This document shows positions 1 through 64,000 of a stretch of 64,000 nt of DNA, piece by piece (position 1 is the first letter of the stretch; every line of letters starts with the position of its first letter). The translations under genes were made by a program, and so were the position numbers. Source of the stretch: Gemmatimonas sp. (GTDB lineage: Bacteria; Gemmatimonadota; Gemmatimonadetes; Gemmatimonadales; Gemmatimonadaceae). The DNA lies in the NCBI GenBank assembly GCA_011390885.1, contig JAABRO010000033.1:79389-143388 (forward strand), given 5' to 3'. The notes below the pieces were generated by a model. That model did no database searches. It was not told the DNA's origin and was given only the letters and a program-made list of their open reading frames with translations.

Positions 1-1
1 C

Positions 2-565
2 GCGAGCGTGTACTCCAATCGCATCGCCAACTACATCTACCTGCGCCCCTTCGGCACCGGTGGGCGCGTGTTCGACTCGCTTGCGGTGGAGCAGGGCAAT
101 GCCTGGCTGCGCGGCGGCGAAGTGGCCACCACGGTGCAGCCGGTGCGCTGGTTGACGCTCGATGCGGGTGCCGACATCACGCTCGGGGACAACCGCACGG
201 CCGGTGTGCCACTCACCTTCATCGCGCCGGCGCGCGCCACGTGGGGCGTGCGCGTGGGCGAGGGAACACCCGCGCTGCTGCGTCGTCTCGTGGGCCAGGC
301 GGCGGTGCCGTACGCGCGCCTGAGCGGCGAAGTGCACGGGCGGCAGGATCGGCTCGATCCCGGTGACGTGGCCCCGCCGGGCTTCACGCTCTGGCACCTG
401 AGTGCCGGCATGGCGATGGCCACGCGTCAAGGTCCGGTGCACGTGGACCTCGTGGTGCGCAACCTGGCGGACGTGCGCTACCGACCGTTCCTGAGCCGCT
501 ACAAGGAGTTCGCGGACGCGCCGGGGCGCGCGCTGCAGCTGCGGGTCAGCGTGGGGACGCCGTAG
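2..565 (+). CDS. TonB-dependent receptor, C-terminal part (5' end outside window)
   Basis: The reading frame is already open at the window edge, so only the last 188 codons are present. The sequence shows alternating hydrophobic and polar strands typical of an outer-membrane beta-barrel. It ends with the usual TonB-receptor block of a NLADVRYRPF-type strand, a PGRALQLRV strand and a short polar tail. The plug domain and signal peptide would lie upstream. The substrate cannot be inferred from this fragment. A small membrane protein and mogA follow on the same strand. Confidence 0.8.
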   Translation, partial: ASVYSNRIANYIYLRPFGTGGRVFDSLAVEQGNAWLRGGEVATTVQPVRWLTLDAGADITLGDNRTAGVPLTFIAPARATWGVRVGEGTPALLRRLVGQAAVPYARLSGEVHGRQDRLDPGDVAPPGFTLWHLSAGMAMATRQGPVHVDLVVRNLADVRYRPFLSRYKEFADAPGRALQLRVSVGTP

Positions 566-652
566 CGGTGCGCGGATGGCTGGACGACGCCGACGCGCGG
601 GTGCATCGTGAGCGGGACGAGACTCTCACCTCCACGCGCCCCCACACCCGCC

Positions 653-832
653 ATGAGCAATCCGCGCTTCCAGCTCCTCTCCAAGATCCTGCTCGGCAGC
701 GCGCTGCTCATGGCGCTGCTCGGCCTGTACATGCTGTTTGCGAAAGCGAATGTGGTGGCGGGCTCGGTGCTCCTCTTGGTAGCCGTGAGTGACGTGGTGC
801 TGGCGCTCGTGTTCGCGCGGAAGACCACCTGA
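653..832 (+). CDS. Small two-helix inner-membrane protein
   Basis: 59 residues. Two hydrophobic helices (about residues 10-28 and 32-54) are joined by a short polar turn (FAKANV), and the protein ends in a basic tail (FARKTT). I chose the ATG at 653 because the in-frame GTG at 608 only adds a proline-rich, non-hydrophobic leader. The stop codon overlaps the mogA start (TGATG), so the two are probably translationally coupled. No family function is recognised. Confidence 0.6.
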   Translation: MSNPRFQLLSKILLGSALLMALLGLYMLFAKANVVAGSVLLLVAVSDVVLALVFARKTT

Positions 833-1389
833 TGACGGTGCCGCCCGAAGCGACGCCGGTGCGCATCGGCATCGTGACGGTGTCCGATCGCGCGGCGGCG
901 GGCACGTACGACGATCTCTCGGGCGCGGAGATCCGTGCCTGCCTGTCGCGGTGGATCGCCTCGCCGTGGGAGGAGACGTACCGCTGCATTCCCGACGACC
1001 GGCCGCTCGTGGAGGCGACGCTGCTCGAACTGGCTGACTGGCACGAGTGCCGACTGATCGTGACCACCGGCGGTACCGGGCCAGCGCTGCGCGATGTGAC
1101 GCCCGAGGCAACGGAGGCGGTGTGCGACCGGCTGCTGCCGGGGTTCGGTGAGGCGATGCGCGCCGAGTCGCTGCGCACCGTGCCTACGGCCATCCTGTCG
1201 CGACAGCTGGCGGGCACGCGCGGCAGCACGCTGATCGTGAACCTGCCCGGCAAGCCGCGCTCCATTGCGGTGTGTCTCGCGGCGGTGTGGCCCGGGATCG
1301 CCCCCTGCCTGCGGCTGCTCGGGGGGGAGACGTTCACGAACTCGGCGGCGGCGCCGGTGGACGGGCGGTTGCCGCCGTCGCCAGATTGA
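832..1389 (+). CDS. mogA: Molybdopterin adenylyltransferase (MogA/MoaB family)
   Basis: 185 residues, the normal size for a single-domain MogA/MoaB protein. The family adenylates molybdopterin before molybdate insertion in molybdenum-cofactor synthesis. Visible motifs are TVSDR (16-20), the nucleotide-binding loop TTGGTGP (78-84) and the NLPGKP loop (137-142). The ATG overlaps the stop of the preceding small membrane protein. Other cofactor and sulfur-carrier genes in the window are moeB (3280-4437) and a moaD-like gene (5652-5957), and a molybdenum enzyme lies at 59939-61009. MogA and MoaB are hard to separate by sequence alone. Confidence 0.9.
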   Translation: MTVPPEATPVRIGIVTVSDRAAAGTYDDLSGAEIRACLSRWIASPWEETYRCIPDDRPLVEATLLELADWHECRLIVTTGGTGPALRDVTPEATEAVCDRLLPGFGEAMRAESLRTVPTAILSRQLAGTRGSTLIVNLPGKPRSIAVCLAAVWPGIAPCLRLLGGETFTNSAAAPVDGRLPPSPD

Positions 1390-1423
1390 ACGCAGTGCAG
1401 GCCTTCATCACCCCGAGGTATCC

Positions 1424-1627
1424 GTGACGCTGTCTCCCGACCTGCTGGCCCTGCTGGTGTGCCCCAAGAGCAAGGCGCCGCTCGAGTATCACGCTGGTCC
1501 GCCGGAGGTGCTGGTGTGTCGCGCGTCGCGGCTCGTGTACCCCGTGCAGGACGGCATTCCGATCATGCTGATCGACGAGGCCACCCCGCTCGACGAGTCG
1601 GTGTACCCGCCGCCGGCGGCGGTGTGA
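1424..1627 (+). CDS. Trm112-like zinc-ribbon protein (UPF0434 type)
   Basis: 67 residues starting at GTG. The protein begins with the family signature LLALLVCPKSKAPL and continues with a second Cys (LVCRAS), then RLVYPVQDGIPIML, which matches the bacterial Trm112/YcaR fold. In other organisms Trm112 proteins activate methyltransferases. The partner here is unknown because no methyltransferase gene is adjacent. The short acidic, proline-rich tail (YPPPAAV) is normal for the family. Confidence 0.8.
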   Translation: MTLSPDLLALLVCPKSKAPLEYHAGPPEVLVCRASRLVYPVQDGIPIMLIDEATPLDESVYPPPAAV

Positions 1628-1688
1628 GACGCATGCGCGCGGCGGCCAGCGGGTGCATGACCGCATGACCGTGCGCGTGCGGCTCGGA

Positions 1689-1694
1689 TAGCCT
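1689..1694 (+). promoter_or_regulatory. TAnnnT -10 box directly upstream of the K+ channel gene
   Basis: TAGCCT lies 4 bases before the ATG at 1699, and TGACC is present about 18 bases further upstream. The spacing implies transcription starting at or next to the start codon, i.e. a leaderless mRNA. Several other genes in the window show the same arrangement. Confidence 0.4.
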
Positions 1695-1698
1695 CGCC

Positions 1699-2541
1699 AT
1701 GGCGCCGTCACCCGACCGGGCGCATGGCCCGCAGTACCCCGCCGGCGCGCGACGCCAGCGGCTGCACGAGATCGTCTTCGAGGCGGAAACGCCAGCCGGC
1801 CGCGCCTTCGACCTCGTGCTGCTCGTGGCCATCGTCGCCAGCGTGGTGGTGGTGCTGTACGAGAGCGTACCGAGTGTGCGCGAGCGCTTTTTTCGCGAAC
1901 TCTATGTGCTCGAGTGGTTCTTCACGGGGCTGTTCACCGTGGAGTACGCGCTGCGGCTGTACGCGGTGCAACGGCCGCTCCGCTATGCGCGCAGCTTCTT
2001 TGGCGTGGTGGACCTGCTGGCGATCCTGCCTACGTACCTCAGCCTCTTCGTGCCTGGGGCGCAGGCGCTGTCGGTGGTGCGCAGCCTGCGCCTGCTGCGG
2101 ATCTTCCGGATCCTGAAGCTCTCCGCCTACCTGAACGAATCCGGGCAGCTGTGGCGCGCCCTCGTGGCGAGTCGGCGCAAGATCACGATCTTCCTGCTCA
2201 CCGTGCTCACGATCGTGGTGATCGTGGGGGCGGCCATGCACCTCGTGGAAGGGCCGGCCAGCGGATTCACCGACATTCCGACGTCGGTGTACTGGGCGAT
2301 CGTCACCATCACGACCGTTGGCTACGGTGACGTGGCTCCGATCACGCCGCTCGGCCGGCTGCTGGCCGCGATGCTGATGATGCTCGGCTACGGCATCATC
2401 GCCGTGCCCACGGGCATCGTCACGGCCGAGCTGACGCGCGAGGTGCGGCAGGAGGTGACCAACAACGCGTGCCCGGCGTGCGGGGCCGAGGGACACCGGG
2501 CGGATGCGATCTTCTGCCGGCGGTGCGGCGCGCGGCTCTGA
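1699..2541 (+). CDS. Voltage-gated-type potassium channel with C-terminal zinc ribbon
   Basis: 280 residues with six membrane segments. The S4-like helix carries regularly spaced arginines (RSLRLLRIFRILKL, 128-141) and the selectivity filter TVGYGD is at 206-211. The sequence therefore supports a tetrameric Kv-like K+ channel of the inner membrane. After S6 there is a short cytoplasmic tail with a four-Cys ribbon (C258, C261, C273, C276, in CPAC and CRRC pairs). This ribbon is common in bacterial channels of this type and may bind zinc. The gene appears to be a single transcription unit. Confidence 0.92.
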   Translation: MAPSPDRAHGPQYPAGARRQRLHEIVFEAETPAGRAFDLVLLVAIVASVVVVLYESVPSVRERFFRELYVLEWFFTGLFTVEYALRLYAVQRPLRYARSFFGVVDLLAILPTYLSLFVPGAQALSVVRSLRLLRIFRILKLSAYLNESGQLWRALVASRRKITIFLLTVLTIVVIVGAAMHLVEGPASGFTDIPTSVYWAIVTITTVGYGDVAPITPLGRLLAAMLMMLGYGIIAVPTGIVTAELTREVRQEVTNNACPACGAEGHRADAIFCRRCGARL

Positions 2542-2640
2542 GCGGGAGTGTACCCGGGGTGTGATGACGGCACCCGGCGGTGGATCGTCCATTCGATGCG
2601 CTCTCATCGTTGCCAACCGCATTCTGCCGCCCGCGCCTGC

Positions 2641-3261
2641 ATGACCTCGTCGTCCGCCAAGTCCCGCACCCTCACCCGGGTGCTGTTGCTCAGCGCCACG
2701 CTCACCGTGGTCGTGCCGATCATGCGCGGCATGATGACGGGCGCGATCCCGCCCGGCCCGGTGCGCGTGGTGCTCGTCGGCTCGCTGCTTGGCGCCGGCG
2801 TGATGGGGCTGCTGGCGCTCCGGCGCGTGAACGAGCAGCGCGCGGCCACGCGGCGCACCACCGAGATGGTGCGCTTCTTCGACGACATCAGCCTTCTGCG
2901 ACCGCGCGCGCAGGCTGCGCGCGCGCTGCTGGCGGGCGCCCCGTCGAACGACGTGGAGCGCAAGGCGGTCGTGGCCGTGACCCAGTTCCTGGGGGAAATG
3001 GCGCGCTCCGTGGCTGACGGGACCGCAGAGGGAAAGAGCGCGGTGCTGGCGCACCCGATCGTTGGGGCGTGGCTGCGCGCGCTGGCAGCGACGCCCATTC
3101 CTGTGTCGTTCGATGCGGCGCAGCGCTCGGCGCTGCAGCAGCTGTTCCGCGACGTGGGCGCCACGCGCACGCGCGCCGAACCACTCGACGAGGGGAGCCG
3201 CGCGCTGCTGGAGCGCGACGCCGTCATGTTCCGCGCCGACGAGGTCGAGCGGATCTTCTGA
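2641..3261 (+). CDS. Hypothetical two-helix membrane protein
   Basis: 206 residues from the ATG at 2641; an earlier in-frame GTG gives only a Cys/Arg-rich, unlikely leader. Two hydrophobic segments (about 14-30 and 41-58) flank a short Pro/Gly-rich loop. They are followed by a roughly 145-residue soluble, mostly helical region rich in Ala, Arg and Leu, without catalytic motifs I recognise. Convergent with moeB, 18 bases away. No function is proposed. Confidence 0.6.
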   Translation: MTSSSAKSRTLTRVLLLSATLTVVVPIMRGMMTGAIPPGPVRVVLVGSLLGAGVMGLLALRRVNEQRAATRRTTEMVRFFDDISLLRPRAQAARALLAGAPSNDVERKAVVAVTQFLGEMARSVADGTAEGKSAVLAHPIVGAWLRALAATPIPVSFDAAQRSALQQLFRDVGATRTRAEPLDEGSRALLERDAVMFRADEVERIF

Positions 3262-3279
3262 CGGGGGGTGGGCGCTGAC

Positions 3280-4437
3280 TTATGGCGCGGGCGGTGCCTC
3301 GCGCTCCCAGCGCAGCATGCCGCCGGTGAGAGACCACACACGATTGAATCCGGCCGCCTCGAGGCGCCGCACGGCATCAGCGCTGCGCTTGCCGCTGCGG
3401 CACACGAGCACGAGGTCGCGGTCGCGTGGCAGCGCGTCCATGTGCGTGTCGATGTCACCGAGCGGAATGAGCCGCGAACCGGGGATGCGCGAGACGGCCG
3501 CTTCGTGCGGTTCGCGCACATCGATGAGGTCGAGGGCGTCGCCGCGTGCGAGGCGCTCGCGCAGCGCTTCCGGCGCGATCTCCGGCACGGCATGCGCGTG
3601 CGCGTGAGCCTGCGCCTGCGCCGCAGCGGCCAGCGCGGGCGTGCCGCAGAACTCGTCGTAGTCGATGAGTTTGGTGATCGTGCGCGTGCCACAGGCCGGG
3701 CAGTTCGGGTCGCGCGACACGCGCACGGTGCGGAACTGCATGCCGAGCGTGTCCGCGAGGAGCAGCCGACCGGCCAGCGTTTCACCAAGGTCGAGAATGA
3801 GCTTGATGGTCTCGACGGCCTGGATCGTGCCGATGAGTCCCGGCAGCACGCCGAGCACGCCGCCTTCCGCGCAGTTGGGTACCGTGCCGGCGGGTGGCGG
3901 CTCCGGGTAGAGGCAGCGGTAACAGGGCCCGTCGTCGGTCGCGAAGACCGAGGCCTGCCCGTCGAACTGGAAGATGGCCCCATGCACGTTCGGGCGGCCC
4001 AGCAGCACGCAGGCGTCGTTGATGAGGTAGCGCGTGGCGAAGTTGTCCGTGCCGTCCACCACGATGTCGTACGCGCCCACGATCTCGAGCGCGTTGGCCG
4101 AGGTGAGCCACGCATCGTGCAGCACGACGTGCACGTGCGGGTTCACGTCGTGCAGCCGATCGCGGGCGGATGCGAGCTTGGGTCGCCCCACGTCGCGCGT
4201 GCCGTGCAGCAGCTGCCGCTGCAGGTTGGACTCGTCGACCAGGTCGTGATCCACGAGGGCAAGCGTGCCCACGCCGGCGGCGGCGAGATAGAGCGCAGTG
4301 GGTGACCCCAGTCCGCCCGCGCCCACGACGAGCACGCGCGCGGCCTTGAGCCGCGCCTGACCCTCGGGCCCGACGCCGGGGAGGGAGAGGTGGCGATCGT
4401 AGCGTCGCCATTCGGCGGGAGAGAGGTCGGGGCGCAT
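3280..4437 (-). CDS. moeB: E1-like sulfur-carrier adenylyltransferase with C-terminal rhodanese domain (MoeB/ThiF type)
   Basis: 385 residues. Residues 1-265 form the MoeB/ThiF E1 domain: the ATP loop VGAGGLGS (38-45), D130 in DGTDNF, the catalytic-type Cys189 in [10 protein letters not shown], and two zinc pairs (C172/C175 and C246/C249). A His-Ala linker ([12 protein letters not shown], about 275-284) leads to a rhodanese domain with active-site Cys346 in CRSGKRS. Such proteins activate the Gly-Gly end of MoaD/ThiS-type carriers and load sulfur. The start was set at [10 protein letters not shown] because upstream codons lie opposite the divergent gene. A MoaD-like protein is encoded 1.2 kb away on the other strand. 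Confidence 0.92.
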
Positions 4438-4504
4438 GCCAGAAGCCTGCGCCCGGGGGGCGGCGGGCGCAATCGGCCTCTTACAGCATCGCGCCACCGA
4501 GGCG

Positions 4505-4535
4505 TATGTTTTTCGTCCCCCTTCGACGAGGAAGG
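4505..4535 (+). promoter_or_regulatory. Candidate promoter and Shine-Dalgarno for the Asp-box propeller gene
   Basis: TATGTT at 4505-4510, followed about 20 bases later by GAGGAAGG at 4528-4535, four bases before the ATG at 4540. A weak TTACAG lies 18 bases upstream of the -10 box. The 102-base gap is divergent, so the moeB promoter must also lie here. Confidence 0.35.
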
Positions 4536-4539
4536 CCTG

Positions 4540-5655
4540 ATGAGCGGAGTGCGAGTCCTGGTGGGAACGCGCAAGGGCGCGTTCATCCTGACGTCCGACG
4601 CAGCGCGCACGCAGTGGACTGTGAACGGTCCGCATTTCCCGGGGTGGGAGATGTACCACCTCAAGGGATCGCCGGTGGATCCGAACCGGATCTACGCCTC
4701 GCAGTCGAGTGGCTGGTTCGGCCAGCTGATCCAGCGATCGGATGATGGCGGCGCGACGTGGACGGCCGTGGGGAATGAACTCCGCTACGACGGCGACGCC
4801 GGCACGCACATGTGGTACGATGGCACGCCGCACCCGTGGGAGTTCACGCGCGTGTGGCACCTCGAGCCATCGCGCACGGATCGCGATGTGGTGTACGCCG
4901 GCGTGGAGGATGCGGCGCTCTTCAAGTCGGTGGACGGCGGCATGACGTGGACGGAGCTGGCAGGACTGCGGCGTCATGGGTCCGGCGCGGAGTGGCAGCC
5001 GGGTGCGGGCGGCATGTGCCTGCACACGATCGTGCTCGATCCGGCCGACGAGCGCCGGATCTACGTGGCGATCTCGGCGGCGGGGGCCTTCCGCAGCACC
5101 GATGGCGGCGAGACATGGACGGCGATCAACAAGGGGCTGCGCTCGGGGGAGATCCCGGACCAGGACTCCGAGGTGGGGCACTGCGTGCATCGCATCGACA
5201 TGCATCCGTCCAACCCGCAGCGGCTGTACATGCAGAAGCACTGGGACGTGATGCGCAGCGACGACGGCGGCGACCAGTGGTACGAGGTGAGCGGCAACCT
5301 GCCCACCGACTTCGGCTTCCCCATCCAGGTGCACGCGCACGAGCCGGAGACGGTGTACGTGGTGCCGATCGCGAGCGACGCGCACCACTTTCCGCCGGAC
5401 GGCAAGCTGCGCGTGTATCGCAGCCGCACCGGTGGCAACACGTGGGAGCCGCTCACCAACGGCCTGCCGCAGCAGGACTGCTACGTGAACGTGCTGCGCG
5501 AGGCGATGGCGGTGGACACGCTGGATTCGTGCGGCGTGTACTTCGGCACCACCGGCGGCCAGGTGTACGTGTCGCGTGACAGCGGCGATCACTGGGACGC
5601 GATCGTGCATGACCTGCCGCCGGTGCTGTCGGTGGAAGTGCAGACGCTGCCGTGA
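4540..5655 (+). CDS. Cytosolic Asp-box (BNR) beta-propeller protein
   Basis: 371 residues with at least six Asp-box repeats of the form S-x-D/T-x-G-x-x-W (for example [36 protein letters not shown]), so a sialidase-like beta-propeller. There is no signal peptide: the protein starts [15 protein letters not shown]. This argues against a secreted sialidase, and the sialidase Arg triad is not evident. The stop overlaps the next start (GTGA), so the propeller is translationally coupled to a MoaD/ThiS-like protein. That link suggests a role with a ubiquitin-fold sulfur carrier, but the actual function is unknown. Confidence 0.8.
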
Positions 5656-5957
5656 CGTCCACCGTGCGCGTGGTGCTCCCGTCGCCGCTGCGCGCGCTCG
5701 CGGGGGTGGGCACGGAGATCGCGGTGCGTGTGCACGGCCCCGCGACCGTGCACGCCATCGTGGACACGATCGAGGCGGAGTATCCGATGCTGCGCGGCAC
5801 GATCCGCGATCAGGTCACGCGGAAGCGTCGCGCGTTCGTGCGGTTCTTCGCGTGCGAGCGCGACCTGTCGCACGAGCCGATGGATGCGCCGCTGCCCGAC
5901 GCGGTGGTGGATGGGCGGGAGCCGCTGCTGATCGTGGGGGCGATGGCGGGCGGGTAG
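5652..5957 (+). CDS. MoaD/ThiS-family ubiquitin-fold protein with C-terminal Gly-Gly
   Basis: 101 residues, GTG start overlapping the preceding stop. The sequence pattern ([14 protein letters not shown], then [14 protein letters not shown], then [13 protein letters not shown]) is that of a beta-grasp sulfur carrier ending exactly in Gly-Gly, the form activated by E1-like MoeB/ThiF enzymes. An E1-rhodanese gene lies just across the divergent promoter. It could supply sulfur to molybdopterin or thiolated cofactors, or act as a protein modifier. Coupling to an Asp-box propeller rather than to MoaE or ThiG leaves its client open. Confidence 0.85.
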
Positions 5958-5964
5958 GGACGCG

Positions 5965-6397
5965 TCAGTCGGTCCGCAGCAGGGAGGCGATGTCGAGTCG
6001 CAGCGCGTGCTCTGTGCCGGCCGCCTGCCACGTCAGCGTGTCGCGCACGACCGTGGGGCGCAGGTCGGTGGGTGTCCACACCTCCACGGCCGACGCCTCG
6101 AGGTCCACCAGCCAGATGGCGGGAATGCCCTGCTCCTGGTACAGTCGTCGCTTGTTGCACGAGCGTGTCGTCGCTCCACGAGATGTCGGCAGGGCTGATC
6201 ATCGTTTCGATGTCACCGACGCGTTCGCAGTACGCGCCGACCGCCGTAGCCAGCCGAAGCACGACACGCTGGTGGGCCGGACGCGGGGACGGGCTCACGA
6301 GCAGTTCGCCCCACACCAGCTCGTAGCGATTGCCGTCATCGGGCATCGCGCGCACGGTGTCGGCGGTGGTGTAGGCGGCGGGAAGCACCATGGGCAT
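5965..6397 (-). pseudogene. Uma2-family (DUF820) endonuclease gene, internally deleted and frameshifted
   Basis: The first roughly 80 codons (MPMVLPAAYTTADTV to SWSDDTLVQ) are a normal Uma2 N-terminus. The frame then runs into nonsense. In another frame, starting within a few bases, the family C-terminus resumes (KRRLYQEQGIPAIWLVDLEA) and ends at 5965. The intact family has about 45 more residues between these parts, including the PDLVVEVLS-type segment with the PD-(D/E)XK acidic residues. A deletion has therefore removed the active site and shifted the frame. About 125 of the usual 190 codons remain. A sequencing error alone would not explain the missing segment. Confidence 0.8.
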
Positions 6398-6403
6398 AGG
6401 GTA
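6398..6403 (-). promoter_or_regulatory. -10 box of the Uma2 pseudogene
   Basis: On the minus strand TACCCT lies 6 bases before the second ATG of the gene (at 6391), with TTGCGT 17 bases upstream (6421-6426). This is the same leaderless-type layout seen at other genes, and it suggests the third codon, not the first, was the original start. Confidence 0.4.
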
Positions 6404-6406
6404 CGC

Positions 6407-7639
6407 CTAGCGCTCCGGCAACGCAAACGGGATGCGCTTCACCGCCACCCGTCCATCCGCCACCACGAGCAGCACGTCCTGCAGCGCGGTGATGTCCTCG
6501 AGCGGATTGCGCTCCACGAGTGCGTAGTCGGCTTCGCGTCCGACGGTGAGCGTGCCCGTGCGATCGGCGATGCCGAGCGCCTCGGCGGCCACGGCGGTGG
6601 CACTGCGGAGCGCCTGCATGGAGGTGAGGCCAAGTTCGACAAAGTGTTCGACTTCATGCGCGATGCGCGTGACGCCGTCGGCGCCGTAGTTGGTGTCGCC
6701 GCCTGTGACGAGCGGCACGCCGAGCGCGTGGGCGCGGCGCACGGTTTCGCGCAGGCGCGGGAGCATGTGACGACCGCGGAGCTGCAGCAGCGGTGTGTCG
6801 TACTCGCCGCCGGGGAGCGTGAGGTCGATGACGGTGGCGTACGTGGGCACGAGATACGTGCCGCGCTGCTTCATGAGCGCGAGCGTGGAGTCGGAGAGAT
6901 ACGTACCGTGCTCGATACTGTGTGCGCCGGCGAGCACGGCCGCGCGTGCGCCCTCGTCGCCGTGGGCGTGGACCTGCACCTTGAGCCCGTGCACCGCGGC
7001 CTCCTCCACGATGGCGCGCAGCTGCTCGGTGTCGTACACCTGCTTGCGCGGGTCCTGCTCCTCGAGGCCGGCGCGCTCCGTGCCGCGCGTCTTGATCACG
7101 TCTGCACCGCGACTCGCGTTGATGCGCACCACCTCGCGCAGCTGCGCCGGCGTGAGCACGGCGTCGCCCAGCGCGGCGAGACGCGGGTCGGCGGTGGCGG
7201 TCTCGCCGAGGTACGGGGTGACGAACACGCCGGCGGCGAGCATTTCGGGGCCGGCGAGCGTGCCGGCCTTCACGAGTTCGCGGAGCCCCACGTCCTGATA
7301 GTGGCTGGTGCTGCTGCTGCGCACGGTGGTGACGCCGGAGCCGAGCGCGCGAAGCATGGCCGCACGCGTGCTGATGTGCGTGTGCGCGTCGATGAGGCCG
7401 GGCACGAGCCAGCGTCCGCCGGCGTCGATCGTGTCGGCGGGGGCCGTGACGCGCACGGGGCCAGGGCCGATGTGCACGAGGCGCGTGCCGGTGCTCACCA
7501 CCTGCACGTTTCGCTGCGGCGCGGCGCCGGTGCCGTCGATGACGTGCACGTTGGTGAGCACGAGCGTGCGCGGCGCGGGCTGGGCGGCGAGCGCGGCGGG
7601 GAGGGTGAGGAGGGCGACGGCGACGGGGAACGGACGCAT
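6407..7639 (-). CDS. Secreted metal-dependent amidohydrolase (imidazolonepropionase-like / Xaa-Pro dipeptidase type)
   Basis: 410 residues with a Sec signal peptide (MRPFPVAVALLTLPAALAA, cleavage before QPAPR). The amidohydrolase TIM barrel shows the HxH metal pair in LIDAHTHIS (H86, H88), a probable carboxylated lysine in VIKTRG (K183), metal histidines in VHAHGDEG (H224, H226), H244 in SIEHGTYL, and TGGDTNYG with the catalytic-type Asp. The family hydrolyses peptides or cyclic amides, and many exported members are dipeptidases. I chose MRPFPVAV because it opens the signal peptide. It is divergent from a secreted propeller protein. Confidence 0.88.
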   Translation of the reverse strand: MRPFPVAVALLTLPAALAAQPAPRTLVLTNVHVIDGTGAAPQRNVQVVSTGTRLVHIGPGPVRVTAPADTIDAGGRWLVPGLIDAHTHISTRAAMLRALGSGVTTVRSSSTSHYQDVGLRELVKAGTLAGPEMLAAGVFVTPYLGETATADPRLAALGDAVLTPAQLREVVRINASRGADVIKTRGTERAGLEEQDPRKQVYDTEQLRAIVEEAAVHGLKVQVHAHGDEGARAAVLAGAHSIEHGTYLSDSTLALMKQRGTYLVPTYATVIDLTLPGGEYDTPLLQLRGRHMLPRLRETVRRAHALGVPLVTGGDTNYGADGVTRIAHEVEHFVELGLTSMQALRSATAVAAEALGIADRTGTLTVGREADYALVERNPLEDITALQDVLLVVADGRVAVKRIPFALPER

Positions 7640-7822
7640 GGCGAGCGGGGTGCAAGAGGTGGCGTACGGCTGGTCGACGCTACGGCGCTCCGGTTGCGGT
7701 GTCCAGCGGCGCTGCATTGACGAGACGCAATGGACGTCCGCCTCCCCTTGTGCGGGTCGCGGGTCGTCCCGGTAGCGGCATCATCAGCTTCTGCGCCCCC
7801 TTCCTCCCGGATCGTGCGGTTC

Positions 7823-8929
7823 ATGCGCATTCGTACCTTGGTAGCCTTGCTCCTCTGCGGTGCTCCGCTCGGCGCGCAGACACCCTCGGCACGGGTGATC
7901 ACCAATCAGGCGACGTGTGCCACCTGCCGCATCGAACTGATCGGGAGTGTCGTACTGCGCGACGTGCCACGCGGGGACGAACTCGTCCAGCCGCCAGGCG
8001 GGATCGTCACGGGAAGCAGCGACCTGCTGTACGAGTTGCGCGATGACGCCGTGCTCACATACCAGCGCGACGGTCGTTTCGTGCGGCGTCTCGCGCGATC
8101 GGGCAGTGGCCCGGGCGAGATTCGCTGGCCGGCCGAGCTGTGGCGGTTGCCTGGTGATTCGATGCTCGTGCTCGACCTCGGCAACCAGCGCGCGCTCGTG
8201 TTCGCGCCGACCGGCGAGGCGGTTCGCCAGGTGGCATTTCCGCATCGCCTCCGGCACGGTGTCGTGCTGCGGTGGCCGAATCGCGTGATCATGAGCGGGC
8301 CAGTGACGGCGCCAACCGGTGTCGGTCGACCGCTGCACGAGCTGTCGTTCGCAGGGCGATCGGCGACGATCGCGCGTTCCTTCGGGGCCGAGGAGGGTGT
8401 CTCGCCGGCGCGTGAGCGTGCGTTGCAGCATGTGCTCGCACGGGCGGGGCCCGGCACGTGGTGGAGCATGCCCCCCGGACGATATGAACTGTCGCAGTGG
8501 AACGACGCGCTCCGCACGACATCGCGGCTCTCGCGAACGCCGCCGTGGATGCCGGAAGCCTCACCCCTGTCCACCGGGACGCCCGACGCGCCCCCGAGTG
8601 CGCGCGTGCGGCATGTAGCGGCCGATCGGGACGGCAGGCTGTGGGTCTTTTCTTGGGTCGCGGCGCCCAGCTGGCGTGAAGCCTGGGCGGGCGTGCGGTC
8701 GTCCGGACGTGGAGGCGAAACGTCCGTGAGCCGCATGCGCGTGGACAAGCTGTACAACACCGTCGTCGACGTGCTCGACCCCTCGAGCGGCGCGATCCTG
8801 GCGAGCACCACGCTTCAGGGTGCGGTGGTCGGCGTACCCGACGCGGACCGGGCGGCGCTGTACCAGTACTCGGTCGTGGGGGAGCCGATCGTGCGGGTGG
8901 TGCAGCTGCGCTTCGAAGGGGCGCCGTGA
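7823..8929 (+). CDS. Secreted 6-bladed beta-propeller protein
   Basis: 368 residues with an N-terminal signal (MRIRTLVALLLCGAPLGAQ). The body contains repeated propeller strands of the type DGRFVRRLARSGSGPGEIRWP, LPGDSMLVLDLGNQRALVF and ADRDGRLWVFSWVA. GSGPGE is the hallmark of the NHL-like 6-bladed propellers common in Bacteroidota and Gemmatimonadota. A CATCR pair near residue 35 may form a disulfide. Function unknown; it probably acts in the periplasm or at the cell surface. The 183-base divergent gap upstream shows no clear promoter. Confidence 0.7.
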   Translation: MRIRTLVALLLCGAPLGAQTPSARVITNQATCATCRIELIGSVVLRDVPRGDELVQPPGGIVTGSSDLLYELRDDAVLTYQRDGRFVRRLARSGSGPGEIRWPAELWRLPGDSMLVLDLGNQRALVFAPTGEAVRQVAFPHRLRHGVVLRWPNRVIMSGPVTAPTGVGRPLHELSFAGRSATIARSFGAEEGVSPARERALQHVLARAGPGTWWSMPPGRYELSQWNDALRTTSRLSRTPPWMPEASPLSTGTPDAPPSARVRHVAADRDGRLWVFSWVAAPSWREAWAGVRSSGRGGETSVSRMRVDKLYNTVVDVLDPSSGAILASTTLQGAVVGVPDADRAALYQYSVVGEPIVRVVQLRFEGAP

Positions 8930-8990
8930 CGGCGCCGAGGCGCGTGCCATCGTGGGACCGACCGACACTGCGCTTCCGAACTTCCGGCGA

Positions 8991-8996
8991 TACCTT
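8991..8996 (+). promoter_or_regulatory. -10 box for the nucleotidyltransferase pair
   Basis: TACCTT ends 5 bases before the ATG at 9002, giving a predicted leaderless start. No convincing -35 is seen. Confidence 0.4.
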
Positions 8997-9001
8997 TGGA
9001 G

Positions 9002-9220
9002 ATGCCCAGCCGCGATCGCATGACCGTCCGCATCGTCCCGCTCGGAAGCGCCGAGGCCGCCGATCCACGGATGGGCGGGACGAGCGACGATCGCGTGCAG
9101 GCCGCGATCGAGCTCTCACTGCTCGGTTGGGAACTCTCCGGCCGACCGTTCCCGTCGTACACGCGCGCGACGATGCCGATCCGGATCTCCACCTTGCAGG
9201 AGCAGGGGCGCGACGAGTGA
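9002..9220 (+). CDS. Small partner protein of a minimal nucleotidyltransferase
   Basis: 72 residues, charged, no membrane segment. It contains a short helical core (RVQAAIELSLLGWELSG) followed by RPFPSYTRATMPIRI. This resembles small proteins often encoded just before solitary nucleotidyltransferases. The stop overlaps the next start (GTGA), so the two proteins are made together. A toxin-antitoxin-like or nucleotidyl-transfer module is possible, but neither partner has been assigned a role from sequence alone. Confidence 0.6.
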   Translation: MPSRDRMTVRIVPLGSAEAADPRMGGTSDDRVQAAIELSLLGWELSGRPFPSYTRATMPIRISTLQEQGRDE

Positions 9221-9672
9221 TCGACGATTTCCGGGCGCTGCTGCGAAGCCTCACGGATTGTTCCGTCCGATTCCTGGTCGTCGGCGCGCACGCGCTCGCG
9301 GCTCACGGCATTCCGCGCATGACGGGAGACCTGGACGTGTGGGTCGCGGCGGATGGTGCGAACGCACGACGCGTGTGGCAGGCACTCGCGGAGTTCGGCG
9401 CTCCGCTGGATGCGCTCGGCCTCACTCCCGCGGACTTCGAGGCACCCGACCGCGTGATCCAGTTCGGACTGCCGCCCTTTCGTGTCGACGTCATGACGTC
9501 CGTCAGCGGACTCACCTTCGATGAGGCGTGGGGCACGCGATACGAAGGCGTGCTGCTCGATGTTCCTGTCGTGTTCCTGGGGCGCGACGCACTGATCCGC
9601 AACAAGCGCGCGAGCGGGCGCCGCAAGGACCTCGACGACGCCCAGGCGCTCGAGGGCGAGCGGCCGGCGTAG
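9217..9672 (+). CDS. Minimal nucleotidyltransferase-fold protein (DUF6036 / MNT-like)
   Basis: 151 residues from GTG. The N-terminal helix leads into FLVVGAHALAAHG and MTGDLDVWV, the GG/S-type loop plus Asp-x-Asp metal pair of the Pol-beta nucleotidyltransferase superfamily (G-A-H replaces G-S-x). Later FRVDVMTSV gives the third acidic residue, and the tail ends with RNKRASGRRKDLDDAQAL, typical of this family. Coupled to the 72-residue protein upstream; convergent with the symporter gene, which ends 3 bases away. Confidence 0.75.
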   Translation: MIDDFRALLRSLTDCSVRFLVVGAHALAAHGIPRMTGDLDVWVAADGANARRVWQALAEFGAPLDALGLTPADFEAPDRVIQFGLPPFRVDVMTSVSGLTFDEAWGTRYEGVLLDVPVVFLGRDALIRNKRASGRRKDLDDAQALEGERPA

Positions 9673-9675
9673 CGC

Positions 9676-11130
9676 TCAGGGGGCGGCGTACGGCGCAGCA
9701 GTGCGCGCCGGGACCATCCGGCTCACCGCCACCATCGTCACCACATTCAGCAAGAGCGCCACGACCCCGATGTTGAGGTCCGTGATGCCGTGCGGCCAGT
9801 CGGGGAGCAGCGAGGCGAGCGTGGTGCCGGAGAGCGTGACCAGGCCCACGGTGGCCACTCCCACGAGAATGCCGATCGTGGCGCCGGCCGCGGTGATGCG
9901 CGCGGCGGGCCACAGCGCCCCGATCAGCGCGGGGAAGAGCTGTGTGACGAGCGCGTAGCCCATGAGCAGCAGCGTGACGAGCGTGTCGCCGCCGCGGAAC
10001 GTGAAGACGAGCGCCACGCTGGCCACGAGCGGCACCAGCCAGCGCGCGAAGGTGACCGTCGCGCCTCCTTCGCCGTTCACCGCGGGGCGCAGGGTGCGCG
10101 CGAGCAGCGTGGCCGTGGCCATGAGGATCATGGACCCTGGCACGAGCGCGGTGAGCAGGCCGGCCGACCCCACGATGCCCACGACGACCGGGCCGTACGT
10201 CTCGCGCGTGATGCGCAGCAGCGCGAGATCGGCGTCCGCCCCTTCGAGCCCCGGCACGGAGAGCAGTGCCGCGAACCCCACGAAGAACACGAACAGCAGG
10301 ATGAGCTGGTAGAGCGGCATGAGCGCCGCGTTGCGGCGGAAGACGCGCGCGTCCTTCGCGCTGAACACCGACCCGAACGTGTGCGGCCACATGTAGAAGC
10401 CGAGCACGGTGAGCGCCACGGTCGACGCGAACCAGGTGGGCGAGAGCCCCTGCGCAGGGAGCACGAGGAACTCGGGGCGTTCTGTGGCGATGCGCTCGAA
10501 CATGGGGCCGATGCCGCCGTGCAGCGTGGTGGGGAGCGCGATGCCAAGCCCCACGACCACGAGCAGCACGAGCACGTCCTTGATGGCCGCGGTCATGGCG
10601 CTGCCGTGGATGCCGGCGAGCACCACGTACACCACCACGGCGGCGGTGCCGATCCAGATGGCGAGCGTGCTGCCGATCGCGCCGTAGCTCGTTTCGGCCA
10701 CGATGATGCCGAGCCCCTTGAGCTGCAGCACGAGATACGGAATGAGCGCGACCACGCTCACGAGCGCGACCACGGTGCCGAGGGTGCGGCTGTCGTAGGC
10801 GCGCGCGAAGAACTCGGGCTGCGACACGACGCGCCAGGCGGTGGCGCGCCGCCAGATGGCGGGGAGCAGCCAGTACGACATGATGTACGCGAGCGAGCCG
10901 TAGGCGATGATGTAGAACGCGGGCGCGCCCTTGCCGTACGCCCAGCCGCTGCCGCCCAGGAACGTGAAAGTGGTGTAGATCTCGCCGGCGAGCAGCAGGA
11001 ACACGAGGACCGTGCCGAAGCCGCGTCCGCCCACGCTCCACTGCTCGAGCGACAGGTTGCGCGACTTGCCCACGCACAGGCCGAGCGCGAGCAGCAGTGT
11101 CGCCGAGAGCAGCGTGAGCGCGATGATCAC
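9676..11130 (-). CDS. Sodium:solute symporter (SSS family)
   Basis: 484 residues, all hydrophobic, consistent with 12-13 membrane helices. It starts at GTG. SSS features include WSVGGRGFG after helix 1, GEIYTTFTFLGGSGWAYG, the conserved GIHGSAMTAAIKDVLVLL and VPGSMILMATATLLARTL. The family moves solutes such as amino acids, pantothenate or acetate with Na+. The GTG overlaps the stop of a DUF3311 protein, its usual small partner in PanF/YhdT-like transport pairs. Substrate not determinable; peptide-derived amino or organic acids would fit the peptidase-rich surroundings. Confidence 0.88.
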   Translation of the reverse strand: MIIALTLLSATLLLALGLCVGKSRNLSLEQWSVGGRGFGTVLVFLLLAGEIYTTFTFLGGSGWAYGKGAPAFYIIAYGSLAYIMSYWLLPAIWRRATAWRVVSQPEFFARAYDSRTLGTVVALVSVVALIPYLVLQLKGLGIIVAETSYGAIGSTLAIWIGTAAVVVYVVLAGIHGSAMTAAIKDVLVLLVVVGLGIALPTTLHGGIGPMFERIATERPEFLVLPAQGLSPTWFASTVALTVLGFYMWPHTFGSVFSAKDARVFRRNAALMPLYQLILLFVFFVGFAALLSVPGLEGADADLALLRITRETYGPVVVGIVGSAGLLTALVPGSMILMATATLLARTLRPAVNGEGGATVTFARWLVPLVASVALVFTFRGGDTLVTLLLMGYALVTQLFPALIGALWPAARITAAGATIGILVGVATVGLVTLSGTTLASLLPDWPHGITDLNIGVVALLLNVVTMVAVSRMVPARTAAPYAAP

Positions 11131-11339
11131 GGTGTGCGTCCCTCACGACGGTCCGCCCGCTCATCGAGTACGAAGATCAGCGCCATCACGGCCGATGTGG
11201 TCAGCACCCAGCCGGTGATGAACGCGAGCAGGAACGGCAGTCCGAACACGCGAGGCTCCACGCGGTTGGCCACGAACGGCGCGAGCAGCACCGCGGCCGC
11301 GGGCACGAGCGCGAGCCAGCGCCAGGGACGTGCGGTCAT
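11127..11339 (-). CDS. DUF3311 small membrane protein, symporter partner
   Basis: 70 residues with two membrane helices (about 8-24 and 33-55), ending in a charged tail (LDERADRREGRTP). Size, topology and position directly upstream of an SSS transporter, with overlapping stop and start, fit the DUF3311/YhdT-like accessory subunits. Confidence 0.8.
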   Translation of the reverse strand: MTARPWRWLALVPAAAVLLAPFVANRVEPRVFGLPFLLAFITGWVLTTSAVMALIFVLDERADRREGRTP

Positions 11340-11397
11340 GCGGTGGTCAGGTGCTCGAGTTGCCGCCAACCATGATGCGCGCTGCGCGTGACGACGT

Positions 11398-12594
11398 TCA
11401 CACGCCCAGCAACTCGAGCGTCGCCGCCGTGAGATACCGCAACCCGATGCCGAGCGATGCCTCGTCGATGTCGAAGCGCGGATGATGGTGCGCGTAGGTG
11501 ATGCCGCGCTCCGCGTTGCCCGCGCCCACGAAGGCGAACACGCCGGGTGCGCGCTGCTGGTAGGCGCTGAAGTCCTCGCCGCCCATCACGGGGCGGAGCG
11601 GTTCGAGCACCTCCGCGCCGAAGGTGCGTGACACCACCCCCGCGAGGCGCTCGGTGAGCGCGGCATCGTTCACCACCGGACGGTAGCCGAGCTCGTAGGT
11701 GAAGTCGTACGTCGCGCCGAAGCCTTCGGTGATGCCCCGGATGAGGCGCTCCATGCGCTCGGGCATGAGGCGGCGCAGCGCCGGGTCGAAGGTGCGCACC
11801 GTGCCCGACAGGTAGGCGCTGTTGGGAATCACGTTGAACGCGGTGCCGGCAATGAACTGCGTGACCGAGAGCACGGCCGGCTCGAGCGGGTCCACCTGAC
11901 GCGCCACGATCTGCTGCAGCGCCGTGACCACCTGCGCGCCGATGGCGATGGGGTCGACCGTGTCGTGCGGCAGTGCGGCGTGCCCGCCCTTGCCGGTGAT
12001 GGTGCACTGGAAGGTGTCGGGGGCGGCCATGGCGGGGCCGGTCACGAGCCCGATCTTCCCCACGGGCATGGACGACCAGAGGTGCAGCCCGATGACCTCG
12101 TGCACGCCGTCCATCACCCCCGCCTGCACGAGCTCCTCCGCGCCGCCCGGCGAGAGCTCCTCGGCGTGCTGGAAGATGAAGCGCACCTCGCCCGCGAGCT
12201 GGTCGCGTGCGCCGGCGAGCAGCGTGGCGAGGCCGAGCACGATGGACGTGTGCCCGTCGTGTCCGCAGGCGTGCATGGCGCCGCGCACGGTGCTGCGGTA
12301 CGGCACGTCGTTCTCTTCGTCGATCGGGAGCGCGTCGATGTCGGCACGCACGGCGATGGTGCGCCCGGGCGATGCGCCACGCAGCTGCGCGACCACGCTC
12401 GTGGTGGTGGGACGGGAGACCTCGAGCCCCTCGATGGCCACGAGCACGTCATGGATGAACTGCGCCGTGCCGTGCTCCTGGAAGGAGATCTCGGGGTTCC
12501 GGTGCAGGTGGCGGCGCCAGGCGATGACCTGCTCGGCGAGGGCGTCGGTGCGCGCGACGAGGTCGGCGACGGAGGGGGCGACTGGGGCGGACAT
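11398..12594 (-). CDS. M20-family amidohydrolase / aminoacylase (hippurate hydrolase type)
   Basis: 398 residues, cytosolic. The dinuclear metal site is visible: HLHRNPEISFQE near residue 30, RADIDALPI, MHACGHDGH with the first metal ligands, QHAEE with the bridging Glu pair, and HHPRFDIDE near the C-terminus. The central lid domain (KGGHAALPH) is present. Family members remove acyl groups from amino acids or cut small peptides. The start at MSAPVAPSV precedes the conserved first helix. Nothing downstream is obviously coupled. Confidence 0.9.
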   Translation of the reverse strand: MSAPVAPSVADLVARTDALAEQVIAWRRHLHRNPEISFQEHGTAQFIHDVLVAIEGLEVSRPTTTSVVAQLRGASPGRTIAVRADIDALPIDEENDVPYRSTVRGAMHACGHDGHTSIVLGLATLLAGARDQLAGEVRFIFQHAEELSPGGAEELVQAGVMDGVHEVIGLHLWSSMPVGKIGLVTGPAMAAPDTFQCTITGKGGHAALPHDTVDPIAIGAQVVTALQQIVARQVDPLEPAVLSVTQFIAGTAFNVIPNSAYLSGTVRTFDPALRRLMPERMERLIRGITEGFGATYDFTYELGYRPVVNDAALTERLAGVVSRTFGAEVLEPLRPVMGGEDFSAYQQRAPGVFAFVGAGNAERGITYAHHHPRFDIDEASLGIGLRYLTAATLELLGV

Positions 12595-12731
12595 GGGCGA
12601 AGCTCCGGATCGCGGGGGGCGTGACGAGACGCGAGAGGCGCCGTGGTGCGAGACGCCCATGTGTGCAAGATGGCGCGTGCGTCGGGGCGAAGCCATGGGG
12701 GCACGGACGTCCGCCCCGACGCGGTCGCCGT

Positions 12732-12762
12732 CCCGGAACCCGGCCGAGTTCGTGGGTATATT
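12732..12762 (+). promoter_or_regulatory. Promoter CCCGGAAC - 17 - TATATT, leaderless
   Basis: CCCGGAAC at 12732-12739 and TATATT at 12757-12762 are separated by 17 bases; the -10 box ends 5 bases before the ATG at 12768. The same octamer and the same spacing occur before the DUF4399 gene (56132-56162). GGAAC -35 elements are typical of ECF sigma factors. Confidence 0.5.
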
Positions 12763-12767
12763 GGGCC

Positions 12768-13007
12768 ATGCCTTTCCATCTCTCCCCCACCTCACGTCAG
12801 CCGGTTCCAGTGCGCGCGGTCGTGGCCGGTCTCGCGCTGCTGGCGGCGCTGGGTGCCTGCAACAGCGCCGACGGGTTCTACGCGCCGCCCGAGTGCACGC
12901 CGACCACGCCCCTGCCCACCACGCCCGGTGACACGACCGTCGTGGACAGCGCCAAGACGCCTCCGGCGCTGCCCGGCACGAACCCCTGCACCCCGACGGA
13001 AGCGTAG
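12768..13007 (+). CDS. Small Thr/Pro-rich lipoprotein
   Basis: 79 residues. Signal peptide with lipobox LGAC (Cys31 after RAVVAGLALLAALGA), so a predicted lipoprotein. The mature part is short, rich in Pro and Thr (TPTTPLPTTPGDTTVV), and has two further Cys residues that may pair. No domain recognised. The upstream sequence carries the leaderless promoter and the downstream sequence a perfect hairpin, so it is its own transcription unit. Confidence 0.65.
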   Translation: MPFHLSPTSRQPVPVRAVVAGLALLAALGACNSADGFYAPPECTPTTPLPTTPGDTTVVDSAKTPPALPGTNPCTPTEA

Positions 13008-13034
13008 CGCGACGTCCTGGGCATGCACGTGCAG

Positions 13035-13068
13035 ACGGCGAGCGACGCGACCTGGCGTCGCTCGCCGT
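13035..13068. terminator. Bidirectional terminator hairpin
   Basis: Arms 13035-13048 and 13055-13068 are perfect 14-base complements (ACGGCGAGCGACGC) with a 6-base loop. It sits between the convergent lipoprotein and tricorn genes. No clear T-run, as is usual in very GC-rich genomes. Confidence 0.7.
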
Positions 13069-13075
13069 TCGTGCG

Positions 13076-16000
13076 TCAGCGGTCGGGGTAGGTGAACGCC
13101 GGCCGCGGATACGCCGGCGGCCGGGGCACGGGGCGTGGATCGGCGGCGATCTTCTCGCGCAGGTGCGCGATGGCCGCCTCGAGCTGCCGGTCACGGCCGT
13201 TGAAGGTCTCGTGCGGCAGGTTGTCCACCTCGATGTCGGGGATGACGCCCTTCTGCTCGATGAGCCACTCGCCCTCGGGTCCGTACACACCGGTCATGGG
13301 CGCGCGCGCCACGCCGCCGTCGGTGAGCGTGTTCACGCCGCTCAGCCAGATCTCACCGCCCCACGTGCGCGTGCCGATCACCGCGCCCAGGCCGAGGCGC
13401 CGGAAGCCCTCGGCGAGCGCCTCGCCGTCACTGGCCGTCTCGGCGTCCACCAGCACCACCATGTGGCCGCGGAAGGCGTACTGCATGTTCCACGTGGGCT
13501 CGCCGACGCGTCCCTTCCAGTACATCCACGCGCGGCGCAGCAGCTTGTCGAGGATGAACGCATCGATGTTGCCGCCGCGGTTCTGCCGCACGTCGAGAAT
13601 GAGCCCCTGCCGGTCGAACGCCGGATAGAACTCGCGGTACCACTGGTTCACGTCTCCCTCGCCCATGGCGCGCAGGTGCACGTAGCCCATGGTGCCCTTG
13701 CTCGAATCCTCCACCGCGCGGCGGCGTGACAGCTCCCAGTCGGTGTAGCGCAGGTTGGCCTCGTTGCCCATCGGCACCGCGACGACGTCGCGGGACGCCG
13801 TGCCGCGCGCCACGGTGAGCAGCACCTGCTTGCCGGCCTGGTCACGCAGCAGCTCGCCGATGTCCGGCACGTCGAGTGCGCGCACGCCGTTCACGGCCGT
13901 GATCACGTCGCCGGCTTCGACGCCGAGGTACGGATCGGCGAGCGGTGCGCGCTCGGCGGGGTAGTCCGGGTCGGCCTCGTAGATGCGCGCGATGCGATAG
14001 CCGCCGCGCGCGGGCTCGCGCACGAGGTGCGCGCCGAGCGAGGCCACGTTCACCACGTCGGGGGCACGTCGCAGGTCACCGCCGCCCACGGAGGTGTGCA
14101 GGGCGGAGAGCTCGCCCACCATCCAGCCGATGAGCACGGAGAGTTCGGCGCGCGTGGTGATGCGTTCCACGAGCGGCTGGTGCTTGGCGAGCGTGGCCTG
14201 CCAGTCCACACCGTGGAAGCCGGGGTCGTAGAAGTAGTCGCGCTCGAGGCGCCACGCGTCCACGAAGAGTTGGCGCCAGTCGTCGCGCACGTCGATGGCG
14301 AAGCGCCAGCCGGAGAGGTCCACGCGCGAGTCGGCGAGGTTGGCCGGCTTGGCGGGGCGCGCATCGAGCACATGCAGCGCGTCGCTGCGGCGCATGAGCA
14401 GCTTCTTTCCATCGCGCGACATCTCGAGCTGGCGCACGCCTTCCACCATGACCACCGGCTCGGCCTTGTGCGCGAGGCGCAGCGCGTGCACGTCGGTGCG
14501 CGAGTCACCGCGCGACAGGAAGAAGAGCGCGTCGCCGTTCACCGCGAGCGACGAATAGTTGCCGGCGGGCACGGGCACACGATCGATGCGGCGCGCGAGA
14601 CCGGCGGTGTCGAGGCGCACGGTGGCGGGCGTGGTGGTGCGGGAGCGCGACGCCGAGTCGTTGGCGGGCGCCGCGTGCAGTTCATCGGCCGGTCGGAAGG
14701 GGGAGCGCACGCCGGGGCGCAGCGCGAGCTGATAGACCTCGATCTGCTTGTCGAAGTACGGGTCGGGCTGGCGCGGACCCCACGGCGAGCCCACGCTGGT
14801 GCGCAGGTTGCGGTCGCTCAGGAAGTAGAGGAAGTCGCCTTTCGGGTCCCACGCGGGGGAGAAGGAGTTCACGCGGTCGCTGGTGACGGCGAACGAGCGA
14901 TCGGCCTGCACGTCGTGCAGCATGAGCACGCGGAAGCTGTTGCGCGCCGTGTGCTCCCAGGCGAGCCAGCGCGAGTCGGGGGACCAGGCGTGGCCGCCCA
15001 CACCCTCCTGGTTCTGGTGCAGCGCGCGCACGGCGCCCGTGCGGAGGTTGCGGAGAAAGAAGCGATTGTCGTTGTCGGTATACGCGAGCCACGTGCCATC
15101 GGGGCTCGGGTCGCCGGCGAAGCGCAGCACGGTGCCGTCGCGCGAGAGCAGGCTGTCGCGCCCCGCGCCATTCGCGGGGAGCGTGGCGAACTCGAGTTCG
15201 CCCGTTTCGTCGGTGAGCCCCACGAGTCGGCGACCATCGGGGAGGAACTGCACGTCGCGCCAGCGCACGGAGTCCTTGGTGCTGGCGCGCACGAGCCGGC
15301 CAGGGCCGGCCGGTGCCACGAACGCGCGGCCGCGCGCGGTGAGCACGACGCGGTCGCCGGTGGGTGACAGGTGGGCCGACGTGAGGTACTGCAACGGCTC
15401 CGTGACCCAGCGCTGCCGGAGCTGGTCGAGATCGGAGGCGATGCTGATGTCGAGACGGCGCGTGCTGTCGGAGGCGAGATCGAGCAGCCAGAGGTCGGCG
15501 CCGCTCTGGTACACCATGCGCCCATTGTGCAGCGACGGGCGGATCACGTCCCAGCCGCTGTGGCGCGTGTGCTGCCGCAGGTCGGCGCCGGCCTCGGTGA
15601 CGGACCAGATGTTCATGGTGCCGTCGCGGTCGGTCACGAAGTACACGCGCCCGTTCCACCAGCGCGGCGTGTGCGACTCGCCGCGCCAGTCGGGGGTGAC
15701 GCGCGTGGCCTCGCTCGCGCCGTCGCGGAACACCCACACGTTGCGCGCCGTGCCGCCCGTGTAGCGCCTGGTCACGTTGTTGTGGAAGCCGGGGCGCACG
15801 AAGAAGAGCGCGCGTCCGCTCGCGTCGTAGTGGCCCTCACTTGCGCCAGCGAGGGGCACGAGCGTGCGCACGTGATCGCTCAGTCGCACGCGCACCATCT
15901 GCGGCTTCGGAATGCCGCTGTAGTGCGTGGTGGTGTAGAGCAGCTCGCCGTCGGGGGTGAAGCCGGTGGCGATGGACGCTTCGCCCTCCCACGTGCGTCG

Positions 16001-16312
16001 TACCGGCAGTCCGCCGGTGAGCGGCATGGTGTACACCTCGACCTGTCCCTCGTAGCGTGCGCTGAAGGCGAGCGTGGTGCCGTCGGGGGAGATGACGGGG
16101 TGCGATTCCTCGGCGGGGTGCGACGTGAGGCGGCGCGCGAGGCCGCCGGTCACGGGCACCGTCCAGAGATCGCCTTCGGCGGCGAACACGATGGTTTCGC
16201 CGTGCAGCGTGGGGTGCTGGTAGAAGCCGCGCACGCCGGGTTGGGCGGCGAGCGGGAGCGCGACGAGGGCGGCGACGAACGTCGCGAGCCGAGCGGGGCC
16301 GAGGAGGCGCAT
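13076..16312 (-). CDS. Tricorn-type S41 protease, secreted
   Basis: 1078 residues, the full size of tricorn proteases. A signal peptide (MRLLGPARLATFVAALVALPLAAQ) suggests a periplasmic form. Residues about 25-650 are two TolB/WD40-like propellers with repeated SPDGTTLAFSARY, TPDGELLYTTTHY and DSRWLAWE strands. A PDZ domain follows (YLGVEAGDVITAVNGV), then the S41 core with QNRGGNIDAF, nucleophile Ser961 in ETASDGEALA and GTRTWGGE. Tricorn degrades oligopeptides. All catalytic parts appear intact. Convergent with a small lipoprotein; divergent from a secreted TonB-related protein. Confidence 0.92.
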   Translation of the reverse strand: MRLLGPARLATFVAALVALPLAAQPGVRGFYQHPTLHGETIVFAAEGDLWTVPVTGGLARRLTSHPAEESHPVISPDGTTLAFSARYEGQVEVYTMPLTGGLPVRRTWEGEASIATGFTPDGELLYTTTHYSGIPKPQMVRVRLSDHVRTLVPLAGASEGHYDASGRALFFVRPGFHNNVTRRYTGGTARNVWVFRDGASEATRVTPDWRGESHTPRWWNGRVYFVTDRDGTMNIWSVTEAGADLRQHTRHSGWDVIRPSLHNGRMVYQSGADLWLLDLASDSTRRLDISIASDLDQLRQRWVTEPLQYLTSAHLSPTGDRVVLTARGRAFVAPAGPGRLVRASTKDSVRWRDVQFLPDGRRLVGLTDETGELEFATLPANGAGRDSLLSRDGTVLRFAGDPSPDGTWLAYTDNDNRFFLRNLRTGAVRALHQNQEGVGGHAWSPDSRWLAWEHTARNSFRVLMLHDVQADRSFAVTSDRVNSFSPAWDPKGDFLYFLSDRNLRTSVGSPWGPRQPDPYFDKQIEVYQLALRPGVRSPFRPADELHAAPANDSASRSRTTTPATVRLDTAGLARRIDRVPVPAGNYSSLAVNGDALFFLSRGDSRTDVHALRLAHKAEPVVMVEGVRQLEMSRDGKKLLMRRSDALHVLDARPAKPANLADSRVDLSGWRFAIDVRDDWRQLFVDAWRLERDYFYDPGFHGVDWQATLAKHQPLVERITTRAELSVLIGWMVGELSALHTSVGGGDLRRAPDVVNVASLGAHLVREPARGGYRIARIYEADPDYPAERAPLADPYLGVEAGDVITAVNGVRALDVPDIGELLRDQAGKQVLLTVARGTASRDVVAVPMGNEANLRYTDWELSRRRAVEDSSKGTMGYVHLRAMGEGDVNQWYREFYPAFDRQGLILDVRQNRGGNIDAFILDKLLRRAWMYWKGRVGEPTWNMQYAFRGHMVVLVDAETASDGEALAEGFRRLGLGAVIGTRTWGGEIWLSGVNTLTDGGVARAPMTGVYGPEGEWLIEQKGVIPDIEVDNLPHETFNGRDRQLEAAIAHLREKIAADPRPVPRPPAYPRPAFTYPDR

Positions 16313-16493
16313 TTCGATCGGGCGGGTGAGAGGCACGAGACGACGGATCCGGAGACGATCGATCACCCGCGCCGAGGCGTCAAGCGGTGGCGCTTGCCGC
16401 CTGCGCGTCGGTGCGCGGATCCGCCGTGCGGCTTGAGGTGAGCGGGGGCACGTGCGAGTTTGCGTATCCGGACCGACGCTCATCACGCCGCTC

Positions 16494-17240
16494 ATGTACT
16501 CACTGACTCGACCTGCCTCGCTCGCGCTCGCTCTTGCGCTGACGGCGCTCGCGCTCGCGCTCCCTGTGACCGCACGCGCCCAGGGCATCGAAGGCGAGGT
16601 AGTGGACTCCGCCGGTCGCCGGCTGCTCAACGCGCTGGTGACCGTACAGCCGGGCGACGCATCCATTCGATCCGATGCCGCCGGTCGGTTTGCGCTGCCC
16701 ACGCTCAGGCCGGGGTCGTATCGCGTACGCGTGCGACGCATCGGCTTCCGCGAGCACGTGGAGCAGGTCACCGTGCTGCCGGGGCAGCGCAGTCGGCTCT
16801 CGATCTCCCTGCAACCTGCCGCGCCCACCCTCGACACCGTGCGGGCGCGCGTGGACCAGAACACGTGCGACACCGGCACGCTCGAGGGCTTTGAATGCCG
16901 CAAGCAATCGGGGGTCGGCTTCCTGCGTGACGCCGATGCGCTGGCCGCGCGCAGGCCTGAGCAGCTGTTCGACCTGCTCAGCGACCTGCCGGGCATTCGA
17001 CCGGTCACCAGCCGAGGCCCCAACGGTGTGCAGGAGATGGCGCCGAGTGTCCGGCCGAGCCGCTGCCTCAAGATGCTCGTGAACGGCCGGCCGGAGATTG
17101 CGGCGCGGTGGTGGACGGCGCGCGATGTGGTGGCGGTCGAGTACTACAACGAGTGGCGCCAGGTTCCGCTGGCCTACCGGCAGATCGTGGACAACGTGAG
17201 CTGCGACCTCATCGTGTACTGGCTGACGACGGCGCCGTAG
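16494..17240 (+). CDS. Secreted carboxypeptidase-regulatory-domain protein with TonB-plug-like end
   Basis: 248 residues. A long signal peptide (Leu/Ala repeats, ending VTARAQ) is followed by a CarboxypepD_reg-like beta-sandwich (GIEGEVVDSAGRRLLNALVTV to RIGFREHVEQVTV). A plug-like segment comes next (PEQLFDLLSDLPGIRPV, then MLVNGRP). The protein stops before any barrel, so it is either a short family of its own, seen often in Gemmatimonadota, or a truncated receptor. Two Cys pairs may form disulfides. The ATG at 16494 opens the signal peptide; an in-frame GTG lies 14 codons upstream. Confidence 0.65.
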   Translation: MYSLTRPASLALALALTALALALPVTARAQGIEGEVVDSAGRRLLNALVTVQPGDASIRSDAAGRFALPTLRPGSYRVRVRRIGFREHVEQVTVLPGQRSRLSISLQPAAPTLDTVRARVDQNTCDTGTLEGFECRKQSGVGFLRDADALAARRPEQLFDLLSDLPGIRPVTSRGPNGVQEMAPSVRPSRCLKMLVNGRPEIAARWWTARDVVAVEYYNEWRQVPLAYRQIVDNVSCDLIVYWLTTAP

Positions 17241-17284
17241 ATCAGCGAAGAGCGACTCGACGGCGAGTTGGATTTTCGGTCGTG

Positions 17285-17333
17285 CGTGCAGTTCTCGCGT
17301 TCATCGCGCGGCTCGCGCCATCGCGTCTTTCGC
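17285..17333. repeat. Degenerate copy of the TCGCGCC palindrome family
   Basis: This stretch between convergent genes reads CAGTTCTCGCG, then TCGCGCGGCTCGCG and TCGCGTCTTTCGCAG. It resembles one half of the long palindromes at 27080-27210 and 59711-59860, including the flanking GCAGTTC, but its partner arm is not recognisable. It is probably an eroded copy. Confidence 0.4.
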
Positions 17334-17355
17334 AGGTGAGGGCACCCTTGCGGTG

Positions 17356-18294
17356 CTACGGCAGCTTTCCATCCCGCTCGAGATACACCCGTCGCACCGC
17401 GATCGGCCCCTGCTGCTCGGCGAGAAACCATCCGCCGTACTCCGCCCACCGGGCCTGCTTCAGAGCTTCTTCCACCGGCACGCCCGCCGCGTGCAGCCGC
17501 TCGGCTTCGGCGATCACCGCACGCAGCGCGTCACGAAACGCCACGAGTTCCTCGCGCGACACGTCGGGCGTCTCGATGAAGCCGTGCCCCGGGATGAAGT
17601 GGTCCACGTCCATGGCGAGCGCGCGCTCGACCGTGGCGATCCACTCGCGCGGGTACGCCGAACGCATGGCGGGGAAGACGCGGTTGAGGTAGGCCTCGCT
17701 CATGAACAGCAGCTTCCTGTCGGGCAGGTGCACGTGCAGGTCGCCGCCGGTGTGTGCGCGGCCAAGGAAGAGCACCTCGACGGTGCGGCCTCCCACGTCG
17801 ATGACTTCGCGGTCGCTCGTCATGGCGCGTGGCGGCACGATCACGCGGCGTGAGGCGGGTGCTGCGGCGGAATCGCGCACGAGCTGCGCGCGCGAGGTGG
17901 GGTGCACGACGTAGGTGATGCCGTCGGGCAGCACGCTGTTGCCGGCGGTGTGGTCGCCGTGATCGCTGCCCATGACGTACCACTTGATCGGCAGCGGCGT
18001 GATCGCCCGAATTCGATCGAGCATGGTCTGCGTGGCGGCCGGACTGCCCTGTCCGTCGGCGATGAGCACGCCATCGCGCCCCACCACGATGAGGCTCACC
18101 GTGGTGAAGCCGGGCTGCCGGATCTCCTCGTAGCCGTAAACACCATCGCCGAGCGGCACGAGGCGCGGGAACGCCGAGAGCGGCACGCCGCGCACGGCGG
18201 GGTCGGCGGTGCGGGGCTGGGCCTCGAGCGCTGTGGCGGCGCAGCAGACGGACAGGGCGAGCACAGCGAGGCGCGCGGGCCGGAGCATCGACAT
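17356..18294 (-). CDS. Secreted metallo-beta-lactamase-fold hydrolase with altered zinc site
   Basis: 312 residues. Signal peptide MSMLRPARLAVLALSVCCAATALEA. The MBL fold is clear (TVSLIVVGRDGVLIADGQG, then GNSVLPDGITYVVHP, IPGHGFIETPDV). The usual HxHxDH signature reads SDHGDH here: Ser110 replaces the first His, while H112, D114 and H115 remain. The second-site Asp region (FxGD) also reads FMSEAY. Metal content and activity may therefore differ from classic MBL hydrolases. The C-terminal helix pair matches SoxH-like/quinoprotein-relay members. Stands alone between two intergenic hairpins. Confidence 0.8.
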   Translation of the reverse strand: MSMLRPARLAVLALSVCCAATALEAQPRTADPAVRGVPLSAFPRLVPLGDGVYGYEEIRQPGFTTVSLIVVGRDGVLIADGQGSPAATQTMLDRIRAITPLPIKWYVMGSDHGDHTAGNSVLPDGITYVVHPTSRAQLVRDSAAAPASRRVIVPPRAMTSDREVIDVGGRTVEVLFLGRAHTGGDLHVHLPDRKLLFMSEAYLNRVFPAMRSAYPREWIATVERALAMDVDHFIPGHGFIETPDVSREELVAFRDALRAVIAEAERLHAAGVPVEEALKQARWAEYGGWFLAEQQGPIAVRRVYLERDGKLP

Positions 18295-18420
18295 GGGGCA
18301 GGGCGGTGGGAGTGCGGAGCGACCGAGGGGTGTCGCTGAAGCTGCATCGGCCGCGCCTGCTCCCGCCAGCGGACGCGGTGTCATCGCGGACCGGCAAGCG
18401 CGCAACCGCAACTGACAAGG

Positions 18421-18520
18421 GGAAGAAATGAAGAAGAACCGAAGGGAGGAAGGGGCGGCGCGTGGCGACGGTGCATGCCACGACTCGACCTCCTTCATTT
18501 CTTCGGTTCTTCTTCTGTTC
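18421..18520. repeat. Purine-rich imperfect palindrome
   Basis: AAGAAGAACCGAA (18431-18443) is exactly complementary to 18502-18514, and the similarity extends inward over GGAGGAAGG/CCTCCTTC to an inner CGTGGC/GCCACG pair (18461-18466, 18477-18482). The result is a long hairpin of about 45-base arms. Read on the minus strand it follows the DUF2723 stop and ends in a T-rich run, so it may also terminate that operon. Confidence 0.6.
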
Positions 18521-18566
18521 TACCACTCAGTTTCGACGGCGCGCGCCCTCGCGCGATGCGCGCCGA

Positions 18567-20909
18567 TCAGCGCAGGCGCGCCTTGTCCACCATCTGCTCC
18601 ACCTGCACCATCACGGAGTCGGCGCGCACGGAGTCGCCGGCGGCCTGGAGGGAGCCGGCGAGGTACTGGCCGGTGATCACGTACATGATCGGGATGCCGG
18701 CCGAGGCGTCGTCCACCCAGCCGTCCTCACGGATGAGGGCGTCCATGCCGCGGTACTCGCGCCACAGCGAACTCGTGGCCGCGACGTCGAGCAGTTCCTG
18801 GCCGCGCAGCGGGATGAAGTCGAGTGACGGCTCGGGGCGCTGGCTCACCAGCTTCTGCGACAGGCCGTAGTTCACGATGTGGTCGCCGAAGCCGAGCGCG
18901 TTGGCGTATCCGCCGTAGGAGAAGAAGATGCCGCGCTCGGGGTAGGCGTGCCGGATCATGTACAGCACGAGCTGCTGGTCGCGCGTGAGATAGTCGGTGC
19001 CGATGGCCACATCCATGCCGTCGTGCACGAAGCGCTGCGCCTGCGGCAGCGCCACGACCGGCGGCACGGCGGCAAGTTCGGCGCGCGAGAGCGGGAAGAG
19101 CGGCTTGGTGGGCATCGTCCACTCGCGGTCGCGGAACAGCGCCGGCCCGTTCTCCTTGTCGTACGGCTCGAGCTTGCGGTTCTGCAGCTGCTGCGCGTAC
19201 CAGTCGGTGCCGAGGTACGGCACGACGGCCACGAGCACGTCGCGGCGCACCCCCTCCACCGCCTGCGCGTACCAGAGCGGGAAGGAGTCGTTGTCGCCGT
19301 TGGTGATGATCACGCCGTACGGCTCCACCGAGTTGAGCAGGTCGCGCGCCCACTCGCGCGTGAACGTGTGCCGGCTGCGCGGCGCGTCCATGGCGTTGGT
19401 CACCAGCGGGATGAGCGCGAGCGACATGACCGGCGCGCCGAGCCGCAGGCCGCGATCCGTGACCTCGGCGGTGCGGGCCAGCGCCTTCGCGAGCCACGTC
19501 CAGAGCGCCGTGAGGCCGAGTCCGGCCCATACGCCCCACGTGGAGAAGCTCCACAGGTAGAAGTAGTCGCGGTCGCGCACCTCGCGGTCCACGCTGCCGC
19601 CGAGCTCCGGCGCCTGCGAGTGGCCGTACTTGAAGTTGAGGTACACCACGAGCGCCACCGTGAGCGTGAACACGAGTCCGCCCACGTACCAGAAGGTGCG
19701 CCGGTCGCGCTTGAAGTGCACGATGCCGCCCGTGATGCCCAGCGCGAAGAAGAGCAGCGCGAGCACGCTCTGCATGGCCGGCGCCTGGTTGTAGGCGTCG
19801 CGGAACCACTGCCACTTGAAATACAGCCAGAACATGCCGTACTGCGCCGTGATCGGTGCCTTGCGCTCGGCCACGTTGTGGCCGGAGTACTGCTCACGAT
19901 CGATGTGCGCCTTCACCTTGCGCCACGTCTCGGCGCTGAAGGTGCAGTCCACCGCGATACCATCGGTGCACGCGGACACGCCACCGCTGTTGAGATACGG
20001 CTCGTGCGCGGCGCGGATGGGCATGGCCACGAACGGCGTGAGCCCCACCATGGCCACGGCCAGCGTGCCGAGCAGCAGGCGCCAGCGCAGCAGCGCGAGC
20101 GGCTGGCGCATGAGCACGAGCAGGCCGATGGCCGGCAGCGGCAGGAAGCCGGCCGGGTGGTTGGCGTAGCCGAGCCCCACCAGGTACGCGGCCGTGAGCA
20201 GGTAGCGGTCCGAGCCGTCGCGATCGGGTGCGTCGCTCCAGCGCAGCATGAGCCAGCTCACCGCCGCGAGGCCGAGCAGCGCCACGGTATACACCTTCTC
20301 GTTCACCACGCTCTGGTTCCACACGGTGAACGCCGTGCCGCCAATGATGACCGCGGCAGCGGCGCCCATGTAGCGGCCCCACTTCACCGGAATCCACGTG
20401 CGCAGCACGCCTTCGGCGACCAGGAACCAGAGGCCGGCCGAGAGCGCGCTGGTGACGGCGGCGAGCAGGTTGATGCGCGCGCCGTACTCGATCGGGATGG
20501 GAAGCAGGCCGAAGGCGTGCGCGAAGATCACGAACACCGGGTTGCCCGGCGGGTGCGGAATGCCGAACACCTTGGCGGCCGTGATGTACTCGCTCGTGTC
20601 CCACATGGCCGTCGTGGGGCCGAGCGTGAAGACGTAAAGCGCGAAGAGCGCGAGGGCGACGATGCCGGCGATGGTCCAGGGCGCGTCGCCGAAGCGCTCG
20701 TCCTTGCGCGGCGTGTCGGCGTTCCACGCCTCGCGGCCGAAGGAGAGGAGCGCGGCGGGGATGAGCCCGGCGTAGCCGACGGCGAGGCAGATCGCGGAGA
20801 TCGTGGTGCCGCCGCGCCAAAGGTCGGCGTAGCCGATGAGCAGCACGACGAGTGCGAGCGCACCGAGGAGCGCCGAGCGCCCGCGCCCGGACGAAGCAAG
20901 TGCAGACAT
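18567..20909 (-). CDS. DUF2723 membrane glycosyltransferase (GT117, protein O-mannosyltransferase-like)
   Basis: 780 residues. The first roughly 530 are polytopic membrane with large periplasmic loops. The family block is present: MWDTSEYITAAKVFGIPHPPGNPVF, with the acidic Asp/Glu pair of GT-C enzymes, then WNQSVVNEKVYTV. The last roughly 250 residues are soluble (NGDNDSFPLWYAQ, RRDVLVAVVPYLGTDWY). This is the PF11028 family, related to POMT-like enzymes that use polyprenyl-linked sugars; the acceptor here is unknown. It is the third gene of an operon behind an ECF sigma and its anti-sigma, 34 bases downstream of the latter. Confidence 0.9.
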   Translation of the reverse strand: MSALASSGRGRSALLGALALVVLLIGYADLWRGGTTISAICLAVGYAGLIPAALLSFGREAWNADTPRKDERFGDAPWTIAGIVALALFALYVFTLGPTTAMWDTSEYITAAKVFGIPHPPGNPVFVIFAHAFGLLPIPIEYGARINLLAAVTSALSAGLWFLVAEGVLRTWIPVKWGRYMGAAAAVIIGGTAFTVWNQSVVNEKVYTVALLGLAAVSWLMLRWSDAPDRDGSDRYLLTAAYLVGLGYANHPAGFLPLPAIGLLVLMRQPLALLRWRLLLGTLAVAMVGLTPFVAMPIRAAHEPYLNSGGVSACTDGIAVDCTFSAETWRKVKAHIDREQYSGHNVAERKAPITAQYGMFWLYFKWQWFRDAYNQAPAMQSVLALLFFALGITGGIVHFKRDRRTFWYVGGLVFTLTVALVVYLNFKYGHSQAPELGGSVDREVRDRDYFYLWSFSTWGVWAGLGLTALWTWLAKALARTAEVTDRGLRLGAPVMSLALIPLVTNAMDAPRSRHTFTREWARDLLNSVEPYGVIITNGDNDSFPLWYAQAVEGVRRDVLVAVVPYLGTDWYAQQLQNRKLEPYDKENGPALFRDREWTMPTKPLFPLSRAELAAVPPVVALPQAQRFVHDGMDVAIGTDYLTRDQQLVLYMIRHAYPERGIFFSYGGYANALGFGDHIVNYGLSQKLVSQRPEPSLDFIPLRGQELLDVAATSSLWREYRGMDALIREDGWVDDASAGIPIMYVITGQYLAGSLQAAGDSVRADSVMVQVEQMVDKARLR

Positions 20910-20943
20910 GTGGTGGAGCGAGAAGGGACGGAGGACGAACGAA

Positions 20944-21624
20944 TCAGAGCGCGGTGTCGGTCACGTGCGACGCAGGAGCGTCAGTTGCCCGCGCCGGCTC
21001 GACGCGGCGCGGGGCCGGCACGAACCCGGAGGACGTCGCGCGCACGGGCACCTGGTGGGCATCGTCCACCACGAACGCGAACGCGCCGGCCACGGCGTGT
21101 CGCGGGACGACGGTGCGGACTTCCCACAGCCCGCTTGCCGCCCGCTCCACCGTGGCCACCCGCACCACCGGCGCGGTCGGGGCATCCGTCCGCACCAGCG
21201 CCACGCGCGACGCCGTCGGCGCCCGGAGGGCGAAGCGGACGATGCGCATGGTGTCGTACAAGGTAGCGACCATGGAGTCCCGGAGGGGACGCCCCCCGGC
21301 GACCTGCCGCGCGATCACGGTGTCGCCCAGCACCTCGGCGCGGGCCAGCATGGCCGAGCTGCGCTGGAGCACGTCGGTGAGCGCGGTCACGCCGCCCCAG
21401 GTGAAGAGGAGGAGGGCCACGACCGCCCCGCCCACCGGCGAGAGCACGCCCCGCCGCCAGCGCCGGAGCGTGGGGGGCAGGTGGAGCGCTCGGGTCGGGG
21501 CGGGCGCCGAGCGCACGCCGTGCATGATGGTGTCGAGCCGGCGCTCGCGGTCGGCCAGGGCGATCGGGGCCCGGAGCGCGTCGGTCAGCTCGGCGGGCAG
21601 CAGGTCGGCGGAGTGGTCAGCCAT
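20944..21624 (-). CDS. Probable membrane anti-sigma factor
   Basis: 226 residues. A cytoplasmic N-terminal region of about 60 residues (LPAELTDALRAPIALADRERRLDTIM) is followed by one membrane helix (GGAVVALLLFTWGGVTAL) and a periplasmic domain with beta strands. The ATG lies inside the end of the sigma gene (8-base overlap), the classic arrangement of ECF sigma and anti-sigma. It lacks the HxxxCxxC zinc motif of ZAS anti-sigmas, so the assignment rests on topology and position. Confidence 0.7.
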   Translation of the reverse strand: MADHSADLLPAELTDALRAPIALADRERRLDTIMHGVRSAPAPTRALHLPPTLRRWRRGVLSPVGGAVVALLLFTWGGVTALTDVLQRSSAMLARAEVLGDTVIARQVAGGRPLRDSMVATLYDTMRIVRFALRAPTASRVALVRTDAPTAPVVRVATVERAASGLWEVRTVVPRHAVAGAFAFVVDDAHQVPVRATSSGFVPAPRRVEPARATDAPASHVTDTAL

Positions 21625-22213
21625 GGTGCGACTCCGGGCTGATGGCCCGATGGTGACGTGTTTCTGTTTCGTTGTGGACGCGCAAAAGCAGCGTACGAAG
21701 CCGTTCACACGCGCGGTGCACCCGCATCTTCAGCGCCGAGACGCCTGTGCCGGTGACGGCCGCCATCTCGGGGTAGGAGAGCCCTTCGGTGAAGTGCAGC
21801 ACCACGGCCTCTCGCTGCTCGAGCGGGAGGGTGGCGAGCGCCCGGCACAGCTCGGCGCGCAGGAAGGCGCGGTCGAGCTCCGCCTCGGGGGAGTGGGGCT
21901 CGGCCAGCGCAGCGAGCGTGTCGGCCTCCTGCGGCACCGGTCGGCGGGCCCGGTCGGCGGCGTGCGTGCGGCAGCGGTTGACCAGGATGCGCCAGAGCCA
22001 GCCCCGGAAGCGGTCCTGCTCCCGGTAGCTGGCCAGGTACCGGTACGCGCGCAGGAACGTGTCCTGCACGGCGTCCTCCGCGTCGGCGGCGTGGCCGAGC
22101 AGGTGCGTGGCGAAGCGCAGCGCGTCGTCGTGGTACCGCTCCACGAGCAGCCGGAAGGCCTCGCGGTCGCCCGCGAGGACCCGGCGCACGATGGCGGCGT
22201 CAGAAGTGGTCAT
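21617..22213 (-). CDS. RNA polymerase ECF sigma factor
   Basis: 198 residues. Region 2 (FRLLVERYHDDALRFATHLL, then DAEDAVQDTFLRAYRYL) and region 4 (LPLEQREAVVLHFTEGLSYPEMA, then SALKMRVHRACERLR) are intact, separated by a short linker. It probably controls its own operon, whose other members are an anti-sigma and a DUF2723 glycosyltransferase. Upstream on its strand a TTCTTATCGGC stretch abuts the ATG. Confidence 0.93.
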   Translation of the reverse strand: MTTSDAAIVRRVLAGDREAFRLLVERYHDDALRFATHLLGHAADAEDAVQDTFLRAYRYLASYREQDRFRGWLWRILVNRCRTHAADRARRPVPQEADTLAALAEPHSPEAELDRAFLRAELCRALATLPLEQREAVVLHFTEGLSYPEMAAVTGTGVSALKMRVHRACERLRTLLLRVHNETETRHHRAISPESHHG

Positions 22214-22521
22214 GCCGATAAGAACCCGGCCGCGGGTGGTTTGGTCACGAAGGGCCGACGGCGCATCGGCACGGTGGGTGGACGGAAACGATGGAAGCCC
22301 TGAAGATCGGTGTCAGCGTCGGCGGCACCAACTCCTCGTGTCCTGGACACGGCGGCAGCGTGCACGGCTCTCCGGCGGCAAGCTACGCCTCCTTGGTGTC
22401 GGCTTGCCAGCCGAGGCGCATGCTGGCTCTCACGGCGTCGGGAGTCGATGGGTTGACAGCGGGGTTAATTGATACTGAGTTCGCGAAACCGTTCATCAGT
22501 CTCCATCTTCCCCATCCGGCC
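22214..22521. other. 308-base divergent intergenic region upstream of the zinc-type operon
   Basis: No gene is seen here. The right half holds TTGACA at 22453-22458, an unusually AT-rich tract (GGTTAATTGATACTGAG, about 22463-22479) and the 8-base palindrome TTCGCGAA at 22480-22487, all 35-70 bases before the ATG at 22522. This is the likely promoter and operator area of the operon. I could not fit a clean -10 at 17 bases, nor a recognised Zur box. Confidence 0.4.
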
Positions 22522-23802
22522 ATGTCAACGAATCCAACGCCGAGCCGCCTCGCCATCCTCCTGCTCGCCGCCGGCACTCTCGCCGCCTGCTCCGACGACA
22601 ACGGGACCACCCCACTCGGGTCCAACCCGTCGACTTCCGTGACGGCGGCGCAAGTCCAGCGCCTGCTGGTCGCCGACACCGCGCCCCGTGCGCGCCTCCT
22701 CGCCGTCCACAACGATTCGACAGTCGCCAGTTACACGCTGGCCGCGCCTGGCTCGTACGTCTACTCCACGGCCTCCGGGCGGTTCGCCGCGATCCAGCAG
22801 CGTACGGCCGATCGCGTGAACTTCTACGATGCCGGCGTCTGGGTGGACGGCGCGACTGGCCATCGTCGCGCCCCGATGCCGCTGGCCTTCCAACTCACCG
22901 ACGGCCTTCCGACGCATGCGACCGTGACTGGGTCGTGGATCTCCATCTTCATGGACGGCAACGGACGCGCCGTGTGGATGAACGAGGCCGACTTCGTTGC
23001 GGGTGCGCCTCGCGTGGCGTTCGAAGTGCAAACCGGCGGGCCGCACCACAGCGGCTCGAGCACGATCGTGATCAACGGTACGCCGTACTTCGTGCTCGCT
23101 CCGCGCAATCCCGCGGGTGGCCTGCCAACGGCGGTCGAGGTGCGCAACCAGGCCGGCCAGGTCGTGGCGAGCGTACCGAACTGCCCGTCGATGCACGGCA
23201 ACGCCGCCATTCTCAACGGCGCCGCGTTTGGCTGCAGCGATGGCCTCGTGATCGTGCGCCAGGGCGTATCCGGGGTGACCGCGACCAAGGTGACGACGAC
23301 CGGCGACATGGCCGGTCTCGGCCTGCGCAATGCGTGGGCGGCAAAGAGCGGCACCGGGCTCATTCTCGGGCAGTTCGCTGCCCTGCCCGGTCAGCCGACG
23401 CGCCGGGTGCTCGCGCTCATCGATCCGGTGAGTGGCACGGTCAATCCGCTGCCGGCGCTGCCGTCTGGCGTGGTCGACCACTGGCGTGTGATCGAGCCGG
23501 TGAAGGGACAGGTCGTGGTCTTCGCCAACAATGGTTCGCTGTACGTCTACAGACTGTCCACGCGGCAGCTGGTGCAGACGGTGGCCAACGTGACGCCGGC
23601 GCTACCGACGTCGGGGGCGCTCACACACCAGGTGGACGCGGTGGAGGATCTCGCGGCGGTCGCGAGCCCGACCACGGGTGAAGTCGTGTACGTGAACCTC
23701 GCAACCGGCTCGATCGCCCGTCGGGTGAACCTCGGTGGTGCGCCGTCGCGGCTCACCTTCACCGGCGCCAAGCAGAGCGGGACCTTTACCCTCGCCCAGT
23801 AA
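22522..23802 (+). CDS. AztD-like beta-propeller lipoprotein (putative zinc chaperone)
   Basis: 426 residues. Lipobox LAAC (Cys23). The mature protein is a seven-bladed-type propeller with repeated strand pairs (VADTAPRARLLAVHNDSTVA, VVVFANNGSLYVYRL, GEVVYVNLATGSIARRV). The segment C221-PSMHG with Cys238 (AFGCSDGLVIV) matches the C-HG-GC pattern I know from the periplasmic zinc metallochaperone AztD. Other histidines (H132, H175-H176, H320) lie at blade edges. It stands first in a four-gene operon, three bases before a ZnuD-like receptor. The zinc role is inference from motif and context. Confidence 0.65.
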   Translation: MSTNPTPSRLAILLLAAGTLAACSDDNGTTPLGSNPSTSVTAAQVQRLLVADTAPRARLLAVHNDSTVASYTLAAPGSYVYSTASGRFAAIQQRTADRVNFYDAGVWVDGATGHRRAPMPLAFQLTDGLPTHATVTGSWISIFMDGNGRAVWMNEADFVAGAPRVAFEVQTGGPHHSGSSTIVINGTPYFVLAPRNPAGGLPTAVEVRNQAGQVVASVPNCPSMHGNAAILNGAAFGCSDGLVIVRQGVSGVTATKVTTTGDMAGLGLRNAWAAKSGTGLILGQFAALPGQPTRRVLALIDPVSGTVNPLPALPSGVVDHWRVIEPVKGQVVVFANNGSLYVYRLSTRQLVQTVANVTPALPTSGALTHQVDAVEDLAAVASPTTGEVVYVNLATGSIARRVNLGGAPSRLTFTGAKQSGTFTLAQ

Positions 23803-23805
23803 GCC

Positions 23806-26115
23806 TTGCGACGCGTCGTCCTGCTCGTCGGTCTGTTGTTGTTGAGCCGGCCGCTGCCTGTCTCCGGACAGGACGCAGTCGGCACCGCGGTGCTCCTGGT
23901 GCGCGACGCGGACACGCAGGCGCCCGTGCGCGATGTTGTCGTGCGCGCAGGTGACCGTGTGCTCGCGCGCACGGATTCACTCGGTCGTGTGACGGTCCGC
24001 GTCGTCGGGGCGGGCACGGAAGTGACACTGCAGCGTCTCGGGTATGCGCCGTGGCGCGGACGGATAGTGCCAGCGCCGGCCTCTCGTGCCATCCGGCTCA
24101 CGCCGGTGCGTCTCGAGCTCGCTGCGGTCGAGGTTCGCAGTCGGGCCCTCGGCCGCGGCAGCGCGCTGCAAGCCACCTCGGTCGTGGGAGCCGAGCAGCT
24201 GGCCGAGCGGCTCGCGCCCAGCATCGCGGCTGCGCTGGTGGACGAGCCGGGCGTGAGCGCGCGCTCCAACGGCCCCATGGCGACGCAGCCGGTGATTCGT
24301 GGTCTGACGGGTGATCGGGTGCTCGTGCTCGAGGACGGCATGCGCACCGGCGACATCGCCACGACCGCGCCCGATCACGCCGTCACGATCGAACCTGCGA
24401 CGGCAGAGCGGATCGAGGTGATTCGCGGGCCGGGTGGCCTGCTGTACGGGTCGAACACGCTCGGTGGTGTCGTCAACGTGATTCGTGACGACATACCGCG
24501 CAGGCGACCCTCACAGACGTCGCTCGCGATGTCGACGTTTGGTGAGAGCGTGAACCGTGGCATCGGCGTGAGTGGACGCGCACGCGGCGCCATGGGCGCC
24601 TTGACGTGGGCGGTGGACGGCACCGGGCGGCAAGCTGGCGACACGCGCGGGCCGAACGCCGTCGCGCTGCCCTTCACCGATCTCGAAGGCATGGACGTGG
24701 GCGCGGGACTGAGCGTCGCCGGTTCGCGTGGACACGCCGGTGTGGCGGCGCGCGAGTATCGCAGCTACTACGGTGTGCCCAGTTCGTTCGGCGGCGTCAC
24801 CTTGCCCGGCGCACACGATGGCGGCGTGTACGTGGACGCGCGTCGCACACAGCTGCGGTGGGACGCCGAGTGGCGCACGGACGACGCGCGTATCGAAGCG
24901 ATCAGCGTGGGCGGCAATGCGGTGCGCTTCGAGCAATCGGAGTTCGAGCAGGGTGGCATCGTGGGGACGCGCTTCGGTCAACTCGCCGCCTCGGGCGAAG
25001 CCGTGATGCGCCTTCGCGCGGGGGAGCACCGCGGTGCGATCGGCAGCTTCGTGCAGTGGCGTGATCTGCGAGCAGAGGGATCGTTCACGGGCACGCGACC
25101 GGCGGTGCAGCGCACTCTTGCGCTGTTTGCCGTCGATGAATACACACGGGGATCACTTACGCTCCTGGCCGGTGCTCGCATCGATCGCAGTGAGACGCGA
25201 CCTCTCGACAGCACCGAGACGCTGCTGTTGCGCGACGTGCGTACGCGCGCGTTCACGGCGGTGACCGGCGCGTTCGGCGCGCGCGTGCAACTGCCGGCCG
25301 GCTTCGAGTTCACGACGCAGATTGCGCGCGCGTTCCGTCCGCCGAGTATCGAGGAGTTGTACAGCGCGGGGCCGCATCTGGCGAGTTACGCCTACGAGAT
25401 CGGTGATCCGTCGCTTGAGGCCGAACGTGGCACGGGCGTGGACGCACTGCTCAGCTGGCGCGGAGGACGTGGTCGCGCTGAGGTCTCGGCGTACGGCATG
25501 CGGGTTGACGACTACGTTGCGTTTGAACCGCAAGTCGATCCCGTCACCGGCGCGCCGATGCGTGATCCGCGCCTGCGTCGCTACGTGGTGTATCGTCCGC
25601 AGCAGGTGGATGCGCTGCTGTGGGGTGTGGAAGGCCGCGCGATGTTTGCACCCACGCCGCAGTGGACGTTCGATCTGTCGGGCGCGCTGCCACGCGGGGC
25701 GCAGCGCGGTGGCGCGACCTCGCAACCGCTGCCGGCGATGCCGGCGGCCACGTTGCGGCTCGATGTGCGGCACCAGCGCGGTCCGCTCACGCTTGGTGTC
25801 ATCGGTGATGGTCGATTCGCCCAGCGCCTTGTGCCGGACGCGCCCGTGCTCGACGGGCTTGCGTGCACCGTGCAGGTGGTCGATGGCGAAGCGCAGGGGT
25901 TGCCAGCGGAGTTCTGTGCCACGCCCGGTGCAATGCTCATGAACGCCCTGGTGGCGTGGCGACTGCCGGCGCGTGCAACACGCTGGCCGGCCACCCTCAC
26001 GCTGACCGTGGACAACCTGCTGGATGCCGAGTGGCGCGATCCGCTGTGGCGGGCGAAGCAGGTGGCGCCGCAACCGGGACGCAATGTGCGCCTTGTGGTG
26101 CAGGTGGAGCGATGA
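23806..26115 (+). CDS. TonB-dependent receptor, ZnuD-like
   Basis: 769 residues, TTG start three bases after the preceding stop. Signal peptide (VVLLVGLLLLSRPLPVSGQ), a carboxypeptidase-regulatory-like domain (about 25-100), then the plug. The plug reads ATQPVIRGLTGDRVLVLEDG, then APDHAVTIEPATAERIEVIRG and LLYGSNTLGGVVNVI. The DHAV segment and this plug style match ZnuD-type zinc and metal receptors. The barrel ends NLLDAEWRDPLW and PGRNVRLVVQVER. The receptor is flanked by the AztD-like lipoprotein and two His-containing lipoproteins. The stop overlaps the next ATG. Confidence 0.82.
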   Translation: MRRVVLLVGLLLLSRPLPVSGQDAVGTAVLLVRDADTQAPVRDVVVRAGDRVLARTDSLGRVTVRVVGAGTEVTLQRLGYAPWRGRIVPAPASRAIRLTPVRLELAAVEVRSRALGRGSALQATSVVGAEQLAERLAPSIAAALVDEPGVSARSNGPMATQPVIRGLTGDRVLVLEDGMRTGDIATTAPDHAVTIEPATAERIEVIRGPGGLLYGSNTLGGVVNVIRDDIPRRRPSQTSLAMSTFGESVNRGIGVSGRARGAMGALTWAVDGTGRQAGDTRGPNAVALPFTDLEGMDVGAGLSVAGSRGHAGVAAREYRSYYGVPSSFGGVTLPGAHDGGVYVDARRTQLRWDAEWRTDDARIEAISVGGNAVRFEQSEFEQGGIVGTRFGQLAASGEAVMRLRAGEHRGAIGSFVQWRDLRAEGSFTGTRPAVQRTLALFAVDEYTRGSLTLLAGARIDRSETRPLDSTETLLLRDVRTRAFTAVTGAFGARVQLPAGFEFTTQIARAFRPPSIEELYSAGPHLASYAYEIGDPSLEAERGTGVDALLSWRGGRGRAEVSAYGMRVDDYVAFEPQVDPVTGAPMRDPRLRRYVVYRPQQVDALLWGVEGRAMFAPTPQWTFDLSGALPRGAQRGGATSQPLPAMPAATLRLDVRHQRGPLTLGVIGDGRFAQRLVPDAPVLDGLACTVQVVDGEAQGLPAEFCATPGAMLMNALVAWRLPARATRWPATLTLTVDNLLDAEWRDPLWRAKQVAPQPGRNVRLVVQVER

Positions 26116-26552
26116 TGCGACGACTTCGTGCGATGGCCGTGTGCGTGCTGGTTGCGTGTGGGCTGACGGCGTGCGATCACCCGATCGGTATCGTGTCGGC
26201 GCACATCGAAGCGGCCGACCTGGTCGTGCGTGATTCGGCGGGCGTGGAGCTCACGCGTACGAGCTTCAATCGCCGCTGGATGGTGGACTCGCTCGTGCTG
26301 CGCGACGGCGCGTCGCTGCGTGTGACGATCACGCCGGTGGACTTTCGCGGGGCCGAGTTGGACGTGAGCGAGCGTCGGGACGTGTCGTACCGCCTCGATG
26401 CGGAGCGCGCCGAGCTCGTGCAGTGGGAGCCGCAGCGCGGCTTCGGGTGGTTGCATCCGTTCGGACGCGGGGAGACGCGCGTCCGCTTTCTCATCTGGCA
26501 CGGTGACCACGCGGACTTCGTCTCGCCGTGGTTGCGTGTCGTGATTCGCTAA
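26112..26552 (+). CDS. Small lipoprotein of the zinc-type locus
   Basis: 146 residues with lipobox LTAC (Cys21). Two His-containing sites are visible, DHPIG right after the lipid anchor and WHGDHADF near the C-terminus. The rest looks like an Ig-like beta-sandwich (VVRDSAGVELTRTSF, LVLRDGASLRVTITPVDF). The ATG overlaps the receptor stop (ATGATG), so it is translationally coupled. It may hold or pass metal at the outer membrane; no family recognised. Confidence 0.65.
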   Translation: MMRRLRAMAVCVLVACGLTACDHPIGIVSAHIEAADLVVRDSAGVELTRTSFNRRWMVDSLVLRDGASLRVTITPVDFRGAELDVSERRDVSYRLDAERAELVQWEPQRGFGWLHPFGRGETRVRFLIWHGDHADFVSPWLRVVIR

Positions 26553-26572
26553 GGTCTGGAGTGGAGGCGCTG

Positions 26573-27067
26573 ATGTTCACCTCGGTACGGCGTGTGATGC
26601 GACCCGTGGTCGCGATGCTGGCGATGGCCGTGATGGCGGCCTGCGGTGACAAGGAGGGCGTGACGGCGCCCGAAGTGGAGGGGCTCCGGATTCGCGAAGT
26701 GATTCTCGCGGCCGATGATGGCACGTTTGCCTTCTCGCACCGGGATCATTGGCACGGGGCGCCGGTGATGCGCGCCAACGGCACGCGTGGCCTCACGCTG
26801 CACTTCACCAGCACGCAGCTGGCGCCGGATGATCACGACGTGCCCCCGGTGGAGTCGTGGTTCACGTTGGCGACGGCGCCGAGTGACTACAACGTGCGCG
26901 TGGTGATCGAGGACACGACCGTGGCCCGATGGTCAGGCGACCGCGTGGGCGGCACGCTGCACGGTCTGCGTGATGGGGCCTCTCGCGTGTCGTTCGTGGT
27001 GCGACGCGGCTCGACGACGATTTACGAGGCGCCGCCGCTCAACTTCCGGGTGCAGCCGGCGCCGTGA
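26573..27067 (+). CDS. Small lipoprotein with HxxHxH histidine-triad motif
   Basis: 164 residues with lipobox MAAC (Cys24). Residues 56-61 read HRDHWH, exactly the HxxHxH pattern of zinc-binding streptococcal histidine-triad proteins, within FAFSHRDHWHGAPV; DDHD follows near residue 92. The remainder is beta-rich (TLHFTSTQL, ASRVSFVVRRG). Last gene of the four-gene operon, 20 bases after the previous stop, preceded by GGAGTGGAGG. Confidence 0.7.
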   Translation: MFTSVRRVMRPVVAMLAMAVMAACGDKEGVTAPEVEGLRIREVILAADDGTFAFSHRDHWHGAPVMRANGTRGLTLHFTSTQLAPDDHDVPPVESWFTLATAPSDYNVRVVIEDTTVARWSGDRVGGTLHGLRDGASRVSFVVRRGSTTIYEAPPLNFRVQPAP

Positions 27068-27079
27068 GTCGCCGACGTG

Positions 27080-27210
27080 CTTCGCGTCCTTCGCGCCCTT
27101 CGCGCCCCTCGCGTCCTGTGGTTCTCTTCGTGGGAGGTCCGATGCTCGGACGAGAGAACTGCAGGACGCGAGGACGCGAGGGGCGCGAAGGGCGCGAGGA
27201 AGAGCGCGAA
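27080..27210. repeat. Long palindrome, type A copy 1
   Basis: Arms 27091-27116 and 27172-27197 are perfect 26-base complements built of TCGCGCCCTTCGCGCC units, and the match continues imperfectly outside. A small inner hairpin GTCCGA/TCGGAC (27138-27143, 27147-27152) sits at the centre. GAACTGC flanks the right arm. It fills the gap between convergent genes and could terminate both. A closely related copy is at 59711-59860. Confidence 0.8.
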
Positions 27211-27240
27211 GGGGTGCAGCGTTGAGGAATGAGGGTTGCG

Positions 27241-29829
27241 TCAGCGGATCTCGGCGGAGCCGCGGTAGTAGTCGCCCATGAGGTGCTCGGCGAAGTACTC
27301 CATGAGCATGCGGTTGAAGTAGCCCTGCATGGGACCGAAGCCATGCGCCTGGCCGGGCAGGATCATGAGATCGAAGCGCTTGTTGGCCTTGATGAGCGCA
27401 TCCACGAGGCGAATGGTGTTGCCCGGGTGCACGTTGTTGTCCATGTCGCCGTGGGCGAGCAGCAGCTTGCCCTTGAGGTTGGCGGCGAGTTCGGCGTTGG
27501 TGGGCACGCGGATCTCGTAGCGGGTGCTGTCATCGGCCTGCACGACACGCGCGCCGGCGCGACCCTGCGCGCTGCCTCGCGTGGCCGCGCCGCCGTTGCC
27601 CCCATTGCCGCCGTTGCGATCGCGCTGCGTGCTGTCGCGCCGCTCGGTGATCACGCGCAGGCCGTGGTGCTGCTCGCTCCAGTTCTGGTTGTAGATGTTG
27701 TTGTCGTGGTTGCCGGCCGACGACACGCCCACCTTGAAGAAGTCGTTGTAGGGCGGGAGCATGAGCGCGGCGGCGGTGAGGAAGCCACCACCCGAGTGGC
27801 CGTAGATGCCCACGCGGTCGAGGTCGATGAAGGCGTGACGGGCGGCGAGCTGCTCGATGCCCGTCTTCTTGTCGGCCAGCGCGTAATCGCGGAGGTTGTA
27901 GTAGCCGTAGCTGTGGTAGGCGTTGGAGCGCTGCGGCGTGCCGCCACGGTTGCCGATCTGGATGACCACGAAGCCGAGCTGCGCGAGCTGCTGCATCACG
28001 CCGCCGGTGCTGAAGGCGCTCGTGACCTGCTCCGTCTGCGGCCCGGGGTACACGTAGGCGATGATCGGATACTTCTTCGTGGAATCGAAGTCGGCCGGCC
28101 GCCACATGTTGCCGTAGATGTCGGTGATGCCGTCGGCGGCCTTCGTCACGAAGGGCGTGGGCGGCTTCCAGCCCATCTCGCGCAGGCGCGTGTCGTCGGC
28201 CACCTCGAGCGGCATCACGAGGCGTCCCGTGGCCGCCTCGCGCACCACGGACACGGGGATCGTGTCGGCGCGCGAGTAGGTGTCCACGAAGTAGCGCTTG
28301 GTGGGGGAAACGCGCACGGCGTGATCGTAGGTGCCCGGCGTGACGTGCGTCATGCCCGTGCCGTCGCCGTTCATGCGGTACACGTGGCGCAGGTACGGGC
28401 TGGGGCCGGGCTCGCGGCCCACGGCGGTGATGAAGAGCGTGCCGCGGATCGTGTCCTGGTCGGCGATGCCGTCGGCGCGCCAGGCGCCGCTGGTGAGGGC
28501 GCGCTTGTAGGTGCCGTCGTGGCTGTACAGATAGTAGTGCCCCCAGCCGGTACGCTCGGAGAACCACACGAAGTCGCCGCCGCGCGTGACGTAGCGCACC
28601 GGCTGCGTTTCGAGGAACGCGTTCTCCACACTCTCGGTGAGCAGCGTGCGCGTGGCGAGGGTGGCGGTGTTCACCTCGAGCAGCTCGAGGTTGCGCTGCA
28701 GGCGATCGCGGCGCACGAGACGGAAGGCGGTGCCGTTCACGGGCCAGTGCACGTTGAGCAGCCGCTGGTCCTTCCACTTCTCGAGCGGCACCTTGCGGAT
28801 CGCGCGCTCACCGCGCGTGAAGACGAACAGCTCCTGCTGGTTGACGTCCTCCTCGCCGGGCATCGCGTACTTGTAGCTGCTGAGCGTGGGGCGCGGGTTG
28901 GCCAGCACGTTCACCAGGTACAGTTCCTTCACCTTGCGCGCGTCGTTGCGCTGCACGGTGAAGCTGCGCGAATCGGGCGACCAGCTCACGTTCGCGCGCA
29001 CGCGCGGGTCGCGGCTGCGCTCCTGGTCACCCTCGGTGCTGTCCTCGTCCTGCCGCAGCTGCGTGCTGCTCGTGTCGCGGAAGCCGAAGCTGTAGTCCTT
29101 CACGCCGTCCGTGCTCACCTGCACGGTGTCGCCCGTGGCCACCTCGACCACGAACAGCTGGTGATCGCGGGCGAACGCGAACGCCGTGCTGTCCGGCGAG
29201 AAGTTGCGCCACTCGGGGCGTCCACCGGGGCCCTGCCCGCCGCCCTGTCCGCCCGTCTGCTCGCGCTCCTCGTCCACCGCGATGGAGTCACGCTTCCAGA
29301 GGCCGAGGCTGGTGAGGGACTGCGCGGCGAGGTTCCACTCGTAGCGCGTGGAGTCCACCTGGAAGCGGATGCGCTTGTGGTCCTTGGTGAAGTTGACCGC
29401 CGTGAACGGCAGCTTGCCCGGCTCGTACGGCTTGCGGTGCAGGCGCGAGAGTTCCTCGGCGAGCTTCTCGTGATCGAACAGCGGGCGCTTGAGGCGCTGC
29501 TGCGGCACCACGAGGTAGAACGTGGCGCCGTTGCGGTCGCGCCAGTTGTAGAACATGGAGTCGGTCTCGCCGATCCAGCGCGGCGCGACGGCCGTGCTGA
29601 AGGTGAGGTTCCGCATGTTGGCGGTGCCGAAGCGCTCGGCGAGTGCCCAGTTGGCGCGGTTCACGCGAACGGGCTGCATCTCCACAGAGGGCGCCGGCTG
29701 GGTGTGCGCGGTGGCGGGCGTCGCGAACGTCGCGAGCGCAAGGGCGCCACACGCACCCGCCGTCATGACGGCGGCACGTGCACCAAGTGTGACCGCGCGT
29801 GCCGCGCGGCGGAACGGGAACGACGACAT
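27241..29829 (-). CDS. Secreted S9B dipeptidyl-peptidase IV-like peptidase
   Basis: 862 residues. Signal region ends TFATPATAHTQ. The N-terminal eight-bladed propeller (about 60-600) is followed by an alpha/beta-hydrolase domain with triad Ser679 (GHSGGG), Asp797 (HGDMDNNV) and His829 (GQAHGF). Such enzymes release dipeptides from peptide N-termini in the periplasm. A Gly/Asn/Arg-rich insertion of about 40 residues (RNGGNGGNGGAATRG, from about 735) interrupts the hydrolase domain between Ser and Asp and is unusual. The start MSSFPFRRAAR was chosen at the basic n-region. Confidence 0.92.
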   Translation of the reverse strand: MSSFPFRRAARAVTLGARAAVMTAGACGALALATFATPATAHTQPAPSVEMQPVRVNRANWALAERFGTANMRNLTFSTAVAPRWIGETDSMFYNWRDRNGATFYLVVPQQRLKRPLFDHEKLAEELSRLHRKPYEPGKLPFTAVNFTKDHKRIRFQVDSTRYEWNLAAQSLTSLGLWKRDSIAVDEEREQTGGQGGGQGPGGRPEWRNFSPDSTAFAFARDHQLFVVEVATGDTVQVSTDGVKDYSFGFRDTSSTQLRQDEDSTEGDQERSRDPRVRANVSWSPDSRSFTVQRNDARKVKELYLVNVLANPRPTLSSYKYAMPGEEDVNQQELFVFTRGERAIRKVPLEKWKDQRLLNVHWPVNGTAFRLVRRDRLQRNLELLEVNTATLATRTLLTESVENAFLETQPVRYVTRGGDFVWFSERTGWGHYYLYSHDGTYKRALTSGAWRADGIADQDTIRGTLFITAVGREPGPSPYLRHVYRMNGDGTGMTHVTPGTYDHAVRVSPTKRYFVDTYSRADTIPVSVVREAATGRLVMPLEVADDTRLREMGWKPPTPFVTKAADGITDIYGNMWRPADFDSTKKYPIIAYVYPGPQTEQVTSAFSTGGVMQQLAQLGFVVIQIGNRGGTPQRSNAYHSYGYYNLRDYALADKKTGIEQLAARHAFIDLDRVGIYGHSGGGFLTAAALMLPPYNDFFKVGVSSAGNHDNNIYNQNWSEQHHGLRVITERRDSTQRDRNGGNGGNGGAATRGSAQGRAGARVVQADDSTRYEIRVPTNAELAANLKGKLLLAHGDMDNNVHPGNTIRLVDALIKANKRFDLMILPGQAHGFGPMQGYFNRMLMEYFAEHLMGDYYRGSAEIR

Positions 29830-30010
29830 GCCGAGGAGTCTCCGGTCGATTGCAGGGGGGGACGGACACGGCGGTACGGGCGAAGTCAAGCCGTTGCCCG
29901 GACACGCAGTCTCGCGCAATATGCGCGTCCGCCACGACGCGCGCCGACCGGTTTCGGTCGAGGTGACGCCGGCGTCGTGCTGTCTCGCTCCCGACTACGC
30001 ACCGCCTCGC

Positions 30011-32365
30011 ATGTCCGCTGCCGACCTCGTCCTGCCCACGCCCGACATCGTCGCCCGTGTGGCGCGCGAACTCACGCTGTCCGTTGCCCAGGTGGAGCGC
30101 ACGCTCGCCCTGTTCGACGAGGGGAACACGCTCCCGTTCATCGCGCGCTACCGCAAGGAGATGACGGGCGGCCTCGACGAGGTGCAGCTGCGTGACGTGC
30201 AGGAACGCGCCGCCTACCTGCGCGAGCTCGAGGACCGGCGCGCGGCGATCCTGCGCAGCGTGCACGAGCAGGGAAAGCTCGACGCGGCGCTGGACAAGGC
30301 GCTGCGAGCGGCCGACACCAAGCAGGCGCTGGAGGACCTGTACCTCCCGTTCAAGCCGAAGCGGCGCACGCGCGCCATGATCGCGCGGGAGCGCGGTCTG
30401 GCGCCGCTCGCCGATCTGGCGTGGAGCGGTGCGGCCGACGACGACGCGCTGGCGGCAGCGGCGGCCGCCCACGTGACCGACGAGGTGCCCGACGTGGCCG
30501 CCGCGCTCCAGGGCATGCGCGACATCCTCGCCGAGCAGGTGGCCGAAGACGCGACGGTGCGCGGCTGGGTGCGTGAGGTGACGCGCGCCGAGGGGCGCGT
30601 GAAGAGCGTGGTGATGACCGGCAAGGCCAGCGACGCGTCACGCTTCAAGGACTACTTCGACTTCGAGGAAGCGCTCGGCACGATTCCGAGCCACCGCACG
30701 CTGGCGATCCGCCGCGGCGAGGCGGAGGGGGAGCTGCAGTGGCAGATCGTGGCACCCGTGGAGCAGATCACCGGGCGCCTCGTGCGCGAGCTCACCGAAG
30801 GACGTGGCGCCACGCAGCAGCTCACGCTCGTGGCCACCGATGCCTACAAGCGCCTGCTGGCCACGGCCATCGAGGTGGAACTGCGCGTGGAACTCAAGAC
30901 GCGCGCCGACGACGAGGCGATCACGATCTTCGGGCGCAACCTCGAGCAGCTGCTGCTCGCCTCGCCCGCCGGCGAGAAGCGGGTGATCGGCTTCGACCCC
31001 GGCTTCCGCACGGGCGTGAAGGTGGCGGTGGTGAATGCGACCGGAGCGCTGGTGCACACCGACACCCTCTACCTGCACCAGGAGGACCGGTTCGCGGGCG
31101 CGGTGCGCGCGATGGTGCAGCGCTTCACGCCGGAGCTGATCGCCGTGGGCAACGGCACTGCGAGCCGCGAGACGGAAACGCTGGTGAAGGCGGCGCTGCG
31201 CGAGCTCGACCCGCCAACGCCGCAGGTGGTGGTGGTGAGCGAGGCGGGCGCCTCGGTGTACTCGGCGAGCGACGTGGCGCGCGCGGAGTTTCCGGAGCTC
31301 GATGTGTCGCTGCGCGGCGCGGTGTCGATCGCCCGGCGGCTGCAGGACCCGCTGGCGGAGCTGGTGAAGATCGACCCGAAGAGCATCGGCGTGGGGCAGT
31401 ACCAGCACGATGTGAACCAGACGCGCCTCAAGTCACGCCTCGACGACACGGTCATGAGCTGCGTGAATCGCGTGGGCGTGGAGGTGAACACCGCGTCGGC
31501 GCACCTGCTGGCGTACGTGGCCGGCATCGGCCCGTCGCTGGCGCAGAGCATCGTGTCGCTGCGCGACTCGCGCGGCGGCCTCAAGTCGCGGGCCGAACTC
31601 AAGGACGTGCCGCGGCTCGGCGCGAAGGCGTTCGAGCAGGCGGCGGGCTTCCTGCGCGTGCGCGGCGGCGTGCACCCGCTCGATGCGAGCGGTGTGCATC
31701 CGGAGCGCTACGCCCTGGTGGAGCGCATGGCGTCCGACCTCGGCGTGGACGTGGCGTCACTGGTCGGCAACGAGGCGCTGATTGCGCGCATCGAGCTGCC
31801 GAAATACGTGTCGGGCGACGTGGGGCTGCCCACGCTGCGCGACATCGTGGAGGAGCTGCAGAAGCCCGGGCGTGACCCGCGCGACGCCTACGAGCCGCCC
31901 GCGTTCCGCGACGATGTGCAGAAGCCGGAAGACCTCGTGGCCGGCATGGTGCTCGAGGGCGTGGTCACGAACATCGTGGCGTTCGGCGCCTTCGTGGACA
32001 TCGGCGTGCACCAGGACGGGCTCGTGCACGTGAGCCAGCTCGCCGATCGCTACGTGCGCGACCCCAACGACGTGGTGAAGGTGGGGCAGAAAGTGCAGGT
32101 CACCGTGCAGGGCGTGGACCTGGCGCGCGGTCGCATTGCGCTGAGCATGCGCAAGGACGGCGGCGGCGCGCGTTCGGCCACGGCAGCGAGTGGGGCGGCG
32201 TCACGCAACGCGCCACCGTCCGACCGTCCGTCGCGCGACAACGCTGCACGCGGCGATGCCTCGCGCACCGACCGTGGCCAGCGGCCGGCGGCGAAGCCCG
32301 CCGTGTCGGTGCCGCCGAAGCCCGGCACGGGCTTCGTGGCACCGAACGGCATGCGCTTCAAGTAA
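30011..32365 (+). CDS. tex: Tex-type RNA-binding transcription accessory protein
   Basis: 784 residues. Order: N-terminal helical Tex domain (LPFIARYRKEMTGGLDE), YqgF/RuvX-like domain (VIGFDPGFRTGVKVAVVNATG), helix-hairpin-helix pair (VNTASAHLLAYVAGIGPSLA, RLGAKAFEQAAGFLRV), then an S1 domain (GMVLEGVVTNIVAFGAFVDI). Tex binds nucleic acid and is involved in transcription and RNA turnover. The last about 65 residues are a Ser/Arg/Ala-rich low-complexity tail not present in short Tex proteins. Divergent from the DPP-IV gene across 181 bases. Confidence 0.95.
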   Translation: MSAADLVLPTPDIVARVARELTLSVAQVERTLALFDEGNTLPFIARYRKEMTGGLDEVQLRDVQERAAYLRELEDRRAAILRSVHEQGKLDAALDKALRAADTKQALEDLYLPFKPKRRTRAMIARERGLAPLADLAWSGAADDDALAAAAAAHVTDEVPDVAAALQGMRDILAEQVAEDATVRGWVREVTRAEGRVKSVVMTGKASDASRFKDYFDFEEALGTIPSHRTLAIRRGEAEGELQWQIVAPVEQITGRLVRELTEGRGATQQLTLVATDAYKRLLATAIEVELRVELKTRADDEAITIFGRNLEQLLLASPAGEKRVIGFDPGFRTGVKVAVVNATGALVHTDTLYLHQEDRFAGAVRAMVQRFTPELIAVGNGTASRETETLVKAALRELDPPTPQVVVVSEAGASVYSASDVARAEFPELDVSLRGAVSIARRLQDPLAELVKIDPKSIGVGQYQHDVNQTRLKSRLDDTVMSCVNRVGVEVNTASAHLLAYVAGIGPSLAQSIVSLRDSRGGLKSRAELKDVPRLGAKAFEQAAGFLRVRGGVHPLDASGVHPERYALVERMASDLGVDVASLVGNEALIARIELPKYVSGDVGLPTLRDIVEELQKPGRDPRDAYEPPAFRDDVQKPEDLVAGMVLEGVVTNIVAFGAFVDIGVHQDGLVHVSQLADRYVRDPNDVVKVGQKVQVTVQGVDLARGRIALSMRKDGGGARSATAASGAASRNAPPSDRPSRDNAARGDASRTDRGQRPAAKPAVSVPPKPGTGFVAPNGMRFK

Positions 32366-32373
32366 GCGCGCGC

Positions 32374-32880
32374 TCAGCGGCGGAGGCTCGCGCGCAGCAG
32401 CGCACGCGTCTCCGGCGAGATGCGCGAGTCGCGCGCGATGTCGTGCAGGCGCCGCACGTCCGCCTTTGCGGCGGCGCGATCGCCGGCCTGCACTTCGAGC
32501 CATGCCGCCGCCACGCGCGCGCGGGCTTCCATGTCGATGTCGTTCTCGCGGGCGGCATCTGCAGCGAGTTCACGCATCACCGTGGCGGCCTCCTTCGCGC
32601 GAGATTCGGCGAGCAGCACGGTGGCCAGCTCATTCGACGTGGCTTCGGGGAGGCAGCCGCCATCGGCCTCGAGCATGCGCGCGATGCGATACTCGCGGCG
32701 CGCGGCCTCGAGGTCGCCGGTGGTGACGAAGCGTCGCGCGTTCTCGAGGTACATCTCGCTCACGTGGCGGGTGGGGGTGCCGGCGCAGGGCGGGGCCGCG
32801 AGTGCGAGCAGCGGGGTGCGAGGTGCGACGGGCTCAGCGGTGAAGAGCGAGGCGGCGGCGGCAAGGGAGAGCAGCAGCAT
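32374..32880 (-). CDS. Secreted TPR-like hypothetical protein
   Basis: 168 residues. Signal peptide (MLLLSLAAAASLFTAEPVA). The rest is helical with TPR-like pairs (YLENARRFVTTGDLEAARREY, LLAESRAKEAATVMRELA, AWLEVQAGDRAAAKADV). Two Cys residues are in the mature part. No catalytic residues and no named family. Convergent with tex. Confidence 0.65.
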   Translation of the reverse strand: MLLLSLAAAASLFTAEPVAPRTPLLALAAPPCAGTPTRHVSEMYLENARRFVTTGDLEAARREYRIARMLEADGGCLPEATSNELATVLLAESRAKEAATVMRELAADAARENDIDMEARARVAAAWLEVQAGDRAAAKADVRRLHDIARDSRISPETRALLRASLRR

Positions 32881-33065
32881 GGGAGTGCTCCGGTCGGAGG
32901 GAACGTCGTGTGCGCCGATGCGCGAACGGCACGCGGATCACGTACCGATGCTTCGACTACGACACCCCGGTGGGCCGGTTTCCGATGCGGGACGAGTGCC
33001 AGCGGACGGGGACGAGCAGCACGCGGCGCGGGTCGATCACGCGCGCGCGGTGCGTCCACGAGGAC

Positions 33066-33572
33066 TCAGTGCGTGCGCGCCGCTGCGGGCTCCGGCACCT
33101 GCAGCAGCTGGAACGCGAGATTCGACACCAGGCAGTACGAGGCGAACCAGTAGAGTCCCTCGCCGGCGACCGCCTGCAGGTTGTCGAGTGCATTCGCGGC
33201 GAGGAACGCGATGAAGATGCCCACCACGAACACGTCGGCCATGGACCACTTGCTGATCGAGCGCACGAAGCGGAACAGCGCGTAGCGTGACTCGGGGGCG
33301 CGTACGCCGAGCAGCACGAACAGCACGATCGCCTTGAGCACCGGCACGATGATGCTGAACAGGAGGATGAGCAGGGCGACGAACGCGTTGCCCGAGTCGA
33401 GCAGGCGCTCGACGCTCTGCACGATGGTCTGCGTTTCGCGGAAGATCTCGCGGGTCACGCCGAGCATGGAGATGTTCGCCGTGATCGTGAGCACGGGCCG
33501 TGTGAGGCCGGGCACGAGCAGCCCGAGCGAAACGATCGTGAGCAGCAGGGCGAGCAGGTTGCGGCGGGGCAT
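33066..33572 (-). CDS. Paraquat-inducible protein A-like inner-membrane protein
   Basis: 168 residues with four membrane helices. The PqiA pattern is recognisable: long first loop after LGLLVPGLTRPVLTITANI, then VALLILLFSIIVPVLKAIVLF, and FVRSISKWSMADVFVVGIFIAFLA, the WSMxDVFVVG block being typical. The MCE partner PqiB is not adjacent. Family members take part in envelope lipid transport in some species. The start was chosen at MPRRNLLAL, preceded by a CTCCTAC region. Confidence 0.8.
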   Translation of the reverse strand: MPRRNLLALLLTIVSLGLLVPGLTRPVLTITANISMLGVTREIFRETQTIVQSVERLLDSGNAFVALLILLFSIIVPVLKAIVLFVLLGVRAPESRYALFRFVRSISKWSMADVFVVGIFIAFLAANALDNLQAVAGEGLYWFASYCLVSNLAFQLLQVPEPAAARTH

Positions 33573-33644
33573 GGCAGGCGCGTAGGAGGGACGGCAGCGG
33601 AGGGGCCGACCCGAAGTGTATCGCGCCGTGACGTGGGATGACGA

Positions 33645-33650
33645 TAGCAT
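33645..33650 (+). promoter_or_regulatory. -10 box of the chromate transporter gene
   Basis: TAGCAT ends 5 bases before the ATG at 33656, a leaderless-type layout. It favours 33656 over the ATG at 33638 as the true start. Confidence 0.45.
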
Positions 33651-33655
33651 TCCGC

Positions 33656-34864
33656 ATGTCCGAGACTCCGCGTGGTCGCACGGCCGACATCTTCGAGGCG
33701 TTCCTGCGGCTCGGCTGCACCTCGTTCGGTGGCCCGGTGGCGCACCTCGAGTACCTGCGGCGGGAGTTCGTGGAGCGCCGCGGCTGGCTCGACGCCGCCC
33801 GGTTCACGCAGCTGCTGGCGATTTGCCAGGTGCTGCCGGGGCCGGCGAGTTCGCAACTGGGGTTCGGGATCGGCCTGCTGCGTGGTGGGTGGGGCGGTGC
33901 GCTGGCCGCGTTCACGGGGTTCACGCTGCCATCGGTGCTGCTGCTGCTGGCCTTTGCGTGGCTCGGTGCCGCCCTCTCCCCCTCGGCGGGCGCGGCGATC
34001 GTGCACGGTCTCAAGCTCGTGGCGGTGGCGGTGGTGGCGCACGGCGTGCTGCGCATGGCGACCACGCTGGCCCCCGACCCAGCGCGGCGCGCGATCGCCG
34101 TGCTGTCGCTCGCGGCCATGGTGCTGTTCGCATCGGCGTGGGCGCAGCTGCTCGTGATCGCGGGCGGCGCCGCGCTCGGCTGGTGGTGGTGCCGCGCCGC
34201 GTCGCTGGGCGGGAGCGCGTCGCTCGATGTGCCGTACGGCGCACGCGCCAGCGTGCGGGCGCTCGTGCTGTTCGGCGTGCTGCTTGGCGCGGCGCTGCTG
34301 TGGCCGGGCGCAGGCGCCGTGCCGACGCTGTCGGCGATGGCCGCGGCCTTCGCGCGCGCGGGGGCCCTCGTGTTCGGCGGGGGGCACGTGGTGCTGCCGC
34401 TGCTCGAGGAGTCGCTGGTGGCGACCGGCTGGCTGTCGGCCGACACGTTCCTCGCGGGCTACGGCGCCGCGCAGGCCGTGCCCGGTCCGCTCTTTTCCGT
34501 GGCCGCGTACCTTGGGGCCATGGTGCCCACTGGTGTGCCACCGCTGCTCGGGGCCGCCGTGGCGCTGTTGGCGCTCTTTGCGCCCGGCTTCCTGCTGCTG
34601 GTGGCCGTGCTGCCGGTGTGGAGCCGGCTGCGCGCCGTCCCGCACGCCGGTGCGGTCATGGCCGGCATCAACGCTTCGGTGGTGGGACTGCTTGCGGCCG
34701 CCCTGTACGACCCGATCTTCACCAGCGGTGTGCGTTCGCTGACGGACCTGGCGATCGCGCTCGCGGGGTTCGTGTTCCTGGTCGCCGCGCCTCGCGGTTC
34801 CCCGCTGTGGGTGGTGGCGTGGTGCGTGTCCGCGACGTGGCTGGTCACTTCCCTGGGAGGCTGA
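33656..34864 (+). CDS. chrA: Chromate transporter, two-domain ChrA family
   Basis: 402 residues. Two homologous membrane halves each begin with the CHR block: FLRLGCTSFGGPVAHLEYL with RRGWLDAARFTQLLAICQVLPGP, and FARAGALVFGGGHVVLPLLE with GWLSADTFLAGYGAAQAVPGP. The sequence supports a long-chain CHR transporter, which in studied cases exports chromate; sulfate or other anions cannot be excluded. The start was set at 33656 from the leaderless box; the ATG at 33638 would add six residues. A gene remnant begins two bases after its stop. Confidence 0.9.
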   Translation: MSETPRGRTADIFEAFLRLGCTSFGGPVAHLEYLRREFVERRGWLDAARFTQLLAICQVLPGPASSQLGFGIGLLRGGWGGALAAFTGFTLPSVLLLLAFAWLGAALSPSAGAAIVHGLKLVAVAVVAHGVLRMATTLAPDPARRAIAVLSLAAMVLFASAWAQLLVIAGGAALGWWWCRAASLGGSASLDVPYGARASVRALVLFGVLLGAALLWPGAGAVPTLSAMAAAFARAGALVFGGGHVVLPLLEESLVATGWLSADTFLAGYGAAQAVPGPLFSVAAYLGAMVPTGVPPLLGAAVALLALFAPGFLLLVAVLPVWSRLRAVPHAGAVMAGINASVVGLLAAALYDPIFTSGVRSLTDLAIALAGFVFLVAAPRGSPLWVVAWCVSATWLVTSLGG

Positions 34865-34866
34865 CG

Positions 34867-34991
34867 ATGGCGTCTGCCGTGTTCGCCAAGCTCAACCTCG
34901 GCACGCACCCCGACATCACGGTGCTGCACGCGCCGACGTCGTTCGCATTGGCTGGGCGTCGGACGGCGGCAAGGCGCGAAAGGCGACGTAG
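34867..34991 (+). pseudogene. Remnant of a small conserved protein gene downstream of chrA
   Basis: The ATG two bases after the chrA stop opens a natural-looking protein start (SAVFAKLNLGTHPDITVLHA), similar to the KLNLKDxxxILVLNAP starts of a family of about 145 residues. After roughly 27 codons it turns into Arg-rich nonsense. A shifted frame gives only VVRIGWASDGGKARKAT before a stop. The gene therefore looks deleted internally. The rest of the gap to 35057 holds nothing I recognise. Confidence 0.4.
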
Positions 34992-35057
34992 CCGGTCACG
35001 GCCACGCGGCCCGGCGCGCGGGCGCACCACCGACGACGGTGATGCGCCCGCTGGCAG

Positions 35058-37172
35058 CTACTGCAGCACCTTGTTGCCGAGCGTGTAGCGCGCCATCCAC
35101 TCGTACTCGCGCTGCATGCGGTCGAGCTGGTGGTAGTACTCGCTGAGGCCATGTCCCTCGCGCGGATAGAACACGAGTTCGGTGGTCTTGCCGCGGTCCT
35201 TGAGCGCGCGGTAGAACTCCATCGGCTGACCGATCGGCACGCGCTCGTCGTTCGCGCCATGCAGGATGAGCAGCGGCGTGGTGACCTTGTCGGAGTAGCT
35301 GATGGCCGAGCGCTCGAGGTAGAAGCGGATGTTCTTGTTCACGAGCGACCCGTCGTACTGCGGTCCACCGTTGAAGAACGTGCTGATGTACCCCGGGATG
35401 TCGGTGGTGCCGGCCATGGAGAGCAGCGACGGCAGGCCCGCGCCCATCATGGCGGCCTTGAAGCGCCCCGTCTGTGACACGACCCACGACGTGAGGTAGC
35501 CGCCGTAGCTCCACCCTTCGAACGCCATGCGGTCGGGGTCGGCGATGCCGCGCTTGATGACCTCGTCCACGCCGGCCATGATGTCGCGGTAGTCGCCGCC
35601 GCCCCAGTCGCCGATGTTGGCGCGCATGAACTGCGCGCCGTAGCCGGTGGAGCCGCGCGGGTTGGGATAGAGCACCGCCCAGCCGCGCGACGCCCACGTC
35701 TGGCTCGGGCCGGTGCCCCCCTTGAAGCCATTCGTGTGCGCCGCCGTCGGCCCGCCGTGCGCCGACACCACGAGCGGCACCTTCGTGCCGGCGGTGTAGC
35801 CCGCGGGGTAGAGCAGCACGCCTTCCACGCTGTTGCCGTCGCGACTCTTCCACGTGATCACCTCGCTGCGGCCGAGCGCGACCTCCGACAGCCAGCCGTT
35901 GGTGGTGGTGAGCCGCTGCGGCGCCGCGTCGAACGCACCGGCCACGTACACCTCGGCCGGCAGGTCGGGCGTGTCGAGCGTCATGGCGAGGCGCGAGCCG
36001 TCGCGGCTCATCGACACCCCCGTCACGAGCACGTTCGTCGTGCGCTGCGTGTAGGTGCGCGAGGCGACGTCGTAGGTGAACACGCTCTGGTACGTGCGGT
36101 CGGAGGCGGTGAACCAGAGCGACGCGCCGTCGGGCATCCAGCGCGGCTGGCCCACGGCCACGTCGAACGTGCGCTGCGCGTGGTCGGTGAGCGTCCGCGT
36201 GGCGAGGTCGTAGGTGACGAGGCGATCGTTGGCGAGCGTGCGCGGCATGATGCCGTCGGCGTTCGGCTTCCACTCGTGCGGGATGACCGTGAAGGCGAGC
36301 GTGCGGCCATCGGGAGAGAACTGCGGCGTGCTCTGCACGTCCGTGGTGGTGGTGATGCGCTCCACCGTGGCGGTGGCGACGTCCACCACGTACGCGTCGC
36401 GACGCTGGTCGCGGATCATGGGCGTGGGGGACGCGTCGAAGGCGAGGCGCGAGCCGTCCGGCGACCACGAGGGCGCCCCGCGCACCGTGTACTCGCCGGC
36501 GGTGAGCTTGCGCGCGGCCTTCGTGGCCACGTCGATCACCCAGAGGTGGTTGAGGCGGAAATCGTCCTCGTAGACCTTGGCGTCATCGCGCCGCCGCGTG
36601 CGCGCTTCCGCCTCACGGGCGAGCGTGTCGGGCGTGAGGTAGGCGATGTGCCGTCCGTCGGGCGACCAGGCGTAGGCGGTGACGCCGTCGCGCGCGCTCG
36701 TGAGCGCGGTGGCTTCACCGCCGTCCACCGGCAGCAGCCAGATCTGCGGGCGCGGGGCGTCGTCGCCGGTGCCGCTGCCGCGCGCGGCCACGAACGAGAT
36801 GCGTGAGCCGTCGGGCGCCCATTGCGGCTGGGACTCGCCGCGCTCGCCGGTGGTGAGCTGCCGCGCGGTGCCTCCCGCGGCCGGCACCATCCACACGTGC
36901 GCGCGGCGCTCGTGACGATCGCCGAGGGCGGTGTCCCCCTTCGCGTTGGGGTGCTCCCAGGCGGAGACGGTGTACAGGATGCGGTCGCCCGCGGGCGACA
37001 TCGACACGCCGCCCACGGCCTTGAGCCGCATGATGTCGGCGTCGGTGAAGGGGCGGGCGCCTTGCGCGGTCAGCGCGGAGGGCACGAGCGCGAGGGCGGT
37101 CAGCGCGACCGCCCGGGCGAGGACGAGGCGCGCGCCGCCTGGGCGGGCACCGCGCTGCAAGAGTCGGGGCAT
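35058..37172 (-). CDS. Secreted S9C acylaminoacyl-peptidase-like peptidase
   Basis: 704 residues. Signal peptide ends ALVPSALTAQ. Residues about 35-420 are TolB/WD40-type propeller repeats (SPAGDRILYTVS, APDGSRISFVAA, SPDGRHIAYLTP, SPDGRTLAFTVI). The hydrolase domain has HGGPTAAHTNGF as oxyanion region and the triad Ser555 (EGWSYGGY), Asp642 (HGANDERVP) and His674 (REGHGLSE). Predicted to cut peptides in the periplasm, like the DPP-IV-like gene 6 kb upstream. Divergent from the DUF4287 gene across 201 bases in which I see no clear promoter. Confidence 0.92.
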   Translation of the reverse strand: MPRLLQRGARPGGARLVLARAVALTALALVPSALTAQGARPFTDADIMRLKAVGGVSMSPAGDRILYTVSAWEHPNAKGDTALGDRHERRAHVWMVPAAGGTARQLTTGERGESQPQWAPDGSRISFVAARGSGTGDDAPRPQIWLLPVDGGEATALTSARDGVTAYAWSPDGRHIAYLTPDTLAREAEARTRRRDDAKVYEDDFRLNHLWVIDVATKAARKLTAGEYTVRGAPSWSPDGSRLAFDASPTPMIRDQRRDAYVVDVATATVERITTTTDVQSTPQFSPDGRTLAFTVIPHEWKPNADGIMPRTLANDRLVTYDLATRTLTDHAQRTFDVAVGQPRWMPDGASLWFTASDRTYQSVFTYDVASRTYTQRTTNVLVTGVSMSRDGSRLAMTLDTPDLPAEVYVAGAFDAAPQRLTTTNGWLSEVALGRSEVITWKSRDGNSVEGVLLYPAGYTAGTKVPLVVSAHGGPTAAHTNGFKGGTGPSQTWASRGWAVLYPNPRGSTGYGAQFMRANIGDWGGGDYRDIMAGVDEVIKRGIADPDRMAFEGWSYGGYLTSWVVSQTGRFKAAMMGAGLPSLLSMAGTTDIPGYISTFFNGGPQYDGSLVNKNIRFYLERSAISYSDKVTTPLLILHGANDERVPIGQPMEFYRALKDRGKTTELVFYPREGHGLSEYYHQLDRMQREYEWMARYTLGNKVLQ

Positions 37173-37373
37173 GGCAGGAACCGGGAGGGTGGGACGACAC
37201 AGGTGGGACGCCTTCGAATGTACTGCGCGCCACGGCCGCTTCGAGGCGGGCGAGGACCGTGCACCGGCGTCTGGGATGCGTTCGGGCGCGCGACGGCCCA
37301 TGTTGACGGGGGTGCGCTCGGCGGGCATGGTTTACTGATCGGTCCACTCCCCCCCACCACCCGGACCCCTCCG

Positions 37374-37943
37374 ATGACGGACCTCGACCAGGCCATCGCC
37401 ACCCAGCTGGCGAACATCGAGACGCGCAGCGGCAAGTCGCTCGCCGAGCTCGAGGCGTTCCTCAAGGCGAGCGGCCTCACGAAGCACGGTGAGCTGCGCG
37501 ACCTGCTCAAGCGCGAGCTCGGCATGGGGCACGGCGACGCGAACACGCTGGTGCACGTGCTGCTCAAGAGCCACGGCGCGGCGCAGGCGGAGGGGAAGAG
37601 CCAGGACGAGGTGCTCGACGCGATCTACACGGGCGCGAAGGCGGCGCTGCGTCCGGTGCACGACGCCGTCATGGCACTGATCGTGCCGCTGGGCGACTTC
37701 GAGGTGGCGCCCAAGAAGGGGTACCTGAGCCTGCGACGGAAGAAGCAGTTCGCCATGGTGGGACCGGCCACGAACACGAAGGTCGAGGTCGGACTCAATG
37801 CGAAGGCACTCACCGGATCCGAGCGACTGGTGACGGTGCCGGCGGGCGGCATGTGCAACTACAAAGTGCGCCTCGGTGCGGTGCACGAGGTGGACGCGGA
37901 GCTCGCGGGCTGGCTGCGCGAGGCGTTCGAGGCGGCCGGATGA
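37374..37943 (+). CDS. DUF4287 / DUF5655 protein
   Basis: 189 residues, cytosolic. The N-terminal half (TRSGKSLAELEAFLKASGL to GMGHGDANTLVHVL) is the DUF4287 helical domain. The C-terminal half (ALRPVHDAVMALIVPLGDFEVAPKKGYLSLRRKKQFAMV) is DUF5655, a fold related to predicted transport and DNA-associated proteins. Function unknown. The stop overlaps the next ATG (ATGA), so it is coupled with the DUF4159 gene. Confidence 0.8.
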   Translation: MTDLDQAIATQLANIETRSGKSLAELEAFLKASGLTKHGELRDLLKRELGMGHGDANTLVHVLLKSHGAAQAEGKSQDEVLDAIYTGAKAALRPVHDAVMALIVPLGDFEVAPKKGYLSLRRKKQFAMVGPATNTKVEVGLNAKALTGSERLVTVPAGGMCNYKVRLGAVHEVDAELAGWLREAFEAAG

Positions 37944-38701
37944 GCAGGCGTCGCATCGGTCGCTGGGTGCTGGCGCTGCTCCTGCTCGTGGCGGGCGTAG
38001 CGGGCGTGGCGGAGTCCCAGCGCCGCCGAGGCGGTCGCGGTGGCGGCGTGGCCATCGAGCCGAACGTCGAGTACGACGGTCGCTTCACCTTCGTGCGCCT
38101 GCGCTACCCCGAATACTCGGCGGCCGGCTGGGCGTTCGACTACCCGGCCATGGAGCGCAACTTCATGACCATCGTGCAGGACCTGACGACCATGCGGCCG
38201 CATGTGCGCCAGAGCAACGTGCACGCCATGGACGATCCGGCGCTCGGACACTACCCGATCGCGTACCTGTCGGAGCCCGGCTACTGGGCACCGACCGCGT
38301 CGGAAGCCGCCGGACTGCGCGCGTGGCTGCAGAAGGGCGGATTCCTGATCGTGGACGACTTTCTCTTCAACCAGTGGATGCAGTTCGAGCGGGCGATGCG
38401 GGAGGTGCTGCCGGACGCCCGGTTCATCCGGCTCACGGTCGAGCATCCCATCTTCGATTCCTTCTTCACGATCCGGACGCTGGACGAAATGCACCACCCC
38501 TCGTCGCGCGACGCGGCCGCCGAGTACTACGGGGTGTTCGAGGACAACGACCCGACGAAGCGGCTGCTGGTGATCGTGAACTACAACAACGACATCGGCG
38601 ACTACATGGAGTGGTCGGGCGAGGGGTGGTACCCGGTCAACCTCTCGAACGACGCGTACAAGTTCGCGACGAACTACCTGATCTACGGTCTCACGCGCTG
38701 A
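37940..38701 (+). CDS. Secreted DUF4159 protein
   Basis: 253 residues. Signal peptide MSRRRIGRWVLALLLLVAGVAGVAE, then a short Arg/Gly-rich stretch ([10 protein letters not shown]). The DUF4159 domain follows, with FTFVRLRYP, YLSEPGYWAPTASEAAGLRAWL, GGFLIVDDF and YYGVFEDNDPTKRLLVIVNYNNDIGDYMEW. The fold resembles class I glutamine-amidotransferase-like domains without an evident catalytic Cys. Family members occur near MoxR/von Willebrand clusters, not seen here. Confidence 0.85.
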   Translation: MSRRRIGRWVLALLLLVAGVAGVAESQRRRGGRGGGVAIEPNVEYDGRFTFVRLRYPEYSAAGWAFDYPAMERNFMTIVQDLTTMRPHVRQSNVHAMDDPALGHYPIAYLSEPGYWAPTASEAAGLRAWLQKGGFLIVDDFLFNQWMQFERAMREVLPDARFIRLTVEHPIFDSFFTIRTLDEMHHPSSRDAAAEYYGVFEDNDPTKRLLVIVNYNNDIGDYMEWSGEGWYPVNLSNDAYKFATNYLIYGLTR

Positions 38702-38776
38702 GACCGACCAGCGGAACGGTCGCCGCGGCGCCGTCCGGATCGCACCGTTCGATCTTCCCACTTCCGGAGCCGGAGC

Positions 38777-39214
38777 ATGCCCAAGGTTCGTGACATTCTC
38801 GCCCGCAAGGGTCACTCGGTCGTGTCGGTCACACCGGACATGACGGTGCGGGCTGCCGCTGCGCTCATGAACGAGAAGAGCATCGGTGGCCTGCTGGTGG
38901 TCGACGAAGCGAAGCAATTGGTCGGTGTCTTCACCGAACGTGATATTCTACGACGGGTCGTGGTCACGGGCCGCGATCCCGAGACGACGACGGTTGGCGA
39001 GGTGCAGACCACCGACGTGGTCACGTGCCACCCCGACACGAAGATCGACGAGTGCGGCGTGATCATGACGAAGCGCCGCATCCGGCACCTGCCCGTTGCC
39101 GATGAGAACACCGTCTACGGCGTCGTGACCATCGGCGACGTGCTCGCATTCCGCGTGGCGGAGCAGGAATCCACCATCGCGCACCTCAACGATTACATGT
39201 TCGGCACGCGCTGA
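38777..39214 (+). CDS. CBS-domain-pair protein
   Basis: 145 residues made only of two CBS domains (VRDILARKGHSVVSVTPDMTV to LVGVFTERDILRRVV, and VGEVQTTDVVTCHPDTKI to VYGVVTIGDVLAFRV). Such stand-alone Bateman modules bind adenine nucleotides and sense energy state. A CCGGAGCCGGAG stretch precedes the ATG. It lies 39 bases before the NagB-LmbE fusion, and a second CBS protein follows that gene, so all three may form one operon. Confidence 0.85.
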   Translation: MPKVRDILARKGHSVVSVTPDMTVRAAAALMNEKSIGGLLVVDEAKQLVGVFTERDILRRVVVTGRDPETTTVGEVQTTDVVTCHPDTKIDECGVIMTKRRIRHLPVADENTVYGVVTIGDVLAFRVAEQESTIAHLNDYMFGTR

Positions 39215-39253
39215 GTCGCGCGCGCTGCCAGGAGGCGTACCGCCCTGTCCCAC

Positions 39254-41173
39254 GTGAACTTCGCGATCGACGACGAGGCCGAGTCGGTCGGCGCGGCCAC
39301 TCCCTTCGTCACCGGGGGCAGCGACGCCACTGCGCGCGAGCGCCTGCCGGTGGTCGTGGTTCCCGATCACGACGACATCGCGCGGCTCGTGGCCGCGCGC
39401 ATTGCGACGCTGGTGCGCACGCGTGCGGCCGAGGGACGCCCGTGCGTGCTCGGCCTCGCCACCGGCTCCACGCCGATCGGCGTGTACCGGGAGCTCATCC
39501 GCATGCATCGGGAGGAGGGGTTGTCGTTCGCGCACGTGACGACGTTCAACCTCGACGAGTACTACCCGATGGTGCCGGACAACGTGCACTCCTACCACCG
39601 GTACATGTGGGAGAACTTCTTCGCGCACGTGGACATCCCGGCAACGCAGGTGCACATCCCGCGCGGTGACCTGCCGCGCGAACAGGTGGACGCGCACGTG
39701 GAGGAGTTCGAGGCCGCGATCGTGCGTGCCGGCGGCATCGACTTCCAGCTGCTCGGCATCGGCAAGACGGGACACATCGGCTTCAACGAACCGGGCAGCG
39801 GCGCGGAGAGCCGCACGCGCCTCGTGGCGCTCGACATGGTGACACGCCGCGATGCGGCCGCCGACTTCTTCGGCGAGGAGAACGTGCCGCGCGAGGCGAT
39901 CACGATGGGCGTCGCCACGATCCTCGACGCGCGCGAGATCGCCATCCTCGCCACCGGCGAGCACAAGGCGGCGATCGTGCGGCGCTCCGTCGAGGGCGAG
40001 GTCGCGGTCGACGTCGCGGCCACGTTCCTGCAGCGGCATCCGGGCACCACGTTCTACGTGGACGCGGCGGCGGCCGCCGACCTCACGCGCATCGCCACCC
40101 CCTGGCTGCTCGACGAGGTGCGCTGGACGGAGTCGCTCGCGCTGCGCGCCGTGGTATGGCTGTCGCAGGCGACGGGCAAGGCGCTGCTCAAGCTCACGGA
40201 ACGCGACTACGCCGAGCATCACCTGTCGTCGCTGCTGGCGCGCTACGGCACGGCGGGCGACGTGAACGGGCACTTCTTCAACGTGCTGGGCTCGCGCATC
40301 CGCGGCCGCTCCAAGCTGCCCGCCGGTCAGCGCATGATCTGCTTCTCGCCGCACCCCGACGACGACGTGATCTCGATGGGCGGCATCCTGCGCAAGCTGG
40401 TGCTCAACGAGAACCACATCACCGTGGCCTACATGACGAGCGGCAACATCGCCGTCTTCGACCACGACGTGCGGCGCTACGTGGACTTCCTCGCGCGGCT
40501 GGCGCGCGACCAGGAGCTCGACGTGGCGGCGATCGAGGCCATGCGCGAGCGTGTGCTGGCCTTCCTCGAGCAGAAGAAGCCCGGTGACGTGGACAGCCCC
40601 GAGGTGCAGGACATCAAGCGCGTGATCCGCGAGGCCGAGGCCATTTCGGGCATCGAGACGATCGGGCTGCCGGCGTCCGCCGGCCGCTTTCTCGACCTGC
40701 CGTTCTACCAGACGGGCAAGGTGCGCAAGGATCCGATCGGTCCCGCCGACGTGGCGATCGTGAAGCAGCTGCTCCGCGAGGAGGCGCCGCAACTCGTCTT
40801 CGTGGCGGGCGACCTCTCCGATCCGCACGGCACCCACCGCATGTGCAAGGAGGCGGTGGAGCGCGCGCTGGCCGAGCTCGCCCACGAGGACCCGTCGTTC
40901 GCGCGCCCCGAGGTGTGGCTGTATCGCGGCGCGTGGCAGGAGTGGCCCATCACCGACGCGACGTGGCTGGTGCCGATCTCGCAGGACGAGCTGCGGCTCA
41001 AGATCCAGGCGATCTTCAAGCATCAGTCGCAGAAGGACTCGGCGCCCTTCCCGGGACAGGACGATCGCGAGTTCTGGCAGCGGGTGGATGCGCGCAACAA
41101 GGAGACAGCGGCGCTGCTGGATCGACTCGGCCTGGCCGAGTACTTCGCGATGGAAGCTTACGTGGTGGCCTGA
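39254..41173 (+). CDS. nagB: Glucosamine-6-phosphate deaminase fused to LmbE/PIG-L-type deacetylase
   Basis: 639 residues, GTG start. The N-terminal half is NagB: GLATGSTPIGVYREL, FNLDEYYPM with active-site acids, GIGKTGHIGFNEPGS with the sugar-phosphate loop. From about residue 360 a PIG-L/LmbE deacetylase follows, with zinc motif PHPDDD (366-371) and the second ligand region DPHGTHRMC. The pair of activities would deacetylate and then deaminate amino sugars, releasing fructose-6-phosphate and ammonia. The same fusion is known in Bacteroidota. Flanking CBS-domain genes suggest energy-dependent control, an inference. Confidence 0.9.
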   Translation: MNFAIDDEAESVGAATPFVTGGSDATARERLPVVVVPDHDDIARLVAARIATLVRTRAAEGRPCVLGLATGSTPIGVYRELIRMHREEGLSFAHVTTFNLDEYYPMVPDNVHSYHRYMWENFFAHVDIPATQVHIPRGDLPREQVDAHVEEFEAAIVRAGGIDFQLLGIGKTGHIGFNEPGSGAESRTRLVALDMVTRRDAAADFFGEENVPREAITMGVATILDAREIAILATGEHKAAIVRRSVEGEVAVDVAATFLQRHPGTTFYVDAAAAADLTRIATPWLLDEVRWTESLALRAVVWLSQATGKALLKLTERDYAEHHLSSLLARYGTAGDVNGHFFNVLGSRIRGRSKLPAGQRMICFSPHPDDDVISMGGILRKLVLNENHITVAYMTSGNIAVFDHDVRRYVDFLARLARDQELDVAAIEAMRERVLAFLEQKKPGDVDSPEVQDIKRVIREAEAISGIETIGLPASAGRFLDLPFYQTGKVRKDPIGPADVAIVKQLLREEAPQLVFVAGDLSDPHGTHRMCKEAVERALAELAHEDPSFARPEVWLYRGAWQEWPITDATWLVPISQDELRLKIQAIFKHQSQKDSAPFPGQDDREFWQRVDARNKETAALLDRLGLAEYFAMEAYVVA

Positions 41174-41180
41174 GGGCCAC

Positions 41181-41190
41181 AGGAGGAAGG
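41181..41190 (+). promoter_or_regulatory. Strong Shine-Dalgarno of the second CBS gene
   Basis: AGGAGGAAGG ends three bases before the ATG at 41194, in the 20-base gap after the NagB-LmbE stop. This is the strongest ribosome-binding site seen in the window and supports cotranscription with reinitiation. Confidence 0.7.
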
Positions 41191-41193
41191 GTC

Positions 41194-41802
41194 ATGCTGC
41201 AGGTTCGTGATGTGATGACCCGTGACGTGATCACCGTCTCGCCGGAGCACACGCTGCGCGAGGCGATGGACATCCTCTCGCGCCACCATGTGTCGGGGGC
41301 GCCCGTGGTGCGCGGCCACGAGGTGCTGGGGGTGGTGTCGGGCACCGACCTCATGGAGTTCGCCGCCGCGCTGCCGCCGCTGGCCGAACCCGAGGTGGAG
41401 CCGCTCGACACGGAACCGGCCGACGACGCTCTGTTCGAGGGGAGCGACGACGAGACGGAGGCGCAGTCCGCCTCCTGGTTCCTGGCGCGGTGGCGTGACG
41501 AGCGTCCGGATGCGAACGAGCGCATCGTCGATGCCGGCGAAAGCACGTGGACGGCGCTCGACGAGCACACCGTGAGCGAGGTCATGACGCGCGGTGTGGT
41601 GTCGGTGCGCCCTGCGGTCTCGCTGGCCGCGGCCGCCGACCTCATGCGTCGCAAGCGCCTGCACCGCGTGCTCGTGATGGACGGGGAGCAGCTGGTGGGG
41701 ATCCTCAGCACCACCGACGTGGTCGCGGCCGTGGCCGACGGGCGCCTCACGCGCACGCGCTGGGTGTTCAGCGGCGGCGTCGAGCGCGACATGGACGACT
41801 GA
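41194..41802 (+). CDS. CBS-domain protein with acidic insert
   Basis: 202 residues. CBS1 (VRDVMTRDVITVSPEHTL to VLGVVSGTDLMEF) and CBS2 (VSEVMTRGVVSVRPAVSL to LVGILSTTDVVAAVADG) are separated by about 75 residues that are strongly acidic (EPEVEPLDTEPADDALFEG). The paired CBS domains should bind adenine nucleotides. Clear SD site and close spacing behind the NagB-LmbE gene. Confidence 0.88.
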   Translation: MLQVRDVMTRDVITVSPEHTLREAMDILSRHHVSGAPVVRGHEVLGVVSGTDLMEFAAALPPLAEPEVEPLDTEPADDALFEGSDDETEAQSASWFLARWRDERPDANERIVDAGESTWTALDEHTVSEVMTRGVVSVRPAVSLAAAADLMRRKRLHRVLVMDGEQLVGILSTTDVVAAVADGRLTRTRWVFSGGVERDMDD

Positions 41803-41813
41803 GGGACGCGCGG

Positions 41814-43010
41814 CTACGGCTCCACATGCGGTGAGGACACCAGCGCGCCGTACGACCACGGCGCGCTGCGTGCGACGGTGGCGAATGCGTCCACCGTCTG
41901 CACCAGCTGTGTGCTGAAGTAGCCCGGCACGGCGTGCGGATGCGTGCCCGGGCCGCCGAACCAGCTGCGCACGATCGCGCTGCGCTCGGTGCGCGGCAGC
42001 GCGAGCACGTTGCGCGCGTACGACGCGAAGTTCCCGTCGCGCAGCACGTAGTCTTCGGCGTTGGAGGCGTACAGCACGCTCAGTGTTTGCTGCCGTGCCG
42101 TCATCTCGCGGCCGATGGCGCGCAGGGCGTGCTCGCCCGCCAGGTCGCCCACCACGGGGATCACGCGGTTGCGGCGCTGCAGCTCCTTCACGTACTGGAA
42201 GTCCGCCTCGGTGGCCACATAGCTCGCGCGCCGGCCGTTGCGGTCGGTCTCGAGCAGCAGGTCGCGCAGCGTGGGGTAGTACGGGCGCGGCGGGCGACCG
42301 AAGGTGGTGAAGCGCAGCGAGAGCCCCGCGTCCATGAACGCGTCATGCACGCGGTCGATCGTGGCGAGGTCGTCGGCGGAGAGCGTGAGGCGCACGGTGC
42401 GCAGGGCGCCACGCACGGCGGCGCGGGCCGCCTCGCGGGTGGCCGACGTGGCAGCGGCGGTGTCGAGGTGCCGCACGATGGCCTCGAGGTCGCGGTCGGC
42501 CCAGCGCGTGACGTTGGCCGGCACCGCGCGGCCCAGCCAGAGCGCGAGGTATTCAGTGCGGTTGCGCGCGGCCGCGAACAGGGCCTTGAAGAGCAGGTGC
42601 TGCCGCAGGTTGTCGCGCCGCACGTCCACCATGAAGGCGAGGTCGGCGCGCGTGCGCGCGATGTACGAGAAGCCCTGATCCGGTCCCACACCGATGTACA
42701 CGCCCCCGCGCGCGCCGAGCCGGTCGAGGGCGCCGAGGGCGTGCAGGTAGCTGCGCTCGTTGGAGATCAGGTTGTCGGTGTCGAAGTAGCCGCCGGGCTC
42801 GGACAGCGCGGTCACCAGCCGCGCGAACTCCGCGTCGGCGATCGGCGCGCGCGACGCCGTGGCGGCGGCCGGACGGGGCGCAGCCTGCGCGCCAAGCGAT
42901 GCGCGCGCGGGGAGTGGGGCGAAGGCCAACAGGGCGGCCACGAGCAGGACACCCGTGATCACGCCACGTCGGCACCCAGCGTGCAGCCAGTCCCCCGATC
43001 GCCGCCTCAT
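41814..43010 (-). CDS. LIC_10091-family secreted protein
   Basis: 398 residues with an N-terminal hydrophobic signal (GVLLVAALLAFAPLPARA). The mature part has the family block NLISNERSYLHALGALDRL, GGVYIGVGPDQGFSYIARTRADLAFMVDVRRDNLRQHLLFKALF and later YVATEADFQYVKELQRRNRVIPVVGDLAG. This is a Rossmann-like, methyltransferase-resembling family first named in Leptospira, of unknown function. Divergent from the uup gene with overlapping promoter elements. Confidence 0.8.
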   Translation of the reverse strand: MRRRSGDWLHAGCRRGVITGVLLVAALLAFAPLPARASLGAQAAPRPAAATASRAPIADAEFARLVTALSEPGGYFDTDNLISNERSYLHALGALDRLGARGGVYIGVGPDQGFSYIARTRADLAFMVDVRRDNLRQHLLFKALFAAARNRTEYLALWLGRAVPANVTRWADRDLEAIVRHLDTAAATSATREAARAAVRGALRTVRLTLSADDLATIDRVHDAFMDAGLSLRFTTFGRPPRPYYPTLRDLLLETDRNGRRASYVATEADFQYVKELQRRNRVIPVVGDLAGEHALRAIGREMTARQQTLSVLYASNAEDYVLRDGNFASYARNVLALPRTERSAIVRSWFGGPGTHPHAVPGYFSTQLVQTVDAFATVARSAPWSYGALVSSPHVEP

Positions 43011-43016
43011 GGCTGC

Positions 43017-43026
43017 AGGATATCTT
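43017..43026. promoter_or_regulatory. Overlapping divergent -10 boxes around GATATC
   Basis: On the minus strand TATCCT (43022-43017) lies 6 bases before the LIC_10091-family ATG (43010), leaderless-type. On the plus strand TATCTT (43021-43026) could serve uup with a leader of about 45 bases. Both boxes share the palindrome core, so the two promoters should compete. Confidence 0.4.
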
Positions 43027-43078
43027 GCGGGGTACGCCGGGCGCGAGGCCGGGCGCTCCATCGACCCCGATTCGCCGC

Positions 43079-44995
<1,917 letters not shown>

Positions 44996-45003
44996 GCTCA
45001 GCC

Positions 45004-46647
45004 ATGACCAATCGACGCGATTTCCTGAAAGCCGGTGGTGTCGCCCTGGGCGCCCTGGCGGTCGGCCCCGAGGTGCTGCGCGCCGCGCCGCCCGTGGGTG
45101 GGCCCTCGAACGGAGCGCTGGCGGGGTATCGGCCGCTGCCGCCCGTGGCCACCGATCCGGCCACGCGCGAGCTCATGATGGAAGCGCTCGACGCGGCCAA
45201 GCGCGCCGGCGCGAGCTGGGCGGACGTGCGCATCGGCCGCAACCGCAACAACTCGGTGAACACGCGCGAGCAGCAGGTCACCAACGTGCTCGAGAGCGAC
45301 ACGATGGGGTGCGGGGTGCGCGTGCTCGTGGACGGGTGCTGGGGCTTCGCGGCCACGCAGGAGCTCACCAAGGCCGGTGTGGGCGCGGCGGCGCAGGAAG
45401 CGGCGGCCATCGCCAAGGCCAATCGCGTGGCCATGGGACGGCGCGTGGAGCTCGCGCCCGCGCCCTCGCTGGGTGATCGCACCTGGCGCAGCAGCTACAC
45501 GATCGATCCGTTCACGGTGTCGCTCGAGGAAAAGGTGGGGCTGCTGCTGAAGGCGAACGCCGAGGCGATGAAGGCGAAGAACGTGCGCTTCGTGACGTCG
45601 GGGCTCTCGTTCGTGAAGGAGGAGCGCAACTACGCGAACACCGACGGCTCGGTGATCACGCAGGACTACGTGCGCAGCTGGGTCACGCTGGCGGCCACGG
45701 CGGTGTCGAGCGACGGCTTCGCGCAGCGCGGCCCCGAGGTGGTGCAGCCCATGGGACGCGGGTGGGAGTACGTGCTCGAGGCCGACGTGGCCGGCAACGC
45801 GCTCAAGTGGGGCGAGGAGGCCGCCGAGAAGCTCACGGCGAAGTCGGTGGACGTGGGGCGCTACGACCTCATCCTGCATCCGTCGCAGCTCTTCCTCACG
45901 ATTCACGAGTCGCTGGCGCACCCCACGGAGCTCGACCGCGCCATGGGCTACGAGGCGAACTACGCCGGCACGAGCTTCATCGCGCCGCCGCGCGAGGTGC
46001 TCGGCAAGCTCAAGCTCGGCTCCGAGATGATGAACCTCGTGGGCAACCGCAACGAGGTGGGCGCGCTGGCCACGATCGGCTACGACGACGACGGCGTGCA
46101 GCCCGACGAGTTCCACATCGTGAAGAACGGCATCTTCAACGACTACCAGACGACGCGCGAGCAGGCGCCGTGGCTCGACTGGTGGTACACGCAGAACGGC
46201 CAGCAGCCGCGCTCGCACGGCTGCTCGTATGCGCAGAGCTGGGCCGACGTGCAGTTCCAGCGCATGCCGAACGTGTCGCTCATGCCGGGAGAGCAGGACC
46301 TCTCGTGGGACGACATGATCGCGGCCACCGATCGCGGCATCGCAATGATCGGCCGCTCCTCCTACTCCATCGACCAGCAGCGCTACAACGCGCAGTTCGG
46401 CGCGCAGCTCTGCTACGAGATCCGGGGCGGCAAGATCGTGGGGCAGCTCAAGGACGTGGCGTACCAGATGCGCACTCCCGACTTCTGGAACGCCATGGAC
46501 CTGATCGGCGGCAAGTCGGCGTACGAGTTCGGCGGCACCTTCAACGACGGCAAGGGACAGCCCTCGCAGGCCAACGCCGTGAGTCACGGCTGCCCGCCGG
46601 TGCGCTTCAGGAACATCAACGTCATCAACACGGGACGGCAGCTGTGA
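45004..46647 (+). CDS. tldD: TldD-family metalloprotease with twin-arginine signal
   Basis: 547 residues. The start reads TNRRDFLKAGGVALGALAV, a classical Tat signal (RRxFLK plus a moderate hydrophobic stretch), so the folded protein should be exported. The TldD zinc motif HExxxH is intact (H301, E302, H306 in IHESLAHPTE). Also seen are GCGVRVLVDGCWGFAA and the C-terminal Cys/His region SHGCPPVRF. TldD/TldE complexes cleave peptides and help mature RiPPs and degrade CcdA in other bacteria, normally in the cytosol. The stop overlaps the TldE start (GTGA). Confidence 0.9.
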   Translation: MTNRRDFLKAGGVALGALAVGPEVLRAAPPVGGPSNGALAGYRPLPPVATDPATRELMMEALDAAKRAGASWADVRIGRNRNNSVNTREQQVTNVLESDTMGCGVRVLVDGCWGFAATQELTKAGVGAAAQEAAAIAKANRVAMGRRVELAPAPSLGDRTWRSSYTIDPFTVSLEEKVGLLLKANAEAMKAKNVRFVTSGLSFVKEERNYANTDGSVITQDYVRSWVTLAATAVSSDGFAQRGPEVVQPMGRGWEYVLEADVAGNALKWGEEAAEKLTAKSVDVGRYDLILHPSQLFLTIHESLAHPTELDRAMGYEANYAGTSFIAPPREVLGKLKLGSEMMNLVGNRNEVGALATIGYDDDGVQPDEFHIVKNGIFNDYQTTREQAPWLDWWYTQNGQQPRSHGCSYAQSWADVQFQRMPNVSLMPGEQDLSWDDMIAATDRGIAMIGRSSYSIDQQRYNAQFGAQLCYEIRGGKIVGQLKDVAYQMRTPDFWNAMDLIGGKSAYEFGGTFNDGKGQPSQANAVSHGCPPVRFRNINVINTGRQL

Positions 46648-48074
46648 GCCGCGCATCCGACAATCGCCCGGTGGGGCGCGACTTCGCGTTCGCTGACGGC
46701 GCGCCGCGCCGGTTGCTCGGCGCCGAGGCGCGCGGCGTGCTCGCCGCCAACGGTGTGCTCGGCCGCGAGGAGGCGCAGGCGCTCGTGGAGCGCGTGGTCG
46801 GCATGTCGAAGGCCGATGCGGTGAGCGTGTCGGTGCAGAGCGGGCGCGAGACCAACCTGCGCTTCGCCGACAACCAGATGTCCACCTCGGGCGCGACGAC
46901 GAACACGACCGTGCGCATCCAGAGCGTGTTCGGCCGCCGCAAGGCGAGCGTGGTGACCAACGACCGCACCGACGCCGGCCTGCGCCGAGCCGTGGAGCAG
47001 TCGGAGGCGATCGCGCGGCTCGCTCCCGAGGACCCCGAATACCTCGGCGAACTCGGTCCGCAGACGTATGCGCCCGTGGAGGCGTGGTTCGACAGCACGG
47101 CGGAGCTGAGCGCGGAGGACCGCGCGAAGGCCGCGCTCACCGCGTTGGCACCGGCGCGCGCGTCAAGCGACCTCACCGTGGCCGGCTTCATCGTGTGCGA
47201 CGCGCGCGCGACGGCGCTCGGCAACAGCGCCGGCCTCTTCGCGTATCATCGCAGCACGAACGCCAACTACACGCTCACCGCGCGCACCAACGATGGCACC
47301 GGCTCCGGGTGGGCCGCCGCCGACGACAACGACTGGACGAAGCTCGATTTCGAGGCCGTCGCGCAGCAGGCGATCGACAAGGCCCGTCGCTCCCGCAATC
47401 CGGTGGCGATCGAGCCCGGTCGCTACACGGTGATCTTCGAGCCGGAAGCCACGGCGAACCTCGTGTCGGTGATGGGCGGTGCCTTGCAGGCACGCTCGGC
47501 CGACGAGGGGCGCTCGGCGTTCTCGAAGCCCGGCGGCACGAAGGTGGGGGAGAAGATCCTCGACGAGCGCGTGACGCTCTCCTCCGACCCCCGCGATCCG
47601 CTGGTGCTGGCATCGCCGTTCGATGGCGAGGGCATGCCGCTCTCGCGCCAGGTGTGGGTGCGCAACGGCGTGCTCGAGCAGCTCGCCTATCCGCGCTTCT
47701 GGGCGCAGAAGCAGGGCAAGGCGCCGACCGGCGGCGCCGGTTCGCTGCGGCTCGAGGGAGGGACGGCCAGCACGGAGCAGCTCATCGCGAGCACGGAGCG
47801 CGGCGTGCTGGTCACGCGGCTCTGGTACCTGCGCGCGGTGGACCAGCGCACGCTCGTGTACACCGGGCTCACGCGCGACGGCACGTTCCTGATCGAGAAC
47901 GGGAAGATCGCGCGGTCGATCAAGAACTTCCGCTTCAACGACTCGCCGCTCTTCATGCTCAACAACCTCGAGGGGCTGGGCGCGGCGGTGCGCACCGCGG
48001 GCGGTGGCAGCCTGGTGATGCCCACGCTCAAGGTGCGCGACTTCAACTTCACGAGCCTCTCGGACGCGGTGTAA
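46644..48074 (+). CDS. tldE: TldE/PmbA-family partner subunit
   Basis: 476 residues from GTG, translationally coupled to the TldD gene. The family pattern is present: VSVSVQSGRETNLRFADNQM, TTVRIQSVFGRRKASVVTND, GRYTVIFEPEATANLVSVM, RDPLVLASPFDGEGMPLSRQ and TRLWYLRAVDQRTLVYTGLTRDGTF. Like other TldE subunits it has no HExxxH. It shows no signal peptide of its own, so if the pair works outside the cytoplasm it would have to ride out bound to the Tat-tagged TldD. Confidence 0.88.
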   Translation: MSRASDNRPVGRDFAFADGAPRRLLGAEARGVLAANGVLGREEAQALVERVVGMSKADAVSVSVQSGRETNLRFADNQMSTSGATTNTTVRIQSVFGRRKASVVTNDRTDAGLRRAVEQSEAIARLAPEDPEYLGELGPQTYAPVEAWFDSTAELSAEDRAKAALTALAPARASSDLTVAGFIVCDARATALGNSAGLFAYHRSTNANYTLTARTNDGTGSGWAAADDNDWTKLDFEAVAQQAIDKARRSRNPVAIEPGRYTVIFEPEATANLVSVMGGALQARSADEGRSAFSKPGGTKVGEKILDERVTLSSDPRDPLVLASPFDGEGMPLSRQVWVRNGVLEQLAYPRFWAQKQGKAPTGGAGSLRLEGGTASTEQLIASTERGVLVTRLWYLRAVDQRTLVYTGLTRDGTFLIENGKIARSIKNFRFNDSPLFMLNNLEGLGAAVRTAGGGSLVMPTLKVRDFNFTSLSDAV

Positions 48075-48186
48075 CCACGCTCGCTTCGACGCCGGGTTAC
48101 CTTCCGTACATCCCGCGCTCTCGCGGCCGTCCGGCACCTCGTGCCGTCGCCGTCCGGGTGCCTCCCCATGATCTCCCCGGACCGGA

Positions 48187-48196
48187 GTGACGTCAC
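48187..48196. promoter_or_regulatory. Perfect palindrome GTGACGTCAC before a small gene
   Basis: Ten-base perfect palindrome ending 3 bases before the ATG at 48200. It could be an operator for a dimeric regulator, or chance. Confidence 0.3.
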
Positions 48197-48199
48197 AGA

Positions 48200-48418
48200 A
48201 TGGCACGCAAACCCAACTACGATTTCGAGCGACGCAAGAAGGAGCAGGAGCGTCGGGACAAGAAGGAAGCGAAGCGCGAGGAGCGCGCGCGCCGCAAGGC
48301 GCTCGGGCTGCCGGATGAGGAGTTCGGCATGCTCGACGAGAATGGCGAGCTGATCCGCCCCGAGGACGTGGTCGCCGACGAACCGGTCAGCGACGACGAG
48401 GCGCCGACCGCCGGCTGA
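48200..48418 (+). CDS. Small highly charged protein
   Basis: 72 residues: a Lys/Arg/Glu-rich helix (residues 8-35, RRKKEQERRDKKEAKREERA) followed by an acidic tail ending in DDEAPTAG. The MARKPNYDFERR start resembles small conserved proteins in other phyla with the same layout. No function assigned; nucleic-acid or ribosome contact is conceivable from charge alone. Confidence 0.7.
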   Translation: MARKPNYDFERRKKEQERRDKKEAKREERARRKALGLPDEEFGMLDENGELIRPEDVVADEPVSDDEAPTAG

Positions 48419-48425
48419 GCCGGCG
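48409..48425. terminator. Short terminator hairpin containing the stop codon in its loop
   Basis: CGCCGGC (48409-48415) and GCCGGCG (48419-48425) are perfect 7-base arms; the loop is the TGA stop of the small charged protein. Convergent genes meet here. Confidence 0.4.
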
Positions 48426-48442
48426 CGTCGCGCCTCGGTGAC

Positions 48443-49744
48443 TCAGCGCGACGAACCCACCAGGGGCGCGGTCGCAGCGCGCACGCCGGCACCGGCCTCG
48501 GTCCAGGCGAACACCAGCCGGTCTCCGCTGCGCACCATGCGCGGGAAGCCGCTCTGGCGGCTGGCGGACACGGTCGCCACGGTGACCGCGTCCGACTGCG
48601 CGCCGTCGGCCGAGAGGCGCCGCACGCGCACCGCCGCACTGTCGGCCGAGGTGCGCTCCACCCACAACACCACCGGGCGCGCCGCGTCGTCGAGCACGAT
48701 GCTCGTGCGACCGATCGGATCGCCATCGTCGATGCGCACCGGGGCCCCGAAGGTCACGCCGCCATCGACGCTCGTGGCCACTCGCACGCGGGCGGTGTCC
48801 TGCGCGCCGGTGAACCAGGCCACCACCACGGTGTCGCCGAGCGAGGCCACCGAGGGGCCGTTCACGGGGCAGGCCTCGAAGAACCACTCGTCGGCGTGCA
48901 CGCGCGCCGGCTCGCTCCACTGGCCGTTCTCCTCGCGAACGATGGCGATGTCGCGGATCTCGGCGTCGGTGCGGTCGCGATACACGATCACGCGGCCGCG
49001 GCGCGTGGGCGCACTCGCCGTCTGGCAGCAGTCGCAGGTGCGCGCGTCGAGCAGCACCTCGGCGGGCTGCTGTTCGTCGCGGCCGATCGTCGTGGCCCGC
49101 ACGGTCATCTCGCGCGCGCTGTCGGCCATGGCGGTCTTCCGTCCATCGAGCCAGACGGCGCCCACCCGGTCGCCGCCCGCCGCCCACAGGGACACGAAGC
49201 CGTGCTCGGCGAGCAGGCCGTCGCCGTGCGGCGTGACCGGTGCTTCCCACGTGGCGCCGCCGTCGCGCGAGCGCGTGATGCGCACGCCGTAGGCGTAGGT
49301 GCCGTCCCCTTCCCGCTCCAGCCAGTGGGCGGCAAGGTCGCCGTTCTCGAGCGCGACGATGGACGGGAAGTCGGCCCAGTTCACGAAGAAGGGGCGCGCG
49401 TTGGTGATGTCGCGCCAGGCGCTCCACCCGCCCTCACGCCACGTGGCGAACCGCAGCGCGTGCCGCGTGCTGTCGAGGCGGGCCGTGACGCTCAGGTGTA
49501 CCGACCCGTTCGCATCGACCGTGAGGCTCGGGGTGGTGGCGTCGGCGACGATCGGGGCCGCGGAGGGGACGATCTCGCCGATGGGCGGCGGGGCGGTGCC
49601 GTCGGGATCGCCGCAGGCGGTGAGCCACGCGGTGAGCGAGGCGGCGGCGAGCGCCGCCGTGAGGCGAGACGAGGCAGCGTGCTCGGCAACCCGCGCTGGC
49701 ACGCGGACCGACGCTGGTCGAGCGGTGGGAAGAGTCGCGGGCAT
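48443..49744 (-). CDS. Sialidase-like propeller lipoprotein with a CxCC motif
   Basis: 433 residues. Lipobox LTAC (Cys44) after a long n-region; an in-frame GTG at codon 15 may be the real start. The body has propeller repeats with one clear Asp-box (RSRDGGATWEAPV) and others partly decayed (ATSVDGGVTFGAPV). TCDCCQTA (C237, C239, C240) and EACPVNG (C292) form a conserved-looking Cys cluster that might bind metal or form disulfides. Function unknown; sialidase activity is not supported by the residues I see. Divergent from peptidase E. Confidence 0.75.
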   Translation of the reverse strand: MPATLPTARPASVRVPARVAEHAASSRLTAALAAASLTAWLTACGDPDGTAPPPIGEIVPSAAPIVADATTPSLTVDANGSVHLSVTARLDSTRHALRFATWREGGWSAWRDITNARPFFVNWADFPSIVALENGDLAAHWLEREGDGTYAYGVRITRSRDGGATWEAPVTPHGDGLLAEHGFVSLWAAGGDRVGAVWLDGRKTAMADSAREMTVRATTIGRDEQQPAEVLLDARTCDCCQTASAPTRRGRVIVYRDRTDAEIRDIAIVREENGQWSEPARVHADEWFFEACPVNGPSVASLGDTVVVAWFTGAQDTARVRVATSVDGGVTFGAPVRIDDGDPIGRTSIVLDDAARPVVLWVERTSADSAAVRVRRLSADGAQSDAVTVATVSASRQSGFPRMVRSGDRLVFAWTEAGAGVRAATAPLVGSSR

Positions 49745-49880
49745 GCGGAACGTCGTGGTGGGGTCGGGGAACACGACGAATACGGGAGGGCGGGCGCGAC
49801 CGTTGTCCGGCACGCACGCAGGGTCGATCTTCAGGTTCCACAACAACATGCACCCATTTTGCGCGCGGCGTAGCCACCCC

Positions 49881-50609
49881 ATGTTCCGATCCCTGCTGCT
49901 ACTCTCCAACTCCCGCGACGCCGACGGGCGGTTCCTGGCCCATCCGCGTGACGCGCTCGCGGCGCACCTTGCCGAGGTGCGGTCGGCGCTGTTCGTGCCC
50001 TGGGCCGGCGTGACGATCTCCGCCGATGCCTACACGGCGCGCGTGCGTCCCGTCTTCGAAGCGCTGGGAGTGGCAGTCACGAGCGTGCATGAGGTTGCGC
50101 GTCCCGCCGACGCGCTGGCTGACGCCGAGGCGGTCGTGGTGGGCGGGGGCAACACCTTCCGTCTGCTGGAGCGGCTGCAGTACCACGCGCTGCTGGAGCC
50201 GATCCGGGCGCGGGTGCTCGCGGGGACGCCGTACGTGGGGTGGAGCGCCGGGTCGGTGCTGGCCGGCCCCACCATCGCCACCACCAATGACATGCCGATC
50301 GTGGCGCCCGCGGGGCTCGGCGCGCTTGGCGTGGTGGGGTTCCAGGTGAACGCGCACTTCACCGACGCCCATCCGCCGGGATTTCGCGGGGAGACGCGCC
50401 GCGAGCGGCTGGCGGAGTACCTCACGCTCAACCCGGCGAGTCGGGTGATCGGGCTGCCCGAGGGGAGCTGGCTGACCGTGGCGGACGAGGCGATCACGCT
50501 GGGCGGGCCCCACGCCGCGCCGTGCTTCACGTCGCGCGGGGTGGTGGAGGTCGAGCCGGGAACCAGCCTCGCCCCGATGCTGGAGCCGGACGGCGCTCCG
50601 GCGGGGTGA
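49881..50609 (+). CDS. pepE: Peptidase E (alpha-aspartyl dipeptidase, S51)
   Basis: 242 residues, cytosolic, the usual PepE length. The triad region is intact: Ser122 in VGWSAGSV, Asp137 in TTNDMPIV and His159 in VNAHFTDA. GGGNTFRLLERL matches the substrate-side loop. PepE hydrolyses dipeptides with N-terminal Asp and completes peptide breakdown inside the cell. It lies on the plus strand in front of a very large TonB-type gene. Confidence 0.93.
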   Translation: MFRSLLLLSNSRDADGRFLAHPRDALAAHLAEVRSALFVPWAGVTISADAYTARVRPVFEALGVAVTSVHEVARPADALADAEAVVVGGGNTFRLLERLQYHALLEPIRARVLAGTPYVGWSAGSVLAGPTIATTNDMPIVAPAGLGALGVVGFQVNAHFTDAHPPGFRGETRRERLAEYLTLNPASRVIGLPEGSWLTVADEAITLGGPHAAPCFTSRGVVEVEPGTSLAPMLEPDGAPAG

Positions 50610-50626
50610 CGGTCGGCTCGACGGGG

Positions 50627-50649
50627 CACGCCGACGGGACGCCGGCGTG
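50627..50649. terminator. Possible terminator after pepE
   Basis: CACGCCG (50627-50633) and CGGCGTG (50643-50649) pair across a 9-base loop, 18 bases after the pepE stop. Short arms and no T-run, so a weak call. Confidence 0.3.
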
Positions 50650-50687
50650 GCATTAACGGGCGGTGGGCCGCGGCGTCCAATCGCTTC

Positions 50688-53600
50688 GTGCATACCATCC
50701 GATCCCTGGCCCTCCGGGCCCTGCTGCTCGTCCTCGCCGTCGCCACCCCGCTGGCCGCCCAGGGCGTCGACATCATCCGCGGTCGTGTGACCGGTCCGAC
50801 GGGCCAGGCCATTCCGAACGTGACCGTCACCGCGACCACGCTCACCGGTCAGGTCAGCCGGTCCGTGCGCACGGGCAACGACGGCCGCTACACCATCTCC
50901 TTCCCCGGCGGGGAGGGCGACTACTGGGTGAGCTTCAGCTCCATCGGCCTCACGCCGCGTCGCTATCAGGTGAAGCGCACGGCCGACCAGGAAATCCTCA
51001 TCGCCGACGCGCGCATGGCGCCGGCGGCGGTGAACCTGGAGGCCGTGACCACGACGACTCGCGTGGCCGCGACGCGCGGGGATACGGTGGGCGACGTGAG
51101 CGGCAACGAGCGCGACCTCAACACGACCGATCCCGGGCTGCTGACGGCCGAGCAGATGGGTGACCTGGTGGCGATGGCGTCGGCGATTCCGGGGGTGCAG
51201 CTCATTCCCGGCGCCGATGGCGGAGCCGATGCGTTCTCGGTGTTCGGCCTCGGTGGCGACCAGAACAACACGCAGCTGAACGGCCTGAACTTTGGCGACG
51301 CGAGCATTCCGCGTGACGCGCAGGTGTTCGCCTCGCTCTCGACGTCGCCCTACGACGTGGCGCGCGGTGGCTTCTCGGGTGGCCAGCTCACGTTGCGTAC
51401 GCGCTCGGGCTCCAACTTCATGCGGCGCTCGCTGAGCACGAACCTGGTCAGCCCGCAGACGCAGTGGCTCGACCGCGCGGCGATCGCCTCTGGACAGCAG
51501 TACACCAACCTCTCCATGGGCGGCTCGGCCAGCGGCCCGATCTCGCCCGACCGGCTGTTCTACAACAGCTCGTTCCAGTTCGATCGCCGCATGAACGACC
51601 TGCAGACGCTCGTGAACACCGACGCCCTCGGCTTCACGACGGCGGGCGTGGCGACCGACTCGGTGCTGCGCTTCCTCGACATCATCGGCGGGCAGGCGCT
51701 GCCGGCCAGCGTGGCGGGCTTCCCCGGGCAGGCGATCACGAACCGCGGCAGCTTCCTCGGCAGCTTCGACTTCACGCCGTTGTCGTCGGCGCGTGGCAAC
51801 ACGTACGCCATCTCGATCTCCGGCAACATGAACCAGACGCTGCCCACGGGCGGCGGCGGTGGTGGTGGCGGCTTCGGCGGCGGTGGCTTCGGTGGCGGCG
51901 GTTCGGCGCTGTCCACGCCCACGCGGCAGGGGAAGACGCTCAACTACAGCGGCTCCGTGCAGCTGCGCCAGAGCGGCCTGCTCGGCATCTTCGGCATCCT
52001 GACCGAGACCACGATCGGCTCGAACATCAGCCGCAGCGACAACGATCCGTACCTGTTCCTGCCGTCCGGTTCGGTGCGCGTGAACTCGCTGCTCGACGAC
52101 GGCACGTCGTCGGTGCGCAACCTGGCGTTCGGCGGCAGCCCGGCGGCCAACACCGCCAGCGGCAGCAGCTCGCACGGCCTGGTGAACACGCTCTCCTGGT
52201 TCAGCAGCGACAACCGGCACCGCGTGAAGCTCACGAGCGAGCTGCGGTACGAGGACTACTGGCAGGATCTCACGCAGAACGAGCTGGGCAGCTTCAGCTT
52301 CAACTCCCTGGCCGACCTGCAGGCCGGCCGGCCGGCGTCCTTCACGCGCCAGCTCGCCCCGCGGCGGCGCGAGGGAAGCCAGGTCGTGGGCGCGATGTCG
52401 CTCGGTGACGCGTGGCGGCCGGTGAACGACGTGCAGATCCAGTACGGCGTGCGCGTGGACGGCAACCAGTTCCTGCAGGGCCCGAACGAGAACCCGCTGG
52501 TGCAGCAGGCGTTCGGCCTCAACAACGCCGACGTGCCCAACCGCCTGTACGTGAGCCCGCGCCTTGGCTTCTCGTGGACGTACGGCACGGATGCGCAGGT
52601 CGCGCTGATCCCCGGCATGGTGCGCGCGCCGCGCGCCGTCGTGCGCGGTGGCATCGGCATCTTCCAGAACACGCCGCGCACGCAGCTCATCGGCGGCGCG
52701 ATCGACAACACCGGCCTCGCCACCGGCCTGCAGCAGCTCACGTGCCTGGGCGCCGCGGCCCCGTCGCCGAACTGGAGCGACTATCTCGTGGACCGGGGCA
52801 ACATCCCGATCGCGTGCGCGGACGGCACCAGCGGCACGGTGTTCGCGAACAGCAACCCCAACGTCACGCTCTTCGACCGCAACTTCGTGGCGCAGCGCTC
52901 GCTGCGCTCGAACCTGCAGTGGGCCGGCGCGATCCTGAACAACCGCTTCCGCAGCTCCGTCGACTTCACCTACTCGCGCAACCTCGGCCAGTCGGGGAGC
53001 TTCGACATCAACTTCCCGGGGCAGCAGCAGTTCACCCTGGCCAACGAGGGCGGGCGTCCGGTGTTCGTGTCCCCGTCGAGCATCGTGCCCACCACGGGCC
53101 AGACTGCATGGCGCGAGGCGCGCGTGGTGGACGACTTCGGGCGCGTGTCGCTGCAGCGCTCCAACCTCACGTCCGAGAGCAAGCAGCTGACGGTGAGCCT
53201 CAACCCGCTCGCCTTCAACTCGAAGTTCATGTGGGGGCTGAGCTACGTGCTCTCCGACGTGCGCGACCAGTTCTACGGCTTCCAGAGCACGGTGGGCGAC
53301 CCCACGCAGCGCGAGTGGGCGCGCGGCAACTTCTCGCGGCACCAGATCCAGTACAACCTGAGCCGTGAGTTCTTCGAGCGCGTCACCATCCGCTGGTTCG
53401 GCAACATCCGCTCCGGCACGCCGTACACGCCGCTCATTTCGGGCGACGTGAACGGCGACAGCTATGGCAACGACCGCGCGTTCGTGTTCGACCCGGCGGC
53501 CGTGGCGGATCCGCAGCTCTCCTCCGGCATGACGGCACTGCTCGCGAACGCGACGGGCCAGGCGCGCGAGTGCCTGCAGTCGCAGCTCGGCGCGCTCGCG

Positions 53601-54452
53601 GGGCGCAACAGCTGCATCGGCCCGTGGACCACGAGCGCGAACCTGAGCGTGTCGCTCAACTCGGTGCGCCTCGGCCTGCCGCAGCGCGCCAACATCACGC
53701 TGCAGATCTCCAACCCGCTCGGCGGCTTCGACCGGCTCATCAATGGCCAGGACAACCTCAAGGGCTGGGGCCAGACGATCATTCCCGAACAGCAGCTGCT
53801 GTACGTGCGCGGCTTCGATCCGCAGACGAGCAGCTACAAGTACGAAGTGAACGAGCGGTTCGGTTCCACGCGTCCCTCGCAGACCACGTTCCGCCAGCCG
53901 GTGGCGATGACGGCGCTGGTGAGCTTCGACATCGGCCCGACGCGCGAGCGGCAGCAGCTGCTGCAGCAGCTCGACCGCGGCCGCACGCGCCCCGGCAACA
54001 AGCCGTCGCTGCAGCAGCTGCGCGGCACGGTGAGTGCGGGGCTCATCAACCCGATGCAGCAGATCCTCGTGCAGGCCGACTCGCTCAAGCTGACGCGCAA
54101 GCAGGCGGACAGCCTGGCCACGCTCAATCGCTGGTACGTGCTGAGCAGCGACAAGGTGTGGGGGCCGATCGCGCGCGAGCTCGCCGATCTGCCGGACCGC
54201 TACAACCACGATCAGGCGTTCAGCAAGTATCGCCGCGGCCGTGAGCAGTCGGTGGACATGCTCCTCAAGGTGGTGCCCGAGATCAAGGGGCTGCTGACGC
54301 CGGAGCAGTATCGCATGCTGCCGGCGCAGCTGGCCGCGTTCATGGATGCCCGCACGCTGCGCGCGCTGCGCTCCGGCACGGCGGGCGGCGGCGGTGGCGG
54401 TGGCGGCATGGGTGGTTTCGGCGGCGGCATGGGCGGCCGAGGTCGCGGATGA
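50688..54452 (+). CDS. Very large TonB/OmpA-type outer-membrane receptor with LTxxQ C-terminal domain
   Basis: 1254 residues, GTG start, signal peptide (LLLVLAVATPLAAQ). N-terminal CarboxypepD_reg domain (DIIRGRVTGPTGQAIPNVTV), plug (MASAIPGVQLIPGADGGADAF, then GLGGDQNNTQLNGLNFGDAS), then the barrel. A Gly-rich segment (about 390-410) lies in one extracellular or turn region. After the apparent last strand (VAMTALVSFDIG, about 1080) another 171 residues follow. They include two LTxxQ motifs (LTRKQ at 1135, LTPEQ at 1203) in helical context, as in Spy/CpxP-like chaperones, and a Gly/Met tail. Substrate unknown. The stop overlaps the next start (ATGA). Confidence 0.85.
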   Translation: MHTIRSLALRALLLVLAVATPLAAQGVDIIRGRVTGPTGQAIPNVTVTATTLTGQVSRSVRTGNDGRYTISFPGGEGDYWVSFSSIGLTPRRYQVKRTADQEILIADARMAPAAVNLEAVTTTTRVAATRGDTVGDVSGNERDLNTTDPGLLTAEQMGDLVAMASAIPGVQLIPGADGGADAFSVFGLGGDQNNTQLNGLNFGDASIPRDAQVFASLSTSPYDVARGGFSGGQLTLRTRSGSNFMRRSLSTNLVSPQTQWLDRAAIASGQQYTNLSMGGSASGPISPDRLFYNSSFQFDRRMNDLQTLVNTDALGFTTAGVATDSVLRFLDIIGGQALPASVAGFPGQAITNRGSFLGSFDFTPLSSARGNTYAISISGNMNQTLPTGGGGGGGGFGGGGFGGGGSALSTPTRQGKTLNYSGSVQLRQSGLLGIFGILTETTIGSNISRSDNDPYLFLPSGSVRVNSLLDDGTSSVRNLAFGGSPAANTASGSSSHGLVNTLSWFSSDNRHRVKLTSELRYEDYWQDLTQNELGSFSFNSLADLQAGRPASFTRQLAPRRREGSQVVGAMSLGDAWRPVNDVQIQYGVRVDGNQFLQGPNENPLVQQAFGLNNADVPNRLYVSPRLGFSWTYGTDAQVALIPGMVRAPRAVVRGGIGIFQNTPRTQLIGGAIDNTGLATGLQQLTCLGAAAPSPNWSDYLVDRGNIPIACADGTSGTVFANSNPNVTLFDRNFVAQRSLRSNLQWAGAILNNRFRSSVDFTYSRNLGQSGSFDINFPGQQQFTLANEGGRPVFVSPSSIVPTTGQTAWREARVVDDFGRVSLQRSNLTSESKQLTVSLNPLAFNSKFMWGLSYVLSDVRDQFYGFQSTVGDPTQREWARGNFSRHQIQYNLSREFFERVTIRWFGNIRSGTPYTPLISGDVNGDSYGNDRAFVFDPAAVADPQLSSGMTALLANATGQARECLQSQLGALAGRNSCIGPWTTSANLSVSLNSVRLGLPQRANITLQISNPLGGFDRLINGQDNLKGWGQTIIPEQQLLYVRGFDPQTSSYKYEVNERFGSTRPSQTTFRQPVAMTALVSFDIGPTRERQQLLQQLDRGRTRPGNKPSLQQLRGTVSAGLINPMQQILVQADSLKLTRKQADSLATLNRWYVLSSDKVWGPIARELADLPDRYNHDQAFSKYRRGREQSVDMLLKVVPEIKGLLTPEQYRMLPAQLAAFMDARTLRALRSGTAGGGGGGGGMGGFGGGMGGRGRG

Positions 54453-56062
54453 GCCCGCGCACCGGTCCCCTGCCAATCAGCGATATGCCTTCTTCTTCCC
54501 GGACGAGCCAGATGACGCGTTTCCTGAAGGTGTCGGTCTCCACGATGGGCGTGGCCACGCTCGTCGCGCCGTTCGGCGCGATGCTCGGCGCCCAGGAGAC
54601 GACGCCGCAGATTCCGCTGCGGCCGCTCGGTGCCGTCGAAGCACGCACGGCCACGTCGCTCGGCAACATCAACCAACTGCGCGCGCTCCCGGACGGCCGC
54701 GTGTTCGTGAATGACGGTCCGCGGCGGCAGGTGCTGCTGCTCGATGGCGCGCTCAAGACCGAGCGTGTCGTGGCCGACACGATGGCGGCGTCGATCCCCT
54801 ACGGCACGCGCAACTTCGGCGTGATGCCGTACGTGGCCGACTCCACGCTGCTCGTGGATCCGGCCACGCTCTCCATGCTCGTGCTCAACAGCAAGGGTGA
54901 GTTGGTGCGCGTGATGGCGGCGCCGCGCGCGAATGACCTGAACTTCCTGGCGAGCGCGAACCTGGGCACGCACGCCTTCGATTCCGAGGGGCGGCTCATC
55001 TACCGCCTGAACCAGCCGGGCGGGTTCGGTGGCGGTGGCGGCATGATGATGGGTGGCCCGATGATGGGCGGGTTCGGCGGTGGCCGCGGTGGCGACCGGG
55101 GTGGTCAGCAGGGCGGCGGACGCGGTGGCCAGCCGGCCGCGGCGCCGACGCCCGCCGGTCAACCGTCGGCGCAGCAGATCCGCGCCCAGGTGAATGCCGC
55201 GCGCGAGGATCGCTTCCCCGGTGGTGGCAACACGGCCACGATCACCGTGGGCGGCGAGCGTCGCACGCGGTCGTTCACCGACCGCAACATGCCGGACTCG
55301 GTGCCGATCCTGCGCGCCAACTTCGATACGCGCAAGGTGGACACGGTCACGTTCATGCGGGTCACCAATCCGCAGATCGAGATGAAGACGGGCGAGGACG
55401 GCGAGATGCGTGTGAGCGCGAAGATGAATCCGCTGCCGCAGAACGACGACTGGGCGCTCATGCGTGACGGGTCGGTGGCGGTGGTGCGCGTGCTCGACTA
55501 CCGCATCGACTGGTTCAAGCCGAACGGCGAACTCGAGCGCTCCGCACCGCTGCCGTTCGACTGGAAGCGCATCTCCGATGAAGAGAAGGACAAGATGGTG
55601 GACTCGCTCAAGATCGCCGCGAAGGAGGCCTCCGACCGCATTGCCCAGATGATGGCGCAGGGTGGTGGCGGGCGTGGCTTCCGGCCGAGCTTCGAGCCGG
55701 TCGATGCGCAGTTCCTGCCGGACTACTATCCGCCGATTCGCGCCGGCACCACCGTGGCCGACTACGATGGCAACCTCTGGATCCTGCCGGCAACCTCGTC
55801 GCTCGCTGGCCAGATGGCGGCCATGATTCCGCCGGGTGCGGCGGGGCGCGTCCCGCCCGGCATGCTCCCGGCCGGCATGGCGGCGCCGTCGGCGGGGCTC
55901 GCCTACGACGTGGTGAACCGGAAGGGCGAGCTGGTCGAGCGCGTCCAGCTGCCCGCCGGACGCACCATCGCCGGCTTCGGGCCGGATGGCGTGGTGTACC
56001 TCACGGCGCGCGAGGGGCGCGAGGTGTTCCTCGAGAAGGCTCGGCGCCTGCCGCCGCCGTAG
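54449..56062 (+). CDS. Secreted Gly-rich beta-propeller partner of the large receptor
   Basis: 537 residues from the coupled ATG; MTRFLKVSV at 54512 starts a standard signal peptide ending AMLGAQ and may be the real start. 6-bladed-type propeller strands are visible (LRALPDGRVFVNDGPRRQVLLLD, DDWALMRDGSVAVVRVLDYRIDWF, TTVADYDGNLWILP). A Gly/Met/Arg/Gln-rich insertion of about 45 residues (GGFGGGGGMMMGGPMMGGFG, near 190-230) interrupts it. Translational coupling to the receptor suggests a shared job at the outer membrane. Confidence 0.75.
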   Translation: MSPRTGPLPISDMPSSSRTSQMTRFLKVSVSTMGVATLVAPFGAMLGAQETTPQIPLRPLGAVEARTATSLGNINQLRALPDGRVFVNDGPRRQVLLLDGALKTERVVADTMAASIPYGTRNFGVMPYVADSTLLVDPATLSMLVLNSKGELVRVMAAPRANDLNFLASANLGTHAFDSEGRLIYRLNQPGGFGGGGGMMMGGPMMGGFGGGRGGDRGGQQGGGRGGQPAAAPTPAGQPSAQQIRAQVNAAREDRFPGGGNTATITVGGERRTRSFTDRNMPDSVPILRANFDTRKVDTVTFMRVTNPQIEMKTGEDGEMRVSAKMNPLPQNDDWALMRDGSVAVVRVLDYRIDWFKPNGELERSAPLPFDWKRISDEEKDKMVDSLKIAAKEASDRIAQMMAQGGGGRGFRPSFEPVDAQFLPDYYPPIRAGTTVADYDGNLWILPATSSLAGQMAAMIPPGAAGRVPPGMLPAGMAAPSAGLAYDVVNRKGELVERVQLPAGRTIAGFGPDGVVYLTAREGREVFLEKARRLPPP

Positions 56063-56082
56063 TCAGCTGCCCTCGATCGTTC

Positions 56083-56118
56083 CCGCGCGCCCGTCCGGAG
56101 TCCCGGACGGGCGCGCGG
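56083..56118. terminator. Strong terminator hairpin
   Basis: Arms 56083-56098 and 56103-56118 are perfect 16-base complements (CCGCGCGCCCGTCCGG) with loop AGTC, followed by CCTTTC. It ends the receptor-propeller operon, 21 bases after the stop. Confidence 0.85.
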
Positions 56119-56131
56119 CCTTTCGGGGCGA

Positions 56132-56162
56132 CCCGGAACGCGGTTCGGAATCGTGCTATTCT
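56132..56162 (+). promoter_or_regulatory. Promoter CCCGGAAC - 17 - TATTCT, leaderless
   Basis: CCCGGAAC at 56132-56139, 17 bases, TATTCT at 56157-56162, then 6 bases to the ATG at 56169. Same octamer and spacing as at 12732-12762. Confidence 0.5.
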
Positions 56163-56168
56163 TCCTGC

Positions 56169-56618
56169 ATGCGACTCTCAACCCTGCTCCTTCGCGCGGC
56201 CGTGCTCGGCGCCGTCGTGCTTTCGGCCCCGGTGGCCGCCCACGCGCAGCAGGCGGCGGCGAAGCCGGCCGCACAGCCCGCGCCCGAGATCTACTTCCGC
56301 GCGCCCCGCGACGGCGCGACGGTGCCCACCACGTTCGCGGTCGAGTTCGGGCTGCGGAACTACGGCGTGGCACCGGCCGGCGTGAGCCTCGCCGGTACCG
56401 GGCACTTTCACGTGCTCATCAACGTGGAGCCGCCGGCGCCCGGCGTGATGATCCCCGCCGACTCGCTGCATCGGCACTTCGGCGGCGGACAGATCGAGAC
56501 GACGCTTACGCTCGCGCCCGGCACGTACACGCTGCGCGCGGTGCTGGCGGACCACGAGCACAAGGTGATCAGCCGCGAGCTGATCTCGCGGCCGATCCGC
56601 ATCACCGTCCGTCGCTGA
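56169..56618 (+). CDS. Secreted DUF4399 protein
   Basis: 149 residues. Signal peptide ends SAPVAAHAQ. The DUF4399 pattern is clear: YFRAPRDGATVPTTFAVEFGL, GTGHFHVLINV, then LHRHFGGGQIETTLTLAPGTYTLRAVLADHEHKVI. Conserved histidines (HFH, HRHF, HEH) suggest a metal site. The gene is bounded by a strong terminator on each side and has its own GGAAC-type promoter. Confidence 0.88.
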   Translation: MRLSTLLLRAAVLGAVVLSAPVAAHAQQAAAKPAAQPAPEIYFRAPRDGATVPTTFAVEFGLRNYGVAPAGVSLAGTGHFHVLINVEPPAPGVMIPADSLHRHFGGGQIETTLTLAPGTYTLRAVLADHEHKVISRELISRPIRITVRR

Positions 56619-56624
56619 CCGCCC

Positions 56625-56655
56625 CGACGCCGGCCGCCGAGCGCGGCCGGCGTCG
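56625..56655. terminator. Bidirectional terminator hairpin
   Basis: Arms 56625-56637 and 56643-56655 are perfect 13-base complements (CGACGCCGGCCGC) with a 5-base loop, placed between the convergent DUF4399 and cardiolipin synthase genes. Confidence 0.75.
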
Positions 56656-56657
56656 CA

Positions 56658-58109
56658 TCAGAGGTACGGCGAGCCGAGCCGTGCCACCCCGTCTCGCCAG
56701 CGCACCATGAGCGGCCGCGCCTTGATCTCGGCGAGGGACACCGGACGTGCGATCGCGATGCGGTCGTCGATCAGCGTCTCGAGCTCGCGCGTGAGCGGCG
56801 CGTCGAAGCACTCCACGTTGAACTCGAAGTTCAGCAGCAGGCTGCGCGCGTCCCAGTTCGTGGAGCCGATGAGGCACCACTGCCCGTCCACCGTGAACGC
56901 CTTGGTGTGATCGAAGGGCGGTGGCGTGAGGTGCACGCGGCACCCCTTTTCGAGCAGCGGGCGGAACTGGGGGGTCATCGCCCAGTCCATCACGGGAATG
57001 TTGCTGCGCCCCGGCACGACGATGTCCACCGTCACGCCGCGCATGGCCGCGACCTGCAGCGCGCGCAGCAGCACATCGTCGAGCAGGAAGTACGGGCTGA
57101 TGATGCGAACGTGCGCCTGCGCCGCCGAGAGCGCGCCGAGGATGAGCTCGAGGATGTTCTCGAGGTCGTTGTCGGGGCCGTCGGGCACGCCGCGCGCCAC
57201 GACGTGACCGTGGCGCGCGAGCCGAGGAAACCACGGCTCGCGATCGAGCGCCTCGCGCGTGACGAAGGCCCAGTCCACGGCGAAGGTGCGCTGCAGTTCG
57301 TACACGATCGGCCCTTCCATGCGGAAGTGCAGGCAGCGCACCGGCGACGCGGGGCGGCGGCCCAGCCAGTGTCCCTCGCGGATGTTCATGCCGCCCGTGA
57401 AGCCGACGCGTCCGTCGATCACCAGGATCTTGCGGTGGTTGCGCAGGTTCGCATAGCGGAAGAGGCGAGGCAGGCGTGTGGGGAGGAACGTGGCCACCGG
57501 AATGCCGGCGTCCCGCAGGCGGCTCACCATGGTGGGGCGCGAGTAGCGCGAGCCCACGTCATCGATGAGCACGCGCACCTGCACGCCGCGCGTGTGCGCC
57601 GCCCGCAGGGCCTCGAGGAATGCCTCACCCGCCGCATCGCTGTCGAAGATGTAGCTGAGCAGCGTGATCGTGGACGTGGCCTCGCCGATGGCGGCCAGCA
57701 TGGCGGGATAGGCCTCGTCGCCATCACGCAGCGGCGTGATGGTGTTGCCGGGGAGCAGCGGGTTGCCCGTGGTCTGGAAGCCGAGCCGCGCGAGGCCGGG
57801 CAGCGACGGGTGCTGCGCGGCGAGCGCCTCGATGAACTCACCACCGGCCTGCAGCACGCGGAACTCTCCCGTGTCACCGAGCATCGGCTCGCGCTGCAGC
57901 GCCACGGCGGCGCGCTGGATGCGATTGATGCCGAAGCCCACGTAGAGCAGCGAGCCCACGATCGGCGCGAGCCAGGCCAGCCCCACCCACCCGATGACCG
58001 CCGGCACCTGCCGCTTGCGCAGCACAGCGTCGATCGTCACGCCGATCGCGCCGAGGATGTGCGCCGCCGGCACCACGAAGAGCCAGAGGTCGGTGAGGAA
58101 CGGGAGCAT
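56658..58109 (-). CDS. cls: Cardiolipin synthase, phospholipase-D type
   Basis: 483 residues. Two N-terminal membrane helices (LWLFVVPAAHILGAIGV, IGWVGLAWLAPIVGSLLYV), then two PLD domains with HKD motifs intact: HRKILVID (His225) and HTKAFTVD (His401), each followed by the GG/GS-TN block. Cls joins two phosphatidylglycerols into cardiolipin at the inner membrane. The start was set at MLPFLTDLW, just before the first helix; upstream in-frame codons are Pro-rich. Confidence 0.93.
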   Translation of the reverse strand: MLPFLTDLWLFVVPAAHILGAIGVTIDAVLRKRQVPAVIGWVGLAWLAPIVGSLLYVGFGINRIQRAAVALQREPMLGDTGEFRVLQAGGEFIEALAAQHPSLPGLARLGFQTTGNPLLPGNTITPLRDGDEAYPAMLAAIGEATSTITLLSYIFDSDAAGEAFLEALRAAHTRGVQVRVLIDDVGSRYSRPTMVSRLRDAGIPVATFLPTRLPRLFRYANLRNHRKILVIDGRVGFTGGMNIREGHWLGRRPASPVRCLHFRMEGPIVYELQRTFAVDWAFVTREALDREPWFPRLARHGHVVARGVPDGPDNDLENILELILGALSAAQAHVRIISPYFLLDDVLLRALQVAAMRGVTVDIVVPGRSNIPVMDWAMTPQFRPLLEKGCRVHLTPPPFDHTKAFTVDGQWCLIGSTNWDARSLLLNFEFNVECFDAPLTRELETLIDDRIAIARPVSLAEIKARPLMVRWRDGVARLGSPYL

Positions 58110-58311
58110 GGGGGGAAGCTGGGGGCGCGGGGGAACGGGGACAACCGGGGGCTCGTGAGGGGCGAGGCCCACGGTCGCGTCCGCCTTGCGCCAGGGAGGC
58201 GCGGACTGCCACTTGAGGCCACCTCAACGCCCATTGCCGGCGGTGAGTAAACGAGCAGTGACGCCGCCGCCGCGATGCGCCGGCGCTCCCCTCCCGGATC
58301 CGGAGTCTCGC

Positions 58312-59655
58312 ATGGCAGCAGGTGGCGTGTCGACGTGGGTGCGCAACGCAGTGGATGCCCGGCCGGGCGAAGGCGCGGCGCTGGTGTGGTCGTGCGCCTA
58401 CTACTTCTTCGTGCTGTGCGCGTACTACGTGCTGCGCCCGATCCGCGACGAGATGGGCGCGGCGGGCGGTGTGGACAATCTCGCGTGGCTGTTCACCGGC
58501 ACGCTGGCGGCGATGCTGCTGGTGCAGCCGTTCTACGGCGCGCTCGTGGCCAGGCTGCCGCGCCGGCGCTTCGTGCCGCTCACGTACCGGTTCTTCATCC
58601 TGAACCTGGTCGTGTTCTTCGCGCTGCTGAAGGCCGCCGACGCGACGCAGAGCGTGTGGATCGGGCGCGTGTTCTTCATCTGGACGAGCGTCTTCAACCT
58701 GTTCGTGGTCTCGGTGTTCTGGTCGTTCATGACCGACATCTTCCGCCCCGGGCAGTCGAAGCGGCTCTTCGGCATCGTGGCCGTGGGCGGCACGGTGGGC
58801 GCGGTGCTCGGCTCCACCATCACCACCGCGCTCGCCAAGCCGCTCGGGTCGGTGAACCTGCTGCTGGTGTCGGCGCTCATCCTCGAGCTGGCCGCGCGCG
58901 CCTCGAACGCGCTCGACGCGCGCGAGCCGCTGCTGCGCGCCGCCGACTCGGCGGACGACACGGCGAAGGCTCCCACGGCCGGCGAGGCGAGGGCCGCGGC
59001 CGACGGCAGCAACGCCGACACGGTGATCGGCGGTGGCGTGCTGGATGGCGTGAAGCACGTGCTCAAGTCGCCGTACCTGATCGGCATCGCCGTGCTGATG
59101 CTGTTCTTCACCATCGCGTCCACGTTCCTGTACTTCCAGCAGGTGGACATCGTGGCACAGGCGTTCGCCGACGATCGCGATGCGCGCACACGCACCTTCG
59201 GGCTCATCGACCTCGCGGTGAACGTCCTCACGCTCGTCACGCAGCTGTTCCTCACCGGGCGCGTGGTGAAGTGGTTCGGCGTGGGGGTCACGCTCGCCTT
59301 CCTGCCGGTGGTCACGCTCATCGGCTTCGCGGTGCTCGGCGTGTCGCCCGTGCTGCCGGTGCTGATCGTGTTCCTGGTGATCCGACGCGCGGGCAACTTC
59401 GCGATCCAGCGTCCGGCGCGCGAAGCGCTGTACACCGTGCTGCCGCGCGGCGACAAGTACAAGGCGAAGAACTTCAACGACACCTTCGTGTACCGTCTGG
59501 GCGACCAGATGGGCGCGTGGTCGTACACGTGGATGGGCGTGTTCGGGCTCGGCCTGTCGGGGCTGGCCTTCAGCATGGTGCCACTGTCGGCGGCGTGGCT
59601 CGTGCTCGCGCTGTGGCTCGGTCGGCAGTACAAGGCGCAGGAGGCGCGCGGCTGA
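58312..59655 (+). CDS. ATP/ADP-carrier-like MFS transporter (NTP exchange family)
   Basis: 447 residues with about 12 membrane helices. WSCAYYFFVLCAYYVLRPIRDEMGA is the characteristic start of bacterial members related to the ATP:ADP translocases of Rickettsia and Chlamydia, and FNDTFVYRLGDQMGAWSY is the conserved late block. A charged Ala/Asp-rich loop (about 215-245) splits the two halves. Free-living bacteria carry such proteins with unknown substrate, so nucleotide exchange is only one possibility. No adjacent partner. Confidence 0.82.
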   Translation: MAAGGVSTWVRNAVDARPGEGAALVWSCAYYFFVLCAYYVLRPIRDEMGAAGGVDNLAWLFTGTLAAMLLVQPFYGALVARLPRRRFVPLTYRFFILNLVVFFALLKAADATQSVWIGRVFFIWTSVFNLFVVSVFWSFMTDIFRPGQSKRLFGIVAVGGTVGAVLGSTITTALAKPLGSVNLLLVSALILELAARASNALDAREPLLRAADSADDTAKAPTAGEARAAADGSNADTVIGGGVLDGVKHVLKSPYLIGIAVLMLFFTIASTFLYFQQVDIVAQAFADDRDARTRTFGLIDLAVNVLTLVTQLFLTGRVVKWFGVGVTLAFLPVVTLIGFAVLGVSPVLPVLIVFLVIRRAGNFAIQRPAREALYTVLPRGDKYKAKNFNDTFVYRLGDQMGAWSYTWMGVFGLGLSGLAFSMVPLSAAWLVLALWLGRQYKAQEARG

Positions 59656-59710
59656 GGCGGTGCGTCACCGTAGCCGATCGCCGCAGGTGCACCGTCCCCG
59701 GGCCGGGGAC

Positions 59711-59860
59711 GAACTGCGAAAGACGCGAAGGCGCGAAGGGCGCGAACACGGCACGTGCGGCCGCGCTGGCCGCTTCGCGCGGCGTTCGGCGCGCCTTCGA
59801 GACGCCCGCGATCTCACCGGCCGTTCTCGCGTCTGTCGCGCCCTTCGCGCCTTCGCGTCT
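59711..59860. repeat. Long palindrome, type A copy 2
   Basis: Arms 59721-59745 and 59836-59860 are perfect 25-base complements containing TCGCGCCCTTCGCGCC. The left arm is preceded by GAACTGCGAA, as in the copy at 27080-27210. The 90-base loop holds further CGCGCGGCG-type pairs. The whole 283-base gap (59656-59938) has no gene. Confidence 0.75.
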
Positions 59861-59926
59861 GTCGCCGTTGCTGATGTCGGCCGGCACGCCGCACGTCGCG
59901 CTGGGGACGAACGGCGGCGGACGCGC

Positions 59927-59932
59927 TAGCTT
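59927..59932 (+). promoter_or_regulatory. -10 box of the sulfite-oxidase-like gene
   Basis: TAGCTT lies 6 bases before the ATG at 59939, leaderless-type; GGGGAC is 18 bases upstream. Confidence 0.4.
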
Positions 59933-59938
59933 GCGCGC

Positions 59939-61009
59939 ATGACTGCCTCCGATCCTGCGGTGACCGGCGCGCCGATGCGCCGGTCCATCAAGGCCTTCCC
60001 GTACAACGCGGAAACGCGCCTCGAGTCGCTCGAGACCACGCTGACGCCGCCGGGTCGTCACTACGTGCGCTCGAACTTCGCGGTGCCCGACCTGTCGCCC
60101 GAGTCGTATCGGCTCGTCGTGGCGGGCGCGGTGCACGCGGCGGTCACGTTCGACCTCGCCGCCCTGCGTGCCCTGCCGTCGCACGCACTCGCCGTGACCA
60201 TGGAGTGCGCCGGCAACGACCGGCTCGGCATGCGTCCCGTGCCGGCGGGCGAGCCCTGGGCGAGCGGCGCGGTGGGCACGGCCGTGTGGGGCGGTGTGCG
60301 GCTGCGCGACGTGCTGGCGGCGGCCGGCGTGCGCGCCGACGCCTGCGAGCTGGTGGTCACCGGCGCCGATCGCGGCCCGCGGGACGATGCGCGCACACCC
60401 GGCGACGTGTCCTTTGCGCGCGGCCTGCCGCTCGAGGTGGCGATGCACGAGGACACGCTGCTCGCGCTCAGCATGCACGGTGCGCCGCTGCCCGCCGAGC
60501 ACGGGGCGCCGGTGCGGCTGATCGTGCCCGGCTGGTACGGCATGGCGAGCGTGAAGTGGGTCACGTCGCTGCAGCTCGTCAGCGAGCCGTTCACCGGGTA
60601 CTTCCAGCGGGATCGCTACGTGTACGATGTGGCGGGCGAGGTGCGTCCGGTCACGCGCATGCTCGTGAAGTCGATGATCACCGCGCCGGCGGAGGGGGCC
60701 GACCTGACCTTCGGGCCGGTGGAAGTGCACGGCTGGGCGTGGTCGGGATCGGGCCCGATCGAGCGCGTGGAGTTCTCGGGCGACGGCACCTCGTGGCAGG
60801 ACGCGACGCTGGGCGAGCCGGCCAGCGCCCACGCGTGGACGCCCTGGACGTGCCTGTGGCGGCCGGAACACGCCGGCCGGGCCGTGCTGCAGAGCCGCGC
60901 CACCGACGCCACCGGGGCGACGCAGCCGGATGCGATCGTCTGGAATCGGCTGGGGTACGGCAACAACGCGGTGCGCCCCGTCGTGGTGGACGTGTGCGCA
61001 GCGAGTTAG
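59939..61009 (+). CDS. Sulfite-oxidase-family molybdenum enzyme
   Basis: 356 residues. The molybdopterin domain shows HYVRSNFAVP (41-50), TMECAGNDR with the Mo-ligand Cys90, and GAPVRLIVPGWYGMASVKWV. The C-terminal half is the Mo-cofactor dimerisation domain (VHGWAWSGSGPIERVEFSGDG). There is no heme domain and no Tat or Sec signal, so the enzyme seems cytosolic, unlike exported SorA or MsrP types. Its cofactor could come from the mogA/moeB/moaD-like genes at 1-6 kb. Confidence 0.9.
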   Translation: MTASDPAVTGAPMRRSIKAFPYNAETRLESLETTLTPPGRHYVRSNFAVPDLSPESYRLVVAGAVHAAVTFDLAALRALPSHALAVTMECAGNDRLGMRPVPAGEPWASGAVGTAVWGGVRLRDVLAAAGVRADACELVVTGADRGPRDDARTPGDVSFARGLPLEVAMHEDTLLALSMHGAPLPAEHGAPVRLIVPGWYGMASVKWVTSLQLVSEPFTGYFQRDRYVYDVAGEVRPVTRMLVKSMITAPAEGADLTFGPVEVHGWAWSGSGPIERVEFSGDGTSWQDATLGEPASAHAWTPWTCLWRPEHAGRAVLQSRATDATGATQPDAIVWNRLGYGNNAVRPVVVDVCAAS

Positions 61010-61088
61010 TCTTCGGGAGCGAACAGCACGGTGACAGCTGGCGATGCGAGCCCTGTCGCCCCGGCGTCGACACCTCAGCGGAACCGAC

Positions 61089-61403
61089 ATGGAAGTCCTC
61101 GTGAACACCGACAGCAGCGTGCAGGGGCACGACGCGCTCACGACCGACGTGGAGGGCGTGGTGCGTCATGCGCTCGCCCGCTTCGCCGACCGCATCACGC
61201 GCGTCGAGGTCCACCTCAGCGATGAGAACAGCCACAAGCACGGCGCGGACGACAAGCGCTGCCTGATCGAGGCGCGCATCGCCGGGCGGCAGCCCACGGC
61301 GGTGACCCACAATGCCGCCGACCTCACCAAGGCCGTGGCTGGCGCGGCCGACAAGCTCAAGCGCGCGCTCGACACCGTGTTCGGCAAGCTCAGCACGCAC
61401 TGA
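61089..61403 (+). CDS. HPF/RaiA-like ribosome-associated protein
   Basis: 104 residues. The pattern VEGVVRHALARFADRITRVEVHLSDEN, then DKRCLIEARIAGRQPTAVTHNA and ADLTKAVAGAADKLKRALD is the sigma54-modulation/HPF fold. Short HPF and RaiA proteins bind the decoding site of resting ribosomes. The N-terminal strand is slightly diverged (MEVLVNTDSSVQG). Convergent with the proton-channel gene. Confidence 0.8.
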   Translation: MEVLVNTDSSVQGHDALTTDVEGVVRHALARFADRITRVEVHLSDENSHKHGADDKRCLIEARIAGRQPTAVTHNAADLTKAVAGAADKLKRALDTVFGKLSTH

Positions 61404-61465
61404 CGGCACCCGCACCGGGGGGCGTGTCTCGCGGGACGCGCTCCCGGGGTGCGTGACCGGCAGCC

Positions 61466-63214
61466 TCAGCCGCGCGCGGCCACCAGCGCGGCCGCCACGA
61501 GGAGCAGGAGTGCGCCCAGCAGCAGCGGGATCGTGCGTCGAAGCACGGTGTCGTAGCGTTCCGACACCGAGTCCGACTCGGCGTCGGCGTCGCGGTTCGC
61601 GAGGGACGATCCGCCGGACGTGCCGGACCGTGCGTCGGTGGACGCACTGACGGGTGCAGGCGCCGTCGGCTGAAGGCGTACCACGCCAGTCGGCCGCGGC
61701 ACGAGCCGGTTCCACCCGAGTGCCGCCAGCAGCACACCCGCCACGATCGGCCAGCCGAGCGCCAGCACGTCGCCCAGGCCCGCATCGAGCGAAGCGCTCA
61801 GGGGAATCCACCACACGCCGGTCGCCACGGCCACCAGCGCAATGGGCCACGCCGGGCCGACCCGCGGTGGGTTGCGCGACACGATCGCGCGCGACTCTCG
61901 TTCATGCTCGGCGGGCGAGAGGCCCTCGCGGTACGCGGCCATCATCAGCGCGCCGTGAAACGCCCGCACCCCCGCCTCGCCGCGCAGTCGTTCCGCGCAC
62001 CAGAGCACGCGCGCGACCAGCAGTGTGGTGCCGATGGCCGCCGCCGACAGCCACGGCACGATCCAGGCCAGCTCCGTCGAGCCGAGCTCCGACTTCATCG
62101 CGAGCTTGGCCGCCGCTCCGCTTGTGAGCGGGGCGCCCGCGAGGGCGAGGGCCGGCAGCAGCAGCCAGCGCCGCGCGGCAGGCGTCATGGCCACGGTGTC
62201 GTCGCTGCCCGTGAACAGCGCGCCCTTGGCGATGCCATGATGCACGGCGTACAGGGTGAGGACCGCCACGAACCCCGGCTCCCCGCTGGCCAGCGCGGCT
62301 CCGACGAGCACGGTGACGAGTCCCGACTGGCTGATGCTCGACCAGCCGAGCACCGTGGCGGAGTCGCCCAGGCGCACGCCCCGGAACGCGCCCCAGTACG
62401 CAGCGACGAGCCCCACGATGGCCACGTTGCGGCCCAGCGTCGGGAGGGTGGCCACGCCGAGTGGCAGCGTGAGCAGCCAGCCCAGCACGCCCGCGTTGAT
62501 CATCGCCCCGCCCAGCACCACGCGCACCGCGGCCGGCGCCACGGTGTACGTGCTCGGCAGCCAGAAGTGCACGCCGAGCAGCGCCGCCTTCACGCCGAAT
62601 CCGACGAGCAGCGCCAGCGTGATGCCGAGCACGTGCGGTGAATCGGCGATAGCCGCTGGCACCAGCGCGAGCGTGTTGCCGGCGCCGCCGCGGCTGGCCA
62701 GCAGCAGGCCCGCGAGAATGGCCATCTCGCCGAGCACGGTGAACGCGATGTACAGCCGACCGGCGTCTCGGGCGAAGGTTGAGCCACTGCACACCACGAG
62801 CGCGTAGGCGCCGAACGACATCATGGCGAAGCCGCTGTAGAAGCCGCCGATGTCCTGCGCGAGTGCGAGCCAGAGGTTGCCGGTGAGCGTGAAGAGCCAC
62901 GGCAGCACGAGGTGGCGCAGGCGATCTGCCGTGATCGGCGACCGCAGCGCTGTCAACCCGCCCACGCACCACACCAGCGCCATCGCCGCCAGCAGGGCGC
63001 GGCGCGTGTCGTCGAGCGCCCACTGGCCCCCCAGCATGAGCCACGGCAGTTCGAGCGACGTGCCGGGCGCCACGAGCAGCGCCGCCACGAGCGCCGGCAA
63101 CGGTGCCACGGGCAGCAGCCACGGCAACCGACCGCGCCAGCCGGGGACGAGCGCGGCGAGCAGCGCCCCGACCGGTGCGCCCACGGCAGCGGCAAGCAGC
63201 GCCTGGCTCAACAC
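61466..63214 (-). CDS. Proton-conducting membrane subunit (complex I / Mrp antiporter type)
   Basis: 582 residues, GTG start, about 15 membrane helices. The ion-channel block reads GFGVKAALLGVHFWLPSTYTVAPAAV, with the conserved Lys, and YAVHHGIAKGALFTGSDDTV, with His and Lys, as in NuoL/NuoN/MrpD proteins. The C-terminal part has an Ala/Ser/Asp-rich loop and one last helix. It follows, 10 bases downstream, a second subunit of the same class, so it belongs to a multi-gene antiporter or respiratory complex that continues past the window. Confidence 0.85.
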   Translation of the reverse strand: MLSQALLAAAVGAPVGALLAALVPGWRGRLPWLLPVAPLPALVAALLVAPGTSLELPWLMLGGQWALDDTRRALLAAMALVWCVGGLTALRSPITADRLRHLVLPWLFTLTGNLWLALAQDIGGFYSGFAMMSFGAYALVVCSGSTFARDAGRLYIAFTVLGEMAILAGLLLASRGGAGNTLALVPAAIADSPHVLGITLALLVGFGVKAALLGVHFWLPSTYTVAPAAVRVVLGGAMINAGVLGWLLTLPLGVATLPTLGRNVAIVGLVAAYWGAFRGVRLGDSATVLGWSSISQSGLVTVLVGAALASGEPGFVAVLTLYAVHHGIAKGALFTGSDDTVAMTPAARRWLLLPALALAGAPLTSGAAAKLAMKSELGSTELAWIVPWLSAAAIGTTLLVARVLWCAERLRGEAGVRAFHGALMMAAYREGLSPAEHERESRAIVSRNPPRVGPAWPIALVAVATGVWWIPLSASLDAGLGDVLALGWPIVAGVLLAALGWNRLVPRPTGVVRLQPTAPAPVSASTDARSGTSGGSSLANRDADAESDSVSERYDTVLRRTIPLLLGALLLLVAAALVAARG

Positions 63215-63224
63215 GGTACGCCGC

Positions 63225-64000
63225 TCATGGCAGGTACTCCCGCCGGGTGATCAGCATGGCCCACTGCAGCGGACTGAAGGGCATGCCGGCGAACAGCCCC
63301 GCCCCCACGGTGAGCGCCGCCGTGGCGAGCGTGGGAATCAGGAACCAGAGACTCGTCTCGAACCGCCCGAAGGATCGCTCGTCGGGCCACGGCGCCGAGG
63401 CGTTGCGGAACCACAGCCGATGCACGATGGGGAGGAAGTACGCCGCGTTGAGCACGCTGCTCGCGATGAGCACGGCGAGCACCCACGGGTGTCCGGCCTC
63501 GAGTGCGCCGAGGCCGAGGTACCACTTGCTCACGAAGCCGGCGAGCGGTGGCACCCCGATCATGCCGACGGCGCCGATCGTGAACGCAGCGCTCGTGAGC
63601 GGCATGCGGCGGCCGGCCCCGTCGAGTTCGCGAATGTCGTGCACGCCGAGCGTCTCGGCGTAGTTGCCGGCGCAGTAGAAGAGCGTGACCTTCATGATGC
63701 CCTGATGCAGCAGGTGCACGAGCCCGCCGATGGTGCCGAGCGGGCCGAACAGGCTGACGCCGAGTGCGATGTACGACACCTGGCTCACGGTGGAGAAGGC
63801 GAGCCGTCGCTTGAGATCCGTCTGCTGTGTAGCGCGCAGCGAGCCCCACACGATCGTGACGCTCGCCGCGATGGTCAGCGGCACGAGCAGGGCGAGCTCG
63901 CGCGCGAACTCGATGCCGTACACGTCGTAGACCACGCGCACGATGCCGAAGGCGCCCGCCTTCACCACGGCGACGGCGTGCAGCAGCGCGCTCACCGGCG
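63225..64000 (-). CDS. Proton-conducting membrane subunit (MrpD/NuoL type), 5' end outside window
   Basis: The last 258 codons are present; the frame is open at the window edge. SALLHAVAVVKAGAFGIVRVV contains the conserved channel Lys. TDLKRRLAFSTVSQVSYIALG and GLVHLLHQGIMKVTLFYCAGN contain the further Lys and His of the proton path. GAVGMIGVPPLAGFVSKWYLG is another family block. It is first in order, followed by the 582-residue subunit, on the minus strand. Mrp-type Na+/H+ antiport or a complex-I-like enzyme are both possible. Confidence 0.88.
   Translation of the reverse strand, partial: PVSALLHAVAVVKAGAFGIVRVVYDVYGIEFARELALLVPLTIAASVTIVWGSLRATQQTDLKRRLAFSTVSQVSYIALGVSLFGPLGTIGGLVHLLHQGIMKVTLFYCAGNYAETLGVHDIRELDGAGRRMPLTSAAFTIGAVGMIGVPPLAGFVSKWYLGLGALEAGHPWVLAVLIASSVLNAAYFLPIVHRLWFRNASAPWPDERSFGRFETSLWFLIPTLATAALTVGAGLFAGMPFSPLQWAMLITRREYLP

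Follow-up and report, generated by a model that had tools for sequence, protein, structure and literature searches.

A conserved four-gene operon of Gemmatimonadota encoding an AztD-like lipoprotein, a ZnuD-like receptor and two Ig-like lipoproteins as a candidate outer-membrane zinc system

Introduction

Pairs formed by a TonB-dependent receptor and a lipoprotein are exemplified by TbpA/TbpB and SusC/SusD. For zinc, the beta-propeller AztD has been described in the literature as a chaperone that serves an ABC importer. The protein of Paracoccus denitrificans has one zinc site in its pore (site 1, His124/His167/His218), a second one formed by His99/His102/Asp104/His408 (site 2) and a disulfide between Cys214 and Cys231, and AztD of Gram-negative bacteria is periplasmic (PMC6689063). 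In published assays, zinc was transferred from AztD to the binding protein AztC from site 2 only. The main text of the paper on the AztD structure (PMC6689063) mentions neither "TonB" nor "outer membrane".

Here we analyzed four genes carried by a 64,000-nucleotide stretch of Gemmatimonas sp. DNA (the window), which an earlier reading made from the letters alone (the sequence-only reading) had proposed to be a zinc-acquisition operon of the outer membrane.

Results

Layout and conservation of the operon

The sequence-only reading had described four co-directional genes with intergenic gaps of 3, -4 and 20 bases. We reproduced their coordinates (22522-27067, all on the + strand; Table 1) and found the same order, AztD-like gene, receptor, lipoprotein A, lipoprotein B, in a further seven genomes, which belong to two families of Gemmatimonadota (loci L057, L058, L060, L062, L063, L064, and L065), so that the neighborhood conservation across the phylum that it had left to be verified is indeed observed. 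With this order recurring in all seven, and with identities of 32-77% between gene 1 and its counterparts in these loci, the four-gene arrangement is beyond chance. The signal peptides of genes 1, 3, and 4 end in the lipoboxes LAAC, LTAC, and MAAC, respectively.

Table 1. Positions of the operon genes and of the predicted promoter elements in the window
Feature	Position	Strand	Remarks
-35-like element TTGACA	22453..22458	+	common to most aztD-like promoters; consensus match only
Probable Zur operator	22470..22491	.	overlapping 16-mers 22470-22485 and 22476-22491, partly degenerate
Gene 1, AztD-like beta-propeller lipoprotein	22522..23802	+	426 aa; matches AztD profile and AztD structures
Gene 2, ZnuD-like TonB-dependent receptor	23806..26115	+	TTG start, 769 aa; zinc ligands D190, H191, E379, H524
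Gene 3, lipoprotein A, Ig-like	26112..26552	+	146 aa; conserved C-[DE]-H-P, WHxxHxD
Gene 4, lipoprotein B, Ig-like, paralogue of A	26573..27067	+	164 aa; conserved SHxxHWHG, DH

Shorter versions of the locus were also recovered: L066 encodes the receptor with A and B and lacks the propeller, and L069-L074 and L076 encode a receptor with a single lipoprotein. AztD-like genes were found in 10 of the 249 sampled Gemmatimonadota genomes and co-occurred with orthologues of lipoproteins A and B (Fisher p 1e-12 over the 249 genomes, a statistic that ignores kinship). A contig scan with a single peptide pattern returned matches from Gemmatimonadota only and is uninformative on other phyla. The sigma-factor-like ORF located just upstream on the minus strand was present only here and in L087, and we did not retain it as part of the system. 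Directly 3' of the operon, the window contains a long G+C-rich inverted repeat (27085-27205), in which CGCGTCCTTCGCGCCCTTCGCGCCCCTCGCGTCCTG is paired with a near complement of itself; it may be a terminator or a mobile palindromic repeat.

The receptor resembles ZnuD

The receptor was assigned by comparison of ligands and by model scores. Its plug carries the segments VIRGLTGDRVL and APDHAV, in which a likeness to ZnuD-type zinc receptors had been seen beforehand, and this likeness held: the best PDB match was ZnuD (4rdr, E 1.2e-38), the zinc site was complete and no cobalamin or siderophore signature appeared. The ZnuD ligands D99, H100, E340, and H499 align, in that order, to the four residues listed in Table 1. 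Every related locus encodes a receptor with these ligands, even where the identity is only about 30% (one receptor is truncated and lacks the plug in this alignment), and they were absent from the two unrelated TonB-dependent receptors compared. By these ligands, a role of the receptor in zinc uptake is strongly implied. A cobalamin or siderophore receptor was ruled out by the ligand set together with the scores.

The family models were closer to each other. Gene 2 matched the NCBIfam ZnuD model with 143.5 bits (E 9.2e-42), below the curated cut-off of 950, and its top model was TIGR01785, the heme/hemoglobin receptor family (E 2.1e-44, 152 bits). As ZnuD also has its fold and the position of its pocket in common with heme receptors, one could suppose that gene 2 imports heme and that its neighbors are heme-related or incidental lipoproteins. 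We give this reading very little credence, because D190, H191, E379, and H524 fit the ZnuD zinc site, the nearest heme receptor in the PDB, PhuR, comes only after ZnuD (E 2.6e-13), ZnuD is the top model for the receptors of both relatives scanned (L066 and L076), and the partner of the receptor is AztD-like and has an operator in common with zinc genes (see below).

The propeller keeps the pore site of AztD and lacks the transfer site

Gene 1 had been likened to AztD for its propeller fold and a C-HG-GC segment, with the reservation that it encodes a lipoprotein. Both the lipobox and the segment are present, the latter as CPSMHG...GC (C221, H225, C238). The profile search with 22522-23802 gave a nearly full-length match to the NCBIfam AztD model (E 5.4e-22, 78 bits, below the curated NCBI cut-off of 400), and the best PDB matches were the AztD structures 6cmk and 6ck1. 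The resemblance extends to the site-1 ligands (H132, H176, H225) and to the Cys pair C221/C238, all invariant in 12 Gemmatimonadota relatives, and stops at site 2. The C-terminal His of this site was missing in 12/12 relatives and its HG[DE]H hairpin was gone in 11 of them, G093 alone retaining HGDHAH; ten AztDs from Pseudomonadota, Actinomycetota, Deinococcota, and Bacteroidota, whose C-terminus is complete and which served for comparison, all have both an HxxH hairpin and a His in or beside the terminal position. By its sequence, gene 1 is a true relative of AztD, yet not a full AztD, and the propeller likely binds zinc at its intact site 1.

Two AztD genes outside Gemmatimonadota departed from the usual pattern in other ways. 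A Neorhizobium AztD (L107, 4911-6137) retains site 2 and has another residue in place of the first site-1 His (RPVQA), which inverts what is seen in Gemmatimonadota. On a plasmid of Thalassospira marina (L108:4899-8382), a gene annotated as AztD adjoins an IucA/IucC siderophore-synthesis gene and not an ABC transporter.

The usual recipient of zinc was not detected

The cluster A-I binding protein of ZnuA/AztC type (PF01297) was not found in the genome, which is about 95% complete, and control genomes were positive; this incompleteness means that the missing ZnuA is not absolute. PF01297 was also not found in the seven other aztD-bearing Gemmatimonadaceae sampled, and it was present in G093 and G191, two aztD-bearing genomes of another family. 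The loss of site 2 thus appears to run with the loss of the recipient, a correlation that is suggestive only because few independent lineages are concerned and because 128/249 Gemmatimonadota genomes are without ZnuA anyway. A canonical Azt system was rejected here, as ZnuA was not found in the genome. An ABC system similar to znuGHI, present in 6 of the 11 genomes searched, was not found in this one either and was rejected as its inner-membrane route. Since neither system was found, the inner-membrane step is probably performed by a ZIP transporter.

Lipoproteins A and B belong to an unnamed family

The HxxHxH motif noted earlier in the last gene is present as HRDHWH. Genes 3 and 4 had been left unassigned to any family, and our searches agree: lipoproteins A and B and their wider relatives matched neither a Pfam or NCBIfam family at a meaningful score nor, by sequence, any solved structure. 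Their predicted structures are confident (mean pLDDT 90 for A and 85 for B) and correspond to Ig-like sandwiches, with structural matches to the generic Ig-like fold only. Profile comparison united A, B, and the single lipoprotein of the wider loci in one superfamily (probabilities 97-99%), most wider-group members exhibiting the motifs HLHG and MHG...HAD. A and B are, by these comparisons, paralogues of an unnamed Ig-like family. The wider-group profile recovered members, both window genes included, in 67/249 sampled Gemmatimonadota genomes, and our analysis defines in this way an unnamed zinc-linked lipoprotein superfamily; none of the wider relatives was found on a plasmid. Zinc binding by A and B is plausible, judging from their conserved His and Asp residues alone.

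A common palindrome precedes the operon and other zinc genes

A 16-bp palindrome, approximately TGAKAAC-NN-GTTMTCA, was common to the upstream regions, the sites of the relatives L057 and L087 aligning with the operator of the window. Because it had first been spotted by eye in a set that contained the ZIP promoter, the operator matrix was built solely from aztD-like promoters. A matrix trained without the window ranked 22476 first (12.3) and 22470 fourth (9.2) across the 64 kb; the top-ranked site, of moderate strength, lies 46 bases before gene 1. On 461 kb, the matrix of aztD-like promoters recovered 19 sites scoring ≥15, training sites included, against 1.2 expected in first-order random sequence. 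Several of these 19 that are not training sites precede zinc genes: the ZIP gene of this genome, the Fur-family gene found among the neighbors of L066, ZrgA/DUF3299, and receptors. The sole match to the consensus with <2 mismatches in this genome precedes the ZIP gene, the consensus having been written after that site was seen. In znuGHI-like ABC-2 operons, the ATPase gene was preceded by a site scoring 14-18.9 in 5/6 genomes, of which four were new to the analysis.

In L083:6136-8537 (G000:C11), the ZIP gene, preceded by the palindrome, is clustered with a gene for the zinc-free type B ribosomal protein L31 and a Fur-family gene, and this cluster is the probable core of the zinc regulon of this genome. 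The clustering supports the name Zur, and the palindrome is most likely, from its distribution, a Zur operator. The nearest models of the Fur-family protein near ZIP are PerR and not Zur, and Fur-family genes in this set score best with PerR models. Together with the fact that His/Asp/Glu ligand sets are not strictly metal-specific, this leaves a small chance that the operon imports another metal (Mn, Co, Ni, or Cu) under a PerR-like or Mur-like Fur-family regulator. We consider it improbable, given that the operator also occurs at the ZIP gene beside zinc-free L31 and at the ZrgA and znuGHI-like operons, which are linked to zinc in studied bacteria.

Other occurrences of the palindrome were recorded. 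In genome G202, a Peptidase_M19 (membrane dipeptidase) gene at L064:700 has a strong palindrome of the operator type just before it (L064:655-670, TGAGAACGCATTATCG, score 19.5), so that this peptidase may join the same regulon. In G093 (L058:8135-14909), an ABC-2 transporter set directly adjoins the four-gene operon, with a palindrome at 11823; it is divergent from a second TonB receptor and from an ORF that weakly matches ZIP.

Discussion

The sequences themselves show that the operon is conserved, which ligands are present, that site 2 is lost, that the palindrome is common to these genes, and that no ZnuA is detectable. Zinc uptake by the operon is well supported. The interpretation given by the sequence-only reading is upheld as well: an AztD profile match, a receptor with the ZnuD zinc site, and a conserved layout were all observed. 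The best explanation, which taken as a whole we hold to be quite probable, is that the operon is a zinc-starvation system serving the passage of zinc across the outer membrane. In times of zinc shortage, a Zur-type repressor of the Fur family would come off the palindrome ahead of 22522, allowing expression of the four genes. Zn2+ would then enter the D/H/E/H pocket of the ZnuD-like receptor and be carried across in a TonB-driven manner. Lipoproteins A and B and the propeller would be membrane-anchored zinc binders beside the receptor, gathering zinc for it or accepting zinc from it. The propeller retains the AztD pore site, its site for the hand-off to an ABC binding protein being gone, and entry of zinc into the cytoplasm would rely on a different system, most likely the ZIP transporter with the same operator. 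In this scheme we infer the metal, the identity of the regulator and the membrane side of each lipoprotein, as well as the hand-off of zinc between lipoproteins, receptor and propeller and its direction.

Since site 2 is lost and no such binding protein was found in the genome, the propeller probably partners the receptor and the lipoproteins. It could then be that an AztD-type propeller was relocated from an ABC pathway to the outer membrane, lipid-anchored, and became with two Ig-like zinc lipoproteins the delivery partner of a ZnuD-type receptor; we propose this more specific idea tentatively, its chances being somewhat short of even. Alternatively, the propeller and both lipoproteins could all lie on the periplasmic side and simply deliver zinc taken from the receptor to an importer of the inner membrane (ZIP), i.e., classical chaperoning without capture at the surface. 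AztD is periplasmic in Gram-negative bacteria (PMC6689063) and the ZIP gene has the same operator, but site 2, from which AztD is known to donate zinc, is lost, and the three are all lipoproteins whose genes accompany that of the receptor; we regard this alternative as having nearly an even chance.

If relocation did occur, the propeller, the lipoproteins, and the receptor would form a machine of receptor and lipoproteins whose cargo is a bare metal ion. Since the pore site persists here in the absence of both the transfer site and the recipient, the role of site 1, which is not clear for AztD, can be tested directly. The palindrome provides a candidate Zur operator for Gemmatimonadota, a phylum for which no zinc regulon is described in the literature that we searched. 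Our search of the open-access literature yielded neither the gene combination, nor the transfer-site loss, nor the lipoprotein family, and all the main parts except the lipoproteins have a known relative.

The propeller is homologous over nearly its full length to AztD of Paracoccus denitrificans and Citrobacter koseri (6CK1, 6CMK), with the same pore histidines and disulfide pair. Unlike AztD, it is a lipoprotein, it has lost both the hairpin and the C-terminal His of site 2, and its gene accompanies a TonB receptor gene and not aztABC, in a genome of about 95% completeness where a PF01297 search found no AztC/ZnuA. For the receptor, ZnuD of Neisseria (4RDR) is the nearest structural relative by sequence and has the same four high-affinity zinc ligands, although its His-rich loop-3 stretch falls inside an unaligned gap (alignment to 4rdr, first three genes) and gene 2, in contrast to it, has three lipoprotein partners within one operon.

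In the znuK/znuGHI regulon of Caulobacter (PMC4176598), a Zur-controlled TonB receptor is divergent from an ABC-2 transporter, a layout similar to that of L058, where the palindrome lies in between; neither an AztD-like propeller nor a lipoprotein pair is described there, and its Zur box is of the GTTAT...ATAAC type, unlike the palindrome found here. As for the PA4063-PA4066/ZrgA zinc systems (PMC8561739), a set of ZrgA, DUF3299, and an FtsX-type ABC permease was found, with COG0523, near the receptor-lipoprotein pair of L076 and not beside the window operon. Finally, TbpA/TbpB and SusC/SusD have, as here, a TonB receptor encoded with lipoproteins, but no family match of A and B to the partners in these pairs was found, and the likely cargo here is a bare metal ion.
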